NCBI GenBank assembly: GCA_022709385.1
Contig: JAKLIX010000021.1
Location: forward strand, 1 to 64,000
Origin: Bacteroidota bacterium
Lineage (GTDB): Bacteria; Bacteroidota; Bacteroidia; Bacteroidales; CAIXZF01
Direction of reading: 5' to 3'
Length of the DNA: 64,000 nucleotides
Shown here: piece after piece, positions 1-64,000 of the stretch
Numbering within the stretch: the first letter of the stretch is position 1
How the letters are laid out: every line of letters starts with the position of its first letter
Program-made: the position numbers and the translations under genes
Notes under the pieces: model-generated
Told to the model about the DNA's origin: nothing
The model's input: only the letters and a program-made list of their open reading frames with translations
Databases searched by the model: none

Positions 1-93
1 TCATATTTAAAGGATTAATAAATGAATTAACGAAACACACGGTAAAAAACTTTGCACGCTAAGTGCTGTATTTGAACAACATAACATTTAATG

Positions 94-1518
94 TCATCTT
101 AGGCTGTCGGTTTGCATGATATACAGCCTGAAGCGGATAAGCCTGCTTCCTTCCGTTGCCGAAAATTGCCTGATCAATGTGAGTCCTGGCAGCGTATCCA
201 GGTAAGCCGCATCCACCCCGCGTTCCACCACGGAAAACCAGTCGTCCCAGAGTACAATATCTCCTTGCCGGAGGTATTCAAGGCTTCCCCTGGTGAGGTT
301 AGACCTGGTTTTCACATCGAAGGGATCGGCAGGCAGGGCTATCCCGAAATAAGGATGTTCATAATAGATGCGACCATCGACAGGCACTTCCTTACGGATA
401 TAATCCGCCACCTCTTTCGCAAGCAGCTGCTCCGGCTGCAGCACCATATTTTTCTTCCAGTTGACGGCATAGGGATTGGAGGTGAAAGGAAACACCACCA
501 CCCAGAGCATCAGGGCGGCTGCAAGGATAATCCGCCAAATGTGCCTGACCGGAATAAGCAGTGCGGCGAGGTGAAAGCCCCTCAGGGCTGCGAGCGCCAG
601 CAATGGCAGGACGCAGACCAGGACCCGGCGAAGTCCCATCGAATTGAAGATCCCAAGTCCCCAAAACAGGCTGTGGGCAATGAAAAAGACAGAAAATGCA
701 GTGAGTATCAGCAGTTTTTCCCGCTTCAAAGGATCCTTCCCTCTTAATTCCCAGGCCATGAAAAGCAATCCGGCGCAGATCAGCAGGAAGACCGGCGGGC
801 CGCAGGCGTTGAACAGCTGAAAGCCGTAATGAAAGATATCTCCGCTGCCATATGGGCTGCCCAGGTTGTTGTAAGGGATGTTCGTGATAACCCAGAGCGG
901 ACTGCCATGGACAAAGCTGCCGGCAATGGCAAAAAGCAATTGTCCGGCCAGCAGCAGGGGCAAAGCCTTCCACTTACTGTAAATCATCAGGTATCCCATG
1001 AAGACCGGAAGTATCAGCAGTCCCTCCGAACGGATCATGGGCAGGAAAGAGACGACCAATGCGGAAAAGTACAGCTTTTTCCGGATGGCCAGGGAAATGC
1101 CCCAAAGGAGGACCAGCGCGAACAGGGGTTCTGTGAGTCCGGAGAAAGTCTGGATGTAATACAGGGGTGTGAACATCAGGATGACGGATGCGACAAGGGG
1201 ATACGACCAGCCGAAGTCCCTGGCTGTCCGGTAAACCAACAGCAGGCTCAGCAGGGCGATAAGGACATTGAATGCTTTAATCCCGTCAAAGCCTGCCTGT
1301 GCAAAGGGAGCGGACAGGAGTACAAACAATGGTTTTGCCCAGTGATCGAAAAAAAGCGCAGGATGTTCCGGTGCATAGCGGGCAAAAAGGTAATGCTGTA
1401 TGCTGTCGCCGGCATCGGCGGTGCCGTTGAAAAGCAGGATAGTGAGCGTGGCAGTGATCAGGTACACTGCCGCAAATATCCACAATATCAGTGCGGAGCT
1501 GAAACGTGCAGGATGCAT
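94..1518 (-). CDS. Multi-spanning membrane protein, GT-C/GT39-like glycosyltransferase
   Basis: 474-residue protein with about ten hydrophobic helices spread over residues 10-350 and a soluble C-terminal part. The first extracytoplasmic loop carries an acidic motif (DAGD at residues 35-38) followed by a conserved-looking Trp/Lys-Pro segment (FDHWAKP). That layout is typical of GT-C glycosyltransferases, which use a polyprenyl-phosphate sugar donor and place an acidic residue in the first loop. The C-terminal region (YYEHPYFG, DDWFS) resembles the periplasmic domain of such enzymes. The family is an inference from topology; substrate and acceptor are unknown. It is transcribed on the minus strand. 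A partial dispersed repeat (about 1550-1587) lies just upstream of its start, between it and pgk. No recognisable operon partner is visible on its 3' side because the window begins there. Coding is confident, function only moderately so. Confidence 0.7.
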   Translation of the reverse strand: MHPARFSSALILWIFAAVYLITATLTILLFNGTADAGDSIQHYLFARYAPEHPALFFDHWAKPLFVLLSAPFAQAGFDGIKAFNVLIALLSLLLVYRTARDFGWSYPLVASVILMFTPLYYIQTFSGLTEPLFALVLLWGISLAIRKKLYFSALVVSFLPMIRSEGLLILPVFMGYLMIYSKWKALPLLLAGQLLFAIAGSFVHGSPLWVITNIPYNNLGSPYGSGDIFHYGFQLFNACGPPVFLLICAGLLFMAWELRGKDPLKREKLLILTAFSVFFIAHSLFWGLGIFNSMGLRRVLVCVLPLLALAALRGFHLAALLIPVRHIWRIILAAALMLWVVVFPFTSNPYAVNWKKNMVLQPEQLLAKEVADYIRKEVPVDGRIYYEHPYFGIALPADPFDVKTRSNLTRGSLEYLRQGDIVLWDDWFSVVERGVDAAYLDTLPGLTLIRQFSATEGSRLIRFRLYIMQTDSLR

Positions 1519-1549
1519 GGGTTGTTCCTTCGGTTGTTTCTCACAAAGA

Positions 1550-1587
1550 TATACCGAAAGAAGCCAGGAATGCGATGTGGGTGTCCG
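1550..1587 (+). repeat. Partial copy of dispersed repeat family 1 (5' hairpin only)
   Basis: Begins with TATACCGAAAG and continues with CAGGAATGCGATGTG, the 5' half of the approximately 100-bp repeat seen intact at 39032-39134 and 57464-57564. The second half (TGAATCT...AGATTCA hairpin) is absent. It sits between pgk and the membrane glycosyltransferase gene. Confidence 0.6.
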
Positions 1588-1601
1588 GATTTATGGGAAG
1601 A

Positions 1602-2789
1602 TCAGTCCATGATGGCTGCAATACCGGGAAGCACCTTTCCTTCGAGATATTCCAGCATGGCACCGCCGCCGGTGGAGACATAGCTTACCTTAGCTTCCAG
1701 GCCGTATTTGCCGATGGCAGCCACCGAGTCGCCACCACCCACCAGCGAAAAAGAACCCTTCGCCGTGGCAGCTGCCACAGAGAGGGCAAGTTGTTTTGTA
1801 CCCGCTTCAAAACTGGGCATTTCGAACACACCCATGGGACCGTTCCACAGGATGGTGGCACTGCCGGTGATCACTTCGTCGAACTGCCGGATGCTTTCTT
1901 CACCGATATCCAGTCCCATCCAGCCGTCGGGAATCTGGCCGGCCTTCACCTGCCTGCGCTTGGCAGCATTGTCGAAGGCATCCGCGATGACGGCATCCGC
2001 CGGGATGAATATTTTAACGTTTTTCCTGACAGCCTCTTCGAGTGTCTGTTTGGCCAGGTCAATGAAATCTTCCTCGACCAGGGAACTTCCGACCTGTCCG
2101 CCCATGGCTTTGATAAAGGTGAACATCATGCCGCCCCCGATGATGAGGTTGTCCACCTTGTCCATCAGGTTCTGTATGATCTGTATTTTCCCGCTGACTT
2201 TGGCTCCGCCAAGGATGGCAGTAAAGGGCCTGCGGGTATCCTTCATCACCTTCTCTATGTTTGCGATCTCCCTGCCCATCACATAACCAAAAACCTTGTC
2301 GCGGAAGAATCCGGCGATGACGGCCGTGGAAGCATGTGCCCTGTGTGCAGTCCCGAAGGCATCATTGACATACACATCTCCAAGGCGGGCCAGTTTTCCG
2401 GCAAAGCCTTCGTCTCCTTTTTCTTCTTCCTTATAAAACCGAAGGTTCTCCAGCAACAGGATATCGCCGCTGCGCAGCGCTCCGGCCATGCGGACGGCAT
2501 CCTCACCGATACAGTCAGCCGCGAACTGCACCTTTGTTTGAAAGACCTTGTCGAGATAGGGCAGCAGGTGACGCAGTGAAAATTTGTCCTCCGGTCCGGC
2601 TTTGGGCCTTCCCAGATGCGACATCAGGATCACGGCACCGCCGTCGCCAAGGATTTTACCCACCGTAGCAAGGGTGGCATCGATGCGGGTGGTGTCGGTA
2701 ATTTCAAACGCTGCATTGAGGGGAACATTATAGTCCACCCGGATCAGGGCCTTTCTCCCTGAAAAATTGATGTCATCAATGGTTTTCAT
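1602..2789 (-). CDS. pgk: Phosphoglycerate kinase
   Basis: Catalyses 3-phosphoglycerate + ATP <-> 1,3-bisphosphoglycerate + ADP in cytoplasmic glycolysis and gluconeogenesis. The N-terminal substrate domain shows RVDYNVPLN (residues 17-25) and the SHLGRPK loop (57-63). The C-terminal nucleotide domain has GGAKVSGKI, NGPMGVFE and the GGGDSVAA loop. From the chosen start (MKTIDDINF) the length is 395 residues, the usual size for bacterial Pgk. A longer in-frame extension to 2846 exists, but it would run over the end of the upstream peptidase gene and has no Pgk-like sequence, so 2789 (or the adjacent ATG at 2792) is preferred. The neighbouring zinc peptidase gene lies upstream on the same strand with about 40 nt between. 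Very secure call. Confidence 0.97.
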   Translation of the reverse strand: MKTIDDINFSGRKALIRVDYNVPLNAAFEITDTTRIDATLATVGKILGDGGAVILMSHLGRPKAGPEDKFSLRHLLPYLDKVFQTKVQFAADCIGEDAVRMAGALRSGDILLLENLRFYKEEEKGDEGFAGKLARLGDVYVNDAFGTAHRAHASTAVIAGFFRDKVFGYVMGREIANIEKVMKDTRRPFTAILGGAKVSGKIQIIQNLMDKVDNLIIGGGMMFTFIKAMGGQVGSSLVEEDFIDLAKQTLEEAVRKNVKIFIPADAVIADAFDNAAKRRQVKAGQIPDGWMGLDIGEESIRQFDEVITGSATILWNGPMGVFEMPSFEAGTKQLALSVAAATAKGSFSLVGGGDSVAAIGKYGLEAKVSYVSTGGGAMLEYLEGKVLPGIAAIMD

Positions 2790-2829
2790 CATCAGTGAAG
2801 GAATTAAACATTGTATGAGAGAAACGGGA

Positions 2830-3510
2830 TCAGTCCCTGCGGGCACCCATAAAGATCATGATGTAGTAAAGCAGGGTGGCCAGGGAGGCCAGGGCAGCGA
2901 CCACATAGGTATAGGCGGCCCATTTAAGGGCATCCTGAGCCTTCGGATGGGTCTCCTGGGTTGTAATGTTCCCGGTATTGAGCCAGGCAAGGGCCCTGCG
3001 GCTTGCATCGATCTCGACGGGGAGGGTAATAAAAGCAAACAGCGTTGTCAGGGCAAAGAGGATGATGCCGATCAGCAGCAACTGCGGGAATGCCTGCAGG
3101 AGGAGGATACCGGCCAGCAGTATCCACTGCACGATCTTAGAGCTGAAACTGACTACGGGAACCAGGGCTGAACGCATCTCGAGCCACATATAGGCTTTGG
3201 CATGCTGCACGGCATGCCCGCATTCGTGGGCGGCCACTGCCGCTGCGGCCACACTGCTGCTGCCGTAAACGCTCTGGCTGAGGTTCACGGTCTTTTTGAG
3301 AGGATTGTAGTGGTCGGTAAGCTCACCCGGGGTGGAAACGACTTTTACATCATAGATGCCGTTGTCGCGCAGCATCTTTTCTGCGACCTCCCCGCCCGTC
3401 AGATTGCCGTTTACACGGATGCCGGAATAAGTTTTAAACTTGCGTTTCAGCGTGTGGCCTACCCACCAGCTGAGAAGCATAAAGACTCCGAAAATGATCC
3501 AGATTAACAT
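2830..3510 (-). CDS. YugP-like membrane neutral zinc metallopeptidase
   Basis: 226-residue membrane protein of the Zn_peptidase_2 (YugP) family. It has an N-terminal membrane helix (residues 2-20), then the zinc-binding motif HECGH with H95, E96 and H99, and three hydrophobic helices towards the C-terminus. Preceding motifs (SGIRVNGNLTGGEVAEKML, YNPLKKTVNLS) match the conserved block of this family. The length is normal. The physiological substrate of these peptidases is not established; a membrane proteostasis role is only inferred from topology. The gene lies directly upstream of pgk on the same strand and may be co-transcribed. Upstream is an intergenic stretch containing a copy of repeat family 2, so its promoter is likely within or next to that repeat. 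Confidence 0.9.
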   Translation of the reverse strand: MLIWIIFGVFMLLSWWVGHTLKRKFKTYSGIRVNGNLTGGEVAEKMLRDNGIYDVKVVSTPGELTDHYNPLKKTVNLSQSVYGSSSVAAAAVAAHECGHAVQHAKAYMWLEMRSALVPVVSFSSKIVQWILLAGILLLQAFPQLLLIGIILFALTTLFAFITLPVEIDASRRALAWLNTGNITTQETHPKAQDALKWAAYTYVVAALASLATLLYYIMIFMGARRD

Positions 3511-3527
3511 TTTATTCAGTTTTTAAT

Positions 3528-3634
3528 TATACCGACACGGAATGAGTTTGCGAGAAAACTTCTATCCAGTGGTGTACGGCATTACTCATACTAAACAGCT
3601 TTGCATTTGCAAACCTGTCAAGTATGAGTATATA
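3528..3634. repeat. Dispersed repeat family 2, short copy
   Basis: Starts TATACCGACACGGAATGAG and ends near GTATGAGTATATAA. Both ends align with the longer copy at 47191-47397 (shared blocks: TATACCGACACGGAATGAG, GTACGGCATTACTCA, TTGCATT-GCAAACC, GTATG-GTATA). Compared with that copy it lacks an internal segment of roughly 90-100 bp. It fills much of the intergenic space between the divergent zinc peptidase and sigma-factor genes; otherwise this 267-bp gap shows no gene. Confidence 0.7.
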
Positions 3635-3777
3635 ACCATCCGGACCATCAAATGTTTTGCCAAAATCAAAAAGCTGACAGCAGGCATGCCAGAATGCCAG
3701 TAAACCTTCCCCATGTCTTCTTGTTCTCAGGCAACCAATGTTTGCCGTTACGGTCTATTTGATTACTTTTGAGGCAT

Positions 3778-4359
3778 ATGTCTGCTGACGAGAAAATGAT
3801 CAGGGGCTGCCTGGACGGGAAGCGCAGGGCTCAAAGCCAGCTTTACCAAAGGTTTGCCCAAACGATGTTTGGCGTCTGCTTAAGGTATTCCCGCAACCGT
3901 GAGGAAGCGGAAGATCTTTTGCAGGAAGGCTTTATCAAGGTATTTCAGCACATAGCCAACTATAAAGGAACGGGATCCTTCGAGGGATGGATCAGGAGGA
4001 TCATGGTAAACACGGCCATTAACCACTTTCATGCCACCGTAAAACAACAGTGGGTGCATGTGGAGGACATTGAAAAAGTCGGCATCAGCCAGGAAGAGGA
4101 GCAGTATTCTCCTCAGGGGGAAGAAGCTTACGCGGTAAGCCCCGAGACGGTGATGCAACTGATCCAGAAAATGCCGGACGGTTACCGCATGGTGCTGAAC
4201 CTCTACGTTTTTGAAGGGTATCAGCACAAAGAAATCGCCAACATGCTCGGAGTTTCTGAAAATACCTCCAAATCCCAGCTCTCGAAAGGAAGAAAATATC
4301 TTAAACAATTGATTAACAAACTCCTGGATAAAGAATATAAAATATTGGAACAATTATGA
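3778..4359 (+). CDS. ECF-type RNA polymerase sigma factor (sigma-70 family)
   Basis: 193-residue extracytoplasmic-function sigma factor. Region 2 spans about residues 20-82 (LYQRFAQTMFGVCLRY, EEAEDLLQEGFIKVF, SFEGWIRRIMVNTAINH) and region 4 about 130-180 with the helix-turn-helix HKEIANMLGVSENTSKSQLS. Start: an in-frame TTG at 3769 is possible, but ATG at 3778 is preceded by GAGG and gives a standard N-terminus. The next gene overlaps it by 4 nt (ATGA), a sign of translational coupling. The N-terminus of that partner looks like an anti-sigma segment, so the pair probably forms a membrane-signalled regulatory unit. The promoters it reads cannot be told from the sequence. Confidence 0.93.
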   Translation: MSADEKMIRGCLDGKRRAQSQLYQRFAQTMFGVCLRYSRNREEAEDLLQEGFIKVFQHIANYKGTGSFEGWIRRIMVNTAINHFHATVKQQWVHVEDIEKVGISQEEEQYSPQGEEAYAVSPETVMQLIQKMPDGYRMVLNLYVFEGYQHKEIANMLGVSENTSKSQLSKGRKYLKQLINKLLDKEYKILEQL

Positions 4360-5858
4360 AAGGAGAAGAAGAACACAAATTCGACGAGTTTCTGCGACAG
4401 TCGGTGGGGCACTACCAGGCAGAACCTTCTCCGGCAGTCTGGAAAACGATCCTGCAAAAGATCCCCTTTAAGAAGCCTCCTCCATTCTCTTTTGGCGGAG
4501 GCAATACCGGATGGCTGGGGATTGTGGCAGGAGGCATGATCATTGGCAGTATATTTCTATACCAATGGTCAAGGGACAGCCGGGATGCTGCGACCATAAA
4601 AGCTGACAACGGGGAAAGCAGCCTGGGAGTGCAGGAAACTCCTTTCACAGGAGTGGCCATATTGCCCGAAGAAAACACATCAATCGCGGCCATTCAGGCG
4701 GAGAAGCGACAGGACACCGGACCGGCCGTGGAAGAGACGATCGCTGCGTCCGTACCCGCGCAACCTGCAGCCCCGCCTTCGGGAAATGAACACATCTTAA
4801 GCAATTCAGGCCATGCATCTGTTGTATCAGCACAGGGTACAACGGTAACCACCGGATTACGGGAGCAGGGTATTGTTTCCCCGCAGGAAAATCTTACCGC
4901 TGCAGTGAATCAGGATTTCAAGGTACAGGCTTCAGACCAGATCAGCAACAGTCCGCCCCAGACCAGTGTTGTTTCACAGGAAGCCGCTGAGGTATCCCGG
5001 ACAGGAGGAGTACAGCCAGAACCGATGCTGATCGCCAGTTCCGACAAATCGTACTACTTTCGAATGAGCAGGGAATTGCTGGAAGCAGTCCCTGAACCCG
5101 GCGAATTCTCGCCAAAAGAGCCCAGGGTTTTCAGAATCGTTTCCTCGGGGCCGGATTATTTCAGAACCGGACCAGAATTCTCCCTGCTGGCGACACTGCA
5201 TCCCGAATGGCTGTCTGCCGGCAACCAGAACCGGTATGGTCAGAACCGGCAGAAGGCCGCTGTGACGCTCCGGTGGCAGAATCAGTCCTACCGCCTGGAA
5301 GGAGGGATCGGGCTGGTGAAGGAAAGCATCAGGAACAACGTGAATGTGTATTATTCGCAGTTGCTCGGTGTGGTCGACAAACTGGTATCCATCACCTTCG
5401 ATTCACTCGGAATTCCCACCTATCACTATGTCCCTGATTCAGTATACGATACACGCACCCACAAAACCACCTGCCATACATCAACAGATATTACTTATCT
5501 GCAACTGCCCTTTTTGTTCGGACTGAATGAAAAGAAGGGCAGAACCACTTTTTCTGTGATGACTGGCCCTGTGATGTTGTTACAACTCAAGCATACAGAG
5601 ACTTCATATGAAGTGACCCCTGACAGGAAAGTCCTGGTAACCTATTCCAATGCACCCCACGATATAATCTCCGCCTGGCACTGGCATCTGGGATTTGGTT
5701 TCGAATATGCCCTGACCGATCGTGTCGGTTTCTATTTTGAACCTGCGCTCACTGCCAGCCTGAATAGCCCTTACGAAGCAAACCAGCAGTACAAACCTGT
5801 TTACCTGGGTATCCGTACGGGAATCAGTGTGCAACTGAACGGCGGCAACAGCAAATAA
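4356..5858 (+). CDS. Membrane-anchored protein with anti-sigma-like N-terminus and outer-membrane beta-barrel-like C-terminus
   Basis: 500 residues in three parts. Residues 1-45 are soluble and charged and resemble the cytoplasmic part of Bacteroidota anti-sigma proteins (FDEFLRQSVGHYQAEPSPAVWKTI). Residues about 50-68 form one membrane helix. Residues about 75-220 are a low-complexity Ala/Pro/Ser/Gln-rich linker. Residues 240-500 show alternating amphipathic beta strands of an outer-membrane barrel type, ending in a short aromatic/hydrophobic strand. It overlaps the sigma-factor stop codon by 4 nt, so the two are co-translated. Proteins with this domain order occur in Bacteroidota next to ECF sigma genes. 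Whether one chain really spans both membranes, or the C-terminal part folds in the periplasm, is not known. An anti-sigma role is inferred from context. Confidence 0.75.
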   Translation: MKGEEEHKFDEFLRQSVGHYQAEPSPAVWKTILQKIPFKKPPPFSFGGGNTGWLGIVAGGMIIGSIFLYQWSRDSRDAATIKADNGESSLGVQETPFTGVAILPEENTSIAAIQAEKRQDTGPAVEETIAASVPAQPAAPPSGNEHILSNSGHASVVSAQGTTVTTGLREQGIVSPQENLTAAVNQDFKVQASDQISNSPPQTSVVSQEAAEVSRTGGVQPEPMLIASSDKSYYFRMSRELLEAVPEPGEFSPKEPRVFRIVSSGPDYFRTGPEFSLLATLHPEWLSAGNQNRYGQNRQKAAVTLRWQNQSYRLEGGIGLVKESIRNNVNVYYSQLLGVVDKLVSITFDSLGIPTYHYVPDSVYDTRTHKTTCHTSTDITYLQLPFLFGLNEKKGRTTFSVMTGPVMLLQLKHTETSYEVTPDRKVLVTYSNAPHDIISAWHWHLGFGFEYALTDRVGFYFEPALTASLNSPYEANQQYKPVYLGIRTGISVQLNGGNSK

Positions 5859-5875
5859 CTGATATTCCGGACACC

Positions 5876-7381
5876 ATGAAAGCAATCATCTTTTCGGTTT
5901 TTCTCCTGGCAGTCATACCATTCAGATTGCTGGCCCTGTTGGACACGACTTATTATCCCATCATCATCCGCGGTGTGGTTTTCGACACGACCAACTCCAT
6001 CCCGGCCGCCAGTCAGCAGGTATTTTTTATCTGCAATACGCCAAATACCTATCCTGCCGTCGATACCACCCGCACCAACTTCAGCGGTCACTTCACCTTC
6101 GATACCATCTATACGATGAGCAGCTTCAACATCAACATCGATGTATATACGTACGACTGCCTCGGAAACAAAATAAGCCAGTTTTTATTCCAGTACCAGC
6201 CTTATATCAACCTGAATTATGCGATTTGCGGCACATTGATGACAGAGTGTGAGGCGGATTTCGGATGGGAAGCCAATCCCATGGACCCGCTGACCGTACA
6301 ATTTTACGACCTTTCGACCGGCAACATCAATTTCCGTTACTGGGATTTCGGCGACGGAAGCACTTCCACGGATCAGTTGCCTGTTCACACCTATGCCGAC
6401 CCCGGCGTTTACACCGTCATTTATCAGGTGATGGACACCTCCACCCTTCCTCCCTGTATGAGTATCGACACCCAGTACGTTCAGGTCAATGACTGCCAGT
6501 ATTACAACCTCGGCGGGCAGGTGTTCAACGGCAGTTTCCCCTTTTATAAAGGAAGGGCGGACTTGTATTTACAAACCGGAAACAACTACATTCTCGCAGA
6601 CAGCTGCAGGATGAACCAAAACGGTGTGTACTATTTCTTTCACATGCCTGAAGGACAGTACCTTGTGAAAATAGTGCCAGACCATAACTGTTCCCCGTCA
6701 TTTTTCCTCTGGCCGACTTACTATGGCAACACCCTGCATTGGACCAGTGCCAGTCATGTGAATCTGGTACAGGATTTTTTCAACGCGCATGTCCACATGA
6801 TCCCTATTTTCAGTTATTTCATCGGGCCTGGAATGATATCAGGTCTTCTCAGTACACAGGTACAGGGAAACCTTGAGCCCTTCTACGACGGGCAGATCAT
6901 TCTGAGTTCGGGCAGCGGACTGTATATTGATTACGTATTTTCGGGGGATGAAGGCAGTTTTCAGTTTTACGACCTGCCATACGGAACCTATCATCTCAGG
7001 GTTGAAATTCCGGGAACGCCTCCCGATCTGGCAACAGTGACCCTGTCGGCCGCATCACCGGTGGCCAGTGACTTACATCTGGTGGTGAACGGACCTGCCA
7101 TTGGCATCGAAGAGCATGCATGGCAAGACGCTTGTCTTATTTATCCCAATCCGGCAGGCGAAGAAACCAGGCTTTATTTCCCGGCAGACAAGAGCACTGA
7201 TCTCATGATCAGTATTTACGACCTGCCAGGCAAACAGGTTTCGATGCAAACCTGCAGGGTATCCCCTGAAAGTCCCTGGTGCCGGATACCCCTGGCTGGT
7301 CTCGGGAACGGCACCTATCTGGTTGTGATCCAGGGAAAGGATGTCCCTGCACTCAGCAGGAAGTTGCAAGTTTGCCGCTAA
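5876..7381 (+). CDS. Secreted PKD-domain protein with T9SS sorting tail
   Basis: 501 residues with an N-terminal signal peptide (MKAIIFSVFLLAVIPF). It then has a beta-rich segment, a PKD domain around residues 122-200 (YWDFGDGST, PVHTYADPGVYTV), carboxypeptidase-regulatory-like beta-sandwich segments (YLVKIVPDHN, YGTYHLRVE), and a C-terminal T9SS type A sorting domain (IYPNPAGEETRLYF, SIYDLPGKQV, GTYLVVIQG) over the last 80 residues. Such proteins are exported across the outer membrane by the type IX system and attached to or released from the surface. No catalytic motif is visible, so an adhesive or structural role is inferred. It follows the sigma/anti-sigma-like pair by 17 nt and is probably in the same transcript. 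It shares its architecture with the next gene. Confidence 0.85.
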   Translation: MKAIIFSVFLLAVIPFRLLALLDTTYYPIIIRGVVFDTTNSIPAASQQVFFICNTPNTYPAVDTTRTNFSGHFTFDTIYTMSSFNINIDVYTYDCLGNKISQFLFQYQPYINLNYAICGTLMTECEADFGWEANPMDPLTVQFYDLSTGNINFRYWDFGDGSTSTDQLPVHTYADPGVYTVIYQVMDTSTLPPCMSIDTQYVQVNDCQYYNLGGQVFNGSFPFYKGRADLYLQTGNNYILADSCRMNQNGVYYFFHMPEGQYLVKIVPDHNCSPSFFLWPTYYGNTLHWTSASHVNLVQDFFNAHVHMIPIFSYFIGPGMISGLLSTQVQGNLEPFYDGQIILSSGSGLYIDYVFSGDEGSFQFYDLPYGTYHLRVEIPGTPPDLATVTLSAASPVASDLHLVVNGPAIGIEEHAWQDACLIYPNPAGEETRLYFPADKSTDLMISIYDLPGKQVSMQTCRVSPESPWCRIPLAGLGNGTYLVVIQGKDVPALSRKLQVCR

Positions 7382-7473
7382 GGCAACTTTTATTTTCGTC
7401 TTTGGTCTTTAGGAAGACGGGGTGATCTTCCCGTTGTAATTACAATTACTTATTAATAATTAAAAGAAATCCC

Positions 7474-9732
7474 ATGAAAAGACTCATACTGATGATGATG
7501 CTGGCAACAGCCGCTCTGTTTGTAACAGCACAGAATGTCACCATCCAGATTTCCGGTACGGTGACTGAACTGAACACCGGCATTCCGGTACCGAACCATA
7601 TGGTACACATCATGTCCGACAGCCTCTTTGCACCTGTTTTTGTTTATTACAACACAGTTTATACAGACTCATCCGGCTATTACGAGGATTTCGTAAGTAT
7701 ACCGGCAAATGCTCAGATCCTGTTCTACATCGCAACCCCGGATTGCAACGGATCTTATCAATGGATCACAGCTGTGAGCACCAATGCCCCCATCATTGCC
7801 GACTTCCAGATATGCACATCGGGCAGCAACCAGTGCCAGGCCATGTTTTATGCCATTCCGGATTCTACTGTAAGCAACATGACTTTCCAGTTTCTGGATG
7901 CCTCCCAGGGGAACCCCGTGCAATGGTTGTGGGACTTTGGTGATGGCAGCGGTTCTGCCCTGCAGTACCCGGTTCACACCTATACCAGCCCCGGTACTTA
8001 CACGGTCTGTTTAACGATCAGCGCTGCCAACGGCTGTGTCTCCACCTATTGCCTGAATGTAGTGGCCGGCTTCAATCCACCAATCTGCCAGGCAAATTTC
8101 TTTGCTTACAATTCCTCTCCACCTTTCAATTACAGTTTTGTGGATCAGTCTGTTGGCAACATAACCAACTGGTTCTGGAGTTTCGGTGACGGTACTTCAG
8201 GTACGGGTCAGTACCCTAATCATTCATACAGTGCGATGGGTTACTACCAGGTTTGCCTGACCATCACCGGTCCCAATTGCCAAAGTACCTTCTGCGACTA
8301 TGTGCTTGTTGGCGGCAGCCAGTTCTGCCAGGCCGATTTCTATTATTATCCTGATTCCAACATGGTCGGGAACACCCTGCAATTCGTTGATGTATCCATC
8401 GGTACACCACCCTATGCCTGTAACTGGGATTTTGGTGACGGTACTACCTCCACCTTGCAGAATCCGGTGCACACTTATGTCATGCCGGGTTACTATGTGG
8501 TTTGCCTGACCATCACCGACACCAATTGCACCAGCACCAGCTGCGACACTGTGGTGGCCGGCTTCCCGCCCATCCCCTGTGGTTGCTACATCAGTTTCAA
8601 TGCCAGCGGGCTGACAGCCACCTTCCTGGGCATTGCATATGGTGGTACACCTCCCTATACTTATAACTGGCAGTTCGGTGACGGCAATGTCTCAAGCCAG
8701 GTCAATCCCGTGCATACCTATGCCGCTGCCGGTACCTATACGGTGACACTGACAGTGGCCGATGCAGCGGGCTGCACCTCCGCGTCCACCATGACGGTGA
8801 CTGTCGGGAATAATCCCTCTGCAAGCATCTGGGGACAGGTCTGGGCCGGGAACTATCTGCTCGATTTCGGGATCGCTTACCTCTACATGGGAACCGGAGG
8901 CACAAACGCCATGATGATGATCGACTCGGTGATGATTGACACATCCGGACTTTACCAGTTTTATATGCTGAATCCGGTGCCCGGGATTTATTACGTGAAA
9001 GTGGCCCCGGCTGCCAATTCGGCTTACTACACGACATATCTTCCGACCTATTACGGGAACACCGTGTTCTGGGCATCGGCATTACCGATCTACCCCAACC
9101 AGGCTTCCAATCCGTATAATATCCAGTTGGTAGCCCTTGCCGGCCCTGTCCAGGGCAACGGCACCATCAACGGCCAGGTTACCAACGGCGGCGCCTTCGT
9201 CATGCAGTCCGGAACCCCCGCACCCAATGTGGAAGTGATGCTGCTCGACATGGGAAATACACCCCTGAGCATGGATTACAGCGACAACCAGGGTAATTTC
9301 GTATTCAGCAGCCTGGGGATGGGTACCTATAAAGTGTATGCCGAGGTCACGGGAATGGCCACCAACCCGGCCATTGTGACCCTGAGTACTTCCAATCCGG
9401 CGTATAACAACCTGTCCGTAATAATTACTCCCTCAGGAGTGATCACCGGCCTGGAAACCCTTGAAAACAATACACTGCAGCTTAACAGGCTCTACCCGAA
9501 TCCCGCGACACATGAAATCACACTCGAGCTGAATCTCCCAAGCGGCCAGGTCATTGAAACAGCGATCTTCGACCTGCCCGGTAAGAAAGTGATATCAGCA
9601 GTACACCAGCTCGCTGCAGGGCAGCACCGTTTGGTTCTTTCGCTGCAAGACCTTGCCCCCGGACAGTACATGCTTACAGTAGGCACTGCGGACGGTACAG
9701 TAACAAGCAGGAAAATCACAGTGATCAAATAG
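7474..9732 (+). CDS. Secreted multi-PKD protein with T9SS sorting tail
   Basis: 752 residues. Signal peptide MKRLILMMMLATAALFVTAQ, then an N-terminal beta domain and four consecutive PKD repeats spanning about residues 120-450. Each repeat carries the WDFGDG/WSFGDG/WQFGDG core and a downstream P.HTY motif, with Cys pairs at the boundaries (CQAMFY, CQANFF, CQADFY). Two carboxypeptidase-regulatory-like modules follow (YYVKVAPAANS, GTYKVYAEV), then a T9SS C-terminal domain (LYPNPATHEITLEL, IFDLPGKKV, GQYMLTVGT). There are no catalytic residues, so it is likely a surface-exposed structural or binding protein. It is a close architectural relative of the preceding gene, suggesting duplication with PKD expansion. 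A strong rho-independent terminator follows the stop codon by about 30 nt, closing the unit that may start with the sigma factor. Confidence 0.88.
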   Translation: MKRLILMMMLATAALFVTAQNVTIQISGTVTELNTGIPVPNHMVHIMSDSLFAPVFVYYNTVYTDSSGYYEDFVSIPANAQILFYIATPDCNGSYQWITAVSTNAPIIADFQICTSGSNQCQAMFYAIPDSTVSNMTFQFLDASQGNPVQWLWDFGDGSGSALQYPVHTYTSPGTYTVCLTISAANGCVSTYCLNVVAGFNPPICQANFFAYNSSPPFNYSFVDQSVGNITNWFWSFGDGTSGTGQYPNHSYSAMGYYQVCLTITGPNCQSTFCDYVLVGGSQFCQADFYYYPDSNMVGNTLQFVDVSIGTPPYACNWDFGDGTTSTLQNPVHTYVMPGYYVVCLTITDTNCTSTSCDTVVAGFPPIPCGCYISFNASGLTATFLGIAYGGTPPYTYNWQFGDGNVSSQVNPVHTYAAAGTYTVTLTVADAAGCTSASTMTVTVGNNPSASIWGQVWAGNYLLDFGIAYLYMGTGGTNAMMMIDSVMIDTSGLYQFYMLNPVPGIYYVKVAPAANSAYYTTYLPTYYGNTVFWASALPIYPNQASNPYNIQLVALAGPVQGNGTINGQVTNGGAFVMQSGTPAPNVEVMLLDMGNTPLSMDYSDNQGNFVFSSLGMGTYKVYAEVTGMATNPAIVTLSTSNPAYNNLSVIITPSGVITGLETLENNTLQLNRLYPNPATHEITLELNLPSGQVIETAIFDLPGKKVISAVHQLAAGQHRLVLSLQDLAPGQYMLTVGTADGTVTSRKITVIK

Positions 9733-9760
9733 CCCCCTCCTTCTCTGTATAGCAAGGCTG

Positions 9761-9790
9761 AAGCCGCCTCCAAAGGGCGGCTTCTCTTTT
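9761..9790 (+). terminator. Rho-independent terminator after the multi-PKD gene
   Basis: Perfect 8-bp stem AAGCCGCC / GGCGGCTT (9761-9768 with 9776-9783), a 7-nt loop, then CTCTTTT. It lies 28 nt after the stop at 9732, placed and shaped as a classical terminator. Confidence 0.88.
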
Positions 9791-9838
9791 GGGATGTCAT
9801 CCTGGCGTTGATTTAAATCAACGCCAGGATGACATCCC
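9791..9838. repeat. Perfect 48-bp palindrome
   Basis: Two 24-nt arms with no spacer and no mismatch: the left arm starts GGGATGTCATCC and ends TTGATTT; the right arm is its exact reverse complement, ending GGATGACATCCC. The centre is between 9814 and 9815. It starts immediately after the T-run of the preceding terminator and ends 10 nt before a promoter-like TATATTTG. As RNA it would form an uninterrupted hairpin with essentially no loop except at the AT-rich centre. Confidence 0.95.
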
Positions 9839-9848
9839 GATTTTTCGG

Positions 9849-9856
9849 TATATTTG
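9849..9856 (+). promoter_or_regulatory. Bacteroidota -7 promoter element (TATATTTG) of the heme operon
   Basis: TATATTTG matches the TAnnTTTG consensus and sits 17 nt before the ATG at 9873. A clear -33 TTTG is not seen; that position falls in the right arm of the 48-bp palindrome. This raises the possibility that the palindrome is part of the promoter control region. Confidence 0.55.
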
Positions 9857-9872
9857 TACCGAAATTCACACG

Positions 9873-10235
9873 ATGAAGACCTGTTCCACATATACCAGAT
9901 TCATCCTGATCCTCCTGGCATTGGGCATCACATGGGTTTACCTGGCCTCTCTGGTGAATTTTCACCAGCACAGGATCCGGGGTAAGCATCTGGTACCCGA
10001 ACTGGTCTTTATTATCAAGCAGAAAGAAAAAAACAAGGCTGCTTTTGCCAAAAAGGCAGGCTGCCATGAGTTTTCCGGAAAGAAGTATCACAGTCCTCCG
10101 CTTGCAATCCATCAGGATGACATGATCTGCCATCTGCAGGATGACTTGATTCTCATTTCCGCTGAACCCTATTCCACAACCTTTTCACAACACTGCCCCG
10201 GACAATTGCTCCTCAGGGGGCCTCCCCATTGCTGA
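9873..10235 (+). CDS. Small membrane-anchored or secreted His/Cys-rich protein, first gene of heme locus
   Basis: 120 residues. The N-terminal hydrophobic segment (residues 9-27) is a signal anchor or uncleaved signal peptide. The rest is rich in possible metal or heme ligands: HQH (31-33), GCHEF, KKYHSPP, IHQDDMICHLQDD, QHCPG and the terminal RGPPHC. Small proteins with scattered His/Cys and a C-terminal RGPP-type motif are commonly found upstream of TonB-dependent receptor genes in Bacteroidota and are suspected to bind metals; that link here is an inference. A promoter-like TATATTTG lies just upstream, and the HmuY-like/TonB receptor genes follow on the same strand. Start chosen at the first ATG after the promoter; a longer frame would read through the palindrome. 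Function not established. Confidence 0.65.
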   Translation: MKTCSTYTRFILILLALGITWVYLASLVNFHQHRIRGKHLVPELVFIIKQKEKNKAAFAKKAGCHEFSGKKYHSPPLAIHQDDMICHLQDDLILISAEPYSTTFSQHCPGQLLLRGPPHC

Positions 10236-10270
10236 TCAGGGTATCCCTCCCCCGGTTTCTTTCCCTTTAA

Positions 10271-10310
10271 CACCTTATCCTGTTTCCCCTTAGCAGGGGC
10301 AAACAAGGTG
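10271..10310 (+). promoter_or_regulatory. Stem-loop in the leader of the T9SS-type hmuY-like gene
   Basis: Nested complementary segments: CACCTT (10271-10276) with AAGGTG (10305-10310), GTTT with AAAC, and CCCCT with AGGGG around a TAGC loop. There are bulges of 5 nt and 1 nt. There is no T-run after it, so it is a poor terminator. The 3' arm AAGGTG would be the ribosome-binding sequence for an alternative GTG start at 10318, so folding could mask it. A regulatory role is inferred only. Confidence 0.4.
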
Positions 10311-10383
10311 AAATGAGGTGAATATCCCTGATTATCAATCATATTTCTTAAAAAAAAGTTTCATCACCATTATTTCTATCACC

Positions 10384-11640
10384 GTGAAAAAAGTTACTTA
10401 TTTCAGTATCATTCTGATAGCCGGCCTGTTAAGCAATCTGCATGTTCCGGCACAGATCACCTACACCAAAGACAGCATCCTGATGGGTGCCTCCTATGCC
10501 AATGAAGTATATTACAGCATGGCCAACGGTGAAGTTTCAGAGGCTCCCAGGGATTCCTGGGACATTGCCTTCAGGCCTTCCACCTTCAGTGCAAGTATGA
10601 TTACCAACGACGGTACGGGTGTTGTGTTATACACCTATCCCAATGCTGACACCAGCGGATGGAGTACCCTGGATACGGCCGGACTGTCGAACTGGCCCCC
10701 CATGTACAACGACCCGGACGATTGGGAAAACGGGGCTTTCAACCGCAATGCCACCGACCATCCGGATTACGGATGGGGTGTTTACAATATGGTTACCCAC
10801 AACCTGAAGGGAGATTCGCTCTTTGTAATAAAACTCAGGAACGAAAGTTTCCGCAAACTCTGGATTGTCAGGAAACTCAGTGCCCAAAACACAGTCATCT
10901 TCCGTTATGCTTACCTCGACGGCAGCAATGAGCAGGAGATCACCCTGGATTGCAACCTTTATGCCACCAAGGCATTCGTGGGTTATAACCTCGCCATGGG
11001 CACCGTGGTGGATTTCCAGCCTGCAGCTGACAGCTGGGATATATTGTTCACCAAATATATGTCGATACAGGACAATGGGGAACCCTATATTGTTACGGGT
11101 GTGCTCAGCAATCCGGCTACTTCTGTGGTGCGCTACCAACCGGTTGACACCAGCTATCTTGCATGGTCGGTGGAAGCATTTGATCCCGGAAGGTCGGTGA
11201 TCGGCTGGGACTGGAAAGTATTTGATATGGGCAGTTTTACCTACACCTGCCTGGATGACCTGGTATACTTTGTGCAGCCGGCATCCGGAGACGTTTACAA
11301 GCTGGTTTTCACCGCCTTCGGGGGAAGCAGCAACGGAAAGGTCGTTTTCCGCAAGGGTCTGGTTTCCCTGGCTTCCGTTGGAGAAGAACAGCAGGATGAG
11401 AATGCCGTCGCTGTATATCCCAACCCCTCAACGGGTCAGTTCCAGTTGGATTTCAGCCGGTTCCAGGGGATGGTGGAAGGCGTGGAGATCAGGGATCTCA
11501 GTGGAAGACTGGTATATCTTACCGGTGCAGCCGGTGCATCACGATTCTTTATTGACGCTGAACTCCCGGAAAGCGGCATATACATCATCAGCATCCTGAC
11601 TTCCACCGGTAAAATCAATAAAAAACTGATCATCAGGTGA
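10384..11640 (+). CDS. HmuY-like heme-binding protein with T9SS sorting tail
   Basis: 418 residues from the GTG at 10384 (signal peptide KKVTYFSIILIAGLL...VPAQ); another GTG at 10318 would add 22 residues. Two HmuY-type motifs are visible: an early strand ending SWDIAFR and a later pair SWDILFTKY...NGEPYIVTGVLSNP. The same motifs recur in the lipoprotein two genes downstream. The C-terminal 85 residues form a T9SS sorting domain (VYPNPSTGQFQLDF, IRDLSGRLV, GIYIISILTSTGKINKKLIIR). HmuY proteins capture heme outside the cell and pass it to the TonB receptor HmuR. Export through T9SS rather than lipid anchoring is unusual and implies a surface-attached or released hemophore. The next gene overlaps its stop by GTGA. 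The HmuY family call rests on motif reading, not on an alignment. Confidence 0.78.
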   Translation: MKKVTYFSIILIAGLLSNLHVPAQITYTKDSILMGASYANEVYYSMANGEVSEAPRDSWDIAFRPSTFSASMITNDGTGVVLYTYPNADTSGWSTLDTAGLSNWPPMYNDPDDWENGAFNRNATDHPDYGWGVYNMVTHNLKGDSLFVIKLRNESFRKLWIVRKLSAQNTVIFRYAYLDGSNEQEITLDCNLYATKAFVGYNLAMGTVVDFQPAADSWDILFTKYMSIQDNGEPYIVTGVLSNPATSVVRYQPVDTSYLAWSVEAFDPGRSVIGWDWKVFDMGSFTYTCLDDLVYFVQPASGDVYKLVFTAFGGSSNGKVVFRKGLVSLASVGEEQQDENAVAVYPNPSTGQFQLDFSRFQGMVEGVEIRDLSGRLVYLTGAAGASRFFIDAELPESGIYIISILTSTGKINKKLIIR

Positions 11641-13862
11641 GTCTATTGCGGATCATCTTTGGGTTGCTGCCGCTGCTGGCCTGCCTGCATTCCGTTTCAG
11701 GTCAGTCCTTTGTGACGATCACCGATGGCAGGAGCAGGGAAGTGATCCCCTGTGCCCACGTTTGTTTTGAGGAGATTGGCGGAAAGAAGCAGCAGTATTG
11801 CCTGAGCGACCTGGACGGCAGGGTCCCGAACCATGTGAAAAACCTGTCGAAAATAGCCGTTTCGCATATCGGCTACGAGACAGTGCTGGACACCATTAAA
11901 CCCGGGCAGAACCTGACTATCACCCTGCAGCCCACGGTGCTGAATATGAAGGAAGTGGTGGTGACAGCCCAGTACAGTCCTGAAAAGATCGACAAGTCCA
12001 TTTACCGGGTGAATGTGATCAACACCCGGCAGATTGAGCAGAAGGCAGCGACCAATCTGACCGATCTGCTGAAAACCCAGCTCAACATGAGGGTATCACA
12101 GGACGGGGTACTGGGCAGCAACCTGAGCATCCAGGGATTATCCGGAGAACACATCAAATTCCTGGTTGACGGCGTTCCGCTGGTCGGTCGCATGAACGGC
12201 AACATTGATCTGAACCAGTTGAACCTGAATAATGTAGATCATGTTGAAGTGATAGAGGGACCGATGTCGGTGATCTATGGCAGCAATGCCCTGGCGGGAG
12301 TTGTCAATATCATTACGAAGGAAAACAAAGTGGCCAGGTTTTCGAGCAGGGCCGAAGCCTATGCAGAATCGGCCGGAGTGGTGAATGTTGCAGGAGGACT
12401 GTCGTTTAACAGGAAGAAACATGCCGCCGGAGTGGATGTTGCCCGGAACTTCTTCGGCGGTTATTCCGATCCCGACACTTCCAGGTACAAAACCTGGAAA
12501 CCGCGACGGCAGTACACAGCTGACGGGTATTACGCATTCCAGACCGAAAAGACCAAACTGAAACTTGCCGGACAGCTTTTCCACGAGTTGCTGCTGAGCA
12601 AGGGACAGCGTCTGCAACCCTACTACGAGAACGCCTTCGACAGCCACTTCACTACCATACGGGCCATGTTAAGGGGAGAGTGGACGAGGCAGATGGCGGG
12701 AGCGCATTCGCTTCATACCATGGCATCCTGGTCATCTTACCGCAGAATTAAAAACACATATTTCAAGGATCTGGTAACGCTGACGGAAACCCTGACAAAA
12801 AATACGGAAGACCAGGACACGACCGGCATCGGTTCGTGGCTGGCGCGTGTTACTTTCACCCGTTCCGACAAGAACCGCGCATGGAATTACCAGACCGGTC
12901 TGGATATGAACCTGGAAGAGGGAAGCGGCAGGAGGATCAGCGGGGACTATCAGCAGATAGGGGAATATGCGGCATTTCTAAGCATGAAATATGATCCGTG
13001 GAAGCAGCTGAGCCTGCAGCCGGGTCTTCGGATGATCCATAATACAAAATACCGTGCACCGCTTGTATATTCAGTCAGCGCGCGCTGGCAAAGCCTGGAA
13101 CAGCTCTCTCTCAGGGCCTCTTTCTCAAGGGGATTCCGCAGCCCCGGCCTGAAGGAACTCTACCTGTATTTCGTCGACATCAACCACAACATCCAGGGAA
13201 ATCCTGACCTGAAAGCCGAACGCTCGGTCAATCTCAACATGACAGCAAGCTGGATGACGGATAAACAGAAGAAGGCATTCCGTCTGGAAGCCAGTGTATT
13301 TTACAACAAGATCGACCAGATCATCACCCTGGCCCAGGCAAACACCAGCCTTTACACCTACATCAACCTTGAACATTATAAAACCCAGGGTGTGGAACTG
13401 AAGATTGCCAGGCAATGGTATCCCTTTGTGCAGGCGGAAGCCGGACTCTCACGCACCGGCCGGCTGAATGCACTTTCGGACGGTATGGTCAATGTGGAAA
13501 AGATGCGATACACCACCGATCTGACGGGTGATGTGACATTAAAATACCCCAAAAAACACCTGAGCTTCTCGGCTTACTACAAATACAGCGGGCGGATGCC
13601 ACAGTTGTATATTCTGGAGAATACCGTCAGTGAAGGCTATATCAGCGATTACCACAGCATGGATATCACCCTGACCAAGGGATTCCTGATGAACAGGCTG
13701 AAATTGTCGGCTGGCATTAAAAACCTTTTCGACAATACGACGATCCCGGCAGTGGGAGGTGGCAGCGGCGGTGCCCATGGTTCGGGAGGGGCTTCCCTGC
13801 CGGTCGGCTGGGGCAGAACCTATTTCCTGAAGCTGTCCTGTCAATTTAATAAATACTCTTAA
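11637..13862 (+). CDS. TonB-dependent outer-membrane receptor, HmuR-like
   Basis: 741 residues. Signal peptide up to about residue 22 (LLPLLACLHSVSGQ), a carboxypeptidase-regulatory-like domain (about 25-105), a TonB plug domain (about 115-230: LVDGVPLVGRMNG, VEVIEGPMSVIYGSNALAGVVNIIT), then a 22-strand-type barrel ending in GWGRTYFLKLSCQFNKYS. It imports a bound ligand into the periplasm using TonB/ExbBD energy. Location between two HmuY-like genes argues for heme or a heme-protein complex. Translation starts at a GTG that overlaps the upstream stop codon (GTGA), so it is translationally coupled to the HmuY-like gene. Motifs such as SFSRGFRSPGLKELYLYFVD are typical of TonB receptors. The exact ligand is inferred from context. 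Confidence 0.9.
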   Translation: MSLLRIIFGLLPLLACLHSVSGQSFVTITDGRSREVIPCAHVCFEEIGGKKQQYCLSDLDGRVPNHVKNLSKIAVSHIGYETVLDTIKPGQNLTITLQPTVLNMKEVVVTAQYSPEKIDKSIYRVNVINTRQIEQKAATNLTDLLKTQLNMRVSQDGVLGSNLSIQGLSGEHIKFLVDGVPLVGRMNGNIDLNQLNLNNVDHVEVIEGPMSVIYGSNALAGVVNIITKENKVARFSSRAEAYAESAGVVNVAGGLSFNRKKHAAGVDVARNFFGGYSDPDTSRYKTWKPRRQYTADGYYAFQTEKTKLKLAGQLFHELLLSKGQRLQPYYENAFDSHFTTIRAMLRGEWTRQMAGAHSLHTMASWSSYRRIKNTYFKDLVTLTETLTKNTEDQDTTGIGSWLARVTFTRSDKNRAWNYQTGLDMNLEEGSGRRISGDYQQIGEYAAFLSMKYDPWKQLSLQPGLRMIHNTKYRAPLVYSVSARWQSLEQLSLRASFSRGFRSPGLKELYLYFVDINHNIQGNPDLKAERSVNLNMTASWMTDKQKKAFRLEASVFYNKIDQIITLAQANTSLYTYINLEHYKTQGVELKIARQWYPFVQAEAGLSRTGRLNALSDGMVNVEKMRYTTDLTGDVTLKYPKKHLSFSAYYKYSGRMPQLYILENTVSEGYISDYHSMDITLTKGFLMNRLKLSAGIKNLFDNTTIPAVGGGSGGAHGSGGASLPVGWGRTYFLKLSCQFNKYS

Positions 13863-13866
13863 ACGA

Positions 13867-14871
13867 ATGAAATTCATTCAGTTACTATCAATCCTGCCGG
13901 CAATTCTTCTTTTACAGTCCTGTTTTAAGGAAGATGAAAGGGTCCCGGGTCATCCCGCAGGCGATCTCCGGACAGACACCCTGGGGATGACGCAATATTA
14001 TGTGTACCAGCTTTATTATGACCTGGGCAGCGGGCAGGTGATGGCTTCTAACGCAAAAGAATCCTGGGACCTGGGTTTCGACTGCAGTTCCACCGGTTAC
14101 CACCTGATCCTCAATACGGCCAACTTCATGAAAGTGAGCGATGCAGGGCCCCTGTCCTTTCCACAGGCGCTTGACACTGCAAACAGAAGCTGGCACTTCG
14201 ACAAATCAGACGGCAACCCGGATTCCAATGCCATCGGCAGATGGTTTCAGGTGTTGTCGGGCGATACCCTTTCCAAGAACCATATTTACATCCTGGACAG
14301 GGGTATGGATCAATATGGTGATCCGCTGGGTTTCAGGCAACTGGTCATTGACAGCCTGAAACAGGGCACCTATTACTTCCGGATTGCCTGGCTCGACGGG
14401 AGCAATCCGCAAAGCTATGCCATACAAAAAGACGCCACCCGGAACTACATCCACTTCACGTTCCGTTTCGGAGGCAGCGTACAATTGCTGGAACCTCCGA
14501 AAGACGCATGGGACCTGCTGTTTACGCAGTACACCACCCTGCTGTTCACGAATACCGGAGAACCCTACCCTTACCTGGTCACCGGGGTGCTGCTGAACCC
14601 CAACGGAGTGTCGGCGGCAAAAGACACCCTCCATCCCTTCCTGTCGTTCAGTTTGGCTGAAGCTTCGGGGCTTACCTATTCCACAGCACTGGATATCATC
14701 GGTTATGACTGGAAGTACTACGATTTTGACGCTGCTTCCTACAGCGTGATGACCGACCGTTTTTACGCCATCCGGGACACCGACGCTTACCCTTACAAGC
14801 TCCGTTTCATTGGTTTCTACAATCACCTGGGAGAGAAGGGTTTTCCGGTGATAGAGGTTCAGGGTTTGTAA
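13867..14871 (+). CDS. HmuY-like heme-binding lipoprotein
   Basis: 334 residues with a lipoprotein signal peptide (LLLQSC, lipidated Cys about residue 19). Beta-rich body with the HmuY-type motifs SWDLGFDCSS and AWDLLFTQYTT...NTGEPYPYLVTGVLLNP, clearly related to those of the protein encoded at 10384-11640 but without a T9SS tail. Separated from the TonB receptor by only 4 nt, so co-transcribed. The predicted role is outer-membrane-anchored heme capture and delivery to the receptor. Having one lipid-anchored and one T9SS-exported version around a single receptor suggests a two-step relay, which is inference. Heme ligands cannot be fixed from sequence alone; known HmuY uses two His (or Met/His) residues. 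Confidence 0.78.
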   Translation: MKFIQLLSILPAILLLQSCFKEDERVPGHPAGDLRTDTLGMTQYYVYQLYYDLGSGQVMASNAKESWDLGFDCSSTGYHLILNTANFMKVSDAGPLSFPQALDTANRSWHFDKSDGNPDSNAIGRWFQVLSGDTLSKNHIYILDRGMDQYGDPLGFRQLVIDSLKQGTYYFRIAWLDGSNPQSYAIQKDATRNYIHFTFRFGGSVQLLEPPKDAWDLLFTQYTTLLFTNTGEPYPYLVTGVLLNPNGVSAAKDTLHPFLSFSLAEASGLTYSTALDIIGYDWKYYDFDAASYSVMTDRFYAIRDTDAYPYKLRFIGFYNHLGEKGFPVIEVQGL

Positions 14872-14887
14872 TTTTGCAAATGACCTT

Positions 14888-15277
14888 TCAGTAAAAGGGA
14901 GGATTGTCGACGATGGCAATTAAGATTCCATCCTCTCTTAACTTAACAATTTCTTTCTGTCTTATTACCAGGCTGCCTGCCGGAGTGCTCCAATCTTCAG
15001 GGAACCAGACCTACCCATAAAGCGGCATCCTAATGAATTGAGGCCAACAACCGATATTGAGGCTACGATCGAATGATCTCAATGCATTTGATTCTGATCT
15101 AACGTCATTCACAGGATATACAGTCGACTGAGAAGATGGATTTTCTATAGTACGGATACCTCTAAGCGTAACTATCCTATTGACTTTTATTAAATTAGGT
15201 CGTATATTTACATCTTCATGATCCTGCCCTTGCTTCCAGATCTTCCCAAACAGGTTAGAGACATTCAGACCAACCAC
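14888..15277 (-). pseudogene. Interrupted minus-strand reading frame (single in-frame TAG)
   Basis: Reading the minus strand from GTG 15277 gives 88 protein-like codons ending ...FIRMPLYG, then TAG at 15011-15013. The same frame continues for 40 more codons (VWFPEDWSTPAG, IRQKEIVKLREDG, IAIVDNPPFY) to TGA at 14888. The sequence after the stop has normal amino-acid composition and a plausible protein ending 17 nt from the convergent HmuY-like gene. This fits a gene broken by one nonsense mutation, stop-codon readthrough, or a sequencing error. The frame has no ATG upstream and reaches a stop just before 15277, so the 5' end may also be lost. The protein family is not recognised. The remainder of the 540-bp gap 14872-15411 shows no other gene. 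Confidence 0.35.
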
Positions 15278-15411
15278 AAATGGAAGATACGGAGTGCCTA
15301 CTTAAGCCGGTTTTAACAGGCAAGCTTTACGGTAAGCTTTTGGCTGCTTATCTTAATTTTCGTGAAAGCCATTCATTACATCAACTTCTTAAAAACCATA
15401 AAATCAATATC

Positions 15412-18400
15412 ATGAAAAAATTCACCTTCATGGTGGGAGTACTATTTATTCTTTTGCTCCCTAGGCCAGGCATTTCACAGAAATCTGTTGAAAGCGGTTA
15501 TGTTTTTATCAGCGGTAATTACATTGATGCGCCATATCACATCGTTGCCAGAGATCTCAGCGTGTTTATCAATGGATTTGAAGTCTGTCAGCCGCTGGTT
15601 TTCCCCCCGGAATCGGATTACAGGTACACCCAGTTCCCGGGTATTCCACCGGGGATCAGTGAGATCACGCCATTCTCAGCGCTGAAAGATATCCTTGAGC
15701 CGGAAAAGGGAAACAACTACCTGCTGGCAAACCAGTATTATTACCTTACAAATTTCCCTTACAAGGCAGCAATCGCCAACTATAAGGCATTTCTTGCCAC
15801 ACTTCCGAATGTGAAAGCGGTTACAGACTTTGATGATGACATGGTTCAAATCGCATGTTATACAGGGGAACCTTTTTTATTCGAGGTTTCCGACATGACT
15901 GCCCGAATGATCAATGAGATCTGGGGACCAGCGGGGAAAAGAGAAGGCTACCTGGACGAGCTGGTCTCCCTGAACCGTGAGCGGGTGGAAAGGATAGCAC
16001 GCAGACTGGAGATGGGAGAGCTGTTCATTTTCCTTCCATACGGAATAGAGATTTCATACGCAGGGCTCAAATCAGCCTGGCTTGTGAACCAACTGGTATC
16101 GCTGGCTGAAAGTACACCCGGCAACCTGCTTGGCGATAAGCTGATTGAGGCCGGGCTGTTTCCAGCCTCATATACGAAGCAGCTTGCCAAATTTGTGGAA
16201 GAATTCAGGGTGACAGATGGTCTCAGGCAAAGGGTCCGGGCAATCCCTCAGAACCTGCTGCAGCAGTACAAACCACCTGTTAAGAAGGAAAAGGGAACGT
16301 CTACGGGACAGGTGGGGCCGCAAGGTGCATTTCCCGATAACGGAGCAACAGCGCACTCCCCATCGGGTATGGTCTTTTATGCCGCATGCCCATATACTAA
16401 TGAGCCTGCTTTTCAATTATTTGGGACCGAATACCCGGTTATTTGGGATGAAATCAAAGATCTGGATGTATACAGTGCGGTGGAGGTTTTCAGTGATTTA
16501 TATCATCTGGATGACATTGAAGTAGGAGATAACAACTACACCTATAATAATTTGGTTGACCTGAAATATGGAGATATCCTTTATTACACCTCCCATGGCC
16601 AACACACTGGCCTGGTAATGGGATTTTTTCAAAACGAGGCCAATGTACTGCCCTGGTTCAACAATGATAATACGAATGTAACTTCTTATCCTAGACCCGC
16701 AGGTAACTTTGGTGCACGTGTTGCACCCGCCTGGGCAACCAATCAATGGCTGCCCACTTTTACCCAGTATAAATCTGTGGTAATTCTGGCATGCTGTTAC
16801 AGCCACTTTAACGGCTGGGTTGATGCTACTGCCGGTGGTGTAAGTTATGGATATGACGAAAAAACAAGTACAAAATGTGGCAATCAGAATCACAAGGAGG
16901 TATTGCAGCTCATGAACGGCAAGTTAAAAAACGGGCTTTACCGCAAAGCAGGCGAAGCCTACGACAATATGACCGGGCACCTGGATAAATTCAGGGTCAA
17001 ACCGACCGATGCGGCCATCACCCTCTGCCCGGCTTCCAATTCTTATTATTATCCGAAGAATGAATGGGTTCCGGCCGAAGGAGCCGGATCCTATGATATC
17101 GACACTTATTGTTCAGGGGCAGTGCCCGTCAATACGGCGATCGATGAAACTGTGACGGTTGGTCCAGGCGAGAATGTGGACGTAGATGCCTATGCCTGGA
17201 ACCCCGCGGCCAAGCCCGACAAAATCAACTTCGAATGGGAAGGGACCGACTGGTGGTGGGTGGATATGGATGTGAACAGCCCGGTGATCAAATCCTGGGA
17301 TCCTTTAAATTTCAATGATCATCAGCTGGATTTCAACAGAACAACGCCAAACGATGAAACAGGGGAATACTACTTTTACCATAATAACCTGTTTGATTGG
17401 TTTCTAATGGGTGATACCGGATTAATCGGAAATTGGGAAGGGTGGGTTTACGGAGGTGGCAAGGAGCCCTTTGTTGAAACACAAACAGGTACCATCGGAT
17501 GGGTGAAACTTTCCGTATGGGATACGTTCGGGGACACCCTCATCGATAGTATTTATGTTTATCCAACTTATCCTTCACGCCCGCTAACTATTGGATTTCA
17601 GATTATTCCTTGCAGTGCTCCCGACAAAGCTGACGGCAGTATTTTCCTAATCTATGATGCAGCCTGCGAATACAGTTTTATATGGAGTAATGGTGCCACC
17701 ACACCCTTTGTTACTGACCTTGAAGTAGGCAGATATCATGTGACAGTAACGTGCCTTTCCTGCCCCAATGACGATCCTTACAACGGCAATTGCTATGAAA
17801 CAACCACCCAGCATGTTACCATGGGTTTTGATCCGCTCCGGGTTAAAATCGAATCCTTTATAAATCCATCCTGCAACGGGGACAGTGACGGGGAAATCAG
17901 CATCACTGTAACAGGCGGACATTTTCCCTATACATATGAATGGACAAGAAACGGTGCCTACTGGGGAAACACGGATAACATCACGGCCTGCCCTGCCGGT
18001 TTGTACAGGGTTGAAGTCACTGATGATGAGGGCAATGTAAGATTTGCCGAGCAGTATTTATCCGAACCGCTCGACTTCGTGTTCGACCTGCATGATGAAT
18101 GGCATCATATTACCTGCTTTGGAGACGGAGACGGGTTGCTTGATGCAGAGTTTTCTGGAGGAAATCCACCCTATGTGTGCACCTGGAGCAATGGAAGTAC
18201 AGGCCTGGTGATTAATAATCTTCAGGAAGATACTTACGTTTTAACTGTAATTGATTCCAAAGGATGCACGGGATCTGATACCTGGGATATCATCGAACCT
18301 GATCCCGTCGACGCTGTTATAATCTCCAATGATCCCTATTGCAATACTTTCAACGATGGTTCCATTGTCATCACGCCCAGTGGAGGCTGGCCACCAATCA

Positions 18401-20904
18401 ACGCAGCGACCGGACAGGGGCCGGTTACTTACACGGTTATCATAGACTGTGATGATGGATTTCACTTTGAATCTGATCCGTTTACGGTAAATTTTCAACT
18501 GACTGATTGTGGTCCAGGAGTTTATACCATTACTGTACTGGATCCTGAAGCATGTGATTATACCGCTACTGTTGTCCTCACCTACATTGTTGAAATCAGC
18601 TGTGTGCCAACCGTGACATCACCTTCCTGCTTCGGAGGATCAGACGGAGAGATATCACTCAGCTGTTCAGGAGGGACTGGACCATACACTTATCAGTGGT
18701 CGGACGGATCCACCGCTGCCACACGCTCCGGACTGAGTTCCGGTCAGTACAATGTTACGGTAACTGATGATGATGGTTGCACTGCAACAGCTTCAATAGA
18801 CCTCAGTGAACCAAGCGACTTTGATATCGGCATTTTCTCCCTAAACCCTACCTGCTTTAATTGGTTCGACGGACTGATCAGCCTTACCGTCGGAGGTGCC
18901 ACACCACCCTATTTATACACCTGGAGCAATGGCGGAATCGGATCGCTCCAGGCAGGTCTGCCGGCAGGTGATTACAGTGTGACTGTTTCGGACGCCAATT
19001 CATGTGTGACTACACGGCAGATCACTTTAACCCAGCCAGATGAAATACAGCTAAACATCAGCATTCTCCAGGCACCGGTCTGTCCGAACAACAACAATGG
19101 CGTGATCGAAGTATCAGCAACAGGTGGCAATGGCGGTTTCACCTACACCTGGAATAACGGCTTTACAGGTGCATTGCAGTCATCATTGGTTCCCGGCACA
19201 TATTCCATCACTGCCACAGACATGCTGGGATGCACGGGTACGGGAAGCATTGAACTCTCAGGTACACAAATCAGTGTAAGCATCTCATCTGATCCGGATC
19301 CTCCTGATATTTGCCAGGGCAACAGCATCATACTTACAGCATCGGGCGCATTGACCTATGAATGGAGCAATGGGTTGGGGGCCGGAGAGAGTGTTACGGT
19401 TTCACCAGACATATCAACGACTTACTCAGTGACAGGAACAGATGTAAACGGCTGTACCGGCACTGCATCCATCAGTATTAATGTTAACTCAAATCCGTTG
19501 GTCAATGCGGGCCCTGATCTAGTGATCAACCAGGGCCAATCCATCGTTATCAATGCAACTGTTACGGGTGGAACTCCTGCCTATGTATTTTCCTGGACAC
19601 CAGTCGATGGTCTGGATAATCCTTCACTGTTGAATCCAAACGCATCTCCATCACAAACAACCTTTTACATGCTTAATGTTACGGACATGAATGGATGTGA
19701 GGAAGCAGACCAGATGCTGATCACAGTTACCGGGATTCCTCAGTCTGTTCTGACAGGAACTGTGAGCTATGATAATGACCTTCAGACACCACTAAACGAT
19801 GTAACTATTCAATTGTTGCTGAATTCAATCCTTATCAACACCACAACTACTTCAAATACAGGTCAGTACATATTTGATGATCTCGAAAACGGAACATACA
19901 CACTGAATAGCTCAACTGAGAAGCCCTGGGGTGGCGTCAATGCAAGCGATGCCCTGCTCATCCTCAGATGTTTTGTGGGCCTCGGTTGCCCTTCCGGATT
20001 GAAATACCTGGCTGCAGATGCAAATTGCAATGGATATATCAACAGCGCTGATGCCTTGTCCTGTATGAAACGTTTTGTGGGCCTTATACCCATATTACCA
20101 TGCCCTGAATGGATTTTTGAATCGGACCAGGTGGAAATTTCCGGAGTAAGCACCTACAATTATGATTATCAAGGAATTTGCCTTTGCGATGTGAATGGTA
20201 CGTATGTCCCAGCCCTAAAACAGAGACCCCTCGTCAGACTGGAGGAAGCAGGAAGCATTGAAGCAAGCCTGGGACAGTTGGTAAATATACCCCTGACAGT
20301 CAAAGAGGATATGATGATCGGTTCGATCACGCTCACACTGCTTCACGATCCTTCAATCAGCATCATCAATGTTTTGCCTGCAGTACAAAACCAGGATGGT
20401 TTTCTTTTCAATGATAGGCAGGGGATTCTTAAAATTGTATGGTACAGTCTTGTCCCAATGAGACTGAATGCGGGTGACAGGATTCTGACCTTGCAGCTAG
20501 AATTGCAGAACGCCACCATTGGCAATCCATTGTTCTATCCTGACGATGAAAGTGTGCTATCAGACGACAAAGGAATATTGTATCCCGAAACCGTCATTCA
20601 GATACCAACACTAATATTCCAGAACTACGAGTTTTCACTTGGAAACAATATCCCAAATCCATTTAACAAAACCACGGAAATTAGTTTCTATATGCCGACT
20701 GACGGTAAAGTAAGTCTTCAAGTCAGTAACATCCTTGGTGAGGTTGTTTCAGAGATAATCAAGGATGAAGGGATGAAATCAGGTCAGCATCGATTACTAT
20801 TCGACTGCACATCATGCCCACAGGGAATTTATTTCATGGAACTTGAGATTAAAGGACTGACATCCAGTTTCAGGCAGTCAAAAAAGATCATCATAACGAA
20901 GTAG
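15412..20904 (+). CDS. Giant T9SS-secreted protein: caspase/gingipain-like domain, SprB repeats, dockerin and cohesin-like modules
   Basis: 1,830 residues from ATG 15412 (signal peptide MKKFTFMVGVLFILLLPRPG); an in-frame start at 15280 would precede it with non-signal sequence. Residues about 360-480 contain YYTSHGQHTG (H395, G396) and VVILACCYSH (C461/C462), separated by about 65 residues. This is the His-Gly ... Ala-Cys pattern of clan CD cysteine peptidases (caspase, C25 gingipain, CHAT). Residues about 820-1285 hold six or seven SprB-type repeats (SCFGGSDGEISLSCSGGTGPY and relatives), followed by Ig/PKD-like modules. Residues about 1500-1565 are dockerin-like (DANCNGYINSADAL). About 1610-1730 look cohesin-like (GQLVNIPLTVKEDMMIGSITL). 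The last 85 residues are a T9SS sorting domain (NNIPNPFNKTTEISF). Likely a surface protease-adhesin; activity is unproven. Confidence 0.85.
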   Translation: MKKFTFMVGVLFILLLPRPGISQKSVESGYVFISGNYIDAPYHIVARDLSVFINGFEVCQPLVFPPESDYRYTQFPGIPPGISEITPFSALKDILEPEKGNNYLLANQYYYLTNFPYKAAIANYKAFLATLPNVKAVTDFDDDMVQIACYTGEPFLFEVSDMTARMINEIWGPAGKREGYLDELVSLNRERVERIARRLEMGELFIFLPYGIEISYAGLKSAWLVNQLVSLAESTPGNLLGDKLIEAGLFPASYTKQLAKFVEEFRVTDGLRQRVRAIPQNLLQQYKPPVKKEKGTSTGQVGPQGAFPDNGATAHSPSGMVFYAACPYTNEPAFQLFGTEYPVIWDEIKDLDVYSAVEVFSDLYHLDDIEVGDNNYTYNNLVDLKYGDILYYTSHGQHTGLVMGFFQNEANVLPWFNNDNTNVTSYPRPAGNFGARVAPAWATNQWLPTFTQYKSVVILACCYSHFNGWVDATAGGVSYGYDEKTSTKCGNQNHKEVLQLMNGKLKNGLYRKAGEAYDNMTGHLDKFRVKPTDAAITLCPASNSYYYPKNEWVPAEGAGSYDIDTYCSGAVPVNTAIDETVTVGPGENVDVDAYAWNPAAKPDKINFEWEGTDWWWVDMDVNSPVIKSWDPLNFNDHQLDFNRTTPNDETGEYYFYHNNLFDWFLMGDTGLIGNWEGWVYGGGKEPFVETQTGTIGWVKLSVWDTFGDTLIDSIYVYPTYPSRPLTIGFQIIPCSAPDKADGSIFLIYDAACEYSFIWSNGATTPFVTDLEVGRYHVTVTCLSCPNDDPYNGNCYETTTQHVTMGFDPLRVKIESFINPSCNGDSDGEISITVTGGHFPYTYEWTRNGAYWGNTDNITACPAGLYRVEVTDDEGNVRFAEQYLSEPLDFVFDLHDEWHHITCFGDGDGLLDAEFSGGNPPYVCTWSNGSTGLVINNLQEDTYVLTVIDSKGCTGSDTWDIIEPDPVDAVIISNDPYCNTFNDGSIVITPSGGWPPINAATGQGPVTYTVIIDCDDGFHFESDPFTVNFQLTDCGPGVYTITVLDPEACDYTATVVLTYIVEISCVPTVTSPSCFGGSDGEISLSCSGGTGPYTYQWSDGSTAATRSGLSSGQYNVTVTDDDGCTATASIDLSEPSDFDIGIFSLNPTCFNWFDGLISLTVGGATPPYLYTWSNGGIGSLQAGLPAGDYSVTVSDANSCVTTRQITLTQPDEIQLNISILQAPVCPNNNNGVIEVSATGGNGGFTYTWNNGFTGALQSSLVPGTYSITATDMLGCTGTGSIELSGTQISVSISSDPDPPDICQGNSIILTASGALTYEWSNGLGAGESVTVSPDISTTYSVTGTDVNGCTGTASISINVNSNPLVNAGPDLVINQGQSIVINATVTGGTPAYVFSWTPVDGLDNPSLLNPNASPSQTTFYMLNVTDMNGCEEADQMLITVTGIPQSVLTGTVSYDNDLQTPLNDVTIQLLLNSILINTTTTSNTGQYIFDDLENGTYTLNSSTEKPWGGVNASDALLILRCFVGLGCPSGLKYLAADANCNGYINSADALSCMKRFVGLIPILPCPEWIFESDQVEISGVSTYNYDYQGICLCDVNGTYVPALKQRPLVRLEEAGSIEASLGQLVNIPLTVKEDMMIGSITLTLLHDPSISIINVLPAVQNQDGFLFNDRQGILKIVWYSLVPMRLNAGDRILTLQLELQNATIGNPLFYPDDESVLSDDKGILYPETVIQIPTLIFQNYEFSLGNNIPNPFNKTTEISFYMPTDGKVSLQVSNILGEVVSEIIKDEGMKSGQHRLLFDCTSCPQGIYFMELEIKGLTSSFRQSKKIIITK

Positions 20905-20938
20905 GGGTATGTTACACTTGTGTGACATCTACTACCCC
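20904..20938. terminator. Bidirectional terminator hairpin between convergent genes
   Basis: TGTTACAC / GTGTGACA (20910-20917 with 20920-20927, one G-U) around a TT loop, extended by GGGGTA pairing with TACCCC-like sequence across small bulges. The hairpin reaches into the stop codons of both convergent genes (TAG 20902-20904 plus strand; TAG of 20932-20934 minus strand). No long T-run, so efficiency is uncertain. Confidence 0.55.
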
Positions 20939-22104
20939 CTGAACAGCAAAAACCTTCCCTTGGTGTTTTCGAGGGCAGCTTTTTCGTTGAAGATGATGTA
21001 ACCGACCGCTTCTTCCGTGAATGTTTCTCCTTTGGTTGTCAGGGAGACGCGTTGATCCTGCATGTGGATCAGGTTGTTTTTTCCTGCCAGGTTCAAGACC
21101 ATACGGGCGGTTTTTCCGGTCCAGTTGAAATGGCCGTAAAGATGTGCCACATCCCTTTCGGCGGGGTCCTGGCCGGGTGCGCTGTGGTTTTTCACATGGA
21201 GCAGGAAGGTCAGCAGGGCATATTCCTTTTTCTGTCTTTTGAGTCTGAAGATTCCGGGGATCATCCCATGCCGGGACGAGAACAGCCAGGTGAGCAGGAA
21301 TAAAAAGCCCAGCACCACGGCCATGGAGCCCGGGATGCTGCCGTCGAGCCGGCGGGCCAGCCAGTAGCCGGCAACTGCCGACAAAGCGCCTGCACCCACG
21401 GCGAGCCAAAGCATCGTCTTCAGCTTACTGGTGAGCAGGTAAGCAATCCCTGCAGGAACGATCATCAGGGCCACCACCAGGATGGCACCCACGGCATCGA
21501 ATGCCCCGACGGTGGTCACGGAAGTCAGCAGCATGAGGCTGTAATGAAGCAACACGGGTGAAAACCCGAGGGTTGCCGCCAGTTCCGGATCAAAAGTACT
21601 AATCTTCAACTCTTTAAAGAACACGAACAGCAATATCAAACTGATAAGCAGGATCCCTCCCATGACCCAGAGGGATTTGGGGCCCAGATCCGTCTGTCCG
21701 GCATAGAGCCGGTCGAAAGGGGCAAAGGCAATCTCGCCGGACAGTACCACATCGGTATCGAGGTGGATGCTGCCCGCATAGCGGGCGATGAGGATGACCC
21801 CGATGCTGAACATAGCAGGAAATACCAGGCCGATGGCAGCATCTTCCTTCACCAGGCCGGTTTTATGTGTCACTTCCACAAGCACCACCGTCAGCATTCC
21901 TGTCAGGGTGGCCATCAGCACCAGCCAGGGAGAACTGAGATCCTGTGTCAGAAAGAAACCGGCAACGATGCCCGGAAGGATGGCGTGGCTGATGGCATCC
22001 GAGATCATGGCCATTTTGCGGAGCACCAGGAATACTCCCGGAATCGCGCAGGCTGCGGCGACAACCACGGCAATGAGCTGAATTTCTACCTGTGCGTTGC
22101 TCAT
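20932..22104 (-). CDS. Metal ABC transporter permease (TroD/MntB/ZnuB type) with C-terminal winged-helix-like extension
   Basis: 390 residues. Residues about 5-285 are the membrane part of an ABC-3 family permease with 8-9 helices and the family motif ISDAISHAILPGIVAGF (coupling region). Residues about 295-390 are a soluble cytoplasmic extension with helix-turn-helix character (YALLTFLLHV, DVAHLYGHFNWTGKTARMVLNLAGKNNLI, VSLTTKGETFTEEAVGYI), resembling the N-terminal winged helix of DtxR/MntR regulators. It is the last gene of a four-gene operon (binding protein, ATPase, permease, permease) and overlaps the preceding permease by 4 nt (ATGA). It transports a divalent metal (Mn, Zn or Fe); the exact metal cannot be read. 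The extension suggests metal-dependent gating or a regulator fused to the transporter. Confidence 0.9.
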   Translation of the reverse strand: MSNAQVEIQLIAVVVAAACAIPGVFLVLRKMAMISDAISHAILPGIVAGFFLTQDLSSPWLVLMATLTGMLTVVLVEVTHKTGLVKEDAAIGLVFPAMFSIGVILIARYAGSIHLDTDVVLSGEIAFAPFDRLYAGQTDLGPKSLWVMGGILLISLILLFVFFKELKISTFDPELAATLGFSPVLLHYSLMLLTSVTTVGAFDAVGAILVVALMIVPAGIAYLLTSKLKTMLWLAVGAGALSAVAGYWLARRLDGSIPGSMAVVLGFLFLLTWLFSSRHGMIPGIFRLKRQKKEYALLTFLLHVKNHSAPGQDPAERDVAHLYGHFNWTGKTARMVLNLAGKNNLIHMQDQRVSLTTKGETFTEEAVGYIIFNEKAALENTKGRFLLFRG

Positions 22105-23222
22105 CTGCCTTGATTTTCAGGGTGATCCATTTCAGCCTGTTCATATCCTTCCCGGGTCAGCATCCAGGTATTTTCTTTCAGAACGATCAGGTTTCTGGCC
22201 TCCAGCTCCCGCAAGCATTTTTTACTGTAGCCCCTGAAATCATTAAGGATGCTGACAGAATGCGGGTGGCTGAACTCCTCATGTGCCGATGCGATCTCGT
22301 ACATCACCGACAGGGTTTTGTGCAGGCGCAGGCTTTTCCGGTTACGGTACAGGCGGATTTGTTTGAACAGCAGCCCGCGCCCGGGACTGAAAAAAAAGGA
22401 GACCACCACAAGCAAAGTTGCGCTCAGGACAATGACCGGACCAGTGGCGGCTTTATCGGAAAAAGTGCTGAAGGCCGTTCCCGTAAGTCCAGACAGGGCG
22501 CCAAAAATACCGGCAAGCAAGACCATGGTTCCCAAGCTGTTGGTCCATTGCCGGGCAGCAGCTGCCGGCGCCAGCAGCATGGCGCTCATTAACACCACAC
22601 CCACCGTCTGAAGACCCAGGACGATGGCCACCACGATCAGGGAAGTCAGCAGGATATCCAGCAGCCTGACTTTAAAACCAAGCGTACCGGCATACTGGGG
22701 GTCAAAGGACAGCAGTTTGAACTCCTTCCAGAAAACAGCAACCAGTATCAGGCTTCCCAGGCCGACGACCGCGATCATGATGACATCGGAGACCATCAGC
22801 GTGGCGGCCTGCCCGAAAAGGAAGCTGTCGAGTCCGGCCTGGTTGGCATTGGGTTGACGCTGCACCATGGTCAGCAACAGGATGCCCAGTCCGAAGAAAA
22901 CCGACAGCACAAGCCCGAGGGAGGTGTCGGTCTTCAGATGTGTCCGGGCGCTGATGCCGATAATCCAGACGGCGCCGGCCAGGCCGCTGAGTATGGCCCC
23001 AAGAAAGAACAACCAGGGATCCTTGGTGCCGGTGATCATAAAAGCGAGTACGATGCCGGGCAGGGCAGCATGGGAAACGGCATCCCCCAGTAAACTCCGG
23101 CGGCGCAGCAGGGCAAAACTGCCAAGAACCCCGCAGACAATGCCCATCAGTACCGTGCCCAGACTGATGGTCCTGAGCGTATAATCGCTGAAAAGCAGGG
23201 AGAAATATGCTGAAGGATCCAT
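22101..23222 (-). CDS. Metal ABC transporter permease (TroC type) with C-terminal winged-helix-like extension
   Basis: 373 residues. ABC-3 permease core in residues about 15-280 with the motif LLGDAVSHAALPGIVLAFM and 8 membrane helices, followed by a charged cytoplasmic extension (residues about 285-373: LHKTLSVMYEIASAHEEFSH, CLRELEARNLIVLKENTWMLTREGYEQAE). This reads as a winged-helix domain with a final beta-wing, DtxR-like in style. It starts 3 nt after the ATPase stop and overlaps the next permease by 4 nt, so it is translated as part of one operon. It pairs with that permease to form the heterodimeric membrane channel. The two extensions are similar in placement but clearly different in sequence. 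Confidence 0.9.
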   Translation of the reverse strand: MDPSAYFSLLFSDYTLRTISLGTVLMGIVCGVLGSFALLRRRSLLGDAVSHAALPGIVLAFMITGTKDPWLFFLGAILSGLAGAVWIIGISARTHLKTDTSLGLVLSVFFGLGILLLTMVQRQPNANQAGLDSFLFGQAATLMVSDVIMIAVVGLGSLILVAVFWKEFKLLSFDPQYAGTLGFKVRLLDILLTSLIVVAIVLGLQTVGVVLMSAMLLAPAAAARQWTNSLGTMVLLAGIFGALSGLTGTAFSTFSDKAATGPVIVLSATLLVVVSFFFSPGRGLLFKQIRLYRNRKSLRLHKTLSVMYEIASAHEEFSHPHSVSILNDFRGYSKKCLRELEARNLIVLKENTWMLTREGYEQAEMDHPENQGR

Positions 23223-23224
23223 GA

Positions 23225-23962
23225 TCAGCTTAACACAGCAGGTTTAAACTGGTTGCCATAGGTTCTTGCCAGGTTTTCATCGGTGAAGATCTCATCTACC
23301 GGGCCGGTCGCCACTTTCCTGACATTCAGAAGCGTAACCCAGTCGAAATAAGCGGGGACTGTCTGAAGGTCGTGATGTACCACGATCACTGTTTTACCGT
23401 TCTGACGGAGGTCTTTCAATATCTGAATAATGGCCTTTTCCGTGGTGGCATCCACCCCCTGGAAGGGCTCATCCATAAAATACACTTTTGCCTGCTGGAC
23501 AAGCGCCCGGGCAAGGAAAATCCGCTGCTGCTGCCCGCCAGACAACTGGCTGATCTGCCGGTGGCGGAATTCGAGCATGCCCACTTTCTCAAGGGCTTCA
23601 AGCGCCGCTTTTTTTTCCCGGCTGCCCGGCCGGCGGATCCATCCCAGCCGGCCATAAGTGCCCATGCTCACCACATCCTGGGCATGGGTCGGAAAATCCC
23701 AGTCGACGCTTCCCTTCTGGGGGACATAGGCCACCAGACTGCGTTGGTCGCGGTAAGGTTTGCCATAAATGCTGATATTCCCCGCAACCGGCCTCACAAT
23801 GTCGAGGATCGCCTTGATCAAAGTGGATTTTCCCGCTCCGTTGGGCCCCACGATGGCCATCAGCACGCCCTCGGGGATATTCAGGTCGATGTCCCACAGG
23901 ACTGGTTTGTATTTATAAGCAACGGTCAGGTCATCGACAGTGACGGCAAACTTCATTTCCAT
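23225..23962 (-). CDS. Metal ABC transporter ATP-binding protein
   Basis: 245 residues from the ATG at 23962 (MEMKFAV; 8 nt after the binding-protein stop). The longer frame to 24001 would overlap the upstream gene. Walker [10 protein letters not shown] (residues 39-47), Q-loop [18 protein letters not shown] signature LSGGQQQR (140-147), Walker B YFMDEP (161-166) and switch His in VVHHDLQT. The SVDWDFP sequence after the Q-loop is characteristic of the Mn/Zn/Fe (TroB/MntA/ZnuC) subclass. It powers import through the two permeases encoded immediately downstream. High confidence in the family; metal specificity open. Confidence 0.94.
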
Positions 23963-23969
23963 GGTAATC

Positions 23970-24932
23970 TCATTTGAGCGCCCGGGTGATGGTTTCCACA
24001 TTATACGTGATCATGCCGCTGAGGTTTTCCTGGGGCGTGCCGGGATTGCCCAGTGCATCAGAATAGAGGCTGCCACCCAGGCTGACATGCCCTCCCCTGC
24101 TGTTGACGGAGGCGATCAGGGCTTCAATGTTCCTGGAGGAAACGGAGCTTTCCACAAAGATGGCGGGGATCTTCCGTTCAATAATAAAATTGCTGAGCCG
24201 CTGCACATCCCTGACACCGGCTTCTGCCATGGTGCTGATGCCCTGCAGGCCGACCACTTCAAATCCGTATTTCCTTCCGAAATAATGGAAAGCGTCATGG
24301 GCGGTGATGAGCACCCTTTTCTCCGGGGGTACGGCTTCAATCATCGCACGAATCGCCTTATCGGCTGTATCAAGCACCTGGAGGTAACGCTGCAGGTTCT
24401 CCCGGTAATAATCCTTGTTCTCAGGTTCATGCCTGCTCAGAATCCCGCTCACATACCTGGCGATATCTGCCCACAGGTCCAGGTCGAACCACAGATGCGG
24501 ATCGTAATTCCCGGCAAACTCCCCCGATGCGATGAGTCGTTCCGGAGCGATCGTATCCGTGACCGCGAACACCTTACGGCCGCTCTTCTGAATCTTTTCA
24601 AAAATATGATCCAGCTTCCCTTCCAGGTGCAGACCATGATAAAAGACAAGATCAGCCTCACCCAGCCGGCTTACATCCCCTTCGCTTGCCTTGTACAAAT
24701 GGGGGTCGACGCCCGGACCCATCAGAACTTCCACTGTAATGCTGTCACCGCCGATCTGGTTCAGCAGGTCGGCAATCATCCCGGTGGTGGCCAGCACCCG
24801 TGTTTTCCCTCCGTCTTTGCTGTGTTCCACTCCTGTGTTGCAAGCAGTTAACAAAAGGACTAGGATCAGGATCACGCCTTCCGGAATAGCTGTTATTTTA
24901 ATATTTCTCATTTGCATTTTGATTTTCTTCAT
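23970..24932 (-). CDS. Metal ABC transporter substrate-binding lipoprotein (TroA/ZnuA/MntC family)
   Basis: 320 residues from the ATG at 24932; alternative ATGs lie at 24917 and 24911, all upstream of the same lipoprotein signal (ILVLLLTAC). Cluster A-I metal-binding protein: predicted ligands are the His in [10 protein letters not shown], the His in [11 protein letters not shown], the Glu in IFVESSVSS and the Asp in LYSDALG, the His-His-Glu-Asp set of TroA-like Mn/Zn/Fe binders. The extended His-rich loop typical of ZnuA zinc binders is absent, which leans slightly towards Mn or Fe. It is the first gene of the transporter operon and is divergent from the M16 protease gene, leaving about 220 nt for control sites. 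I found no convincing metalloregulator box. Confidence 0.92.
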
Positions 24933-25056
24933 CCTGACATGTTTGTTTTCAAGGTAAATCGTAACGGTATCACACACCCGCGACAGCCGGAAATCTGCAG
25001 TAACCGGAATGTATGGTTTCATGATAAAACAATTACTTTAAATCATTTGTTTCCGG

Positions 25057-25064
25057 TACCTTTG
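25057..25064 (+). promoter_or_regulatory. Possible Bacteroidota -7 element (TACCTTTG) upstream of the M16 protease gene
   Basis: TACCTTTG fits TAnnTTTG and lies about 90 nt upstream of the start codon at 25157 in the divergent region. No well-placed -33 TTTG is seen (nearest TTTG is too close), so support is moderate. Confidence 0.35.
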
Positions 25065-25156
25065 TCAAAAGAAACGCATCCTATCCCGCATCATTCCGTG
25101 AGGCTGTGACTCCTGTCAAATCAAGCAAGACTGATCCTTAACCTAATCCTTCCAAG

Positions 25157-27967
25157 ATGAAAGCTTTTAAAATGAATGGAACCCTGCTTCCCGTCATCTT
25201 CCTGTTTACCTTTTTCCGGGCTTTTGCCCAGCCCTACGACCCGGAGGCTTTTCCTCCCCTGGATCCGAAGGTCAGATCGGGCATCCTTAAAAACGGCATG
25301 CAATATTATATCATTGCCAACAATTACCCTGAAAACAGGGCGGAGTTCTTTCTCGCCAATAAAACGGGCGCCATCGATGAAGAAGACGACCAGAACGGCC
25401 TGGCACATTTTACGGAGCACATGGCATTCAACGGGACCGCCCATTTTCCAGGGAAAAGCATGCTGGATTACCTGGCCACCATCGGGGTGAAGTTCGGCAC
25501 GAACGTGAATGCGGGAACCGGCGTGGAACAAACCGTGTACAACCTTTCCAATGTGCCGATTGTAAGAGAAAGTATCATCGATTCGGCGCTGCTCGTGCTG
25601 TTCGACTGGGCTCACCTGGTATCGTTCGAGTCGCAGGAGATTGAAAAGGAAAGAGGCGTGATCCTCGAAGAATGGCGGATGTACGGCTCTGCAGGGGAGC
25701 GCCTGAATAACAAGCTTGCTCCCGTGATTTACAAGGGATCAAAATACGCCAGGAGGGATGTGATCGGCGATACGGCCGTGTTGCGGAACTTTCCCCATGC
25801 AAGGATCAGGGATTTTTACAAAAAATGGTATCGTCCGGATTTTCAGGCCGTTATTGTAACAGGGGATTTTCATCCCGACAGCATGGAAAGGAAGGTCGTG
25901 CAATTATTTTCCCGGATCCCTTCCAGGAGCGAACCAAGCATGAAAGAAACCCATCTGGTGCCGGGTAATCAGGAAGTGCTTATCGGCATTGCCACCGACA
26001 AGGAAGCCACGGGCACGAATGTAGAGCTGATTTACAAGCATCCGGCCATCCCGGAACATGCCAGGAACCATGCCTATATGCGCACCTTGCTGGTCAGGAG
26101 CCTGATCAACCAGATGTTCGGCCAGCGGATGAACGAACTGGGCATGCGGGAAAACCCGCCCTTCATCAGTGCGGGAAGTTATTACGGGTCTTTTGTGAAG
26201 ACAGGCGATGCTTTTACCGTTTCGGCCCAGGCCAGGAACAATGAAGCCCTGGGTTCACTGAGGGCCCTGCTGGTGGAAACGGAAAGGGTCAGAAAACACG
26301 GGTTTACATTCTCCGAGCTGGAAAGGGCCAAAGCCAACCTGCTCCGGAACTATGAATCGCGTTACCTCGAAAGGAACAAGCGGAAGAACCGGGAATTGCT
26401 GCGGCCGTTGCTGGGCCGCTTCCTGAACAGTCAACCCGCCCCCGGAATCGAATATGAATATGCCTTCGCCAATCACATGGTCCCCGGGATCAGCCTGGAG
26501 GAGATCAACCGTACCGCCATGGGTTATATCACAGACACCAATATGATCATCACGGTGACCGGTCCGGACAAAGAAGGGATCATCATCCCGGAAGAGAAAG
26601 CGATCAGGGAACTGCTTGCAGCAAGCAGGACAGAAGATATCCTTCCTTACGAGGACCAGCTGCAGGGAAGCAGTCTGATGGAAACAGGGCCTGAGCCGGG
26701 CAGGGTGACTTCCATTACGAAGAACGAGCTGATGAGCAGCACGGAGTGGACCCTGGAAAACGGCATGCGGGTCATCATCAGGCAAACGGATTTCCGTGAG
26801 GATGAGATTCTTGTAAAGGCTTTCAGCGCCGGCGGCATGTCTTTGCTGGCCGATGAGGATGTCACGGCCGCCGGACTGCTGAGCAGGGCCATGGCCGATA
26901 TGGGACTGGGGGATCATTCGAAGTCCGCCCTGGTGAAACTGCTTTCAGGAAAGAAAGCGGGCATAGGCCCCGGGATAGGCCCCGACGAGGAAGTGCTGGC
27001 GGGCAGTGCGTCCCCGAAGGATCTTGAAACTGCCCTGCAGCTGATGCACCTCTACTTCACAAAACCAAGGTGGGATGCAAAGGATTTCGGCATCTGGAAA
27101 GAAAAGCAACGCGCCCGGCTCGTGAATGCCTCCTCCAATCCGCGCAAGGCCTTCGGCGATACGATCAGCGTGGTGATGAGCAACCGCAGCCCGAGAGTGC
27201 TACCCCTGACTGCGGAAGTGCTTGATGGCGTTGACATGGAAAGGATGAAACGAATCTATGGCGAAAGATTCGGAAATCCCGCTGATTTCACGGTGCTGCT
27301 GACTGGCAATGTCGATTTGGAAACGACCAGGCCGCTGGTGGAACGATACCTGGGAAGTCTTCCGGCAGGCCAAAAAAGGGAAAAGCCGGGTGATGACGGG
27401 ATCAGACCGCCCAAAGGCAAAGTTAGTGCCGACTTTACCAGGGAAAACGAAACACCGCGCACTTCGGTGATGATCTGCTACCACGGAAGCACGACCGACA
27501 GCAGGGAGAACCGCATGCTTGCGGCGGCCATCCGGCATTGCCTGGAACTCAGGTACACGGAATCCATCCGGGAGGATGAAGGAGGTACTTACAGCGTCAG
27601 GGTTTCCATGAATATCCAGAAGTTCCCTGAGCCGGCGTATAAGCTGACCGTCATGTTTGACACCGATCCCGTCAAGGCCGACAGGCTTGCCGGTATCGTT
27701 CACCGTGAGGTCAGCCTGATGCAGGAACAGGGACCGAGGGAGGATGACCTCCTCAAGGCAAAGGAATACTTCATGAAGAAAAGGCAGGAAGACCTGAAAG
27801 AGAACAACTGGTGGGACAATATGCTGACGGACTATTACTTCAGCGGCACAGACATGATCAACGCTTACGGGGAACTGGTGGAAGGACTGGAGCCTTCGGT
27901 GATCAGGGAATATGCCCACAGCCTGTTCAGCCAGGGCAATGTAACCGAGGTGATCATGAGGCCCTGA
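25157..27967 (+). CDS. M16 family zinc protease (PqqL-like, two-domain)
   Basis: 936 residues with a signal peptide (GTLLPVIFLFTFFRAFAQ). Inverted zinc motif HFTEH (H84, E87, H88) with the downstream glutamate in ERGVILEE (E165/E172) completes the M16 metal site. The N-terminal pair of M16 domains covers about residues 40-480. A second, inactive-type pair covers about 520-936 (WTLENGMRVIIRQTD, YGERFGNPADFTVLLTGNVD). The length and duplicated layout match periplasmic PqqL-type peptidases of Bacteroidota, which degrade peptides or small proteins in the periplasm. It is convergent with the LEA-like lipoprotein gene. Nothing is missing and the start is supported by the signal peptide. Confidence 0.95.
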   Translation: MKAFKMNGTLLPVIFLFTFFRAFAQPYDPEAFPPLDPKVRSGILKNGMQYYIIANNYPENRAEFFLANKTGAIDEEDDQNGLAHFTEHMAFNGTAHFPGKSMLDYLATIGVKFGTNVNAGTGVEQTVYNLSNVPIVRESIIDSALLVLFDWAHLVSFESQEIEKERGVILEEWRMYGSAGERLNNKLAPVIYKGSKYARRDVIGDTAVLRNFPHARIRDFYKKWYRPDFQAVIVTGDFHPDSMERKVVQLFSRIPSRSEPSMKETHLVPGNQEVLIGIATDKEATGTNVELIYKHPAIPEHARNHAYMRTLLVRSLINQMFGQRMNELGMRENPPFISAGSYYGSFVKTGDAFTVSAQARNNEALGSLRALLVETERVRKHGFTFSELERAKANLLRNYESRYLERNKRKNRELLRPLLGRFLNSQPAPGIEYEYAFANHMVPGISLEEINRTAMGYITDTNMIITVTGPDKEGIIIPEEKAIRELLAASRTEDILPYEDQLQGSSLMETGPEPGRVTSITKNELMSSTEWTLENGMRVIIRQTDFREDEILVKAFSAGGMSLLADEDVTAAGLLSRAMADMGLGDHSKSALVKLLSGKKAGIGPGIGPDEEVLAGSASPKDLETALQLMHLYFTKPRWDAKDFGIWKEKQRARLVNASSNPRKAFGDTISVVMSNRSPRVLPLTAEVLDGVDMERMKRIYGERFGNPADFTVLLTGNVDLETTRPLVERYLGSLPAGQKREKPGDDGIRPPKGKVSADFTRENETPRTSVMICYHGSTTDSRENRMLAAAIRHCLELRYTESIREDEGGTYSVRVSMNIQKFPEPAYKLTVMFDTDPVKADRLAGIVHREVSLMQEQGPREDDLLKAKEYFMKKRQEDLKENNWWDNMLTDYYFSGTDMINAYGELVEGLEPSVIREYAHSLFSQGNVTEVIMRP

Positions 27968-27988
27968 CAGCCAGGTTCACAGCGAATC

Positions 27989-28570
27989 CTAAGGTGTGAT
28001 GGTGATATAGCCGGGATAATCGAGGCTGTAACCAGAGACACTGATGGTGGGTTTGGCCTTCAGGCTGATACGACTGGGTTTGTTGTTGGTTCCTGCCAGT
28101 CCGAGGGCGAAGTTCAGCAGTGCATCCCCGCTGCGGTTCGACAAGACCTTTTTCAGGTCGAAATTCATCTGCAGGGGAATGACAGAAGTGCCGTTATTGG
28201 CCGGGATGTTGATCTGACGGTTCAGCGTCCCTTTCGTCATCTCGATATCATCGATCAGCAGGATCCACTCCAGGCGGTTCATACCGGCAGCCGATTTATT
28301 GGGATTCCTGGCCTGCACATTCAGGGTGAACGACAGCGGCAAAGCCCCTCCGGCCAAGGCGGCAGTCAGTCTGCCCGCATCAAGCACATTGAGTGAAGAC
28401 AAGGTCTGCACCTGCTGCAGGCTGACACCGGCAAGGGAGATGTTTTCCACGCTTTTCAGGGAAAAATCACAATTGATCAGGTTCCCCACTTTCTGAGCCT
28501 GTTGTACCACGTCGCAGGAAGGAAGCAGCAGGACAGCCGTAACGAATAAAAACAAGGATGCAAGCTTCAT
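27989..28570 (-). CDS. LEA14-like lipoprotein
   Basis: 193 residues with a lipobox (LLLPSC, Cys about residue 19). The rest is a single beta-sandwich with the pattern of the LEA14/water-stress domain: the phrase FTLNVQARNPNKSAAGMNRLEWILLIDDIEMTKG (residues about 80-115, only partly quoted in motif sense) and a terminal strand ISVSGYSLDYPG. These domains are found in many bacterial lipoproteins of unknown role. Monocistronic, convergent with the M16 protease. A reverse copy of the dispersed repeat lies just upstream, marking the left edge of the AT-rich island. Confidence 0.75.
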   Translation of the reverse strand: MKLASLFLFVTAVLLLPSCDVVQQAQKVGNLINCDFSLKSVENISLAGVSLQQVQTLSSLNVLDAGRLTAALAGGALPLSFTLNVQARNPNKSAAGMNRLEWILLIDDIEMTKGTLNRQINIPANNGTSVIPLQMNFDLKKVLSNRSGDALLNFALGLAGTNNKPSRISLKAKPTISVSGYSLDYPGYITITP

Positions 28571-28656
28571 GATGAATGGTTTTGGTTTCAGTGGTCAAAT
28601 GCCTGGCCAGCCACCGCCGGGAAAATTTCTTACAAATGTATGGAATTCCTGAAAAA

Positions 28657-28732
28657 GACAATTTCCGGTCAGATTCTTTCTACCGATGACTCAGGATCAC
28701 AATATTCGCATTCCTGTGTTCTTTCGGTATAC
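28657..28732 (-). repeat. Dispersed repeat family 1, inverted copy at left edge of AT-rich island
   Basis: Read on the minus strand: TATACCGAAAGAACACAGG, AATGCG, GAGTCATCGGTA, then GAATCTGACCGGAAATTG. It is truncated at its 3' end. It occupies the 318-bp gap 28571-28888 together with a promoter; no gene is seen there. Its orientation is opposite to the copies at 29201, 30041 and 32086. Confidence 0.75.
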
Positions 28733-28866
28733 ATCAGAAAAAAGAGGATAAACGCAGTATAACAGAAGCACATAATCCAATCCACATGCCTCATATTCTA
28801 TTAGATAACAGTACAACAGGCTTGTCTTCTGTGCAAATACGTTCGTGCCTTTTGAAATAAAATTCG

Positions 28867-28874
28867 TATCTTTG
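28867..28874 (+). promoter_or_regulatory. Bacteroidota -7 element (TATCTTTG) of the nucleotidyltransferase gene
   Basis: TATCTTTG matches TAnnTTTG and lies 15 nt before the ATG at 28889. An upstream TTTG exists but at a short spacing, so only the -7 part is convincing. Confidence 0.5.
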
Positions 28875-28888
28875 TTTAGGGTATCCAC

Positions 28889-29176
28889 ATGAACTCCGAG
28901 ATTACAAACATCATAATCAGCACATTACAGGAATATAGTCCTGTAAGAATTGGCATATTTGGTTCTTATGCAAGGAATGAAAACCATAAAGCCAGTGATA
29001 TAGATATCCTTGTAAAATTCAAATCCACCCTTTCTCTTCTCCAATTGGTTCATGTGGAAAGAGTGATATCACAAAAGCTTGGTATCAAAGTTGACCTTGT
29101 TACAGAAGGTGCGATTAAGAACAAGTATGTAAAGGAAAATATTGAAAGGGATCTTCAAATCATCTATCAACGATAA
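28889..29176 (+). CDS. Minimal nucleotidyltransferase (MNT domain), stand-alone
   Basis: 95 residues forming a complete MNT fold: the active-site motif GIFGSYARNENHKASDIDIL (G-S-x9-D-x-D, residues about 22-41) and a third acidic position in KVDLVTEG. MNT proteins are usually antitoxins of HEPN-MNT pairs and can AMPylate the HEPN toxin. Here no HEPN gene lies on either side, so the partner is lost, elsewhere in the genome, or not required. The gene is AT-rich compared with its surroundings and bracketed by two repeat copies in opposite orientations (28657-28732 and 29201-29370), suggesting it was acquired. Own promoter-like TATCTTTG just upstream. Confidence 0.85.
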   Translation: MNSEITNIIISTLQEYSPVRIGIFGSYARNENHKASDIDILVKFKSTLSLLQLVHVERVISQKLGIKVDLVTEGAIKNKYVKENIERDLQIIYQR

Positions 29177-29200
29177 AGATTCAATAAAAATAACTTCAGC

Positions 29201-29370
29201 AGGCATTAATAATTAAACAGAACTCTGAGCGGTCTGCAAGACTGTGTGAGGAGTCTGTGTTGAACGATACCGAAAGAACAGAGGAATGCGAAATAATTGT
29301 TTCTAGAGTCATCGGTATAACTGAATCTAAGCGAAAATTACTTCGCATTATCAGTAAGATTCAGTATAAA
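29201..29370 (+). repeat. Dispersed repeat family 1, long form, copy A
   Basis: Two parts. The 5' block (29201-29266) contains ACTCTGAGCGGTCTGCAAG and GGAGTCTGTGTTGAAC, with a GGTCTGCAAGAC hairpin. The core (29267-29370) contains ATACCGAAAGAACAGAGG, AGAGTCATCGGTAT, then a second hairpin ACTGAATCTAAGCG...AAGATTCAGT around CTTCGCAT. It starts 25 nt after the nucleotidyltransferase stop codon. Same order and orientation as the copies at 30041 and 32086. Confidence 0.85.
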
Positions 29371-29394
29371 TAAAATCACATGTTGGTAACAAAA

Positions 29395-29471
29395 GCATAA
29401 AAGCTAACCAATGACGGCATTCCGTAAAGGTTCTGTAAAACAAGGTCAGCTTCTGTGCTAAAACGTTATGC
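29395..29471 (+). other. attC-like imperfect inverted repeat upstream of the YcxB-like gene
   Basis: GCATAA (29395-29400) pairs with TTATGC (29466-29471), and AAGCTAACC (29401-29409) with GGTCAGCTT (29444-29452, one mismatch). The sequence ends GTTATGC, close to but not exactly the integron core GTTRRRY. The two paired boxes are contiguous on the left but 13 nt apart on the right, unlike a standard attC. It lies 17 nt before the ATG at 29488. Recorded as a candidate recombination or regulatory structure only. Confidence 0.3.
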
Positions 29472-29487
29472 TTAATCATATAAGAAA

Positions 29488-30033
29488 ATGACGATAGATT
29501 ATAAAATTGACGAAAATGACTTTTTGACATATCAACTATATGTTGCTTCAAAGTCTGACCGAATTAAAAAGAAAAGACAAAGAAGTAGATTAATAGTGCC
29601 ATTAATTTACATTGTCTTTGGACTTATATTCTTTATTGAAGACAACTTAACATTGTCAATTATTTTTTTTATTATTGGATTTCTCTGGTTTTTCATTTAC
29701 CCACTTTGGGAAAGAGGACATTATATCAAACATTACAAAAGCTTTATCAAAGAAAACTATAAAGACAGATTTAACAGAATAGCGACTTTAGAGTTTAATA
29801 ATGACTTTATACTAACAAAGGACAGCGGAAGCGAAAGTAAGGTTTTGACAACAGAAATAGACGAAATAAACGAAATATCATCTACAATATTCGTCAGACT
29901 TAAAGGCGGACAATCCTTAATTTTACCAAAGGACAAGATAGCCGACATAGCCAACGTTACTTCCAGACTAAAAGCGCTGACAGAATATTTAAAGATTAAA
30001 TATGACATAGACGAAAAATGGGAATGGAAATAA
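29488..30033 (+). CDS. YcxB-like membrane protein
   Basis: 181 residues. A short N-terminal soluble segment (ENDFLTYQLYVASKS) is followed by two membrane helices (about residues 34-50 and 55-72). A C-terminal beta/alpha domain has the family-type phrase RIATLEFNNDFILTKDSGSESKVLTTEIDEI (quoted here as a marker region, residues about 95-125) and LILPKDKI. This is the YcxB-like architecture, a widespread family of unknown function. AT-rich, with Lys/Ile/Asn-rich coding unlike the GC-richer flanks. It stands alone between two long-form repeats and resembles the genes commonly found in cassette arrays. No catalytic residues visible. Confidence 0.8.
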   Translation: MTIDYKIDENDFLTYQLYVASKSDRIKKKRQRSRLIVPLIYIVFGLIFFIEDNLTLSIIFFIIGFLWFFIYPLWERGHYIKHYKSFIKENYKDRFNRIATLEFNNDFILTKDSGSESKVLTTEIDEINEISSTIFVRLKGGQSLILPKDKIADIANVTSRLKALTEYLKIKYDIDEKWEWK

Positions 30034-30040
30034 TTACCGG

Positions 30041-30168
30041 GCATAATAAACAGGACTCTGCCCGTTCTGCAAGACCGGCGGAGGAGTCTGTGTTGAACAT
30101 ACAAAAAGAACAGAGGAATGCGAAAAATTGTTTCCAGAGTCATCGGTATAACTGAATCTGAACTGAAT
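30041..30168 (+). repeat. Dispersed repeat family 1, long form, copy B
   Basis: Begins 8 nt after the YcxB-like stop: ACTCTGCCCGTTCTGCAAG, CGGAGGAGTCTGTGTTGAAC, AAAGAACAGAGGAATGCGA, AGAGTCATCGGTATAACTG, AATCT. The 3' hairpin is truncated. Colinear with copies A and C. The remaining gap to 30301 holds only the promoter at 30269. Confidence 0.85.
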
Positions 30169-30268
30169 ATTTTTAAAGAACATTTATGGATTAATTTATG
30201 CGATTCGCCAAAACGCAAAGGTCCTTCTCTCAAACACCAATGTATAAAATACTTTTGAAAAAATATTT

Positions 30269-30276
30269 TAAATTTG
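30269..30276 (+). promoter_or_regulatory. Bacteroidota -7 element (TAAATTTG)
   Basis: TAAATTTG matches TAnnTTTG, 25 nt before the ATG at 30302. The -33 position is AT-rich without a clear TTTG at the normal spacing. Confidence 0.45.
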
Positions 30277-30301
30277 CAACTTAATTTTAAACCGCAAAAA
30301 A

Positions 30302-32056
30302 ATGAAAAAGATTTATATCCTTTTTATTATTGCTTTATCATTAAGAGCAGCTGCACAAAGCAATTTAGCGATGCTTTATAGTAGTGCAGGTATGGAATAC
30401 GGAAAAGCAAGTGCTATTGATGCTGACACGAACTATATCAATGGTTCGTTGTTTCAAAACACAATCAATGTAAATCCAAACGGTACAACCAATTTAACAG
30501 CACCCGGAGCAACTACTCATATTGCACTGACAAAATATAATCGTGAAGGTCAGTTGCTGTGGGCAAAAATGTTTGGTGGTGTTACAACAAGTGAAGCACC
30601 TCATGGAATAGATTGTGATGCTGCCAAAAATATTTATGTTACAGGGTATTTTGGGAGCACTACATTAACAGGACCACAAAATGCTGACTTTAATCCGCTT
30701 GGTGGTGGAACAGTCACGACACAAGGTAACGAAGATTGTTTCGTTGCAAAGTATGACCAAAATGGGAATTATCAATGGGCTTTTGGACTTGGAAATATTA
30801 GTCAAGAAACACAAGAAAGGGCTTGGGATATTTCAACAGATGCAAACGGTAATTCCTATGTGGTAGGTGGTTTCCATGGGACAATAAATTTTAATCCCTT
30901 AGGAACAGCGATGAATTATGCATTACCTGACACACTTGTAGGTTTATTTATTTCAAAATACAATACGAATGGTATTTGTCAATGGGTAATAATGCTTGAT
31001 GCTCAATGCACCAGTGTATTCACAGAAGGATATGCAACTTGCAATATAGACAATTTGGGTAATTTATATGTTGCAGGTAATTTCAGGGGTTCCAATATTA
31101 ATTTCAACCCTCTTGGCACATTAACAACTTTAACAAGCAGCGGTTTGACTGATATGTTTATTGCAAAATATGATGTGATAAACGGAAATTTGTATTGGGT
31201 TAAGAAAATTGGCGGTACTGCTCAAGACATTGTTTCACCAGGTGCCTTAAGATGTGATAATAATGGAAATCCATACTTTACAGGTCGGTTAAGCGGAACT
31301 GGTAGTGTTGATTTTGACCCTTCAGCAGGAACATCCAATATTACAAATTCAGCCTTGTTTTTAGTTTCGTATGATGCTTCAGGTAATTTGAGATATGTTA
31401 CAGGAATGAATAGTGGTGCAGGTGATGGTGGACACAGAGTCTCATTTGACAATTTAAATAATGTTTACATTGCAGGATGGATGAATGGTACGGCAACTTT
31501 TGGAACTTTTACAAGGACAGCAAATTCTCTTACCGCTGATGTATTTTTAGCAAAATACAATAACAACTTAACTAATTGTAGTTGGGCTTTAAATTTCGGC
31601 GGAACAGGAAGTACAGCAAATAATATATGTGCAGGTCTCTCAGTTGACCAAGAGAACAACCCAATTATTACAGGACAGCTATATGGAACTAATGCTAATG
31701 TAAATCCACTGGGAACAACTGCTTTAAATTTATCTAGCGTTGGAAACAACGATTGTTTTGTTATCAAGTATAACTCTGATGGTAATTTATGGCAAAACAC
31801 TACAGTTGGATTGAATAATTTGCATATAGAAAATAATAAAATAAAGATAAACCCAAATCCAACGACAAATTTTATTAATTTTGAAACTCGATTAGCCATT
31901 AATTCTGCTTTGATTTACAATACTTTAGGACAACATTTTAATTGTAAAATAGAAAGTGTAAAAATTGATGTTTCAAATCTAGAGACAGGCATATACTTTA
32001 TATTATTCACTGACCAATTAGGTAAAACATACACTACGAAATTCGTAAAAAACTGA
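30302..32056 (+). CDS. T9SS-secreted SBBP-type beta-propeller protein
   Basis: 584 residues with signal peptide (KIYILFIIALSLRAAAQ). The body consists of about seven repeats of 60-70 residues, each containing a phrase like FVAKYDQNGNYQWAFGLG followed by NIYVTGYF or NLYVAGNF and FNPLG. This is the SBBP/beta-propeller pattern common in Bacteroidota surface proteins. The T9SS sorting tail is at residues about 505-584 (INPNPTTNFINFET, IYNTLGQHF, GIYFILFTDQLGKTYTTKFVKN). It probably binds ligands or serves structurally at the surface; no enzyme motif. Strongly AT-rich compared with other T9SS genes in the window, consistent with foreign origin. Followed after 29 nt by long-form repeat copy C. Confidence 0.88.
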   Translation: MKKIYILFIIALSLRAAAQSNLAMLYSSAGMEYGKASAIDADTNYINGSLFQNTINVNPNGTTNLTAPGATTHIALTKYNREGQLLWAKMFGGVTTSEAPHGIDCDAAKNIYVTGYFGSTTLTGPQNADFNPLGGGTVTTQGNEDCFVAKYDQNGNYQWAFGLGNISQETQERAWDISTDANGNSYVVGGFHGTINFNPLGTAMNYALPDTLVGLFISKYNTNGICQWVIMLDAQCTSVFTEGYATCNIDNLGNLYVAGNFRGSNINFNPLGTLTTLTSSGLTDMFIAKYDVINGNLYWVKKIGGTAQDIVSPGALRCDNNGNPYFTGRLSGTGSVDFDPSAGTSNITNSALFLVSYDASGNLRYVTGMNSGAGDGGHRVSFDNLNNVYIAGWMNGTATFGTFTRTANSLTADVFLAKYNNNLTNCSWALNFGGTGSTANNICAGLSVDQENNPIITGQLYGTNANVNPLGTTALNLSSVGNNDCFVIKYNSDGNLWQNTTVGLNNLHIENNKIKINPNPTTNFINFETRLAINSALIYNTLGQHFNCKIESVKIDVSNLETGIYFILFTDQLGKTYTTKFVKN

Positions 32057-32085
32057 TATGACTGAAAGAAAATAAAAGAACGAAC

Positions 32086-32226
32086 GCACAATAAACAAAA
32101 CTCTGAGCGGTCTGCAAGACCGGTTGAGGATTCTGTGTTGAACTACACCGAAAGAACAGAGGAATGCGATGTGTGTTACTTGAGTCATCGGTATTACTGA
32201 ATCTAAACTAAAATTGCTTCGCACAG
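32086..32226 (+). repeat. Dispersed repeat family 1, long form, copy C
   Basis: ACTCTGAGCGGTCTGCAAG with perfect CGGTCT-GCA-AGACCG hairpin, GAGGATTCTGTGTTGAAC, ACACCGAAAGAACAGAGG, TGAGTCATCGGTATTACTG, AATCTAAACTAAAATTGC, TTCGCA. Starts 29 nt after the stop at 32056. It marks the right edge of the AT-rich island; GC rises immediately in the next gene. Confidence 0.85.
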
Positions 32227-32274
32227 CCAACGACAAGCACAATCGCATGTGTGTAAGAAACATCCTGTATTTCC

Positions 32275-32305
32275 TTGACAATCAAAACACAAATGCGTAT
32301 ATTTG
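32275..32305 (+). promoter_or_regulatory. Bacteroidota promoter of the giant beta-helix gene
   Basis: TTG at 32275-32277 (in CCTTGACA) and TATATTTG at 32298-32305 with 20 nt between, close to the TTTG-N19-TAnnTTTG consensus. The start codon ATG at 32324 follows by 18 nt, so the leader is very short. Confidence 0.6.
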
Positions 32306-32323
32306 GGGCTTATACATAAGCTG

Positions 32324-35300
32324 ATGAAAAGTTTCTTTCCCCTTTGCGGCAGGCTGCTCCTGCTTCCGCTGGCAGTTTGCGCCTTTACGGCTTTTGGCCG
32401 GCAAGCCGTTGTGGCAGAAAAAAGCCACAATGACAGCCACCCCGCCGGCCATCCCCGGTCATCCCTCATTGAAAAAGCAAACATTCAGAAAACAGCGGTA
32501 CTGGAGGCGATCCGGCAACTGAAGCTCCGCATTTCCATTGAAAAGCCCGATGCCTCCGAAAAACTTCTGCAGCGCCTGGACCAATTCGGGGACCAGCTCA
32601 ATACAACTGCCGTTTATTTACTCTTTGAAGCACAAGGCCGGTTCTATTTACTGAATTGCTCGACCTATGGGATTGTATCAGTGGGCAAGTACAAGGGCGG
32701 GAACCATCCGCTCGACAGGGGACTGCGGCATGCTGCGGCATCCGCAGCAGGAAACATCCCAGTGGTATTCGTATTCGACACACACAAGGCAGGGATCGTT
32801 TTTGACGAGGCTTATCCTTCTGTGATTGCCATTGGCGTCGGCGCAGAAATCCGAACGAAATACCAGGGACAGGGGATGGTGTTCCGGAATCAGAACCCGG
32901 TCGTGGTGGCCGGTTTCTCCGTCAACCAATGTTCTGGTGAAGAAGGCGGGGGTGTAGCCATTGAAGATGCCGAAGTGATGCTGCTTCTGAACGCATTCAG
33001 CAGCAACAAGGCAGCGGAACAAGGGGGAGGTGTCTGCTGCGGCAACAGTAGCGGCAGACAGGCCCTGCTGTGGATGAATTTTTTTCAGGGGAATACGGCT
33101 CCATCGGGCGGGGGCCTTGCCCTGGCCGGCGACACTTCCTCCCTGGTGATGGGCAATTGGTTTGAAAACAATCTAGCTACCGGGAAAGGCGGTGGTATTT
33201 ATATGACGAACTGCTGCCTGTCGCTGCTTGCAGGCAATTATATCAGAGAGAATACCGTACCGGCAGGCTCCGGCGGCGGCATCGGATTGGAACATTGCGC
33301 CGGTGCAATCATTGCTGGCAATGTTATTTCCAATAACGAAGCCTTTCAAAACGGGGGAGGGATTGCCTGCATGGCAGACAGCGCTTTCATTCACATTCCC
33401 GTATTGCTTTCATGCAACCGTATCACTTCCAATGCTGCTTCGCAACTCGGGGGAGGGATATCGGTGAAGGACGACCAGGAGGTGCTCATCATCGGAAATA
33501 TGATCACCTATAACGAAGCAGACAGCGGCGGGGGTATCTTTTTACATACCTCCAACCTGATCACCCAGGCCGGGGGGAATGAGATCCGGAGCAATCATGC
33601 CGTCAAAGGCGGTGGACTGTACAGTTACAACGCAGCTTCCATCGTTTATGCCAACAAGTTTGAGACGAACACCGCCGATTCCTGCGGCGCCGGCTTCATG
33701 GGATTTAACTGCGGAACCCTTGCACATAATACACTTTCAGACAACCAGAGTCCCTGCGGGGCGGGCATGCAGCTTGAAGGGGGGAACAGCCCGCGCATCC
33801 ACGACAATTTCATCTCCGGCAACCTGGCGGACAGGGGTGCCGGGGCCTGTATCAGCGGCGGATGCGATGCGCTGGTGTACGAAAACACTTTCAGTTCGAA
33901 TGAAGCTGCGACAGCAGGCGGAGGACTTTTCATCCGGGGAAACGGCACCCATCCCCTGATCGATACGGCCAATCTCTTTCTGAACAACAAAGCCGGTGAA
34001 GGCGGCGCCATCTGGTTCGGATATTCTTCAGAACCGGTGATCTGCAGGAGTTATTTCAGGAATAACCTCGCCACCCGTGGCGGAGCCGTGGCGGCAGCGG
34101 CTTCCCAGGCCGTCGTCAGCGACAATGCGTTTGTTTCCAACAAGGCCTTACAGTGCGGAGGAGCGGTATACGTTTATCCGGGACAGACCCTTGATATCAG
34201 CAACAACCTTTTCAGCAACAACATTGCCGGTTATGTGCCTCCGGGACAGCCGTTTCCTGTCGCGACCGGGAAACCGCTCAGCCCGCCAAGGGGCGGAGCC
34301 GTCATGGCCGACGGACCGGGAACGGTGGTCCGTTTCCTGCACAACCGGTTTACGGAGAACCTGTCCATGTTGTCGGACGGGGGAGCCGTGGCTCTGGGGT
34401 CGGTGGACGGAACTTTCAATCAAAACACCTTTCTTGCGAACTTTGCCGCCTACGGAGGTTTGAACGGAAGGGGCGGCGCGGTTTACAGCGAGGACTCCCG
34501 GCTGAATCACAGCGGTGACAGCCTGTTGTGGAATGTGGCCACACATGGCGGGGGCATGGCATTTCAGGGAAGCGGCGCCGACACCCTGAACCACTGTGTG
34601 TTCATGTATAACATCGCCGACAAGGACAGCCTTTCGGCAGGACTGGGCGGGGCCGTCTTTCTCAACGGAACGGTATTTACAGACAGCCTGATCATTGTTA
34701 ACAGTGACTTTCAATACAACTACGCAGCCCTGGGTGGGGCCATCGGGATCACTTCAGGCGCTTCCTCAGTCAAAAGCAGTGTTTTCTCCTCCAACCGCGC
34801 CGCATCCTTCTCAGGCAGCGGCTCGGGAGGTGCCATCCATGCCGGCAGCCAGCAAAGCCGTTTGCAGCTGGGCGGAAACGAAGCGCTGGAAGAAGGAAAC
34901 CTGTTTGAGCAAAACACTGCAGGCCGTCCCGCCCTGCCCGGGTTTGCACATGGTGGTGCCCTTTCCCTGACAGATGGGGCCAAGGCAGACATTTTCGGGA
35001 ACACCTTCAACAACCACAATGCCTGCAGCGGAAGAGGCGGTGCGGTTTACCTCCAGGGAACGGGAACCTGGTGCCGCTTCGGGGAATACAACGAGGGTCC
35101 GATCACCCAGCACCCCTGGCCATCCTTTCAATACGGCAACATCATCCAGAACAACAACCGCAGCCTTTCCGACTCCGTCTCCTACCCGGTGATCCACTGG
35201 CCAACTGATACCACCATCAATCCCTCCCTGCCGGATACCCTCGTCACTCCGCCCGTCTGGCCCGATACCACCCGGCAAACACTCCCTCTTACTGCCCTGG

Positions 35301-38300
35301 CAAAGGGAATACCGCTGTCTGTCCTTCCGGAGGAAGCCTTCACTCCCCTGACATTTTTGTATGTCCATGAAAAATATTACGGTCTGAAGCTTTTGGATGC
35401 CACCCACCCCACCCATATGCTGCTTCGGGATTCCATCCGGCCGGACAAACCAATAATAGATTATTGTTCAGGTAATCAAAGACTTGCAGTACTTCTCCAC
35501 CCTGACGGGCTGCTGCTGTACAGTACTGACTCCCTGGTCACGGCCCATCACCTGCTTTTCACCGACAGCATCTCCCTTCCCGACTCCTCGTTCCGTTGTA
35601 TCAGCCTGGGAGGGAACAGGCTGTTTTTGTCGAATGAGCGGGAGATCCACGCCCTTTCGCCCGGAGACAGCACCCACCAGCTCAGCCTGCTGTACACCAG
35701 CCAGGATACGGGCGACTGCAGTTTTTCCTTCCTAAAACACAGCGGCGACAGGCTTTATGCCATCCTCGACAGGGACAGCTGCTCTGAAATCCTGGTATTC
35801 TACTGGCTGGGCGGCGAACTGACGCCCGCCGGAAGCTTTGTGATGCCGGTACCAGACGATGTGTTCGAACTGAACGACACCCTGTATGTCACGATACAGG
35901 CCACACAGAACGGAGTGCCCGTCTGGATGATAAAAGCGCTGGATTGCACCCAGGCCTGGAATATTCAGGAGATCCCCGCTCTTTCTCAATTTAGCTTTAC
36001 GCAGGAAGTCCTTTCCATTTATGCCGATCCGTCGCGCATGTTCGTCGTGCTGCCGGATGAGATCCGGGTAACAGAAAAAGCATTTAACCTGACGATCATT
36101 TACCCCCTGGCTGGAGCCCAGTACGTCGACCTGAACTCCAAGCCCTTATCTCAGTATATATTTGGTGCTTCTCCCGCGGCAGGAATCGTATCGATGAGTA
36201 AAACCATGCTCAACCCGCTTGATACACTGGCACCGGATCTGCTGTCCGCACCGCTTTCCTTTACCTGGCCTGCCCTGCTGTCATTCCCGCCTGAGCCTGC
36301 ATGGACACCGGATATTCCGCTCATTCCGGACACCGTGGTCTTTGATCCGCCTCCAGGAGCAGGCAAATTCCTGCCCAGTCCACCGAAAAACCTGCCTTTC
36401 CCCAATCCCGTATTCCCCTGCGACAGCAGCAAGCTCCTGATCACACTTGACGGCGGTTTTCTGGCCGTGGTGGATAAGGCTGAAGCGGCCGTGAGGGGAA
36501 ACCTCATCGGCGGGGAAAGCCTTGAAGAAGCCAATACGGCCCGGCAGTGCGGGGGCGGAATCTTTGTCCTGGACGGCGGGCGTGACCTGAGCATCGGCGA
36601 CACCAATCCTCCTCAGAAAGATTACACCAACTTTGTCCGTGGTAACCTGGCTGCCAGGGGAGGCGGCATCTATGTGAAAAACCACAGGGATCAAACACTC
36701 CCGGTCATCAACAACCATATCGGCGGCCGGACCAGGTATGCGGGGAACCATGCAGGAGAGACCGGCGGCGGCATCTGGGCAGATTCCAGCCATCTCAGCC
36801 TGCAGATGAATTACATCCTGTGCAACTCCTGTGGATTTGATTCGGTGAAGGAATTCAATACCGTACTGCCGGGCTACGGTGGCGGGATCGGCATCCGTCA
36901 ACCAGGCAATACCGATATCGGGTACAACTGGATCATCGGTAATTTTTCCATGGGAAATGCCGGAGGCCTTGGGCTTGCCGGTATCCGGCAGCCAAACACC
37001 GGCCTGCAAATCCATCACAACACCTTTACGGAAAACCATGCCGTTGATGAAGGAACTCCCCGGGAAGATGATACCCTGGTGAGGCCTGTGGGAACGGAGA
37101 TCTGCATCAACCTTCAGGACGACAGCCTCTGGGTGCTCAATATCCCTGTCGTTCAGCTTCATCACAACCTGGTGGAAAGCCTGGGCATCACGGATGCCTA
37201 TGCGCTGGCCGTGGATACGGTGCGCTCCGATACGGCGGCCGTGGATCTTCAGGACAACAATCTGTGGAGCATTTCAGGGAAGAAATATGCCGGAGTGCGT
37301 GATCAGACAGGACTGAACGGGAATGTATCCATCGTTCCTTCCTATGCCGATCCCGCCGCAGGCGATTACAACATTCTTGCCGCTTCGCCTTCCGCAACAT
37401 ACGGCTGGAGTCCTGCACCCGCGAGCAGCGGGATTTCATGTGACACATTGCGGGTACCTTCGGGATATCCCCTGATCCAGGCCGCCATGAATGCCGCCGG
37501 ATATGGCGACTGCATCCTGGTAGACACTTCCTACCAGCCGGCAAACGAGAGTTTCCCCGTGCAGGTAAAAGACGGTGTCAACCTGACGGGAGCCGCATTT
37601 GCCGGGGAAAGAGACCTCAGCCTGATCAGGAGACAGCTGATCGACGGTCAGGGCGCCGCCAGTATCTTCATCCTGCAGGACTGCGGGCCGAGGACACTGA
37701 TACGGGGCTTCAGCCTGACGAATGCTTCCACCGCCATCAGGGCCTTTCACAGCGGAGGCCGCATTTACCATAATGTATTCTTCAACAACGGCGACGATTT
37801 CAAAATCAGCTGCGACTCAGCGGAAAACGGCATGCCCGTGATCTATCCCGATCACAATACCATGAGGGGAAATGCCGTGGTGCTGTTCAGTGCCGGCACG
37901 CCGGGTGAAGAAGCAAGCGAACGGATTGCAGCAGGACCGGTATTTACTTATAATACTATCAATCAGCTTATTACTAACATCGACTCCCTCTATCCCGACC
38001 CGGTAAACCACAGGCCCGGGCCCTGGATCAATATCGGGCTGGCACACAACCATGGTCATTTGCAAGGGTATTATCCGGGTCTTCCCTGGCCTGTCAGCGG
38101 GATCAGCGGGGGAGACCCGGGCTTTTACGACACCCTTGCGGGAGACTACAGGCTGCAGAACAATTCCCATCTGCTGGATTTCCGGCGGTCGAACCGTTTT
38201 AGCGGGGCACTCTATGTAGCCCTGAGGCCAGATTTTGAATGTGCTGATACCCTGGCCTTTATCCCTTTCACAGTGCAACTCCTTGATTCATCCGAGGGGC

Positions 38301-38959
38301 ATCCCCGCGACAGCCTGCGTTATTGCTGGCATCTGTCCACCGGCGACAGTTCCATTGCGAAAAGCCCTGTCTTCACCATACAATCCGAAGGCTTGCACGG
38401 CTGTGCGCTCAGGGTGAGGGATCCTTACCAGTCGGAGTACCTGGAAAGGGACAGCCTGTTCCGGGGGCTTCTGCCCGGAGGGGCGATCCACGGGCTGGTC
38501 TATTACGACCGGCCTGATAAGCCTCTGATGGACTCAGTGAGGGTGGTGATCACTGACACGGCAGGCGGTTGGGCAGACACCCTGATGACTTCATCCATGG
38601 GAGATTACTGGATCAGCGGTCTGGCTGGAGGCAATTACGTACTGACGGCCGAACCCCTTCAGAATCCCGGCGGCATCAACATGATAGATGCCTTGCTGAC
38701 GCTGCTCCATTACGCAGGCCTCGACACCCTGAGCGGACTGCCCCTGTTGGCGGCCGATGTCAATGCATCCGGCAATGTGAATGCTGTCGACGGACTGCTG
38801 ATACAACGTTACTTCGTCGGCCTGATCCCGGGCTTCCCCCGTGGACCGTGGGTTGCAGAGATCATACCAGTGATCATCCCATCAGGCCAGAATACCTTCC
38901 GGAGTGTCCGGACGGCCGTCCTGTCGACCGGAGACGCCAACGCTTCCTTTCATCCCTGA
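32324..38959 (+). CDS. Giant secreted beta-helix protein with dockerin-like C-terminus, no T9SS tail
   Basis: 2,211 residues from ATG 32324 (KSFFPLCGRLLLLPLAVCAF signal region); an upstream in-frame TTG at 32303 would lie inside the promoter. Residues about 190-925 and 1370-1940 are right-handed parallel beta-helix made of many short coils with the motif N.A...GGGI/GGGL/GGAV. Between them (about 985-1320) is a propeller-like segment with a Leu-rich, Asp-rich pattern. About 1965-2045 look PKD-like. About 2050-2190 are a carboxypeptidase-regulatory fold followed by a dockerin-like module (GGINMIDALLTL, ADVNASGNVNAVDGLL). The same module precedes the cohesin-like and sorting domains of the protein at 15412-20904, but here the chain stops right after it, so the export tail is missing. 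Likely adhesin or polysaccharide-binding; truncation is possible. Confidence 0.83.
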   Translation: MKSFFPLCGRLLLLPLAVCAFTAFGRQAVVAEKSHNDSHPAGHPRSSLIEKANIQKTAVLEAIRQLKLRISIEKPDASEKLLQRLDQFGDQLNTTAVYLLFEAQGRFYLLNCSTYGIVSVGKYKGGNHPLDRGLRHAAASAAGNIPVVFVFDTHKAGIVFDEAYPSVIAIGVGAEIRTKYQGQGMVFRNQNPVVVAGFSVNQCSGEEGGGVAIEDAEVMLLLNAFSSNKAAEQGGGVCCGNSSGRQALLWMNFFQGNTAPSGGGLALAGDTSSLVMGNWFENNLATGKGGGIYMTNCCLSLLAGNYIRENTVPAGSGGGIGLEHCAGAIIAGNVISNNEAFQNGGGIACMADSAFIHIPVLLSCNRITSNAASQLGGGISVKDDQEVLIIGNMITYNEADSGGGIFLHTSNLITQAGGNEIRSNHAVKGGGLYSYNAASIVYANKFETNTADSCGAGFMGFNCGTLAHNTLSDNQSPCGAGMQLEGGNSPRIHDNFISGNLADRGAGACISGGCDALVYENTFSSNEAATAGGGLFIRGNGTHPLIDTANLFLNNKAGEGGAIWFGYSSEPVICRSYFRNNLATRGGAVAAAASQAVVSDNAFVSNKALQCGGAVYVYPGQTLDISNNLFSNNIAGYVPPGQPFPVATGKPLSPPRGGAVMADGPGTVVRFLHNRFTENLSMLSDGGAVALGSVDGTFNQNTFLANFAAYGGLNGRGGAVYSEDSRLNHSGDSLLWNVATHGGGMAFQGSGADTLNHCVFMYNIADKDSLSAGLGGAVFLNGTVFTDSLIIVNSDFQYNYAALGGAIGITSGASSVKSSVFSSNRAASFSGSGSGGAIHAGSQQSRLQLGGNEALEEGNLFEQNTAGRPALPGFAHGGALSLTDGAKADIFGNTFNNHNACSGRGGAVYLQGTGTWCRFGEYNEGPITQHPWPSFQYGNIIQNNNRSLSDSVSYPVIHWPTDTTINPSLPDTLVTPPVWPDTTRQTLPLTALAKGIPLSVLPEEAFTPLTFLYVHEKYYGLKLLDATHPTHMLLRDSIRPDKPIIDYCSGNQRLAVLLHPDGLLLYSTDSLVTAHHLLFTDSISLPDSSFRCISLGGNRLFLSNEREIHALSPGDSTHQLSLLYTSQDTGDCSFSFLKHSGDRLYAILDRDSCSEILVFYWLGGELTPAGSFVMPVPDDVFELNDTLYVTIQATQNGVPVWMIKALDCTQAWNIQEIPALSQFSFTQEVLSIYADPSRMFVVLPDEIRVTEKAFNLTIIYPLAGAQYVDLNSKPLSQYIFGASPAAGIVSMSKTMLNPLDTLAPDLLSAPLSFTWPALLSFPPEPAWTPDIPLIPDTVVFDPPPGAGKFLPSPPKNLPFPNPVFPCDSSKLLITLDGGFLAVVDKAEAAVRGNLIGGESLEEANTARQCGGGIFVLDGGRDLSIGDTNPPQKDYTNFVRGNLAARGGGIYVKNHRDQTLPVINNHIGGRTRYAGNHAGETGGGIWADSSHLSLQMNYILCNSCGFDSVKEFNTVLPGYGGGIGIRQPGNTDIGYNWIIGNFSMGNAGGLGLAGIRQPNTGLQIHHNTFTENHAVDEGTPREDDTLVRPVGTEICINLQDDSLWVLNIPVVQLHHNLVESLGITDAYALAVDTVRSDTAAVDLQDNNLWSISGKKYAGVRDQTGLNGNVSIVPSYADPAAGDYNILAASPSATYGWSPAPASSGISCDTLRVPSGYPLIQAAMNAAGYGDCILVDTSYQPANESFPVQVKDGVNLTGAAFAGERDLSLIRRQLIDGQGAASIFILQDCGPRTLIRGFSLTNASTAIRAFHSGGRIYHNVFFNNGDDFKISCDSAENGMPVIYPDHNTMRGNAVVLFSAGTPGEEASERIAAGPVFTYNTINQLITNIDSLYPDPVNHRPGPWINIGLAHNHGHLQGYYPGLPWPVSGISGGDPGFYDTLAGDYRLQNNSHLLDFRRSNRFSGALYVALRPDFECADTLAFIPFTVQLLDSSEGHPRDSLRYCWHLSTGDSSIAKSPVFTIQSEGLHGCALRVRDPYQSEYLERDSLFRGLLPGGAIHGLVYYDRPDKPLMDSVRVVITDTAGGWADTLMTSSMGDYWISGLAGGNYVLTAEPLQNPGGINMIDALLTLLHYAGLDTLSGLPLLAADVNASGNVNAVDGLLIQRYFVGLIPGFPRGPWVAEIIPVIIPSGQNTFRSVRTAVLSTGDANASFHP

Positions 38960-39031
38960 TCATCGCTGCCGTAAGGCGGTTTTCGTTTTCCCTGAACGCA
39001 TTTCCCTGAAAATCCTATTTTCGCAGATTAT

Positions 39032-39134
39032 TATACCGAAAGAACACAGGGATGCGATGTGTGTTACCTGAGTCATCGGTATTACTGAATCTAACCGAAA
39101 ATTGCTTCGCATTTTCACTAAGATTCATTATAAA
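39032..39134 (+). repeat. Dispersed repeat family 1, core copy D
   Basis: Intact 103-bp core: TATACCGAAAGAACACAGGG, ATGCGATGTGTGTTACC, GAGTCATCGGTATTACTGA, then the second hairpin ending AAGATTCATTATAAA. It lies between the beta-helix gene and the peptide transporter, and its last part is in frame with the transporter, which creates an apparent but unlikely upstream start. The 184-bp gap also holds a weak GCCGTAAGGC...TTTTCGTTTT hairpin after 38959. Confidence 0.85.
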
Positions 39135-39143
39135 GGGAAAAGC

Positions 39144-40436
39144 ATGAAAGCAGCAAAGAAGGGATCTGCCAGGCAGTTCGGCAAGAGTTTCTGGACGGTG
39201 ATCACCATGGAGTTCTTCGAAAGGGGATCCTATTACGGGGTGATGTCGGTTTTATCGGTTTACCTGGTCCTGTCAAAGGCAGAAGGAGGACTGAATTTTC
39301 CGAAAGAAAGCGTGGGTGTGATCAAAAGTGTGATCACGCCTTTGTTATATTTTTTACCCATCCTGGCCGGAGCCATCGGCGACCGTTTCGGTTACCGGAA
39401 AATTCTCTTCCTGGCATTCAGCCTGATGAGCCTGGGGTATCTTTTTGCAGGCTTTTCCACCACCTATGCCACGGTTTTCGGCAGCCTGCTGCTGATGGCT
39501 TTCGGTGCGGGCTTTTTCAAACCGCTGATATCCGGCACCATTGCGCGGGTTACCGACCACAGCAATGCATCTCTGGGTTTCGGAATCTATTACTGGTCGA
39601 TCAACCTGGGGGCCTTTCTTTTCCCCCTGATCCTGGTACCCTGGCTGAAAAGCATCTCTTTCAACTACATCTTCTTCATGGCCGCCATCGGCACGGGTTC
39701 CATGCTGCTGCTCAATTTGCTGGTTTTCAAAGAGCCCGTCTTGCAGAAAACCATCAAGCCCCTGCGCCAGGTTTTCAGGGAAATGGTGATGGTGCTGGGT
39801 GATTACCGTTTTATCGTGATGATCGTGCTGTATTCCGGCTTCTGGATCATGTACTTCCAGGTTTATGATTCAGTGCTCTGGTACCTGAAGGAGAAAGTGG
39901 ACATGTCGGGCTTCGACAGGCTTGTGAACAGTGTGCTGGCGCTGTTCATGGAGCATCCCTCCTGGAAATTCGACGCAGAGCATGTTACGGTGATGAATGC
40001 CGGTGCGATCATCCTGCTTCAGCTGCTGGTTTCAGGCATCGTCCGGAATAAAAAAGCGCTTCCCACCATGATCTTCGGCATTGCGCTGGGATCGGCAGGC
40101 ATGGGAATGCTTGCCATTTCGCCCTCGGGTTGGATCTTTCTGCTGTCGATGTTCGTATTTACCCTCGGGGAGATGATCGCTCACCCCAAGTTCATTTCTT
40201 ATGTAGGGATGACTGCTCCGGCGGACAAGAAAGCGCTCTACCAGGGGTATGCCTTCCTGTACGGGGTGATTGGCAGCGGCGTGGGCGGCATCCTGGGCGC
40301 ACATCTTTACGTACTCTTCGTGGAAAAGCTGAATCAGCCGTCACTGCTGTGGATCACCTTCAGCGGCATCGGAGTATTGACGATCATCGGACTGCTGGTT
40401 TACAACAGGGTGTTTGGCAGGAGCGGGAAGAACTGA
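39144..40436 (+). CDS. POT/PTR family proton-dependent oligopeptide transporter
   Basis: 430 residues from ATG 39144 (AAAGGGAAAAGC upstream). Eleven to twelve membrane helices. Family signature at the first helix: TMEFFERGSYYGVMSVL (ExxER-type motif for proton coupling). Next come the GDRFGYRKILF major-facilitator loop, then SINLGAFLFPL and the GEMIAHPKFISYVG region (PTR2 second signature area). It imports di- and tripeptides with protons across the inner membrane, which fits the neighbouring peptidase-rich genome. An extension to 39102 would be encoded by the repeat core and is rejected. Monocistronic and convergent with the acyl-CoA synthetase gene. Confidence 0.92.
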   Translation: MKAAKKGSARQFGKSFWTVITMEFFERGSYYGVMSVLSVYLVLSKAEGGLNFPKESVGVIKSVITPLLYFLPILAGAIGDRFGYRKILFLAFSLMSLGYLFAGFSTTYATVFGSLLLMAFGAGFFKPLISGTIARVTDHSNASLGFGIYYWSINLGAFLFPLILVPWLKSISFNYIFFMAAIGTGSMLLLNLLVFKEPVLQKTIKPLRQVFREMVMVLGDYRFIVMIVLYSGFWIMYFQVYDSVLWYLKEKVDMSGFDRLVNSVLALFMEHPSWKFDAEHVTVMNAGAIILLQLLVSGIVRNKKALPTMIFGIALGSAGMGMLAISPSGWIFLLSMFVFTLGEMIAHPKFISYVGMTAPADKKALYQGYAFLYGVIGSGVGGILGAHLYVLFVEKLNQPSLLWITFSGIGVLTIIGLLVYNRVFGRSGKN

Positions 40437-40452
40437 CAGCTATATTGGAAAA

Positions 40453-40472
40453 CCGGCCGGTCAGACCGCCGG
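40453..40472. terminator. Possible bidirectional terminator hairpin
   Basis: CCGGCCGG (40453-40460) / CCGCCGG (40466-40472) around TCAGA with a single bulge, between the convergent transporter and acyl-CoA synthetase genes. No T-run, so moderate support. Confidence 0.45.
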
Positions 40473-40473
40473 C

Positions 40474-42177
40474 TCAATCATCTTCGAGGGTGGAAGTATC
40501 CCCGATCTCTTCTCCCCATTCCTTAGCTTTTAGGATACGCCGCATGATCTTTCCCGACCTGGTTTTGGGCAGGTTGGGCACGAATTCGATCTCCTGGGGC
40601 ATGGCGAGGGGCGAGAGTTTCTTGCGGATGAAGTTCATGATGACCAGTTCGGTATCTTTATTCCCTTCGAATCCGGGTTTCAGGGTAACAAAAGCCTTCA
40701 CCACTTCCATGTTGATATCGTCGGGTTTGCTGACCACGGCAGACTCGGCCACCATCTCGTTTTCCAGCAGGGCGGATTCCACTTCGAACGGACTGACCAG
40801 GTGTCCGCCGGTATTGATCACATCATCGTCGCGGCCTACGAACCAGAAGTAGCCTTCGTTGTCGATACTGGAACGGTCGCCCGGCATATACCAGCCATTT
40901 TTGAATTTATTCTGGTAGGTGGTTTCATTGTTCCAATACATGCGCATCATGGAAGGCCAGCCCGGTTTGAATCCGATCAGGCCGATCTTACCGCTTTCGG
41001 GGATAGGTTCGAAGGTTTTGGGATCCACCACGCAGGCTTCGATGCCGGGAAAAGGTTTTCCCATCGACCCGGGTTTGATCTTCATGCCGGGATAGTTGCT
41101 GATCATGATGGAGCCCGTTTCCGTCTGCCAGTAAGTATCATAGAAGGGTTTGCCGAAGACCTTTTCAGACCAGATGACGGCTTCGGAGTTCAGGGGTTCG
41201 CCCACACTGGCGAGGTGGCGCAGGCAGGAGAGGTCGAAGCGGGTCACCAGTTCATTGCCGGCTTTCATCAGGGAGCGGATGGCCGTGGGCGCCGAGTACC
41301 AGACGGTAATCCTGTGTTTCTCGATAAACTTATACCAGGCTTCAGCTGAGAAACCCACGTCCATCACACACTGGGTGGCGCCCATGCTGAAAGGGCCGAT
41401 GATGCCGTATGAAGTTCCCGTAACCCATCCCGGATCGGCAGTACACCAGTAGATGTCGTCATCACGGACATCGAGCACCCACTTGGTGGTCAGGTACTGT
41501 GAGATCAGCGAATAATGCACATGCTTGACCCCCTTGGGCTGACCGGTGGTGCCGGAGGTGTAATGCAGCACGGAAGGGGTTTCTGCGAAGGTCGGATAAA
41601 TGCTGAAGGCATCCACCCAGGGCATATTCCACAGGTCCAGCGTCCTTTCCTTCGCGCCCAGCGGCCTGGCCGGATCGTGGTCTACGATGATCAGATATTC
41701 CAGGTCGGGAAGCTTGTCCATGATCTTCCTGACCTTGGGAGCATGTTTTTTCTGGGTGATGATGGCCCGGGTGCCGGCGTTTTCAAGCCTGACGAACAGC
41801 GACTCATCGCCGAAAGCAGAGAAGAGGGGCTGGGCAATGGCGCCGGTTTTCAGGATACCTACAAAACCGATATACAATTCGGGGATCTTATCCATGAACA
41901 GGCAAACCCTGTCGCCGGCTTCGATGCCGAGATCACGCAGGTACTGCCCGATGGTGTTGGATGTTTTGCGAAGGTCGTCGTAGGTCAGTTTCCTTTCATG
42001 ACCCATCAGCCCCTCCCAGATCAGGGCCGTTTTTTCCGCCTTACCCTGCAGGCAGATCCTGTCGGAACAGTACCAGCCGATATTGATCTCTTTGCCTGGC
42101 CGATAGTCCAGTTCTTTTTCAGATATCTCCCAGGAGAAATCCCTGAGTCTTTCATCATACGATCCGATGTGCGACAT
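40474..42177 (-). CDS. AMP-forming acyl-CoA (acetyl-CoA-like) synthetase
   Basis: 567 residues of the ANL superfamily. Core motif A3 YTSGTTGQPKG (residues 206-216), A5 DTYWQTETG, A7/A8 YMPGDRSSIDNEGYFWFVGRDDDVINTGGH region, and the catalytic lysine K543 in RSGKIMRR. It activates a carboxylate with ATP to acyl-AMP and then transfers it to CoA. Overall similarity is to acetyl/propionyl-CoA synthetases of the AcsA type (motifs TADPGWVTGTSYG, CTADPG), but chain-length preference cannot be fixed. K543 is the residue acetylated for control in related enzymes. AcpS lies about 40 nt upstream on the same strand, but about 375 nt of coding separates starts; operon possible. Confidence 0.92.
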   Translation of the reverse strand: MSHIGSYDERLRDFSWEISEKELDYRPGKEINIGWYCSDRICLQGKAEKTALIWEGLMGHERKLTYDDLRKTSNTIGQYLRDLGIEAGDRVCLFMDKIPELYIGFVGILKTGAIAQPLFSAFGDESLFVRLENAGTRAIITQKKHAPKVRKIMDKLPDLEYLIIVDHDPARPLGAKERTLDLWNMPWVDAFSIYPTFAETPSVLHYTSGTTGQPKGVKHVHYSLISQYLTTKWVLDVRDDDIYWCTADPGWVTGTSYGIIGPFSMGATQCVMDVGFSAEAWYKFIEKHRITVWYSAPTAIRSLMKAGNELVTRFDLSCLRHLASVGEPLNSEAVIWSEKVFGKPFYDTYWQTETGSIMISNYPGMKIKPGSMGKPFPGIEACVVDPKTFEPIPESGKIGLIGFKPGWPSMMRMYWNNETTYQNKFKNGWYMPGDRSSIDNEGYFWFVGRDDDVINTGGHLVSPFEVESALLENEMVAESAVVSKPDDINMEVVKAFVTLKPGFEGNKDTELVIMNFIRKKLSPLAMPQEIEFVPNLPKTRSGKIMRRILKAKEWGEEIGDTSTLEDD

Positions 42178-42215
42178 ACTTTAAAAAGTGTTTTAAGTGA
42201 TTATCATCTTGTTAT

Positions 42216-42590
42216 TTAAGTCTCGAGAATGACGATGGCGATGGCGTATTCCTTTAAATGACTGACAGAAAGAAAGATACGTTGAATTCCCTTTTCGGCC
42301 GCAAGTTGTTCCGCCACTCCGCTGAGCCTTATTTCCGGTTTACCTGCGGCATCGTGTACCACTTCCACCTGGTTGAAGGAGATCCCCTGCGCCCATCCTG
42401 TTCCCAGCGCCTTCATAAAAGCTTCCTTGGCGGCAAAACGGGCTGCATAATGCTGGTGACTGAAACGTTTACTCTCACAGTAAGCGATCTCGGCAGCGGT
42501 AAACACCTTCAGGGTGAATCGTTCCCCCTTGCTTACCAGTCCGCCGACCCGCGATACTTCAATGATATCTGTTCCGGTTCCGTAAACCAT
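42216..42590 (-). CDS. acpS: Holo-[acyl-carrier-protein] synthase
   Basis: 124 residues from the ATG at 42590 (MVYGTGTDIIEVSR), the usual AcpS length. Earlier in-frame GTG and ATG codons at 42635 and 42611 add non-conserved residues. Motifs: GTDIIEVSR near the N-terminus (Mg-binding Asp) and FAAKEAFMKALGTGW (Glu/Lys of the active site). It transfers 4'-phosphopantetheine from CoA to the serine of acyl carrier protein, needed for fatty-acid synthesis. Located upstream of the acyl-CoA synthetase gene on the same strand. Confidence 0.93.
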   Translation of the reverse strand: MVYGTGTDIIEVSRVGGLVSKGERFTLKVFTAAEIAYCESKRFSHQHYAARFAAKEAFMKALGTGWAQGISFNQVEVVHDAAGKPEIRLSGVAEQLAAEKGIQRIFLSVSHLKEYAIAIVILET

Positions 42591-42704
42591 GCTGCTCCTT
42601 TTTACCACCATGAACTTTGACCGGCGAAGATACACAAATCCGCAGTATCCCTGTATGTGGGCCGATGTTTTTGAGGGAAGGGTTCAACCCTTAGCTGTGA
42701 GAAG

Positions 42705-42724
42705 AGACGCGATGAATCGCGTCT
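42705..42724. repeat. Perfect palindrome, 9-bp arms
   Basis: AGACGCGAT - GA - ATCGCGTCT, lying between the T9SS propeller gene and acpS (both minus strand). It could end transcription of the propeller gene. The same motif, flanked by AGAG, is known to me as a frequent dispersed palindrome in several bacterial phyla, so a repeat is as likely as a terminator. Confidence 0.6.
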
Positions 42725-42752
42725 TTACTGATGGGATGGGAGAGCATGGTGG

Positions 42753-44309
42753 TCAATCCACCACTACCAGCTGTTTCTTTGCCGTACTGCCGCCTGCTTC
42801 CAGCCTGATCATATATACCCCCGGCCGGAGGTTCAGGCTGCGGGTATCAATCCTTTCGACATATTTCCCGGCCGGTTTCAGTGGAACATCCGCCAGAACG
42901 GCAATTTCTTCCCCGAGGATGTCAATCATGCTGATCCTGACTTTTTTCGGCCGTGTGATCTTATAAGAGAAGAAAGCCACACCGGTGGCGGGGTTCGGGT
43001 ACACTTCCCCGGCCGCGAGGTTGACAACTTCCTCTTCCATGCCAACCAGGCTGAGATCCACCAGGGCCGTCCAGATGCTGCGGTCGCCCTGCGACATCCT
43101 GGTCCAGACGGGCCTGACCACATTGTTATGAGCCGTCACATTGTTATAATCCCCGAAGAAAATTGACGAGGAGGGGATAAAGGATGACTGGCTGACCTTA
43201 AAGTTCGTAAAAGTGGCGCCACCGTCCTTGGAGACAGCCATATACACATCGGTGGCATTGTTGGCGTAGTTTCTGCGGTCGTAAAACACAAAATACAGGT
43301 ATCCGGTGACCTGGTCTATGGTCATCCAGGTGAAGAACTGGTGTTTGCCGGGAGGGTCGTCGTTCACCCTGAGGGGTTGCGACCAGGAGTTGCCGCCGTC
43401 GGTTGATTTCACCAGCCAGACGTCGGTATCTCCTGTTCCGTTCCGCTGATCGCTGAAATTAATATAGAGATGTCCGTGACAGGGTCCGCCGGACAAGTCG
43501 CAGCAGGTAACCGGGAAGCCGTTGCACCTGGAGATGCCCGGAATGTCGAAGTCCCAGCCGCCGGGCTGGTCGGTCACAAAAATGTCATCGTACAGCCAGG
43601 TGGCTCCGCCATCGGTGGAGCGGTCGAACCAGATAGAATCATTGAAAGCCCAGCTCACGACGATCTCCCCGCCGGGACCCACTGCGGGAACGGCTCCCTC
43701 CACGGTAAGGTCGCTGTCGATGCAGTTCCCGGCCTGCCTGCTCAGCCTGGTGACATTGGTCCACGTAAGCCCTCCGTCGGCGGATTTTGCGAACAGGATG
43801 ATGCTGCTGTCGGCTGAACTTGTACTGCCGTAATCATCAAACTGCGTCCAGGTGACATAGATCTCATTGCTGGCACGGTTCACCACGGCCCATTCCTTGT
43901 CCTGCTGTTTGTCAGGATCAAGGAAAGTATAGGTTCCGGGCGACCAGGAGCCGGCAAAATCCGTGATTTTCTGACAGACGATTCGGTCTATCCAGTTTCC
44001 GGAAGCCGGGTTGGAGAGATGAAAGAAATAAAAAGCCCCGGCGGTATCCACGATAATGCAGGGGTCGCCCCACACGCCGTAATCGCTGGTGAGTATCCCT
44101 TCCGACCAGTTCTGGCCTCCGTCGGTGGAAAGATAGAAGTTTTCGATATTGGCACCCGCCACCATACGGTCGGGATTTTTGGGGTCGAGGCAGATGGCAG
44201 GCTCGTTGGGGTTGTTCGACTGTGAGATCATGACATTGGGGTGCTGGGCCTGCAGGGGCATTAAAGCCGCAAACATCAAAACCAGCAACAGAATTGATAC
44301 ACGACTCAT
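42753..44309 (-). CDS. T9SS-secreted BNR/sialidase-like beta-propeller protein
   Basis: 518 residues from ATG 44309 (SRVSILLLVLMFAALMPLQAQ signal peptide). A start at 44363 is possible but adds a charged stretch. The body is a BNR-type propeller with Asp-box motifs such as STDGGQNW, SADGGLTW, STDGGATW, STDGGNSW and SKDGGATF. The T9SS tail is in the last 85 residues (VYPNPATGVAFFSY, IDILGEEI, GVYMIRLEAGGSTAKKQLVVVD). Asp-box propellers include sialidases, but the catalytic Arg triad/Tyr of sialidases is not evident here, so enzymatic activity is unproven. Probably binds or hydrolyses a surface glycan. The 5' intergenic region holds a direct repeat that may be an operator. Confidence 0.86.
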   Translation of the reverse strand: MSRVSILLLVLMFAALMPLQAQHPNVMISQSNNPNEPAICLDPKNPDRMVAGANIENFYLSTDGGQNWSEGILTSDYGVWGDPCIIVDTAGAFYFFHLSNPASGNWIDRIVCQKITDFAGSWSPGTYTFLDPDKQQDKEWAVVNRASNEIYVTWTQFDDYGSTSSADSSIILFAKSADGGLTWTNVTRLSRQAGNCIDSDLTVEGAVPAVGPGGEIVVSWAFNDSIWFDRSTDGGATWLYDDIFVTDQPGGWDFDIPGISRCNGFPVTCCDLSGGPCHGHLYINFSDQRNGTGDTDVWLVKSTDGGNSWSQPLRVNDDPPGKHQFFTWMTIDQVTGYLYFVFYDRRNYANNATDVYMAVSKDGGATFTNFKVSQSSFIPSSSIFFGDYNNVTAHNNVVRPVWTRMSQGDRSIWTALVDLSLVGMEEEVVNLAAGEVYPNPATGVAFFSYKITRPKKVRISMIDILGEEIAVLADVPLKPAGKYVERIDTRSLNLRPGVYMIRLEAGGSTAKKQLVVVD

Positions 44310-44621
44310 GAGATCTTTTTTCGTAAACCCGATCTTTGTCCTGATATCTCCTGTTCCCTCCATAAAATAATCATTTTTGGTGATTGTATTCACAGAATGT
44401 TATGCTTTTTGGTGATTACGGCCTATAAAGTACTCAGTAATAATTTACGGCCCGGATCGGCATAACATATTGTATATCAAATAATAAGAATACCCAAAAA
44501 GAAACTGTCATTTGAGCTCACAAAGATACAAAATACGGCTCAAATTTCCCTGTTCGTGAGCCGTTTCTTCAAAAAGGCTGCGCTGTAACAGGCTGGAGAT
44601 TTATGCCGACACGGAATGGGT
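44310..44621. other. Gene-free intergenic region with direct and inverted repeats
   Basis: 312 bp without a gene. It holds TTTTTGGTGATT twice as direct repeats (44374-44385 and 44406-44417) and TGTTATGC / GCATAACA as an inverted pair (44398-44405 and 44460-44467). It also holds TATCTTTG on the minus strand (44521-44528), a possible -7 promoter for the propeller gene. The right end carries a fragment of repeat family 2 (44602-44624). The arrangement looks like a control region of the minus-strand propeller gene. Confidence 0.4.
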
Positions 44622-44624
44622 TTA
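44602..44624. repeat. Fragment of dispersed repeat family 2
   Basis: TATGCCGACACGGAATGGG, the left end of the family (one base differs from TATACCGACACGGAATGAG). It overlaps the stop codon of the adjacent small membrane gene by 3 nt. Confidence 0.55.
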
Positions 44625-44900
44625 AACCTTCCCGTACAGCAGGTCGTCATGATCAGGGCCATGAATCCAACTGAGAAGCAGTGCCGTTTTCTTCTTCAGC
44701 CAGGCAGTGGCTGCAAGCATCAGCCTTTTGCCGTTCTTCCGCAGATAATCGCCGGTGTACAGCAGTAAAACCAGGCCAGTCATGGCGCAGAGCATTACCA
44801 GGACAAACACCTGGGCATCCCCTGCGGAACCGGCCGATGCATAGCAGCCGGAACCAAAACAGAAAAAGAGGGCGAAGTTCAGGATTGCTGTTTTCTTCAT
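44622..44900 (-). CDS. Small membrane protein, function unknown
   Basis: 92 residues. Signal-like first helix (residues 5-20), second membrane helix (about 31-48: VFVLVMLCAMTGLVLLLYTG), then a basic cytoplasmic tail with a short hydrophobic stretch (WLKKKTALLLSW). Two-helix hairpin topology, no conserved catalytic motif, not recognised as a named family. Third gene of a probable operon with the DUF1801 gene (11 nt upstream) and the 64-residue membrane protein. Its stop codon lies within a fragment of repeat family 2. Confidence 0.6.
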   Translation of the reverse strand: MKKTAILNFALFFCFGSGCYASAGSAGDAQVFVLVMLCAMTGLVLLLYTGDYLRKNGKRLMLAATAWLKKKTALLLSWIHGPDHDDLLYGKV

Positions 44901-44911
44901 GATGATCGTAT

Positions 44912-45325
44912 TTAGATATCTTCTAATCCTCTCATGATCAGTTCCTCCAGAATGCCGGAATCAACGTCTTCCAGCTTGTTGATGTAAAGACAGCCCACGC
45001 CGGTTTTATGTTTTCCCAGTTTCTTCAGTGCCGGTGCATGTTTGACAATGTCGGAAGCAAGATACAGGGAGAAATACCCCTTGCGGGGAGAAAAGCCCAC
45101 CCGGAACCATTCCACTTCCCTTCCTGTTTTCGGACTTCTAAACATTCTCCGGCCGAAGCCGATGATCGAAGGGCCCCACATCCGGGCTTCTTCCCCGCTG
45201 GCTTTTTGCATCATCTCAAGGATGAGCATGCTTTCGCGGCGTTGCCGTTCATCCGGCATTGTATTGATGAAATCCGCCACGCTTGCGGCGGTTTGCCTGG
45301 TTTTTATCACTACCGGTTTGCCCAT
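44912..45325 (-). CDS. DUF1801 (YdhG-like) protein
   Basis: 137 residues. Pattern of the DUF1801 family: N-terminal KTRQTAASVADFINTMPDE, then MWGPSIIGFGRR with a conserved Gly-Phe-Gly, then SPRKGYFSLYL and GCLYINKLEDVD near the C-terminus. The fold is known from structures as YdhG-like and is linked in places to iron/frataxin-like roles or unknown function; no activity can be stated here. Positioned between two small membrane-protein genes with 11 and 24 nt spacings, so one transcript. Confidence 0.85.
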   Translation of the reverse strand: MGKPVVIKTRQTAASVADFINTMPDERQRRESMLILEMMQKASGEEARMWGPSIIGFGRRMFRSPKTGREVEWFRVGFSPRKGYFSLYLASDIVKHAPALKKLGKHKTGVGCLYINKLEDVDSGILEELIMRGLEDI

Positions 45326-45349
45326 GACATACGTTAAAATGATTTATTT

Positions 45350-45544
45350 TCATTGCTTCTGAGAAACAGTCCTGGTCTTCTTAATCAACACGGCCCCGAT
45401 GAAACAAAGAAACAAAGCGCTCCCTGACGAAACCATGATCCGTTCCGAACCACTCAGATAAACAAAGGCAGACCAGGCTAAAAGCAATAAACCTGCAATT
45501 CCAATCACATAGCCGGTGATGCGTTTCAGTTTCATGCTGTTCAT
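45350..45544 (-). CDS. Small two-helix membrane protein
   Basis: 64 residues from ATG 45544 (or 61 from 45535). Two closely spaced hydrophobic helices (ITGYVIGIAGLLLLAWSAFVYL and SSGSALFLCFIGAVLI, approximate boundaries) and a basic C-terminus (KKTRTVSQKQ). First gene of the probable three-gene operon with DUF1801. No recognised family; coding support is moderate and comes from the membrane-protein composition and tight spacing. Confidence 0.5.
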   Translation of the reverse strand: MNSMKLKRITGYVIGIAGLLLLAWSAFVYLSGSERIMVSSGSALFLCFIGAVLIKKTRTVSQKQ

Positions 45545-45808
45545 TTTATCGGGTGGTGATGTATACAGATACGGAGCAAATATACTAAAAAAGCATATCT
45601 GATCCAAGCTTTGAATGAAAAGTAAAGACAGGAACTGTTCAGGTGCTCACATGATGAGCCATTGATCATCGTTTATGAACGTCCGGAAAATTGACATGAT
45701 GCGCATTGGCGGCTTTGGATGGAGGTGAATGTGAACAGGTTACATGAAACTAACCCCAAATTATGAATAATACACTGAAGGAGCGAAATTGATGCTACCC
45801 GCCTGTGT

Positions 45809-47083
45809 TTAAAACCCAACGACCACTTTTCCAGTGAGCCGGAAATTGCTGCCCGTCATGGAACAATAATATAAACCCGGGGCAAGGTTTTTCACATCAA
45901 CTGAAATGATATGGTTTCCGGCAGACAACCGCGTTTCCTGGTTCGAACCGAGCACACATCCTTGGAAATCATACAGTTTTACACTGATTGTTTGCTCAGA
46001 GGGCAGATGGATTTCACAGTCCGCATGATCCGTTGCAGGATTCGGATAAAGGATTACCGCAGGCTGTAAACTTTGCGCTGCCGGGTGGTCTTCCATGCCG
46101 GCAAGACTTGAATCGGAGGCCATGCCTATCGCCCATTCCATGCCATCATATCCGGAATACCACATGCGATAAACACCTTCATCAAAGATCACATTGGGAT
46201 GCCATGCCCAATCCTGATCAAAGGATCCGGGAGCTCCTGTTACCAGAACGGGAAGAGGAAGGCACACCCAGGCTGTACCGTCAAGGGAGGACGCATAATA
46301 CACATTAAAATCCGGATCAGCACTGTTGCCGTTGAACCACATTTCATAACCGGCAAGCGAATGGATCACCCTTGCATTCTGGACATTAAGCAAAGCGCCC
46401 GTCCCGGGTCCACCGGCAGTGATTACAGGGTTCCCCGGATATTTCAGCCAGGTGATCCCGTCGTTGGATGTGGCATACCCGATACCGGCTGAGGTTCCGT
46501 TAAAACCGGTGTACCACATTTTATATTCTCCGTTTTCAAACAACACAGTATTGGCATATGCCCATTGCATGTCGAAGTCGCCCGGATTACCTTTTGGCAG
46601 TACGGGATTACCCGGGAACTTTGTCCAGTTTATTCCATCCACGGAGGTAGCAAGGCCGGCTTCCATATTTCCTGCATAATAGGGTTGGGTGTTATACCCG
46701 TTATACCACATTTTGAACATGGTTCCGTCATGGATGACACTGGCGCCGAACACGCCTTCCGAATCGAAAGCATCCGGATTGTCTCCCGGCTCCAACACCG
46801 GTATTGGTTGATAATTAAAAACAACTCCGTCCAATGATGTCGCATAACCGATACGGTCATTCCCGACCGTATTTCCGTCGGCCCCCGTAAACCACATACG
46901 CAGGGTATCCTGCATTTCAGTGATGTACACAAAGGGAATCCCGTTGGATGTCCAGGAAAACCCCGGGGCCGGCAAAGGACCGGCCGGAGATTTCGTCCAG
47001 TTTACCTGTGCCATTGATCCGGAGATGTTTAGCATACAGGCAAAATACAAGCAGATGATTGCATGGTTGCAGCTACTTTTCAT
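45809..47083 (-). CDS. T9SS-secreted five-bladed-propeller protein, glycosidase-like
   Basis: 424 residues with signal peptide (CLYFACMLNISGSMAQ). The body has repeated blades of about 60 residues with motifs MWYTGFNGTSAGIGYATSNDG, MWYNGYNTQPY, MWFNGNSADPDF and MWYSGYDGMEWAIGMA. This is the DUF377/GH43-GH130-like arrangement of five-bladed propellers. In glycoside hydrolases of this fold the acids sit in specific blade positions that I cannot confirm here, so enzyme activity is open. T9SS sorting tail in the last 80 residues (LYPNPATDHADCEI, LYDFQGCVL, GLYYCSMTGSN). Minus strand, own transcription unit; upstream of it lies repeat family 2 and the two-component genes. Confidence 0.82.
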   Translation of the reverse strand: MKSSCNHAIICLYFACMLNISGSMAQVNWTKSPAGPLPAPGFSWTSNGIPFVYITEMQDTLRMWFTGADGNTVGNDRIGYATSLDGVVFNYQPIPVLEPGDNPDAFDSEGVFGASVIHDGTMFKMWYNGYNTQPYYAGNMEAGLATSVDGINWTKFPGNPVLPKGNPGDFDMQWAYANTVLFENGEYKMWYTGFNGTSAGIGYATSNDGITWLKYPGNPVITAGGPGTGALLNVQNARVIHSLAGYEMWFNGNSADPDFNVYYASSLDGTAWVCLPLPVLVTGAPGSFDQDWAWHPNVIFDEGVYRMWYSGYDGMEWAIGMASDSSLAGMEDHPAAQSLQPAVILYPNPATDHADCEIHLPSEQTISVKLYDFQGCVLGSNQETRLSAGNHIISVDVKNLAPGLYYCSMTGSNFRLTGKVVVGF

Positions 47084-47190
47084 TTTGGTTTGATTTTGTG
47101 TGATTGACTGAATTTCAGCAAAATTCTCTTTTCAGGCGAATGAAATCAATCACCAATAAGTAGTAATATGTCCGGATGAACGGCGGCACT

Positions 47191-47397
47191 TATACCGACA
47201 CGGAATGAGCTTGCGAAAAAAATGAGAGCCAGGGGCGTACGGCATTACTCAAACTTAACTGGTTCTTGACAGCAGTGTGAAACAGTGGTGTTTAGAACCA
47301 GTAATACCGTACACCGCTCTGAAGACCTTTTACTGAAGACCCACTATGTGTCGGTATAAACAGCCTTGCATTCGCAAACCCATCAGGTATGCGTATA
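47191..47397. repeat. Dispersed repeat family 2, full copy
   Basis: Perfect 11-bp terminal inverted repeats TATACCGACAC (47191-47201) and GTGTCGGTATA (47348-47358) enclose 146 bp. Internal AACTGGTTCT / AGAACCAGT can also pair. A 39-bp tail follows (TTGCATTCGCAAACCC, GTATGCGTATA), also present in the copy at 3528. No reading frame is inside. It overlaps the last codons of the response-regulator gene. The 299-bp gap 47084-47382 is otherwise empty. Confidence 0.8.
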
Positions 47398-48030
47398 CTT
47401 CCCCAGGAACTTAAGAATGGCTTCGGTGCGGGTGCGGACCTGGAGTTTTTCGTAGATGTTGCGGATATGGGTACGGACTGTCTCCACGCTGATAAAGAGG
47501 GTATCGGCTATTTCCTTGTAAAAATATCCTTTGGCCAGAAAGGCAAGCACCTCTTCTTCTCTTTTCGTCAGACGATGAACACTCCTGATATTAGGAGGCT
47601 GACTCTGAAATGATTGTACCACTTTCCGGGCAATCTCACCCGACATCGGTGATCCACCGAGGTATACCTCCCGGATAGCTTCAAGCAGTCTTGAGGGAGA
47701 GGTCTGTTTTAACAAATAACCGGAAGCGCCGGCAGCAAGCGATTTAAAAACAGCTTCCGAATCCTCGTAGATAGTAAGCATAATTATCTGGAGAGCCGGA
47801 TTCGCCGTTTTCAGGGTAAGGAGACATTCGATTCCGTCAATACCGGGTAGATTAATGTCCATCAGCACCACATCAGGGTTCAGGGCCGGAATCACTTCAA
47901 TGGCATCTTCTCCGCTGCATGATGCTGATACACAGCTGTATCCCGCTGTGCCGCCAATGAGCATCTTCAAGCCGTCCAGCACTGTTTGGTCATCCTCTAC
48001 AATGGCCACCCTGATCGTTTCCTGTTCCAT
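47383..48030 (-). CDS. NarL/LuxR-family response regulator
   Basis: 215 residues. Receiver domain residues 5-120 with VEDDQTV acidic pocket and phospho-acceptor D58 (VVLMDINLPGIDG), and Lys in TIYEDS...LLKQTSPSRLL region. LuxR-type helix-turn-helix about residues 150-212 (LTKREEEVLAFLAKGYFYKEIADTLFISVETVRTHIRNIYEKL). It binds DNA when phosphorylated by the histidine kinase encoded 280 nt upstream on the same strand. The gap between kinase and regulator contains a family-1 repeat, so the pair may be separately transcribed or the repeat may act within the transcript. Its C-terminal codons (YTHT) lie within repeat family 2, suggesting the end was altered by that element. Confidence 0.93.
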   Translation of the reverse strand: MEQETIRVAIVEDDQTVLDGLKMLIGGTAGYSCVSASCSGEDAIEVIPALNPDVVLMDINLPGIDGIECLLTLKTANPALQIIMLTIYEDSEAVFKSLAAGASGYLLKQTSPSRLLEAIREVYLGGSPMSGEIARKVVQSFQSQPPNIRSVHRLTKREEEVLAFLAKGYFYKEIADTLFISVETVRTHIRNIYEKLQVRTRTEAILKFLGKYTHT

Positions 48031-48065
48031 ATTTACGCTTCTAATACCAGCACTGATCTGCTATT

Positions 48066-48167
48066 TTGAACTGAATCTGAGTGAAAATGCGAAGCAATTT
48101 CCGCTTAGATTCTTTATACCGATGACGCTGGAAACACCCATCGCATTCCTGTGTTCTTTCGTTATGG
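48066..48167 (-). repeat. Dispersed repeat family 1, inverted copy F between kinase and regulator
   Basis: Minus-strand reading: ACGAAAGAACACAGGAATG, CGATGGGTGTTTCCAG, CGTCATCGGTATAAAGAA, TCTAAGCGGAAATTGCTTC, then ATTTTCACTCAGATTCAGT. It is preceded (48171-48240) by a different 5' block with GGCTTAAAGCC and GCATGTCGGAGATTCGTC. Same orientation as the two-component genes. Confidence 0.8.
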
Positions 48168-48309
48168 TTGCCAAGCCCACGGTGACGAATCTCCGACATG
48201 CAGGCACAGGCTTTAAGCCGGCATGAACAGAGAACGAGGAGGTGGTATCCAAACGTAACGAAATTACTGCATTCTGCAGAATGAATCACCTCCCCGGTTC
48301 GTAGTATTT

Positions 48310-50691
48310 TTAAATACCGATGTCCCCGTCTGGTTCTTTCACATTCAGCGGCATCCGTAAAACGATCCCGGTATACCGGCCGGGTAGTGAATTGATTATG
48401 ATCTGACCTCCAATCTGCTCCATTCGTTTCCGCATATTGAAAATCCCGTTTCCCGGCCTTGCAATCTTATCGGGTTCAAACCCGATACCATCGTCGCGTA
48501 TGCCAATACTAAAACCTTCCATGTTGACATCCAAGGAGATAACTACCTCCATCGCTTTAGAATGCCTGACCACATTGTGAAGTGCCTCTCTGACCACCAG
48601 GTATATATTCCTACGCAGTTCAACCCTCAGATCAATGTCAGGAAGTGAATCCGGAAGATCAAATCTGCATTTTACCGGACTGTCTTCGAAATACTCACCG
48701 GCATACCTCCTCAGATAAGCAATCAAACCTGCAAGCGAATCATTTTTCGGATTCAATGCCCAGATCACCTGATTCATTTCCTCGATCACCCTGCGGGAAA
48801 TTTCCGAAATCTGATGCAACCACTGGACAGGCTGTCCGCCGGATGCAGCCGTACTCCGGGCCATATCGCTCAGGATTGATATTTTGGTCAGACTTGCTCC
48901 AACTTCATCGTGCATGTCTTCAGCAATCCTTGTTCGTTCTCTCTCAAGCATCATCTGCCTTTCCATGTCTCGCAGATAGAGAGCCGAAGTATGGAACATA
49001 GCAACAATCCTTCGTGATAACAAAGAAAGAACACGAATATCCTGCAAAGTGTATGTTTGTTCTGAGCGTTTCCCGGAGAGTACAAGAAAACCGAGAGGCA
49101 CATGGTGTTTCACCAGGGGAACGATGAGTGCTGCCTTATTTCCCAACGGAATCAGGGGATCATTCTGTATTGCTTCAGGAGAAAACACCCTGCCTCCGGC
49201 GAGCATCCTTTCAATTTCATCCGAAATTTCCAGGTCATGATGTTCCCATGCCGCCAGCTTCCCTCTCCGGTGCATTATTTCGTATGACTGGTCATGTTTC
49301 TTCCGCGCCAGAAAAACAAAATCAACATGGAGAATTTCATCAATCTCCCGGCAAATACCGGCGGCCAGTTTGTTATAATGATAGATCCCTGCGAGAGACT
49401 CCTCGAATTTCGCAACGACCAACGTTGAGTCATAGGCCTCCCTGTGAAAAATCCTGTCTATCATCTTCTGGATGATATCCCGTGACAATAGAAATGACAG
49501 CATGGAAACAGTCAGTATGATAAAATGCATGAATGTTCCCTGCTCCAGCGACAGGTGATTGATCAGGGAAAGAAGCGCATAGTAGAGGATCAGGATGAAA
49601 AAGGTAGTGGAAGAATAAAGCAAAGCCTTACGGATGAAGGGTTCAATCTCCCATATTTTATACCTGAAGATAGCCAGTCCGGTGAAGGTGATCATAATAT
49701 AACTTCCGGCTGCATTTGAAAATTCAACGAGGGTAAGCAGGTGACATTCCCTTTCGATACGCCAGATAAATTCCGGATAGATGCTGAAAAGCACCGGGGT
49801 CAGCAGGCCAAACAACGAACCGGTCAACAACAGCCCCGTTTGCTTGCGTACATGCCTGTCCCTCACTTTAAGATATCTGAAAAATGCAATAAGCAGCGCG
49901 CCTGCAAGGGTAATCCCCATCCAGGCAATTGACCATGAACTGATACGGGAAAAAATACGGCTGAACAATTCATCATGGTAAACATTTCTCATGATGATAA
50001 TGAATGCAAGGAAAGTCCCGAACATTGTAGCAAGGCCATAGCACACCCGGAGCAACACTTTCCTGAACCTGAAATGACTTAGAGGCCAGGGAAAGTCCAG
50101 GTAAAAATTCAGCAGCACTGCCCCGAACAAGTTAAAACTCATGATGAACGCTACATTGGCAACCGTGGCATACCACTGGTCAACGAATAGAAACCTGCTG
50201 TTCTGCGACAGGGCAAACAGCTGGAGAAAGATAAAGAACAGCCTCACTGCCTTGTCGTTGGGCTTTTTGCGGATAATGTACAGGCTTGTAACACTGACCA
50301 GCAAAATAATTACATACAACATGAAATAAAACCAGGGATGCTGAGACCAGAAAGAACCAAGTACGACATTAATATCCAGTATCTCAGCGTTTCGCCTAAC
50401 GGAATAAATGACATGATCCCCTGCTGAATAGGATTCAATCAGATCAAAATGATTATCAGCCGGAACAGACAGTCCGTTGATTTCCAGGATAATATCTCCT
50501 TTCCTGATCCCTGCTGCCGCTGCCGGGCTTCCCTCTCTAACGGCCGTGACAAGACAATGACCTCTTTCTCCCTTTGATCCAATCCCGTCGACAGGCATAT
50601 GCAGCCTTGCCATGATATAAAAAACGTTTATGGCAAGTACCAGTAGCACCAGCAGCACAGCCCAAAAGGGAATATTATGGGCAGTCTTCAT
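48310..50691 (-). CDS. Membrane histidine kinase with extracytoplasmic PDZ domain (HisKA_3 type)
   Basis: 793 residues. N-terminal helix, then a PDZ domain about residues 40-115 (VREGSPAAAAGIRKGDIILEINGLSV). Eight or so membrane helices over about residues 120-400 follow, then a GAF-like region about 420-575 (FVFLARKKHDQSYEI, ALIVPLVKHHVPLGFLVL). The dimerisation/phosphoacceptor motif MHDEVGASLTKISILSDMAR has H594. The ATPase domain has the N-box near residue 705 (EALHNVVRHSKA) and DDGIGFE near 733. It senses an unknown signal through the PDZ/membrane part and phosphorylates the NarL-type regulator downstream. Its start overlaps the DUF1697 stop by 4 nt (ATGA). Kinases with a periplasmic PDZ are uncommon. 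Confidence 0.92.
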   Translation of the reverse strand: MKTAHNIPFWAVLLVLLVLAINVFYIMARLHMPVDGIGSKGERGHCLVTAVREGSPAAAAGIRKGDIILEINGLSVPADNHFDLIESYSAGDHVIYSVRRNAEILDINVVLGSFWSQHPWFYFMLYVIILLVSVTSLYIIRKKPNDKAVRLFFIFLQLFALSQNSRFLFVDQWYATVANVAFIMSFNLFGAVLLNFYLDFPWPLSHFRFRKVLLRVCYGLATMFGTFLAFIIIMRNVYHDELFSRIFSRISSWSIAWMGITLAGALLIAFFRYLKVRDRHVRKQTGLLLTGSLFGLLTPVLFSIYPEFIWRIERECHLLTLVEFSNAAGSYIMITFTGLAIFRYKIWEIEPFIRKALLYSSTTFFILILYYALLSLINHLSLEQGTFMHFIILTVSMLSFLLSRDIIQKMIDRIFHREAYDSTLVVAKFEESLAGIYHYNKLAAGICREIDEILHVDFVFLARKKHDQSYEIMHRRGKLAAWEHHDLEISDEIERMLAGGRVFSPEAIQNDPLIPLGNKAALIVPLVKHHVPLGFLVLSGKRSEQTYTLQDIRVLSLLSRRIVAMFHTSALYLRDMERQMMLERERTRIAEDMHDEVGASLTKISILSDMARSTAASGGQPVQWLHQISEISRRVIEEMNQVIWALNPKNDSLAGLIAYLRRYAGEYFEDSPVKCRFDLPDSLPDIDLRVELRRNIYLVVREALHNVVRHSKAMEVVISLDVNMEGFSIGIRDDGIGFEPDKIARPGNGIFNMRKRMEQIGGQIIINSLPGRYTGIVLRMPLNVKEPDGDIGI

Positions 50692-51266
50692 CTTGCAGGG
50701 TGGTTGCAGCCATTTTCCGTTGCTTCCTCCGGGGAAGGGGTCACCGGTGCATCCAGCACCCTGGCGATCGCGGCGATGGTATTCCAGTTGCGCGTACTAA
50801 GCGGCACACCGAAGCGCTTGTCGAGCCGGCCGAGATAGCTGATCGCCTTCATATCGCGGCGGTAAATGCCGTAAATGAAACGGTCCTTCCTGGCAAGTAT
50901 CCTCACGACCCAGCTGCCACTTTCCGGAAATTCGAATGGCATGACCGGTTCCGATTCAGGAAGACGGGTGAGGAAACTGACGAAGCGCGTGACATCGGGC
51001 GTCAGCTCCTGATCGTGAAAAGGATGATCCCGCATGATCCCTGCAATATCGCTGCCTTCCACAATGATGATATCCGTTTTGAAAGGAAGCCGTTGTCGGA
51101 ACTCCTCAAGAAGCTGTTCCTGGGCAACAGCTTTTCGCACCACGAAGGTTCCGGCGGCTCCGATATTGACCACATCGCAGTGGCTGAGCTGCGCTGCAAG
51201 GATTGCAGGCCGGAAAGTCCTGTTACCGCCCACATTGACGCCTCTCAGAAGCACTACGGACGCCAT
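50688..51266 (-). CDS. DUF1697 family protein
   Basis: 192 residues of the DUF1697 family: VVLLRGVNVGGNRTFR at the N-terminus, VNIGAAGTFVVR, and the terminal RNWNTIAAIARVLD box. These proteins are cytosolic and of unknown function. It is first in a probable operon with the histidine kinase (4-nt overlap). The 190-bp region upstream, shared with the divergent dipeptidase, carries a near-consensus TATCTTTC on the minus strand. The coupling to a sensor kinase is reported as seen; whether the protein has a signalling role is unknown. Confidence 0.88.
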   Translation of the reverse strand: MASVVLLRGVNVGGNRTFRPAILAAQLSHCDVVNIGAAGTFVVRKAVAQEQLLEEFRQRLPFKTDIIIVEGSDIAGIMRDHPFHDQELTPDVTRFVSFLTRLPESEPVMPFEFPESGSWVVRILARKDRFIYGIYRRDMKAISYLGRLDKRFGVPLSTRNWNTIAAIARVLDAPVTPSPEEATENGCNHPAR

Positions 51267-51405
51267 GGGGCTCTGTGTAACGGTTTATCCGGGAATCTGG
51301 CAATCATGGATCAGCAAATCCGCAGAAAGATACAAAAAAGTTCTCTGTCCGGGGACTTTTAATCTGCAGCCCGGTCTTGCGCCGATGCTGATTCCTTACC
51401 CCCGG

Positions 51406-51437
51406 TTTGGTGGGTATCCCGGAATGCCCTATTTTTG
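51406..51437 (+). promoter_or_regulatory. Bacteroidota promoter of the C69 dipeptidase gene
   Basis: TTTG (51406-51409), 20 nt, then TATTTTTG (51430-51437): matches TTTG-N19/20-TAnnTTTG. The ATG at 51458 follows by 20 nt. Confidence 0.7.
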
Positions 51438-51457
51438 CAGTCAAAACCTTTAAAAAC

Positions 51458-53092
51458 ATGAATATGCGTTTCTTCCTGCTGCTCACCCTGGGCATTTCCC
51501 TTACTGCAAGCGCGGCCTTTGGCTGCACCAATCTGATTATCACCAAAGGAGCGTCGAAAGACGGATCGGTGATGATCACCTACTCGGCCGACTCCCATGT
51601 ATTATACGGCGAGCTTTACCACCGTCCGGCCGCCGACTACCCAGAAGGCAGCATGAGAGATGTCTTCGACTGGGACTCGGGAAAGTTCCTGGGAAGGATC
51701 AGACAGGCCAGGAAAACCTACAATGTGGTCGGCAATATGAACGAACACCAGCTTTCCATCGGAGAAACGACTTACGGCGGGAGGGAAGAGCTGCATCATC
51801 AGCCGGATGCGATCATGGATTACGGCAGCCTGATGTATATCGCCCTGGAACGGGCCCGCACCGCCAGGGAAGCCATCAAGATCATGACGGATCTGGTAGC
51901 GGAATACGGCTATTACAGCGAGGGGGAATCCTTCTCCATTGCCGATGCCAATGAAGCCTGGATCATGGAAATGATAGGAAAAGGCAAGGAAGAGAAAGGT
52001 GCTGTCTGGGTTGCCATGCGCATACCCGACGGAGCCATTTCCGCCCACGCCAACCAGGCCCGTATCCGTACTTTCCCCCTGAATGACCCCCAGCATTGTC
52101 TTTACGCTCCGGATGTCATCACCTTTGCGCGCAAAATGGGATGGTTTACAGGAGACGACAAGGACTTCAGTTTTTCAGACACTTACGCACCGGTTGACTT
52201 TGGCGGTGCCCGTTTCTGTGAAGCCCGTGTTTGGACTATGTTTCGCAGGGTAAACAAAACCATGGACCAGTACACGGATTACGCCCAGGGGATCAACCTT
52301 TCTAACCGCATGCCCCTTTGGATCAAACCCGATGCGAAGATCGGCCTGCACGAAGCCATGGAGCTGATGCGCGACCATTACGAAGGAACGCCCCTCGACA
52401 TGATGAAGGATTTGGGCGGCGGTCCCTATTACAACGGGGTCAGGTGGCGTCCGATGACCTGGAAACTGGATGACACACCCTATTTCCACGAAAGAGCCAT
52501 CTCCACACAACAAACCGGCTTCCACTTCCTGGCCCAGTCGCGCTCATGGCTGCCCGACGCCATCGGAGGCATTATCTGGTTCGGGGTGGATGACACCTAT
52601 ACCAGTGTGTATGTACCCATGTACAGCAGCATGACAAGCATTCCCCACGCCTTTGCCGTCGGGAACGGCTCCATGATGGAATTCTCCGATGACGCCGCCT
52701 TCTGGGTCTTCAACCAGGTTTCCAATTTCGCCTATACCCGTTACCAGGATATGATCCCGGAAATCAGGAAAGTGCAAAAGGAAATGGAAGAACGTTTTAT
52801 CGAAGAAGTACAGGGGATCGACATGGCTGCGTCCACCCTGTACAAGAAAAACCCCGCCCAGGCCGTTCAGTTTCTGACCGACTTTTCGGTGGAACGGGGC
52901 CAGTACACGGTGAAACGCTGGAAAGAGCTGTACCGCTACCTGTTTACACGTTTCCTGGATGGCAACATCAAGGAAAAGGATGGAGACAATCAAAATCCGA
53001 AAGTCAAACAGCCCGGATACGGAGAGGAATGGCTGCGCCAGATCGTTCGTGAAACGGGAGACCGTTACAAAGTACCTCAAACCAAAAAATAA
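51458..53092 (+). CDS. Secreted dipeptidase, C69 family
   Basis: 544 residues from ATG 51458, chosen because the promoter ends just upstream; a longer frame would begin inside the promoter. Signal peptide ends ...SAAFG and exposes C23 (CTNLIITKGAS), the N-terminal nucleophile of this Ntn-hydrolase family. Further family motifs: DYGSLMYIALERARTAREAI, IADANEAWIMEMIGKG, and HANQARI. C69 enzymes cleave dipeptides, often with broad specificity, in the periplasm or outside the cell, matching the peptide transporter elsewhere in the window. Followed after 5 nt by the coiled-coil gene, so co-transcribed. Confidence 0.93.
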   Translation: MNMRFFLLLTLGISLTASAAFGCTNLIITKGASKDGSVMITYSADSHVLYGELYHRPAADYPEGSMRDVFDWDSGKFLGRIRQARKTYNVVGNMNEHQLSIGETTYGGREELHHQPDAIMDYGSLMYIALERARTAREAIKIMTDLVAEYGYYSEGESFSIADANEAWIMEMIGKGKEEKGAVWVAMRIPDGAISAHANQARIRTFPLNDPQHCLYAPDVITFARKMGWFTGDDKDFSFSDTYAPVDFGGARFCEARVWTMFRRVNKTMDQYTDYAQGINLSNRMPLWIKPDAKIGLHEAMELMRDHYEGTPLDMMKDLGGGPYYNGVRWRPMTWKLDDTPYFHERAISTQQTGFHFLAQSRSWLPDAIGGIIWFGVDDTYTSVYVPMYSSMTSIPHAFAVGNGSMMEFSDDAAFWVFNQVSNFAYTRYQDMIPEIRKVQKEMEERFIEEVQGIDMAASTLYKKNPAQAVQFLTDFSVERGQYTVKRWKELYRYLFTRFLDGNIKEKDGDNQNPKVKQPGYGEEWLRQIVRETGDRYKVPQTKK

Positions 53093-53097
53093 AAGGG

Positions 53098-54024
53098 ATG
53101 GAAACTTCTGCAGGAGAATCAGCATTCGAACAAAAAGAAAAAAGATACCGCCTGACCATCAAAATCCTGTCGGCAGCAGTGATCATCCTGCTGATCCTGC
53201 TGATCATCACAGGCACAAGAGTCAGGACTATCGTGGTTTACAGCGAAAAACTCAACAATGAGAAACTCGCGCTTAAAAGCGAACTCGATTCTCTGCTGAC
53301 CGACCATGAGAAGATAAAATCGGAATATGGTCACATCTCGAAATCCCTGTCGGTAAAAGACAGCGTCATCCTCGCCAATGCCGAGGAGATCAAGGAATTG
53401 CTTGCTTACAAGTACGACTACAACAAGATCAGGCGCAAGCTGGAACTGCTCAGGGGCATTACCCAGGGATATGTCCGCCAGATAGATTCGCTGCTCGTGG
53501 TCAATAAATCGCTGAAGAACGAGAACCTCGAGATCAGGGAAAACCTGTCGAAAGAGAAGGAGCGGTCATCCACCCTGGCCAGGGACAAAGAAAGCCTGAC
53601 CGAAAAAGTGAATCTCGGAGCCATGCTGAAGGCATACAATATCACGTCGGAGGGATTGCGCATCAGGGGAAGCGGGAAAGAAGTGAGCACGGGCAAAGCC
53701 AGGCGGACCGATGCCGTGAAGGTTTGTTTCACCCTGAGTGAGAATCCCATCACCCCCCCGGGCCCGCGAACCGTTTACCTCCGCATTGCCCGTCCCGACA
53801 ACGTCATCGTCACCGAAGGTACCGATGCCAGCACCTTCATCCATGACGGAGAGCCCATCCAATACACCCTGAAAAAGGAGATCGATTACCAGAATAAGGC
53901 CCAGCAGATCTGTATGACCTGGTTGAAGAAAGACAAAACCGGCGAAGCCATGACCGGAAGATATCACGTAGCCGTTTTCGTGGATGGTTATGAGATTGGA
54001 CAGGGTTCTTTCGAGCTGAAATAG
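53098..54024 (+). CDS. Single-helix membrane protein with periplasmic coiled coil
   Basis: 308 residues. A short cytoplasmic segment, one membrane helix at about residues 22-40 (TIKILSAAVIILLILLII), then a long heptad-rich coiled coil (about 48-175: SEKLNNEKLALKSELDSLLTD and onward). A C-terminal beta domain (about 190-308) contains VCFTLSENPITPPGPRTVYLRIARP and VAVFVDGYEIGQGSFELK. Such proteins are conserved in Bacteroidota and often annotated as hypothetical. Topology (N-in) places the coiled coil and beta domain in the periplasm. It follows the C69 dipeptidase by 5 nt. No function can be stated; a scaffold or envelope-spanning role is only suggested by the shape. Confidence 0.75.
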   Translation: METSAGESAFEQKEKRYRLTIKILSAAVIILLILLIITGTRVRTIVVYSEKLNNEKLALKSELDSLLTDHEKIKSEYGHISKSLSVKDSVILANAEEIKELLAYKYDYNKIRRKLELLRGITQGYVRQIDSLLVVNKSLKNENLEIRENLSKEKERSSTLARDKESLTEKVNLGAMLKAYNITSEGLRIRGSGKEVSTGKARRTDAVKVCFTLSENPITPPGPRTVYLRIARPDNVIVTEGTDASTFIHDGEPIQYTLKKEIDYQNKAQQICMTWLKKDKTGEAMTGRYHVAVFVDGYEIGQGSFELK

Positions 54025-54067
54025 TTACCTGATTCCCCGGAGTTTAACTGGTCAGCAGCCCTGGTGT

Positions 54068-54712
54068 TTATTTTCTGCCGAAATCGGCGGGAATTTCACC
54101 CCATGCCTTGGTATCCCATACGAGGACAGGATTTTCTATTGTGTTTTCTTCGAGCCATTTCAGGGCCCGGTCGAGCAGGTCGAAGACGGCCTGATTGGAA
54201 GCATCTCGTTGGAGACTGGTTTTTATCTTTTTGTCTTTCAGCCACTTACGGGCAGTTTTAGAGTCAGTGTAAACCGGAAGCCTGTTGTTATTCCGTTTCA
54301 GGGCCGCCAGGGCATGCACCAGGGCTAAAAACTCCCCGATATTGTTGGTGGCATGCTGATACGGGCCCATATGGAACAATTCCCTGCCGGTAGCTGTTTC
54401 CACGCCCCGGTATTCCATGATCCCCGGATTGCCCTGGCAGGCTGCATCCACGCTGATGCTTTCCCAGACCGGCTGATGGTCCGACGACCGCAAATCCTTC
54501 AGCCTGTCAGGCAAGGGTTTTGGCCGGGGAGTACCGTTGAAAGGTCCGGCCTTCAGGGCCGCTTCAGCATCGGCTCTGGTGGGAAAGGCCTTGTACCGGG
54601 CAGCCGGATATCCCTCTACCTGCCTCCGGCATTCCTCCCAGGAATCAAAAATACCGGTCAAACGCCCGGACCAGACCACATAATGCTTTTCTTCCTGCCG
54701 TTTCCTGCCCAT
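54068..54712 (-). CDS. rnhA: Ribonuclease H with N-terminal viroplasmin domain
   Basis: 214 residues from ATG 54712; an extension to 54754 has no conserved content. Residues about 8-52 form the viroplasmin/caulimovirus-type domain (KHYVVWSGRLTGIFDSWEEC, YKAFPTRADAEAAL), which binds RNA:DNA or double-stranded RNA. RNase H catalytic acids: D89 (SISVDAACQGNPG), E127 (GEFLALVHAL), D150 (VYTDSKTARKWL), D210 (EIPADFGRK). It removes RNA from RNA:DNA hybrids in the cytoplasm. This domain arrangement is common in Bacteroidota. Divergent from gldH. Confidence 0.92.
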   Translation of the reverse strand: MGRKRQEEKHYVVWSGRLTGIFDSWEECRRQVEGYPAARYKAFPTRADAEAALKAGPFNGTPRPKPLPDRLKDLRSSDHQPVWESISVDAACQGNPGIMEYRGVETATGRELFHMGPYQHATNNIGEFLALVHALAALKRNNNRLPVYTDSKTARKWLKDKKIKTSLQRDASNQAVFDLLDRALKWLEENTIENPVLVWDTKAWGEIPADFGRK

Positions 54713-54771
54713 AGGGATCCCTTGAATGCCACAAAGGTAGGTAAGCCTGCACATGAAGCTGAAAAAGTTTA

Positions 54772-54779
54772 TAATTTTG
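54772..54779 (+). promoter_or_regulatory. Bacteroidota -7 element (TAATTTTG) upstream of gldH
   Basis: TAATTTTG matches TAnnTTTG and sits 20 nt before the GldH start at 54800; -33 element not clear. Confidence 0.5.
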
Positions 54780-54799
54780 CCCGGTCAATCAAACGGGTA

Positions 54800-55264
54800 A
54801 TGGTAAGAATCCTTGTGTTAATGGCCCTTGTAAGTGTACTGCACGGATGTTCCGGGCGTAAGGTCTTTCTGGAGCGTCACAGCTTCAGTGAACTTAAATG
54901 GAACCGTTTCGAGGAAGTAAAGTTCACTGCTGATATCCGTGAAACCGCGTCACCCCTGGATGTTTACATCCATTTGCGGCATCACACCGTCTATCAGGAC
55001 GACAAGCTGTTCCTGACGATCGCCATCACGGCTCCCGACGGAACCCGTCGTATCAGGGACGTAGAAATCAGGCTCAAAGACAAAGACGGCAAGTTTTTAT
55101 CGAGTGGTATGGGTGACCTCTGGGACATCCGGGTACCGGCTTTCGAGGGTATCACCCTGGGCGATCCGGGGAAATATATCATCCTGCTGGAAAACAGGAT
55201 GTCCAGGTACGACACACCCGGCGTCATGGAGATCGGGGTAGAGATCCGTAAAAGTGACACATGA
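54800..55264 (+). CDS. gldH: Gliding motility lipoprotein GldH
   Basis: 154 residues from ATG 54800. Lipoprotein signal with Cys17 (VSVLHGCSG). The mature part shows the GldH pattern: KFTADIRETASPLDVYIHLRH (partly quoted), TVYQDDKLFLTIAITAPDG, GMGDLWDIRVPAFEG, GKYIILLENRMSRYDTPGVMEIGVEI. GldH is an inner-leaflet-facing outer-membrane or envelope lipoprotein required for gliding and type IX function in Flavobacterium. In Bacteroidales lineages without gliding it still co-occurs with T9SS. The many T9SS cargo genes in this window agree with an active system. Followed by ribF with 16 nt between, probably one transcript. Confidence 0.88.
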   Translation: MVRILVLMALVSVLHGCSGRKVFLERHSFSELKWNRFEEVKFTADIRETASPLDVYIHLRHHTVYQDDKLFLTIAITAPDGTRRIRDVEIRLKDKDGKFLSSGMGDLWDIRVPAFEGITLGDPGKYIILLENRMSRYDTPGVMEIGVEIRKSDT

Positions 55265-55280
55265 GTTGCAAGTGATTGTA

Positions 55281-56225
55281 ATGAAAGACAATATGAATAT
55301 ACACACCAGTTTAAGTACTTTTCCATCCTCACTGAGCCCCGTGGTCACGGTGGGCATGTTCGACGGGGTTCACATCGGGCACCACAGCGTCTTGCAGCAG
55401 GTTGTCAGGCTGGCAGAGGAAAGCGGGACTGAAAGTGTGGTGGTCACCTTTGATCCCCATCCGCGACATGTGCTGGATTATCAGGCCGACGTCTTTAAAA
55501 TCCTGACGACGGTCGACGAAAAGGCGAGGCTGATGGAGGATATCGGGATACAACACCTTGTGGTGCTGCCTTTTCACCTGGAACTGGCTGCGATGTCGCC
55601 CGAGGAATTCGCCATCGGTGTTTTGGTGAACGGGCTGAATGCCAGTCATATCGTCATGGGGCCCGATCATCACTTCGGCAGGAACCGGCAGGGAAGCCTT
55701 GAAACCCTGCGGGGGCTGGCAGAACAATATCATTTCGAGGTACATCAACTTTCACCCCAGCTGGTGGAAAACGCGAAAGTATCGTCAACCGAGATCCGTA
55801 AAGCACTTGCTGCGGGCGACCTGGACAGGGCATGGCTGTTTCTGGGCTACCCCTACCCCCTGAGCGGCAAGGTGGTGGAAGGAGATAAAATCGGACGGTC
55901 TATCGGTTTTCCGACACTGAACCTGGATGTACCCCCTGAAAAACTTATTCCCGGAAACGGGGTGTACGCCGTTCTCGCTGAATTCGGCCAGGCCACCTAT
56001 GAAGGCATGTGTAACATCGGGGTCAGACCAACCGTGTATGGTGATCATCTGACAGTGGAGGTGAATCTTTTCGGATTCGACCGGGAAATATACGGAGAAA
56101 CGGTCAGGGTTGCTTTCATGGAAAAGATCAGGGACGAACGGAAATTCGGCAGCCTGCATGAACTCAGGCTGCAACTCGAGAACGACAGGGAAACCGTGAA
56201 AGATGCCCTCAAAACTGAAGACTGA
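55281..56225 (+). CDS. ribF: Bifunctional riboflavin kinase / FAD synthetase
   Basis: 314 residues from ATG 55281, the usual RibF length; a GTG at 55254 overlapping gldH is less likely. The N-terminal nucleotidyltransferase has VTVGMFDGVHIGHHSVLQQ (HxGH-type motif), FDPHPRHVL, MGPDHHFGRNRQGSLETL, and VSSTEIRKALAAGD. The C-terminal riboflavin-kinase domain has YPLSGKVVEGDKIGRSIGFPTLNL and GMCNIGVRPTVYG. It converts riboflavin to FMN and FAD in the cytoplasm. Directly downstream of gldH; unrelated function but the spacing suggests co-transcription. Complete and typical. Confidence 0.95.
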   Translation: MKDNMNIHTSLSTFPSSLSPVVTVGMFDGVHIGHHSVLQQVVRLAEESGTESVVVTFDPHPRHVLDYQADVFKILTTVDEKARLMEDIGIQHLVVLPFHLELAAMSPEEFAIGVLVNGLNASHIVMGPDHHFGRNRQGSLETLRGLAEQYHFEVHQLSPQLVENAKVSSTEIRKALAAGDLDRAWLFLGYPYPLSGKVVEGDKIGRSIGFPTLNLDVPPEKLIPGNGVYAVLAEFGQATYEGMCNIGVRPTVYGDHLTVEVNLFGFDREIYGETVRVAFMEKIRDERKFGSLHELRLQLENDRETVKDALKTED

Positions 56226-56228
56226 GCC

Positions 56229-57371
56229 TTACTTGCTCCTGACCCTGTAAACCAGAATATTAAAAAGGATGATGAAGAAATACCGGAGGTCGGTCAGGAA
56301 GGGCTGTTTCTCATAGGATTCAAGGTATCTTTTCTCAGAATCCATGATCTCCTGAAAACCGGCAGGCATGTCGGCATAATACGGCGGAAGCAGTCCGGGT
56401 TTGTGTCGTACCCTATGATTCTGAAGTTCAGGCGTGTACAGACTGTAATAATGCCTCGATAAAGGTCTCACCCCCACCAGCTTCATATTCCGCTTCATCA
56501 GCAGGTTAATCAGCATCGGTAACTCGTCTATCCAGAACCTGCGCATGAAACGTCCGAAAGTGGTTACGCGGTAATCATCCCGGAATTTTCCGTCCTTGTC
56601 CAGATTATTCTTGTCAAACAGGTAGTTCTGAAGGTATTCTGAGTAAGGATGCATGGTCCGGAATTTATATACCTCTATCATCTCGCCGCCTTTGCCTACC
56701 CTTTTCAGGCGGATGAGCGGGCCGTAGGTCGGGTTGTAATCATAGGCAGGTTCGCTGTTTCTGCGAACGACCCAGTAAAACATCTGGTCTATTTCCTGCT
56801 CTTCGACAATCTCAAAACCGCATGAGATCAGGCGGCCGAGAATTTCAGGACGGGTCAACACCCGGTTGTGTCCCCGGGTCAGCGAAAAATACAACTTCTT
56901 CAGGCCTCCGACCTTGGGCATCACACGGTTAATCGCAAAATCGAGTGTATACACCAGGTAATTCAATCCCCTGGGGTAGCGTTTAAAAATCCGTGCTTTC
57001 CGGATATCCTTGGTTTCGGCCATGCCGATAAACAGGCCACCGTCTCTGAGCCTCTCGTTGACTGCTTCGAAAAACTTGTTCAGATAGCGGATATCATTGA
57101 CCCTGCGAAGATTAACAATATTATTGCAGTTCCCTGGAAAGCTCCTGAGGATATTAAACCGGGCAGTGGTCGAAACCAGGAAGTTGTTCTCGTCGTAGAT
57201 ATCCACGTGGGAGGAAACGAAATCACAGGCATTGCGGCCAATGAGTTCTTCCACCATTCTTCTGATATCCCGTCTTTCATGGTGAACCACATGGATATGA
57301 CGGGAACGCTCCCGTTCTTCCCTGGACCGGGAAATGGTGTCAGGCAGGGATGTAATTTTTAACAGCCTCAT
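56229..57371 (-). CDS. Sugar transferase (PglC/WbaP-like) with unusual N-terminal region
   Basis: 380 residues. The C-terminal half (about 210-380) is a bacterial sugar-1-phosphate transferase: YGPLIRLKRVGKGGEMIEVYKFRTMHPYS, RVTTFGRFMRRFWIDELPMLINLLMKRNMKLVGVRPLSRHYY, KPGLLPPYY. This family loads a sugar phosphate onto undecaprenyl phosphate to begin a glycan or glycoprotein. The usual single N-terminal membrane helix directly before the catalytic part is absent. Instead residues about 60-200 resemble a class I methyltransferase fragment (RFNILRSFPGNCNNIVNL, VNERLRDGGLFIGMAETKD, LTRPEILGRLISCGFEIVEE). A hydrophobic helix is at the very C-terminus. Substrate unknown. Convergent with ribF. Confidence 0.85.
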   Translation of the reverse strand: MRLLKITSLPDTISRSREERERSRHIHVVHHERRDIRRMVEELIGRNACDFVSSHVDIYDENNFLVSTTARFNILRSFPGNCNNIVNLRRVNDIRYLNKFFEAVNERLRDGGLFIGMAETKDIRKARIFKRYPRGLNYLVYTLDFAINRVMPKVGGLKKLYFSLTRGHNRVLTRPEILGRLISCGFEIVEEQEIDQMFYWVVRRNSEPAYDYNPTYGPLIRLKRVGKGGEMIEVYKFRTMHPYSEYLQNYLFDKNNLDKDGKFRDDYRVTTFGRFMRRFWIDELPMLINLLMKRNMKLVGVRPLSRHYYSLYTPELQNHRVRHKPGLLPPYYADMPAGFQEIMDSEKRYLESYEKQPFLTDLRYFFIILFNILVYRVRSK

Positions 57372-57463
57372 AGCGCGTATCCTTCGAAAAAGCCTGCAAA
57401 ATTAACTATTTTTCAGACACAATTGGATTAAACTGAATAAAATAAAACACATCACCGGACTGA

Positions 57464-57564
57464 TATACCGAAAGGACACAGGAATGCGATGTGTGTTTCC
57501 AGCGTCATCGGTATACAGCGTCTTACTGAACATTGCTTCGATTATCACTAAGATTCAGTATAAA
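57464..57564 (+). repeat. Dispersed repeat family 1, core copy E
   Basis: TATACCGAAAGGACACAGGA, ATGCGATGTGTGTTTCCAG, CGTCATCGGTATACAGCG, TCTTACTGAACATTGCTTC, then ACTAAGATTCAGTATAAA. It sits between the sugar transferase and Wzi-like genes and is in frame with the latter, creating a spurious upstream extension. A weak promoter (TTTG at 57584, TACATTTT at 57606) follows. Confidence 0.82.
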
Positions 57565-57627
57565 CAAAACCAGGCGGAAATCGTTTGGCCGAACTTTACT
57601 ACATTTACATTTTTTAATGAATTTTCC

Positions 57628-59328
57628 ATGTTCCCCTTGAGAAACAGGAAATACCGGGCAGTTTTGCTGTCAATCTTTTTTATCTTCACCGGCTATGTTT
57701 ATCCCGGCCCTGCAAGGGCGCAGACCATACCCGGGCCCGACGGGGAATCTGCCCTGCCGGCTTTTCTGGATGAAATGGCCGGTCTGCAGGTAATCACACT
57801 GAATACTGCCGTCAAACCCTACTCCAGGCAACTGATCTGTGAAAAACTACTGGAGATCCGGCAAGCCGTCGATGGAGGAAGCATCAGCCTGAATCACAGG
57901 CAAAGCCGGGAGTTGTCCTTCTATTTAAAGGATTACAGGCCGGAAAGCAGGACTTCCGGGCCTCAGCAGGGAGATGTTGACCTCTACCGCAGGGGCGGCC
58001 GGCTTGCCTTTTCTCTCAATCCGCCGGGGATCTGGCTTCAAAATGAGGACAGCCTTCCACCGGTTTTCAGCATGGTAATCAAGCCTATTGCCGGATACCG
58101 CCTGATTAGCAATCAAAACGATCAAATGTACCATCGCTGGCAGGGTGCCGGAATGTTCGGCTACGCAGGGAAAGGATGGAGTTACTATGCCGCATTGTGG
58201 GATAACAGGCACAGCAGGCCATTGGTAGCTGACAGCTTTCTGACCCCCGAAAAGGCTGCGGTTTATACCGGGGAAGGTGCAAAAACCGATTTCTTCGAAA
58301 TGAAAGGAGGGATCGCCTACACCTGGAAATGGGGTCAGGTGGCCCTGCAGCAGGATAATCCGCAGTGGGGCGACAATTACCACGGCTCCAATATCCTGTC
58401 AGGCCGGACGCCTCCCTTCCCTTATCTTTCACTGAGGCTGAAGCCTGTTTCATGGATCGATTTCTCGTGGTTCCACGGATGGCTGGCCTCCGCCGTCATC
58501 GACAGCAACCGCTCCTATCTTACCGGCAACGGAACCAGGGTTGTTTACCGCAATAAATATATCGCCGCCAATTTTTTTACGTTCACCCCCGTAAAAAAAC
58601 TCCAGGTTTCTATAGGTAACTCTCTGGTATACAGTGATGTAAACATACAGCCACTCTGCCTGATCCCATTTCTGTTTTACAAGGCGGCCGATCCGGGACT
58701 GTCGGATAATTCGAACCTGGCCGGCCAGAACGCCCAGTTCTTCTTCAACATCAGTTCCCGCAATATCAGGAACCTCCACCTGTATACCTCGTTCTTTGTG
58801 GATGAAGTCGCTTTCGGCCGGTTCCGTGATAAGGATGCCCACACCAACTTCATCAGCGGCAAGGCCGGTCTCCGGCTGGGCAATGTTCCCCTGCAAAATG
58901 TGTTTTTCACCCTGGAGTACACCAGGACCAATCCCATGGTGTACCAGCATTTCATCGAATCCCTGACTTATGCTTCTAACCGTTACAATCTCGGGCATTA
59001 TCTCAGGGATAATTCCGATGAGACTTACCTGGCCTGCTCATACCGGCCACGCCGAGGCCTGATGATGCAGTTTTCATATACGCATGCCAGGCATGGCAAC
59101 GACTACATCTATGGAAAAGATCCGGCGCAGGGATTGCCATTCATGCAAGAGATAACCTGGGAATCAACTACATATGAAGCCGGGCTCAATTGGGAAATCG
59201 TTCCCGGCTGGTCGGTCTTTGGCTGGTACCGTAAGATGTCGGTTACAGACAAAGAGAAAAAGTACACCGCAACTTTGTATCAGGGCAATACGGATACCTT
59301 TGAAACGGGTTTCAGGATGGGATTCTGA
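57628..59328 (+). CDS. Wzi-like outer-membrane protein (capsule assembly family), copy 1
   Basis: 566 residues from ATG 57628; a longer frame to 57484 runs through the repeat and is rejected. Signal peptide about residues 1-33 ending ...GPARAQ. It then has an alpha-helical N-terminal segment (SRQLICEKLLEIRQAV) and an 18-strand-type barrel. Family motifs shared with the second copy include NPQWGDNYHGSNILSGRTPPFPYLSLRLKPVSWIDFSWFHGWLAS (only key parts quoted), IAANFFTFTPVKKL, IPFLFYKAADPG. Wzi-type proteins anchor capsule or O-antigen polymers at the outer membrane; for the Bacteroidota version the ligand is unknown. Faces the sugar transferase gene (divergent, 256 nt apart), a possible functional pairing. 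Confidence 0.83.
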   Translation: MFPLRNRKYRAVLLSIFFIFTGYVYPGPARAQTIPGPDGESALPAFLDEMAGLQVITLNTAVKPYSRQLICEKLLEIRQAVDGGSISLNHRQSRELSFYLKDYRPESRTSGPQQGDVDLYRRGGRLAFSLNPPGIWLQNEDSLPPVFSMVIKPIAGYRLISNQNDQMYHRWQGAGMFGYAGKGWSYYAALWDNRHSRPLVADSFLTPEKAAVYTGEGAKTDFFEMKGGIAYTWKWGQVALQQDNPQWGDNYHGSNILSGRTPPFPYLSLRLKPVSWIDFSWFHGWLASAVIDSNRSYLTGNGTRVVYRNKYIAANFFTFTPVKKLQVSIGNSLVYSDVNIQPLCLIPFLFYKAADPGLSDNSNLAGQNAQFFFNISSRNIRNLHLYTSFFVDEVAFGRFRDKDAHTNFISGKAGLRLGNVPLQNVFFTLEYTRTNPMVYQHFIESLTYASNRYNLGHYLRDNSDETYLACSYRPRRGLMMQFSYTHARHGNDYIYGKDPAQGLPFMQEITWESTTYEAGLNWEIVPGWSVFGWYRKMSVTDKEKKYTATLYQGNTDTFETGFRMGF

Positions 59329-59351
59329 TCAGAAAAGCCTGTACGGCAATG

Positions 59352-59588
59352 TCATTCGGCCAGCACCAGGATACGGTTATTGCTGACTTCAACCACCCCT
59401 CCCTTTACCGTGAATATTTTTTCATGTTTCTGAGGGTCGAGGATGCGGATCTCTCCATGTTTCAACACGGCAATCAGGGGAGCATGCTGGTTAAGGATCT
59501 CGAAAGAACCGTCCTTGCCGGGTAATTGCACCAGGCTGACCTCTCCTGTGAAAATGCTTGAGTCGGGTGTGATGATGTCGAGATGCAT
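59352..59588 (-). CDS. atpC: ATP synthase F1 subunit epsilon
   Basis: 78 residues, the short epsilon of Bacteroidota consisting of the N-terminal beta-sandwich only. Motifs HLDIITPDSSIFTGEVSLVQLPGKDGSFEILNQHAPL (typical start) and VKGGVVEVSNNRILVL. It regulates rotation of the F1 motor by contacting gamma and the c-ring. It lies 33 nt downstream of atpD on the same strand. The C-terminal helical domain found in many bacteria is missing, as is usual in this phylum, so inhibitory control must differ. Confidence 0.94.
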   Translation of the reverse strand: MHLDIITPDSSIFTGEVSLVQLPGKDGSFEILNQHAPLIAVLKHGEIRILDPQKHEKIFTVKGGVVEVSNNRILVLAE

Positions 59589-59621
59589 GGATGGATTCCG
59601 GAATTAGGTTGAGAACAGGTT

Positions 59622-61172
<1,551 letters not shown>

Positions 61173-61189
61173 TCAGGAAAGCAAAAAGT

Positions 61190-62851
61190 TTATATCCCCA
61201 TATTCAATCCGAAACCGAACAACACCCGATTGCCATAATACATCGGCGATGTGTATCTTTCCAGGTTTTCCGCGGCAGTTCTTCCGTCGGCATTATATCC
61301 TTCAGTATTGATTACCTCAAGACAGGCATAAATATCCGAAAGGTACGACCAGCGCCAGGCGAGCTTAAACTCCCAGGATTCTGACGACCACACCTTGTCT
61401 TTAAAGGCCGGATACTGATCCACGGCAATCCCTTTCAGATAGGGATAATCATTGTACTTCAGCGCGTGGTTGTATGCCGTTTTGAGGGATATGAATGCCA
61501 TGGGACGTAATGTCAGCCAAAGCCTGACGTCAACAGCATTATCCGTCAGGTAGTGGCCCAGCTGGTAGCGGTTCGATTCGAAACTGAGTTCAGGAACGCG
61601 GTGTTTGTATACCAGGGGCATGCTCCGGGTCCATTCCATACCCGCCTGCCAACCTTCAAACAACAGGTCGGTGAGGCTGAAACCCGCCTGGGTACTGTAA
61701 AAGTTATGCCTGCCGGGATCGCTGATACGCTTCACCGAAAACTCATCCACAAAAAGATTGGCATACAGATGCAGATGGCTGAAACGCCGGATGCTGAGGC
61801 TGGCATAGACCTGGGAATTCTGGTTGTCAATCCCGTGGGAAATCGTATGATCCACCGATTTATAAAAGAAAAAAGGAATAAGAAAAGCCGGCTGAACCGG
61901 GATGCCGGCATAGACCACCGAATTGCCGGCCGAAAGGCTGATCCCGCGTATTGGCTTTACAGTGAGCATATTGGCAGCAATGTACTTAGGGATGAATTTG
62001 GCCCGGTAGTCGCCGTTTACGGTAAAATAGGACCTTGCACTGTCGATCACTTCCGAGTGGAGCCAGCCATGGAAGTAGTTGAGCCGGATCCAGGCGGCCG
62101 GCCTGATATCCAGGGTAATCATGGCAAAGCTGGGCGTGCGCCCGGAAAAGATATTTGATCCGTAACGGCTCACTCCCCACTGCAGCCTGTCTTTCACAAG
62201 CGACAGGCTTCCCCAGCGGTTCGACAACACGATTCCTCCCCTCATCTCACTGAAATCACCTCCCTTGCGCCCGCCTTCATTCAGTTTGTAATTGCCTCCT
62301 TCCTCACGGGTAAGCCATCCCGGCTGTGAGAGCACGAAATTCCTCTGGTAATTGTCTCTCAGGCTGCCGTAGCATGCGACATGCCTGCCCAGTGCAGCCT
62401 GAAAGCTGAATCCCCCGCGGCTTTGTATAAAGAAATCCCTGCCGGAAAGCAACACCCGCTGCCCGTATACCGGGCGGACCGACAATTTGAAATCGCCGGC
62501 GGCAGCACGAATCTCCGGGTCGCGGATGTGAAAAACAAAGGGAGGATAGCGCAGGTTTGGTTTACGGATCTTCCGGCTGCAGCTGTCATTCCCGTGGCCA
62601 AGGGCCGCAGCATAAATGCAGGCTTCCTTCCTGACCCGCAGGGAGGCTGACTCCGGCCCAGCCTGCAGCAGCGAAGCCGCCTGGGTGTTCAGATAAGGCC
62701 TGATCGCCGGATCGAGAAGCCCGCTGTCGCTGTCAATCAGTTCCAGCAGATCCCTGAGATCATCGTCAGGCTCCTGCAAGGGCAGATTCTGGGCCCTGGC
62801 CGGGAGTAGCAGACCAAGAACCAGAACCAGTGCCGGCAGGACTATTTTCAT
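61190..62851 (-). CDS. Wzi-like outer-membrane protein (capsule assembly family), copy 2
   Basis: 553 residues with signal peptide (KIVLPALVLVLGLLLPARAQ). It is a paralogue of the protein at 57628-59328. Shared motifs in the same order are RLQWGVSRYGSNIFSGRTPSF, WIRLNYFHGWLHSEVIDSARSY, YIAANMLTVKP, SAGNSVVYAGIPVQPAFLIPFFFYKSVD and LHLYANLFVDEF. The barrel ends in VLFGFGLNMGI. About 55 nt upstream of atpD on the same strand, so they could be read together, but functions are unrelated. Outer-membrane localisation is clear; glycan anchoring is inferred from the family. The two copies flank the atpDC pair on opposite strands. Confidence 0.82.
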   Translation of the reverse strand: MKIVLPALVLVLGLLLPARAQNLPLQEPDDDLRDLLELIDSDSGLLDPAIRPYLNTQAASLLQAGPESASLRVRKEACIYAAALGHGNDSCSRKIRKPNLRYPPFVFHIRDPEIRAAAGDFKLSVRPVYGQRVLLSGRDFFIQSRGGFSFQAALGRHVACYGSLRDNYQRNFVLSQPGWLTREEGGNYKLNEGGRKGGDFSEMRGGIVLSNRWGSLSLVKDRLQWGVSRYGSNIFSGRTPSFAMITLDIRPAAWIRLNYFHGWLHSEVIDSARSYFTVNGDYRAKFIPKYIAANMLTVKPIRGISLSAGNSVVYAGIPVQPAFLIPFFFYKSVDHTISHGIDNQNSQVYASLSIRRFSHLHLYANLFVDEFSVKRISDPGRHNFYSTQAGFSLTDLLFEGWQAGMEWTRSMPLVYKHRVPELSFESNRYQLGHYLTDNAVDVRLWLTLRPMAFISLKTAYNHALKYNDYPYLKGIAVDQYPAFKDKVWSSESWEFKLAWRWSYLSDIYACLEVINTEGYNADGRTAAENLERYTSPMYYGNRVLFGFGLNMGI

Positions 62852-62861
62852 TCAGTAAGGT

Positions 62862-64000
62862 TTATTCGACCAGGAATTTAAACTGCCTGCTATCGTCTTT
62901 CATCCTGACCTGCAGCATGTACACTCCGGCACCGAGTGCGCCGGTGTTGATCTCCAGCAGGGCTTCACCCGATTCAGGCACCAGGCTGTATCTGCCAACA
63001 GCCTGACCTGTGGTATTGATTACTGTGCACTGAAGCACCTGGTCTCTGAGCCCTTTGAAGCTCACAAACAGGTGATCGCCTGCAGGATTGGGGTAGAGGG
63101 CTGCGGTCAGGCCATCCCCAAACTGCGGCATCCCGGTACAGGCATCCACGTAGATGGGTTGTGTGGATGATCCTGAACAACCATTGAGATCGACAAAAGA
63201 GTATGTAATCAGGTAAGTCCCCGGTATCAGGGCACCCGGATCGAAGTACCCGTTACTGACGCCGTTACCGCTGTATGTTCCGCCGGCAGGACTGCCACCG
63301 CTGAGCTGGAAGGCCGGCCAGTTGATGCACACATTGCTGAATGCTGTCTGGGTCACCACGGGCGCTGGCAGCAGGGTGATGCTGAAATCAGGGGAGAGCG
63401 GACCTTCTCCGCACATATTGACTGCCTCTACCGTCACGGTGGCTGTACCGCTGTATGCCTGGTTCCAGAGGATGGTGGCGGTAGCTCCCGAACCGCTGAT
63501 GCTGCCTGCGGACAGGGGCAAAAGGTACCAGTTGTAAGAGGTGGCTCCGGGAACCGGCACCAGGGTGACTGCGGTGGTGGGAATATTGTTGCAAAGGGAT
63601 ACAGGGCCCGATGCCACGGGAGCCTGCGCGGGAGCAGCCATGACGGTGATATACTGCTGTTTGGTCAGGGTGTCTGCATAGGTGTCGGTGGAGATGATCA
63701 GGGTGACATCATAGGTTCCGGCTGCAGCATAGGTAATGAGCGGATTTTGTGAGGTGGAAACGGCAGGGGTTCCGCCCGGGAAGGACCAAACCCAGGAGGT
63801 CGGATTACCTGTGGAAAGATCAGTGAACTGCACCCCGGAGCCTTCACAGATCAGGGTGGGCATCGCCGAAAATTCTGCTACGGGATCATCCCCGAGGATA
63901 CCGAAAAAGATCAGGTATTCGGTCATCAGGTTTGCTTTGGTGGAGATCCCGCTGCCGTTGTTCAGGCCTCCAAACTCGTGGGAGGTTCCGATGGTCTTGT
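62862..64000 (-). CDS. PKD/Ig-like protein with T9SS sorting tail, 5' end beyond window
   Basis: C-terminal about 378 residues of a larger protein; the frame stays open to the window edge (a Met at 63926 is internal, and preceding codons read ...TSHEFGGLNNGSGISTKANL). Contains a PKD domain (SGVQFTDLSTGNPTSWVWSF, ITYAAAGTYDVTL), an Ig-like domain (GATSYNWYLLPLSAGS), a second beta module (GTYSGNGVSNGYFDPGALIPGTYLITY) and a T9SS C-terminal domain (LYPNPAGDHLFVSF, INTTGQAVG, GVYMLQVRMKD). The N-terminal catalytic part, if any, is outside the window; the GTSHEFGGL segment recalls the end of some secreted Bacteroidota peptidase domains but cannot be assigned. It is 10 nt upstream of the Wzi-like gene on the same strand. 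Confidence 0.88.
   Translation of the reverse strand, partial: KTIGTSHEFGGLNNGSGISTKANLMTEYLIFFGILGDDPVAEFSAMPTLICEGSGVQFTDLSTGNPTSWVWSFPGGTPAVSTSQNPLITYAAAGTYDVTLIISTDTYADTLTKQQYITVMAAPAQAPVASGPVSLCNNIPTTAVTLVPVPGATSYNWYLLPLSAGSISGSGATATILWNQAYSGTATVTVEAVNMCGEGPLSPDFSITLLPAPVVTQTAFSNVCINWPAFQLSGGSPAGGTYSGNGVSNGYFDPGALIPGTYLITYSFVDLNGCSGSSTQPIYVDACTGMPQFGDGLTAALYPNPAGDHLFVSFKGLRDQVLQCTVINTTGQAVGRYSLVPESGEALLEINTGALGAGVYMLQVRMKDDSRQFKFLVE

Follow-up and report, generated by a model that had tools for sequence, protein, structure and literature searches.

The window, by which is meant the whole stretch of 64,000 nucleotides that was analysed, contains an island of three AT-rich genes on the plus strand, each trailed by one kind of repeat that is always in the same orientation. 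The first gene encodes a nucleotidyltransferase (MNT; 28889..29176; PF01909, 61.5 bits), the second a YcxB-like protein (29488..30033; PF14317, 19.4 bits, E=9e-4, under the cut-off of 23.3) and the third an SBBP beta-propeller protein with a Por secretion tail (Por_Secre_tail; 30302..32056; PF18962, PF06739); these are the genes of cassettes 1, 2 and 3, respectively. The G+C content is 0.32-0.36 in the island and 0.47-0.59 in the flanks. A chance origin of the repeat array was excluded, because its match count was reached in 0 of 100 shuffles. An earlier note, made from the sequence alone, had described three plus-strand genes with same-orientation repeats, AT-rich genes between GC-richer flanks and the lack of an integrase in the window. 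All three points held; the tyrosine recombinases of the source genome sit on other contigs. Its gap of 8-29 nt between stop codon and repeat failed, the distance from stop to the 5' block of the repeat being 11-35 nt.

Immediately ahead of every block, a stretch of ~15 nt is the reverse complement of the sequence with which that gene unit begins at its 5' end; the two ends are called R'' (3') and R' (5'). All features given here lie on the plus strand. Upstream of the nucleotidyltransferase cassette there is an attC-like site body (28757..28840) with the arms CAGAAG/CTTCTG, which ends in ..AAATAC|GTT; alignment showed both its ends to be homologous to the site before YcxB, and the closing GTT pairs with R'' of cassette 1. 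The R' of this cassette, GTTCGTGCCTTTTGA (28841..28855), and its R'', CAGCAGGCATTAAT (29197..29210), form 11 of 13 scored pairs, which was equalled by 0.3% of shuffles. R'' is followed by block 1 (29212..29263; covariance model R1, 60.4 bits), an attC-like site body or left flank of module X (see below), with the hairpin GACTC..GGTCT GCA AGACC..GAGTC and the terminus G|TTGAAC. Fused behind TTGAAC is a MITE/REP-like dispersed element, TACCGAAAG...GATTCAGTATA (29268..29368), which has copies genome-wide. The site body upstream of YcxB, also attC-like and ending in CTTCTGTGCTAAAAC|GTT (29390..29464), aligns with that at 28757-28840. It is followed by the R' of cassette 2, GTTATGCTTAATCAT (29465..29479), whose complementarity to R'', TTACCGGGCATAAT (30034..30047), amounts to 10 of 13 scored pairs, a score equalled by 3.8% of shuffles. 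Block 2 (30045..30096; model R1, 59.8 bits) precedes a truncated MITE/REP-like element (30099..30160). The R' of the SBBP cassette is probably degenerate (TTTATGCGATTCG, 30195..30207, without GTT), and its pairing with R'', GAACGAACGCACAAT (32078..32092), is weak (7 of 9 pairs, equalled by 10% of shuffles). Block 3 (32090..32141; model R1, 56.4 bits) and a further MITE/REP-like element with genome-wide copies (32144..32225) complete the island. The R boxes of the window are thus imperfect, the SBBP one being weak.

The long form of 128-170 bp, taken in the earlier note as one repeat, proved to be a composite of a 5' block of ~52-58 nt and a palindromic dispersed element of 80-105 bp, so that this claim held only in part. 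With the whole repeat as query, 40 matches were listed in the source genome, nearly all of them to the dispersed part. The claim that the 5' block is confined to the island failed; extra copies occur on contigs C12 and C6 of the source genome and many in other genomes; across Bacteroidota ~95 were counted, almost always downstream of AT-rich genes. The MITE/REP-like element is absent behind the blocks of other genomes and plays no part in the cassette rule. Rfam yielded no matches, whether at the gathering or at a permissive threshold, and no tRNA was found. The hairpin of the block is conserved in sequence and shows weak covariation only, for which reason the block is not argued to be a stand-alone RNA. 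In general, the hairpins of the site bodies did not exceed shuffled sequences in stability (z -3.8 to +0.7).

The pairing of R' and R'' follows a simple rule, in which GTT and seven further pairs come first, position 11 holds a fixed A·C mismatch and four more pairs follow; R' reads GTTRNNNNNN-A-NNNN and R'' reads NNNN-C-NNNNNNYAAC/T. Nine of nine R'/R'' matches were found in 18% of cassettes and in 0.26% of mismatched controls, and at least eight in 26% of cassettes vs 1% of controls. For the 30 clearest cassettes, the rule was checked at positions that had been left out of the selection. Position 11 was paired in 3% of them, with A in 29/30 against C in 24/30, and at positions 12-15 a mean of 3.27 of 4 were paired vs 2.03 when shuffled (1000 shuffles, maximum 2.4), while pairing at position 16 was zero. 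Orthologous cassettes stay paired despite changes on both sides (GTTGTGGGTA/TACCCACAAC, GTTGTGGTTA/TAACCACAAC and GTTAGCGG/CCGCTAAT). When the R'-side motif was sought without complementarity, the hold-out signal was modest (≥6/7 in 10.5% vs 0.7%), partly because distant 5' sites were picked. Each mobile unit is a gene bounded by private inverted repeats, R' and R''.

The same Fic-gene cassette was found in unrelated genomes, with homology stopping exactly at R' and R''. Copies of two cassettes, A and B, are up to 97-98% identical, and the next 120 nt are near the shuffled level (means 0.58 and 0.58); in cassette B, which is present in many families, identity drops from 0.97-0.98 to that level at R''. 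Two Fic cassettes are reciprocally shuffled between L200 and L107, again with sharp boundaries. Between the R'' of one unit and the next GTT there lies either an attC-like body of ~120 nt or a 52-nt block, and one cassette has different bodies and neighbours in different genomes. The genes carried include toxin-antitoxin-like and Fic-like ones, as judged by reading and not by family search. Gene units with private inverted ends and sharp boundaries therefore probably move between genomes; movement is inferred by comparison, and no excision or circle was observed. This supports the proposal in the earlier note of a recombination-built cassette array, possibly specific to Bacteroidota, on evidence that comes from relatives; for the three cassettes of the window, no movement was seen. 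Within the sampled order, the closest homologue of YcxB has 59% identity and a different context; the refuting case, relatives in which the three genes keep their order but lack the repeats, was not encountered. YcxB homologues in other genomes are mostly without cassette ends, and a plasmid search for the YcxB protein gave no matches.

The block is usually followed by module X, of ~2.4 kb and itself a cassette (R'=GTTGAACTAcATCCC, R''=GGGATtTAGTTCAAC), or by a deletion derivative of 0.3-0.65 kb; full copies (2.38-2.42 kb) and these mini-X forms have the same inverted ends. Module X encodes a XerA/IntI-like tyrosine recombinase (int; PF00589+PF13495) and an IS91-family HUH transposase (tnpA; Y2_Tnp+Zn_Tnp_IS91), the latter with 397.7 bits against NF033538. 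The recombinase scored 152.9-166.8 bits against TIGR02249 (cut-off 265) and 191-201 bits against NF040815 (cut-off 220). It lacks the IntI-specific domain, having only ~26 counterparts to residues 182-249 of IntI4, and its best solved relatives are 4a8e and 5hxy. Both genes adjoin the block in independent genomes, and block and int occur together in 13 genomes vs 3.9 expected; many block-bearing genomes are without a close X int (54 vs 25 of 344), and the closest int of the source genome is broken by two stops. In G227, a genome consisting of a single contig, int is intact. Some members of the IS91 family are known to carry an integrase-like gene as a second ORF. No IS91 element with a tyrosine recombinase in Bacteroidetes was found in the open-access literature searched, a description in a closed journal not being excluded. 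The block is likely to be the flank of an int/IS91-bearing mobile cassette or of its deletion derivatives, lying beside gene units, and the alternative in the earlier note of a small element inserting at gene 3' ends was, like its cassette proposal, partly true. That note could not have recognised the integrase, the R'/R'' rule or the dispersed and unrelated nature of one half of the repeat.

Taken together, the three genes of the window are best read as mobile gene cassettes, with matching 15-base end tags, of a widespread integron-like system of Bacteroidota whose recombinase probably also travels as a cassette, and the island as a small remnant array of that system; both readings are likely, the window cassettes themselves not having been seen to move. 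In the proposed mechanism, R' and R'' of one unit would pair on single-stranded DNA. The bottom strand would fold better, because what is an A-C mismatch on the top strand becomes a G-T wobble on its complement, and this asymmetry suggests, as a possibility inferred without assay data, that recombination acts on a folded bottom strand. The paired ends would present a structure-specific site to int, which is predicted to cut at the GTT boxes and to excise or insert gene units; recombination by X int is unproven. Since it lacks the IntI-specific domain, int may use either R box, and units could therefore exchange site bodies. Canonical integron recombination does not predict such an exchange, and this counts against the explanation. 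The transposase would spread the block, together with X or mini-X, to sites immediately behind R''. The window copies would be X remnants with a host MITE behind TTGAAC, and for this reason the array is probably immobile today. A bolder reading, possible though somewhat less likely than not, is that of a separate class of cassette recombination, a Bacteroidota counterpart of integrons. Its units would have private inverted ends as their only defining feature and would recombine at both R boxes, the bodies would be supplied by the host, and the recombinase would itself be a cassette that travels with an IS91 transposase. If this were true, attC bodies would be exchanged and new genes could be converted to cassettes.

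The rival that survives best, though unlikely, holds that these are ordinary integron cassettes (CALIN) served by an unseen canonical IntI, with the block as a short attC, X as a passenger insertion and the body differences as secondary attC replacement. It is favoured by the attC-like architecture (R''-spacer-L''-loop-L'-spacer-GTT), by body lengths of 130-132 nt with R'' included and by reports of integrons in Bacteroidota (PMC8618304). Against it, IntegronFinder 2.0 yielded only In0 and one complete integron, in Salinibacter, from Bacteroidetes (PMC9024848), the X ints reach only 153-167 bits on TIGR02249 (cut-off 265) and miss the IntI domain, gene units travel without the body, and in place of a 7-bp R box there is an R stem of 14-15 bp that includes a fixed mismatch. 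One-ended rolling-circle transposition of an IS91-like element, in which tnpA captures genes flanking its end and int is accessory, is also improbable. The 3' side of the IS91-type tnpA is always towards the block, block and mini-X lie behind different genes in one genome, and gene, block and X alternate; however, the private complementary gene ends with their compensatory changes, and the many different non-X bodies of one cassette, are left unexplained. A terminator or MITE-like element inserting after stop codons of immobile genes, as blocks 11-35 nt past stops and a true dispersed MITE-like 3' half might suggest, is very unlikely, being already contradicted by gene units with their own boundaries, 5' partners and varied genomic contexts. 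Two further ideas concerned the block itself. That the whole ~330-nt stretch from block to GTT is one giant attC was dropped because X proved to be its own cassette, and the view of the block as nothing more than an attC belonging to the gene was weakened because it is nearly always accompanied by X.

Integrons are the textbook platform for gene capture, but Bacteroidota are held to be nearly devoid of them (PMC9024848). The field has yet to settle how a gene comes by its attC site; cassette genesis has been discussed (PMC8352920). The integron-like system favoured here would be a cassette pool common to many families of one order under a simple rule (10 bp, A-C mismatch, 4 bp), to which the mobility gene itself belongs, and the finding of the same gene with many site bodies makes the question of attC acquisition testable.

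Among known systems, MITE/REP elements are matched by the 3' part of the repeat, a palindromic 105-bp dispersed element, but it plays no part in the cassette rule and is missing behind the blocks of other genomes. Archaeal XerA recombinases are closest to X int among solved structures (4a8e and 5hxy), with NF040815 below cut-off; X int differs in its Phage_int_SAM_4 N-domain and in its linkage to cassette sites and a transposase. With IS91-family transposons (Y2 HUH), the tnpA of X, known from relatives and not present in the window, shares the Y2 and zinc-binding domains, and the block lies at the 3' side of tnpA, where by analogy oriIS would be, the nick site not being known. Module X differs from them in its cassette-type inverted ends, its location at cassette sites and its encoded tyrosine recombinase. 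Integrons and CALINs likewise have tandem single-gene cassettes, a GTT crossover box, a 3'-terminal R'' that is complementary to the 5' start of its own cassette (here supported by mismatched and shuffled controls), attC-like bodies with inner complementary arms, a tyrosine recombinase divergent from the following cassette, and TA and accessory genes as cargo. In contrast to them, the X recombinase resembles XerA, has no IntI-specific domain and is encoded within a mobile cassette that also carries an IS91 transposase; the R stem of the Bacteroidota cassettes exceeds theirs in length (10 bp, fixed A-C mismatch, 4 bp), genes move without the attC body (L'', loop, L'), and the arrays are dispersed.

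The earlier note had described an AT-rich island of three plus-strand genes (nucleotidyltransferase, YcxB-like and SBBP, cassettes 1 to 3; window 28571-32323), each followed by one and the same like-oriented repeat. The genes, the repeats and the AT-richness held; parts of the repeat were far commoner than expected by chance, while its unity held only partly, as genome searches resolved two separate parts. Nearly all of the 40 listed genome matches were limited to the query's final ~80 nt, and the match at C12:235666 (a contig of the same genome) covered its first 67 nt only. Those 80 nt belong to a palindrome of about 105 bp, TATACCGAAAG...GATTCAGTATA, which is dispersed over many sites in this genome. 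In relatives of other families, the conserved ~52-bp 5' part of the repeat (the block) occurs without the dispersed element and other genome-specific sequence comes next; block and element are distinct. The element is MITE/REP-like, has ends TATACCG/CAGTATA and lies in both orientations at about 40 places, including window 28678-28730 (minus strand), 39032-39111, 48088-48169 (minus strand) and 57464-57540. Directly 3' of the array, window 32303-38959 encodes a NosD-like protein (right-handed beta-helix) of ~2200 aa that contains PMP-like repeats and ends in a dockerin-like C-terminus.

GTDB genomes and viral contigs were scanned with a pattern, and genome searches were added later; together they yielded about 95 instances of the block, which are essentially all from Bacteroidota and lie immediately 3' of the stop codons of AT-rich genes. 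With a covariance model, the block was found in 54 of the 344 genomes sampled from the window's order. Several loci (L073, L169, L184, L170) carry arrays of unrelated genes. At L203 1800-3340, successive cassettes, judged by reading alone, resemble toxin-antitoxin pairs (YefM/RelE-like and HigBA-like), a likeness to integron arrays.

At L073, each gene unit has a 5' end (R'), 3' of the preceding site, that is reverse-complementary to the bases immediately before the unit's own block (R''). A 9/9 upstream partner was found for 18% of all blocks versus 0.26% of mismatched pairs. The 30 clearest cases, whose partners were chosen without positions 11-16, form one precise stem: positions 1-10 are paired; position 11 is unpaired in 97%, with A on the 5' side and C on the 3' side; 3.27 of 4 positions are paired at 12-15 (2.03 with shuffled partners); and position 16, mostly A-A, is never paired. 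Orthologous cassettes keep the pairing despite changes on both sides. In the window, cassette 1 scores 11/13 (reached by 0.3% of shuffles), cassette 2 10/13 (3.8%) and cassette 3 weakly; the sites upstream of cassettes 1 and 2 show homology to each other at both ends.

Two Fic-like cassettes are common to L200 and L107 with swapped contexts: behind each cassette stands the block in one genome and an attC-like body (the stretch from R'' to the next GTT) in the other; homology stops at R''. Cassette B is present in 30 of 344 genomes (some matches short). Copies with intact ends retain R' GTTAGGCTTT and R'' AAAGCCTAA(C/T) unchanged or nearly so, and the body that follows differs in every genome. 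Mean identity is 0.82 over its last 148 nt (0.97-0.98 among four loci) and 0.58, the shuffled-sequence level, over the next 120 nt; cassette A drops likewise from 0.76 to 0.58. Private paired ends and sharp unit boundaries are shown. Counted from R'' to GTT, six bodies are 130-132 nt long; they have inner complementary arms, most being no more stable than shuffled sequence. The bodies of L221, L226, L228, L169 and L247 look unrelated, yet an inner motif resembling TTCAACTTTnnTGTAAnTTGACAGGAAAT..CGnAATC is common to them, and they may therefore be one fast-diverging family.

Next to the block, independent genomes carry an IS91-family tnpA and, on the far side of tnpA, a tyrosine recombinase (X int), both genes downstream of the block and antisense. 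This module X obeys the cassette rule at its ends (GTTGAACTA c ATCCC ... GGGAT t TAGTTCAAC) and measures 2.38-2.42 kb complete or 0.31-0.65 kb as internally deleted mini-X. X is a cassette, and both forms are located at cassette sites. A close int was found in 25 of 344 genomes, 13 of which also have the block (3.9 expected from the two frequencies); at eight loci the two lie a few kilobases apart or less. The window's own genome has a sole int-tnpA pair, diverged and broken, on contig C23, with a partial second int at the contig end. Ahead of a diverged X copy on C23 (L202 1800-1865), a hairpin GGCTTC..TGGTCATGCCTCATGACCCA..GAAGCC-GTG|TTGCAC has the layout of the block and a different sequence. 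In one genome (G220, L210-L212), an int-tnpA module of a second class, with int ~56% identical, occurs six times; no block was seen beside these six.

X int has a PF13495 N-domain, PF00589 and the catalytic pattern R...HxxR...H...Y. Among solved structures, those of XerA type (4a8e, 5hxy) are closest to it, with IntI4 next. The IntI-specific domain is located in IntI4 residues 182-249, and most of the stretch between these residues is missing from X int. Against TIGR02249, which has a cut-off of 265 bits, five X ints scored 153-167; against NF040815, with a cut-off of 220, they scored 191-201.

It is inferred that a single DNA strand would fold at the paired ends, probably the bottom one, since the top-strand A-C mismatch becomes a G-T wobble there. 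X int may cut at GTT and, because the IntI-specific domain is missing, may use either R box; tnpA would spread the block plus X. Of all steps in this inferred mechanism, the body swap is understood least.

In Bacteroidetes, IntegronFinder 2.0 detected only In0 and one complete integron (PMC9024848), and Bacteroidota are outside the coverage of published taxon-specific attC models (PMC8352920); a review names them among integron-bearing phyla (PMC8618304). The system resembles integrons in the way it works but differs in that its recombinase is not IntI and the body does not travel with the cassette. As it fails these two membership tests, it is classed as integron-like, a variant that appears new within the literature outside subscription journals, rather than an integron proper.
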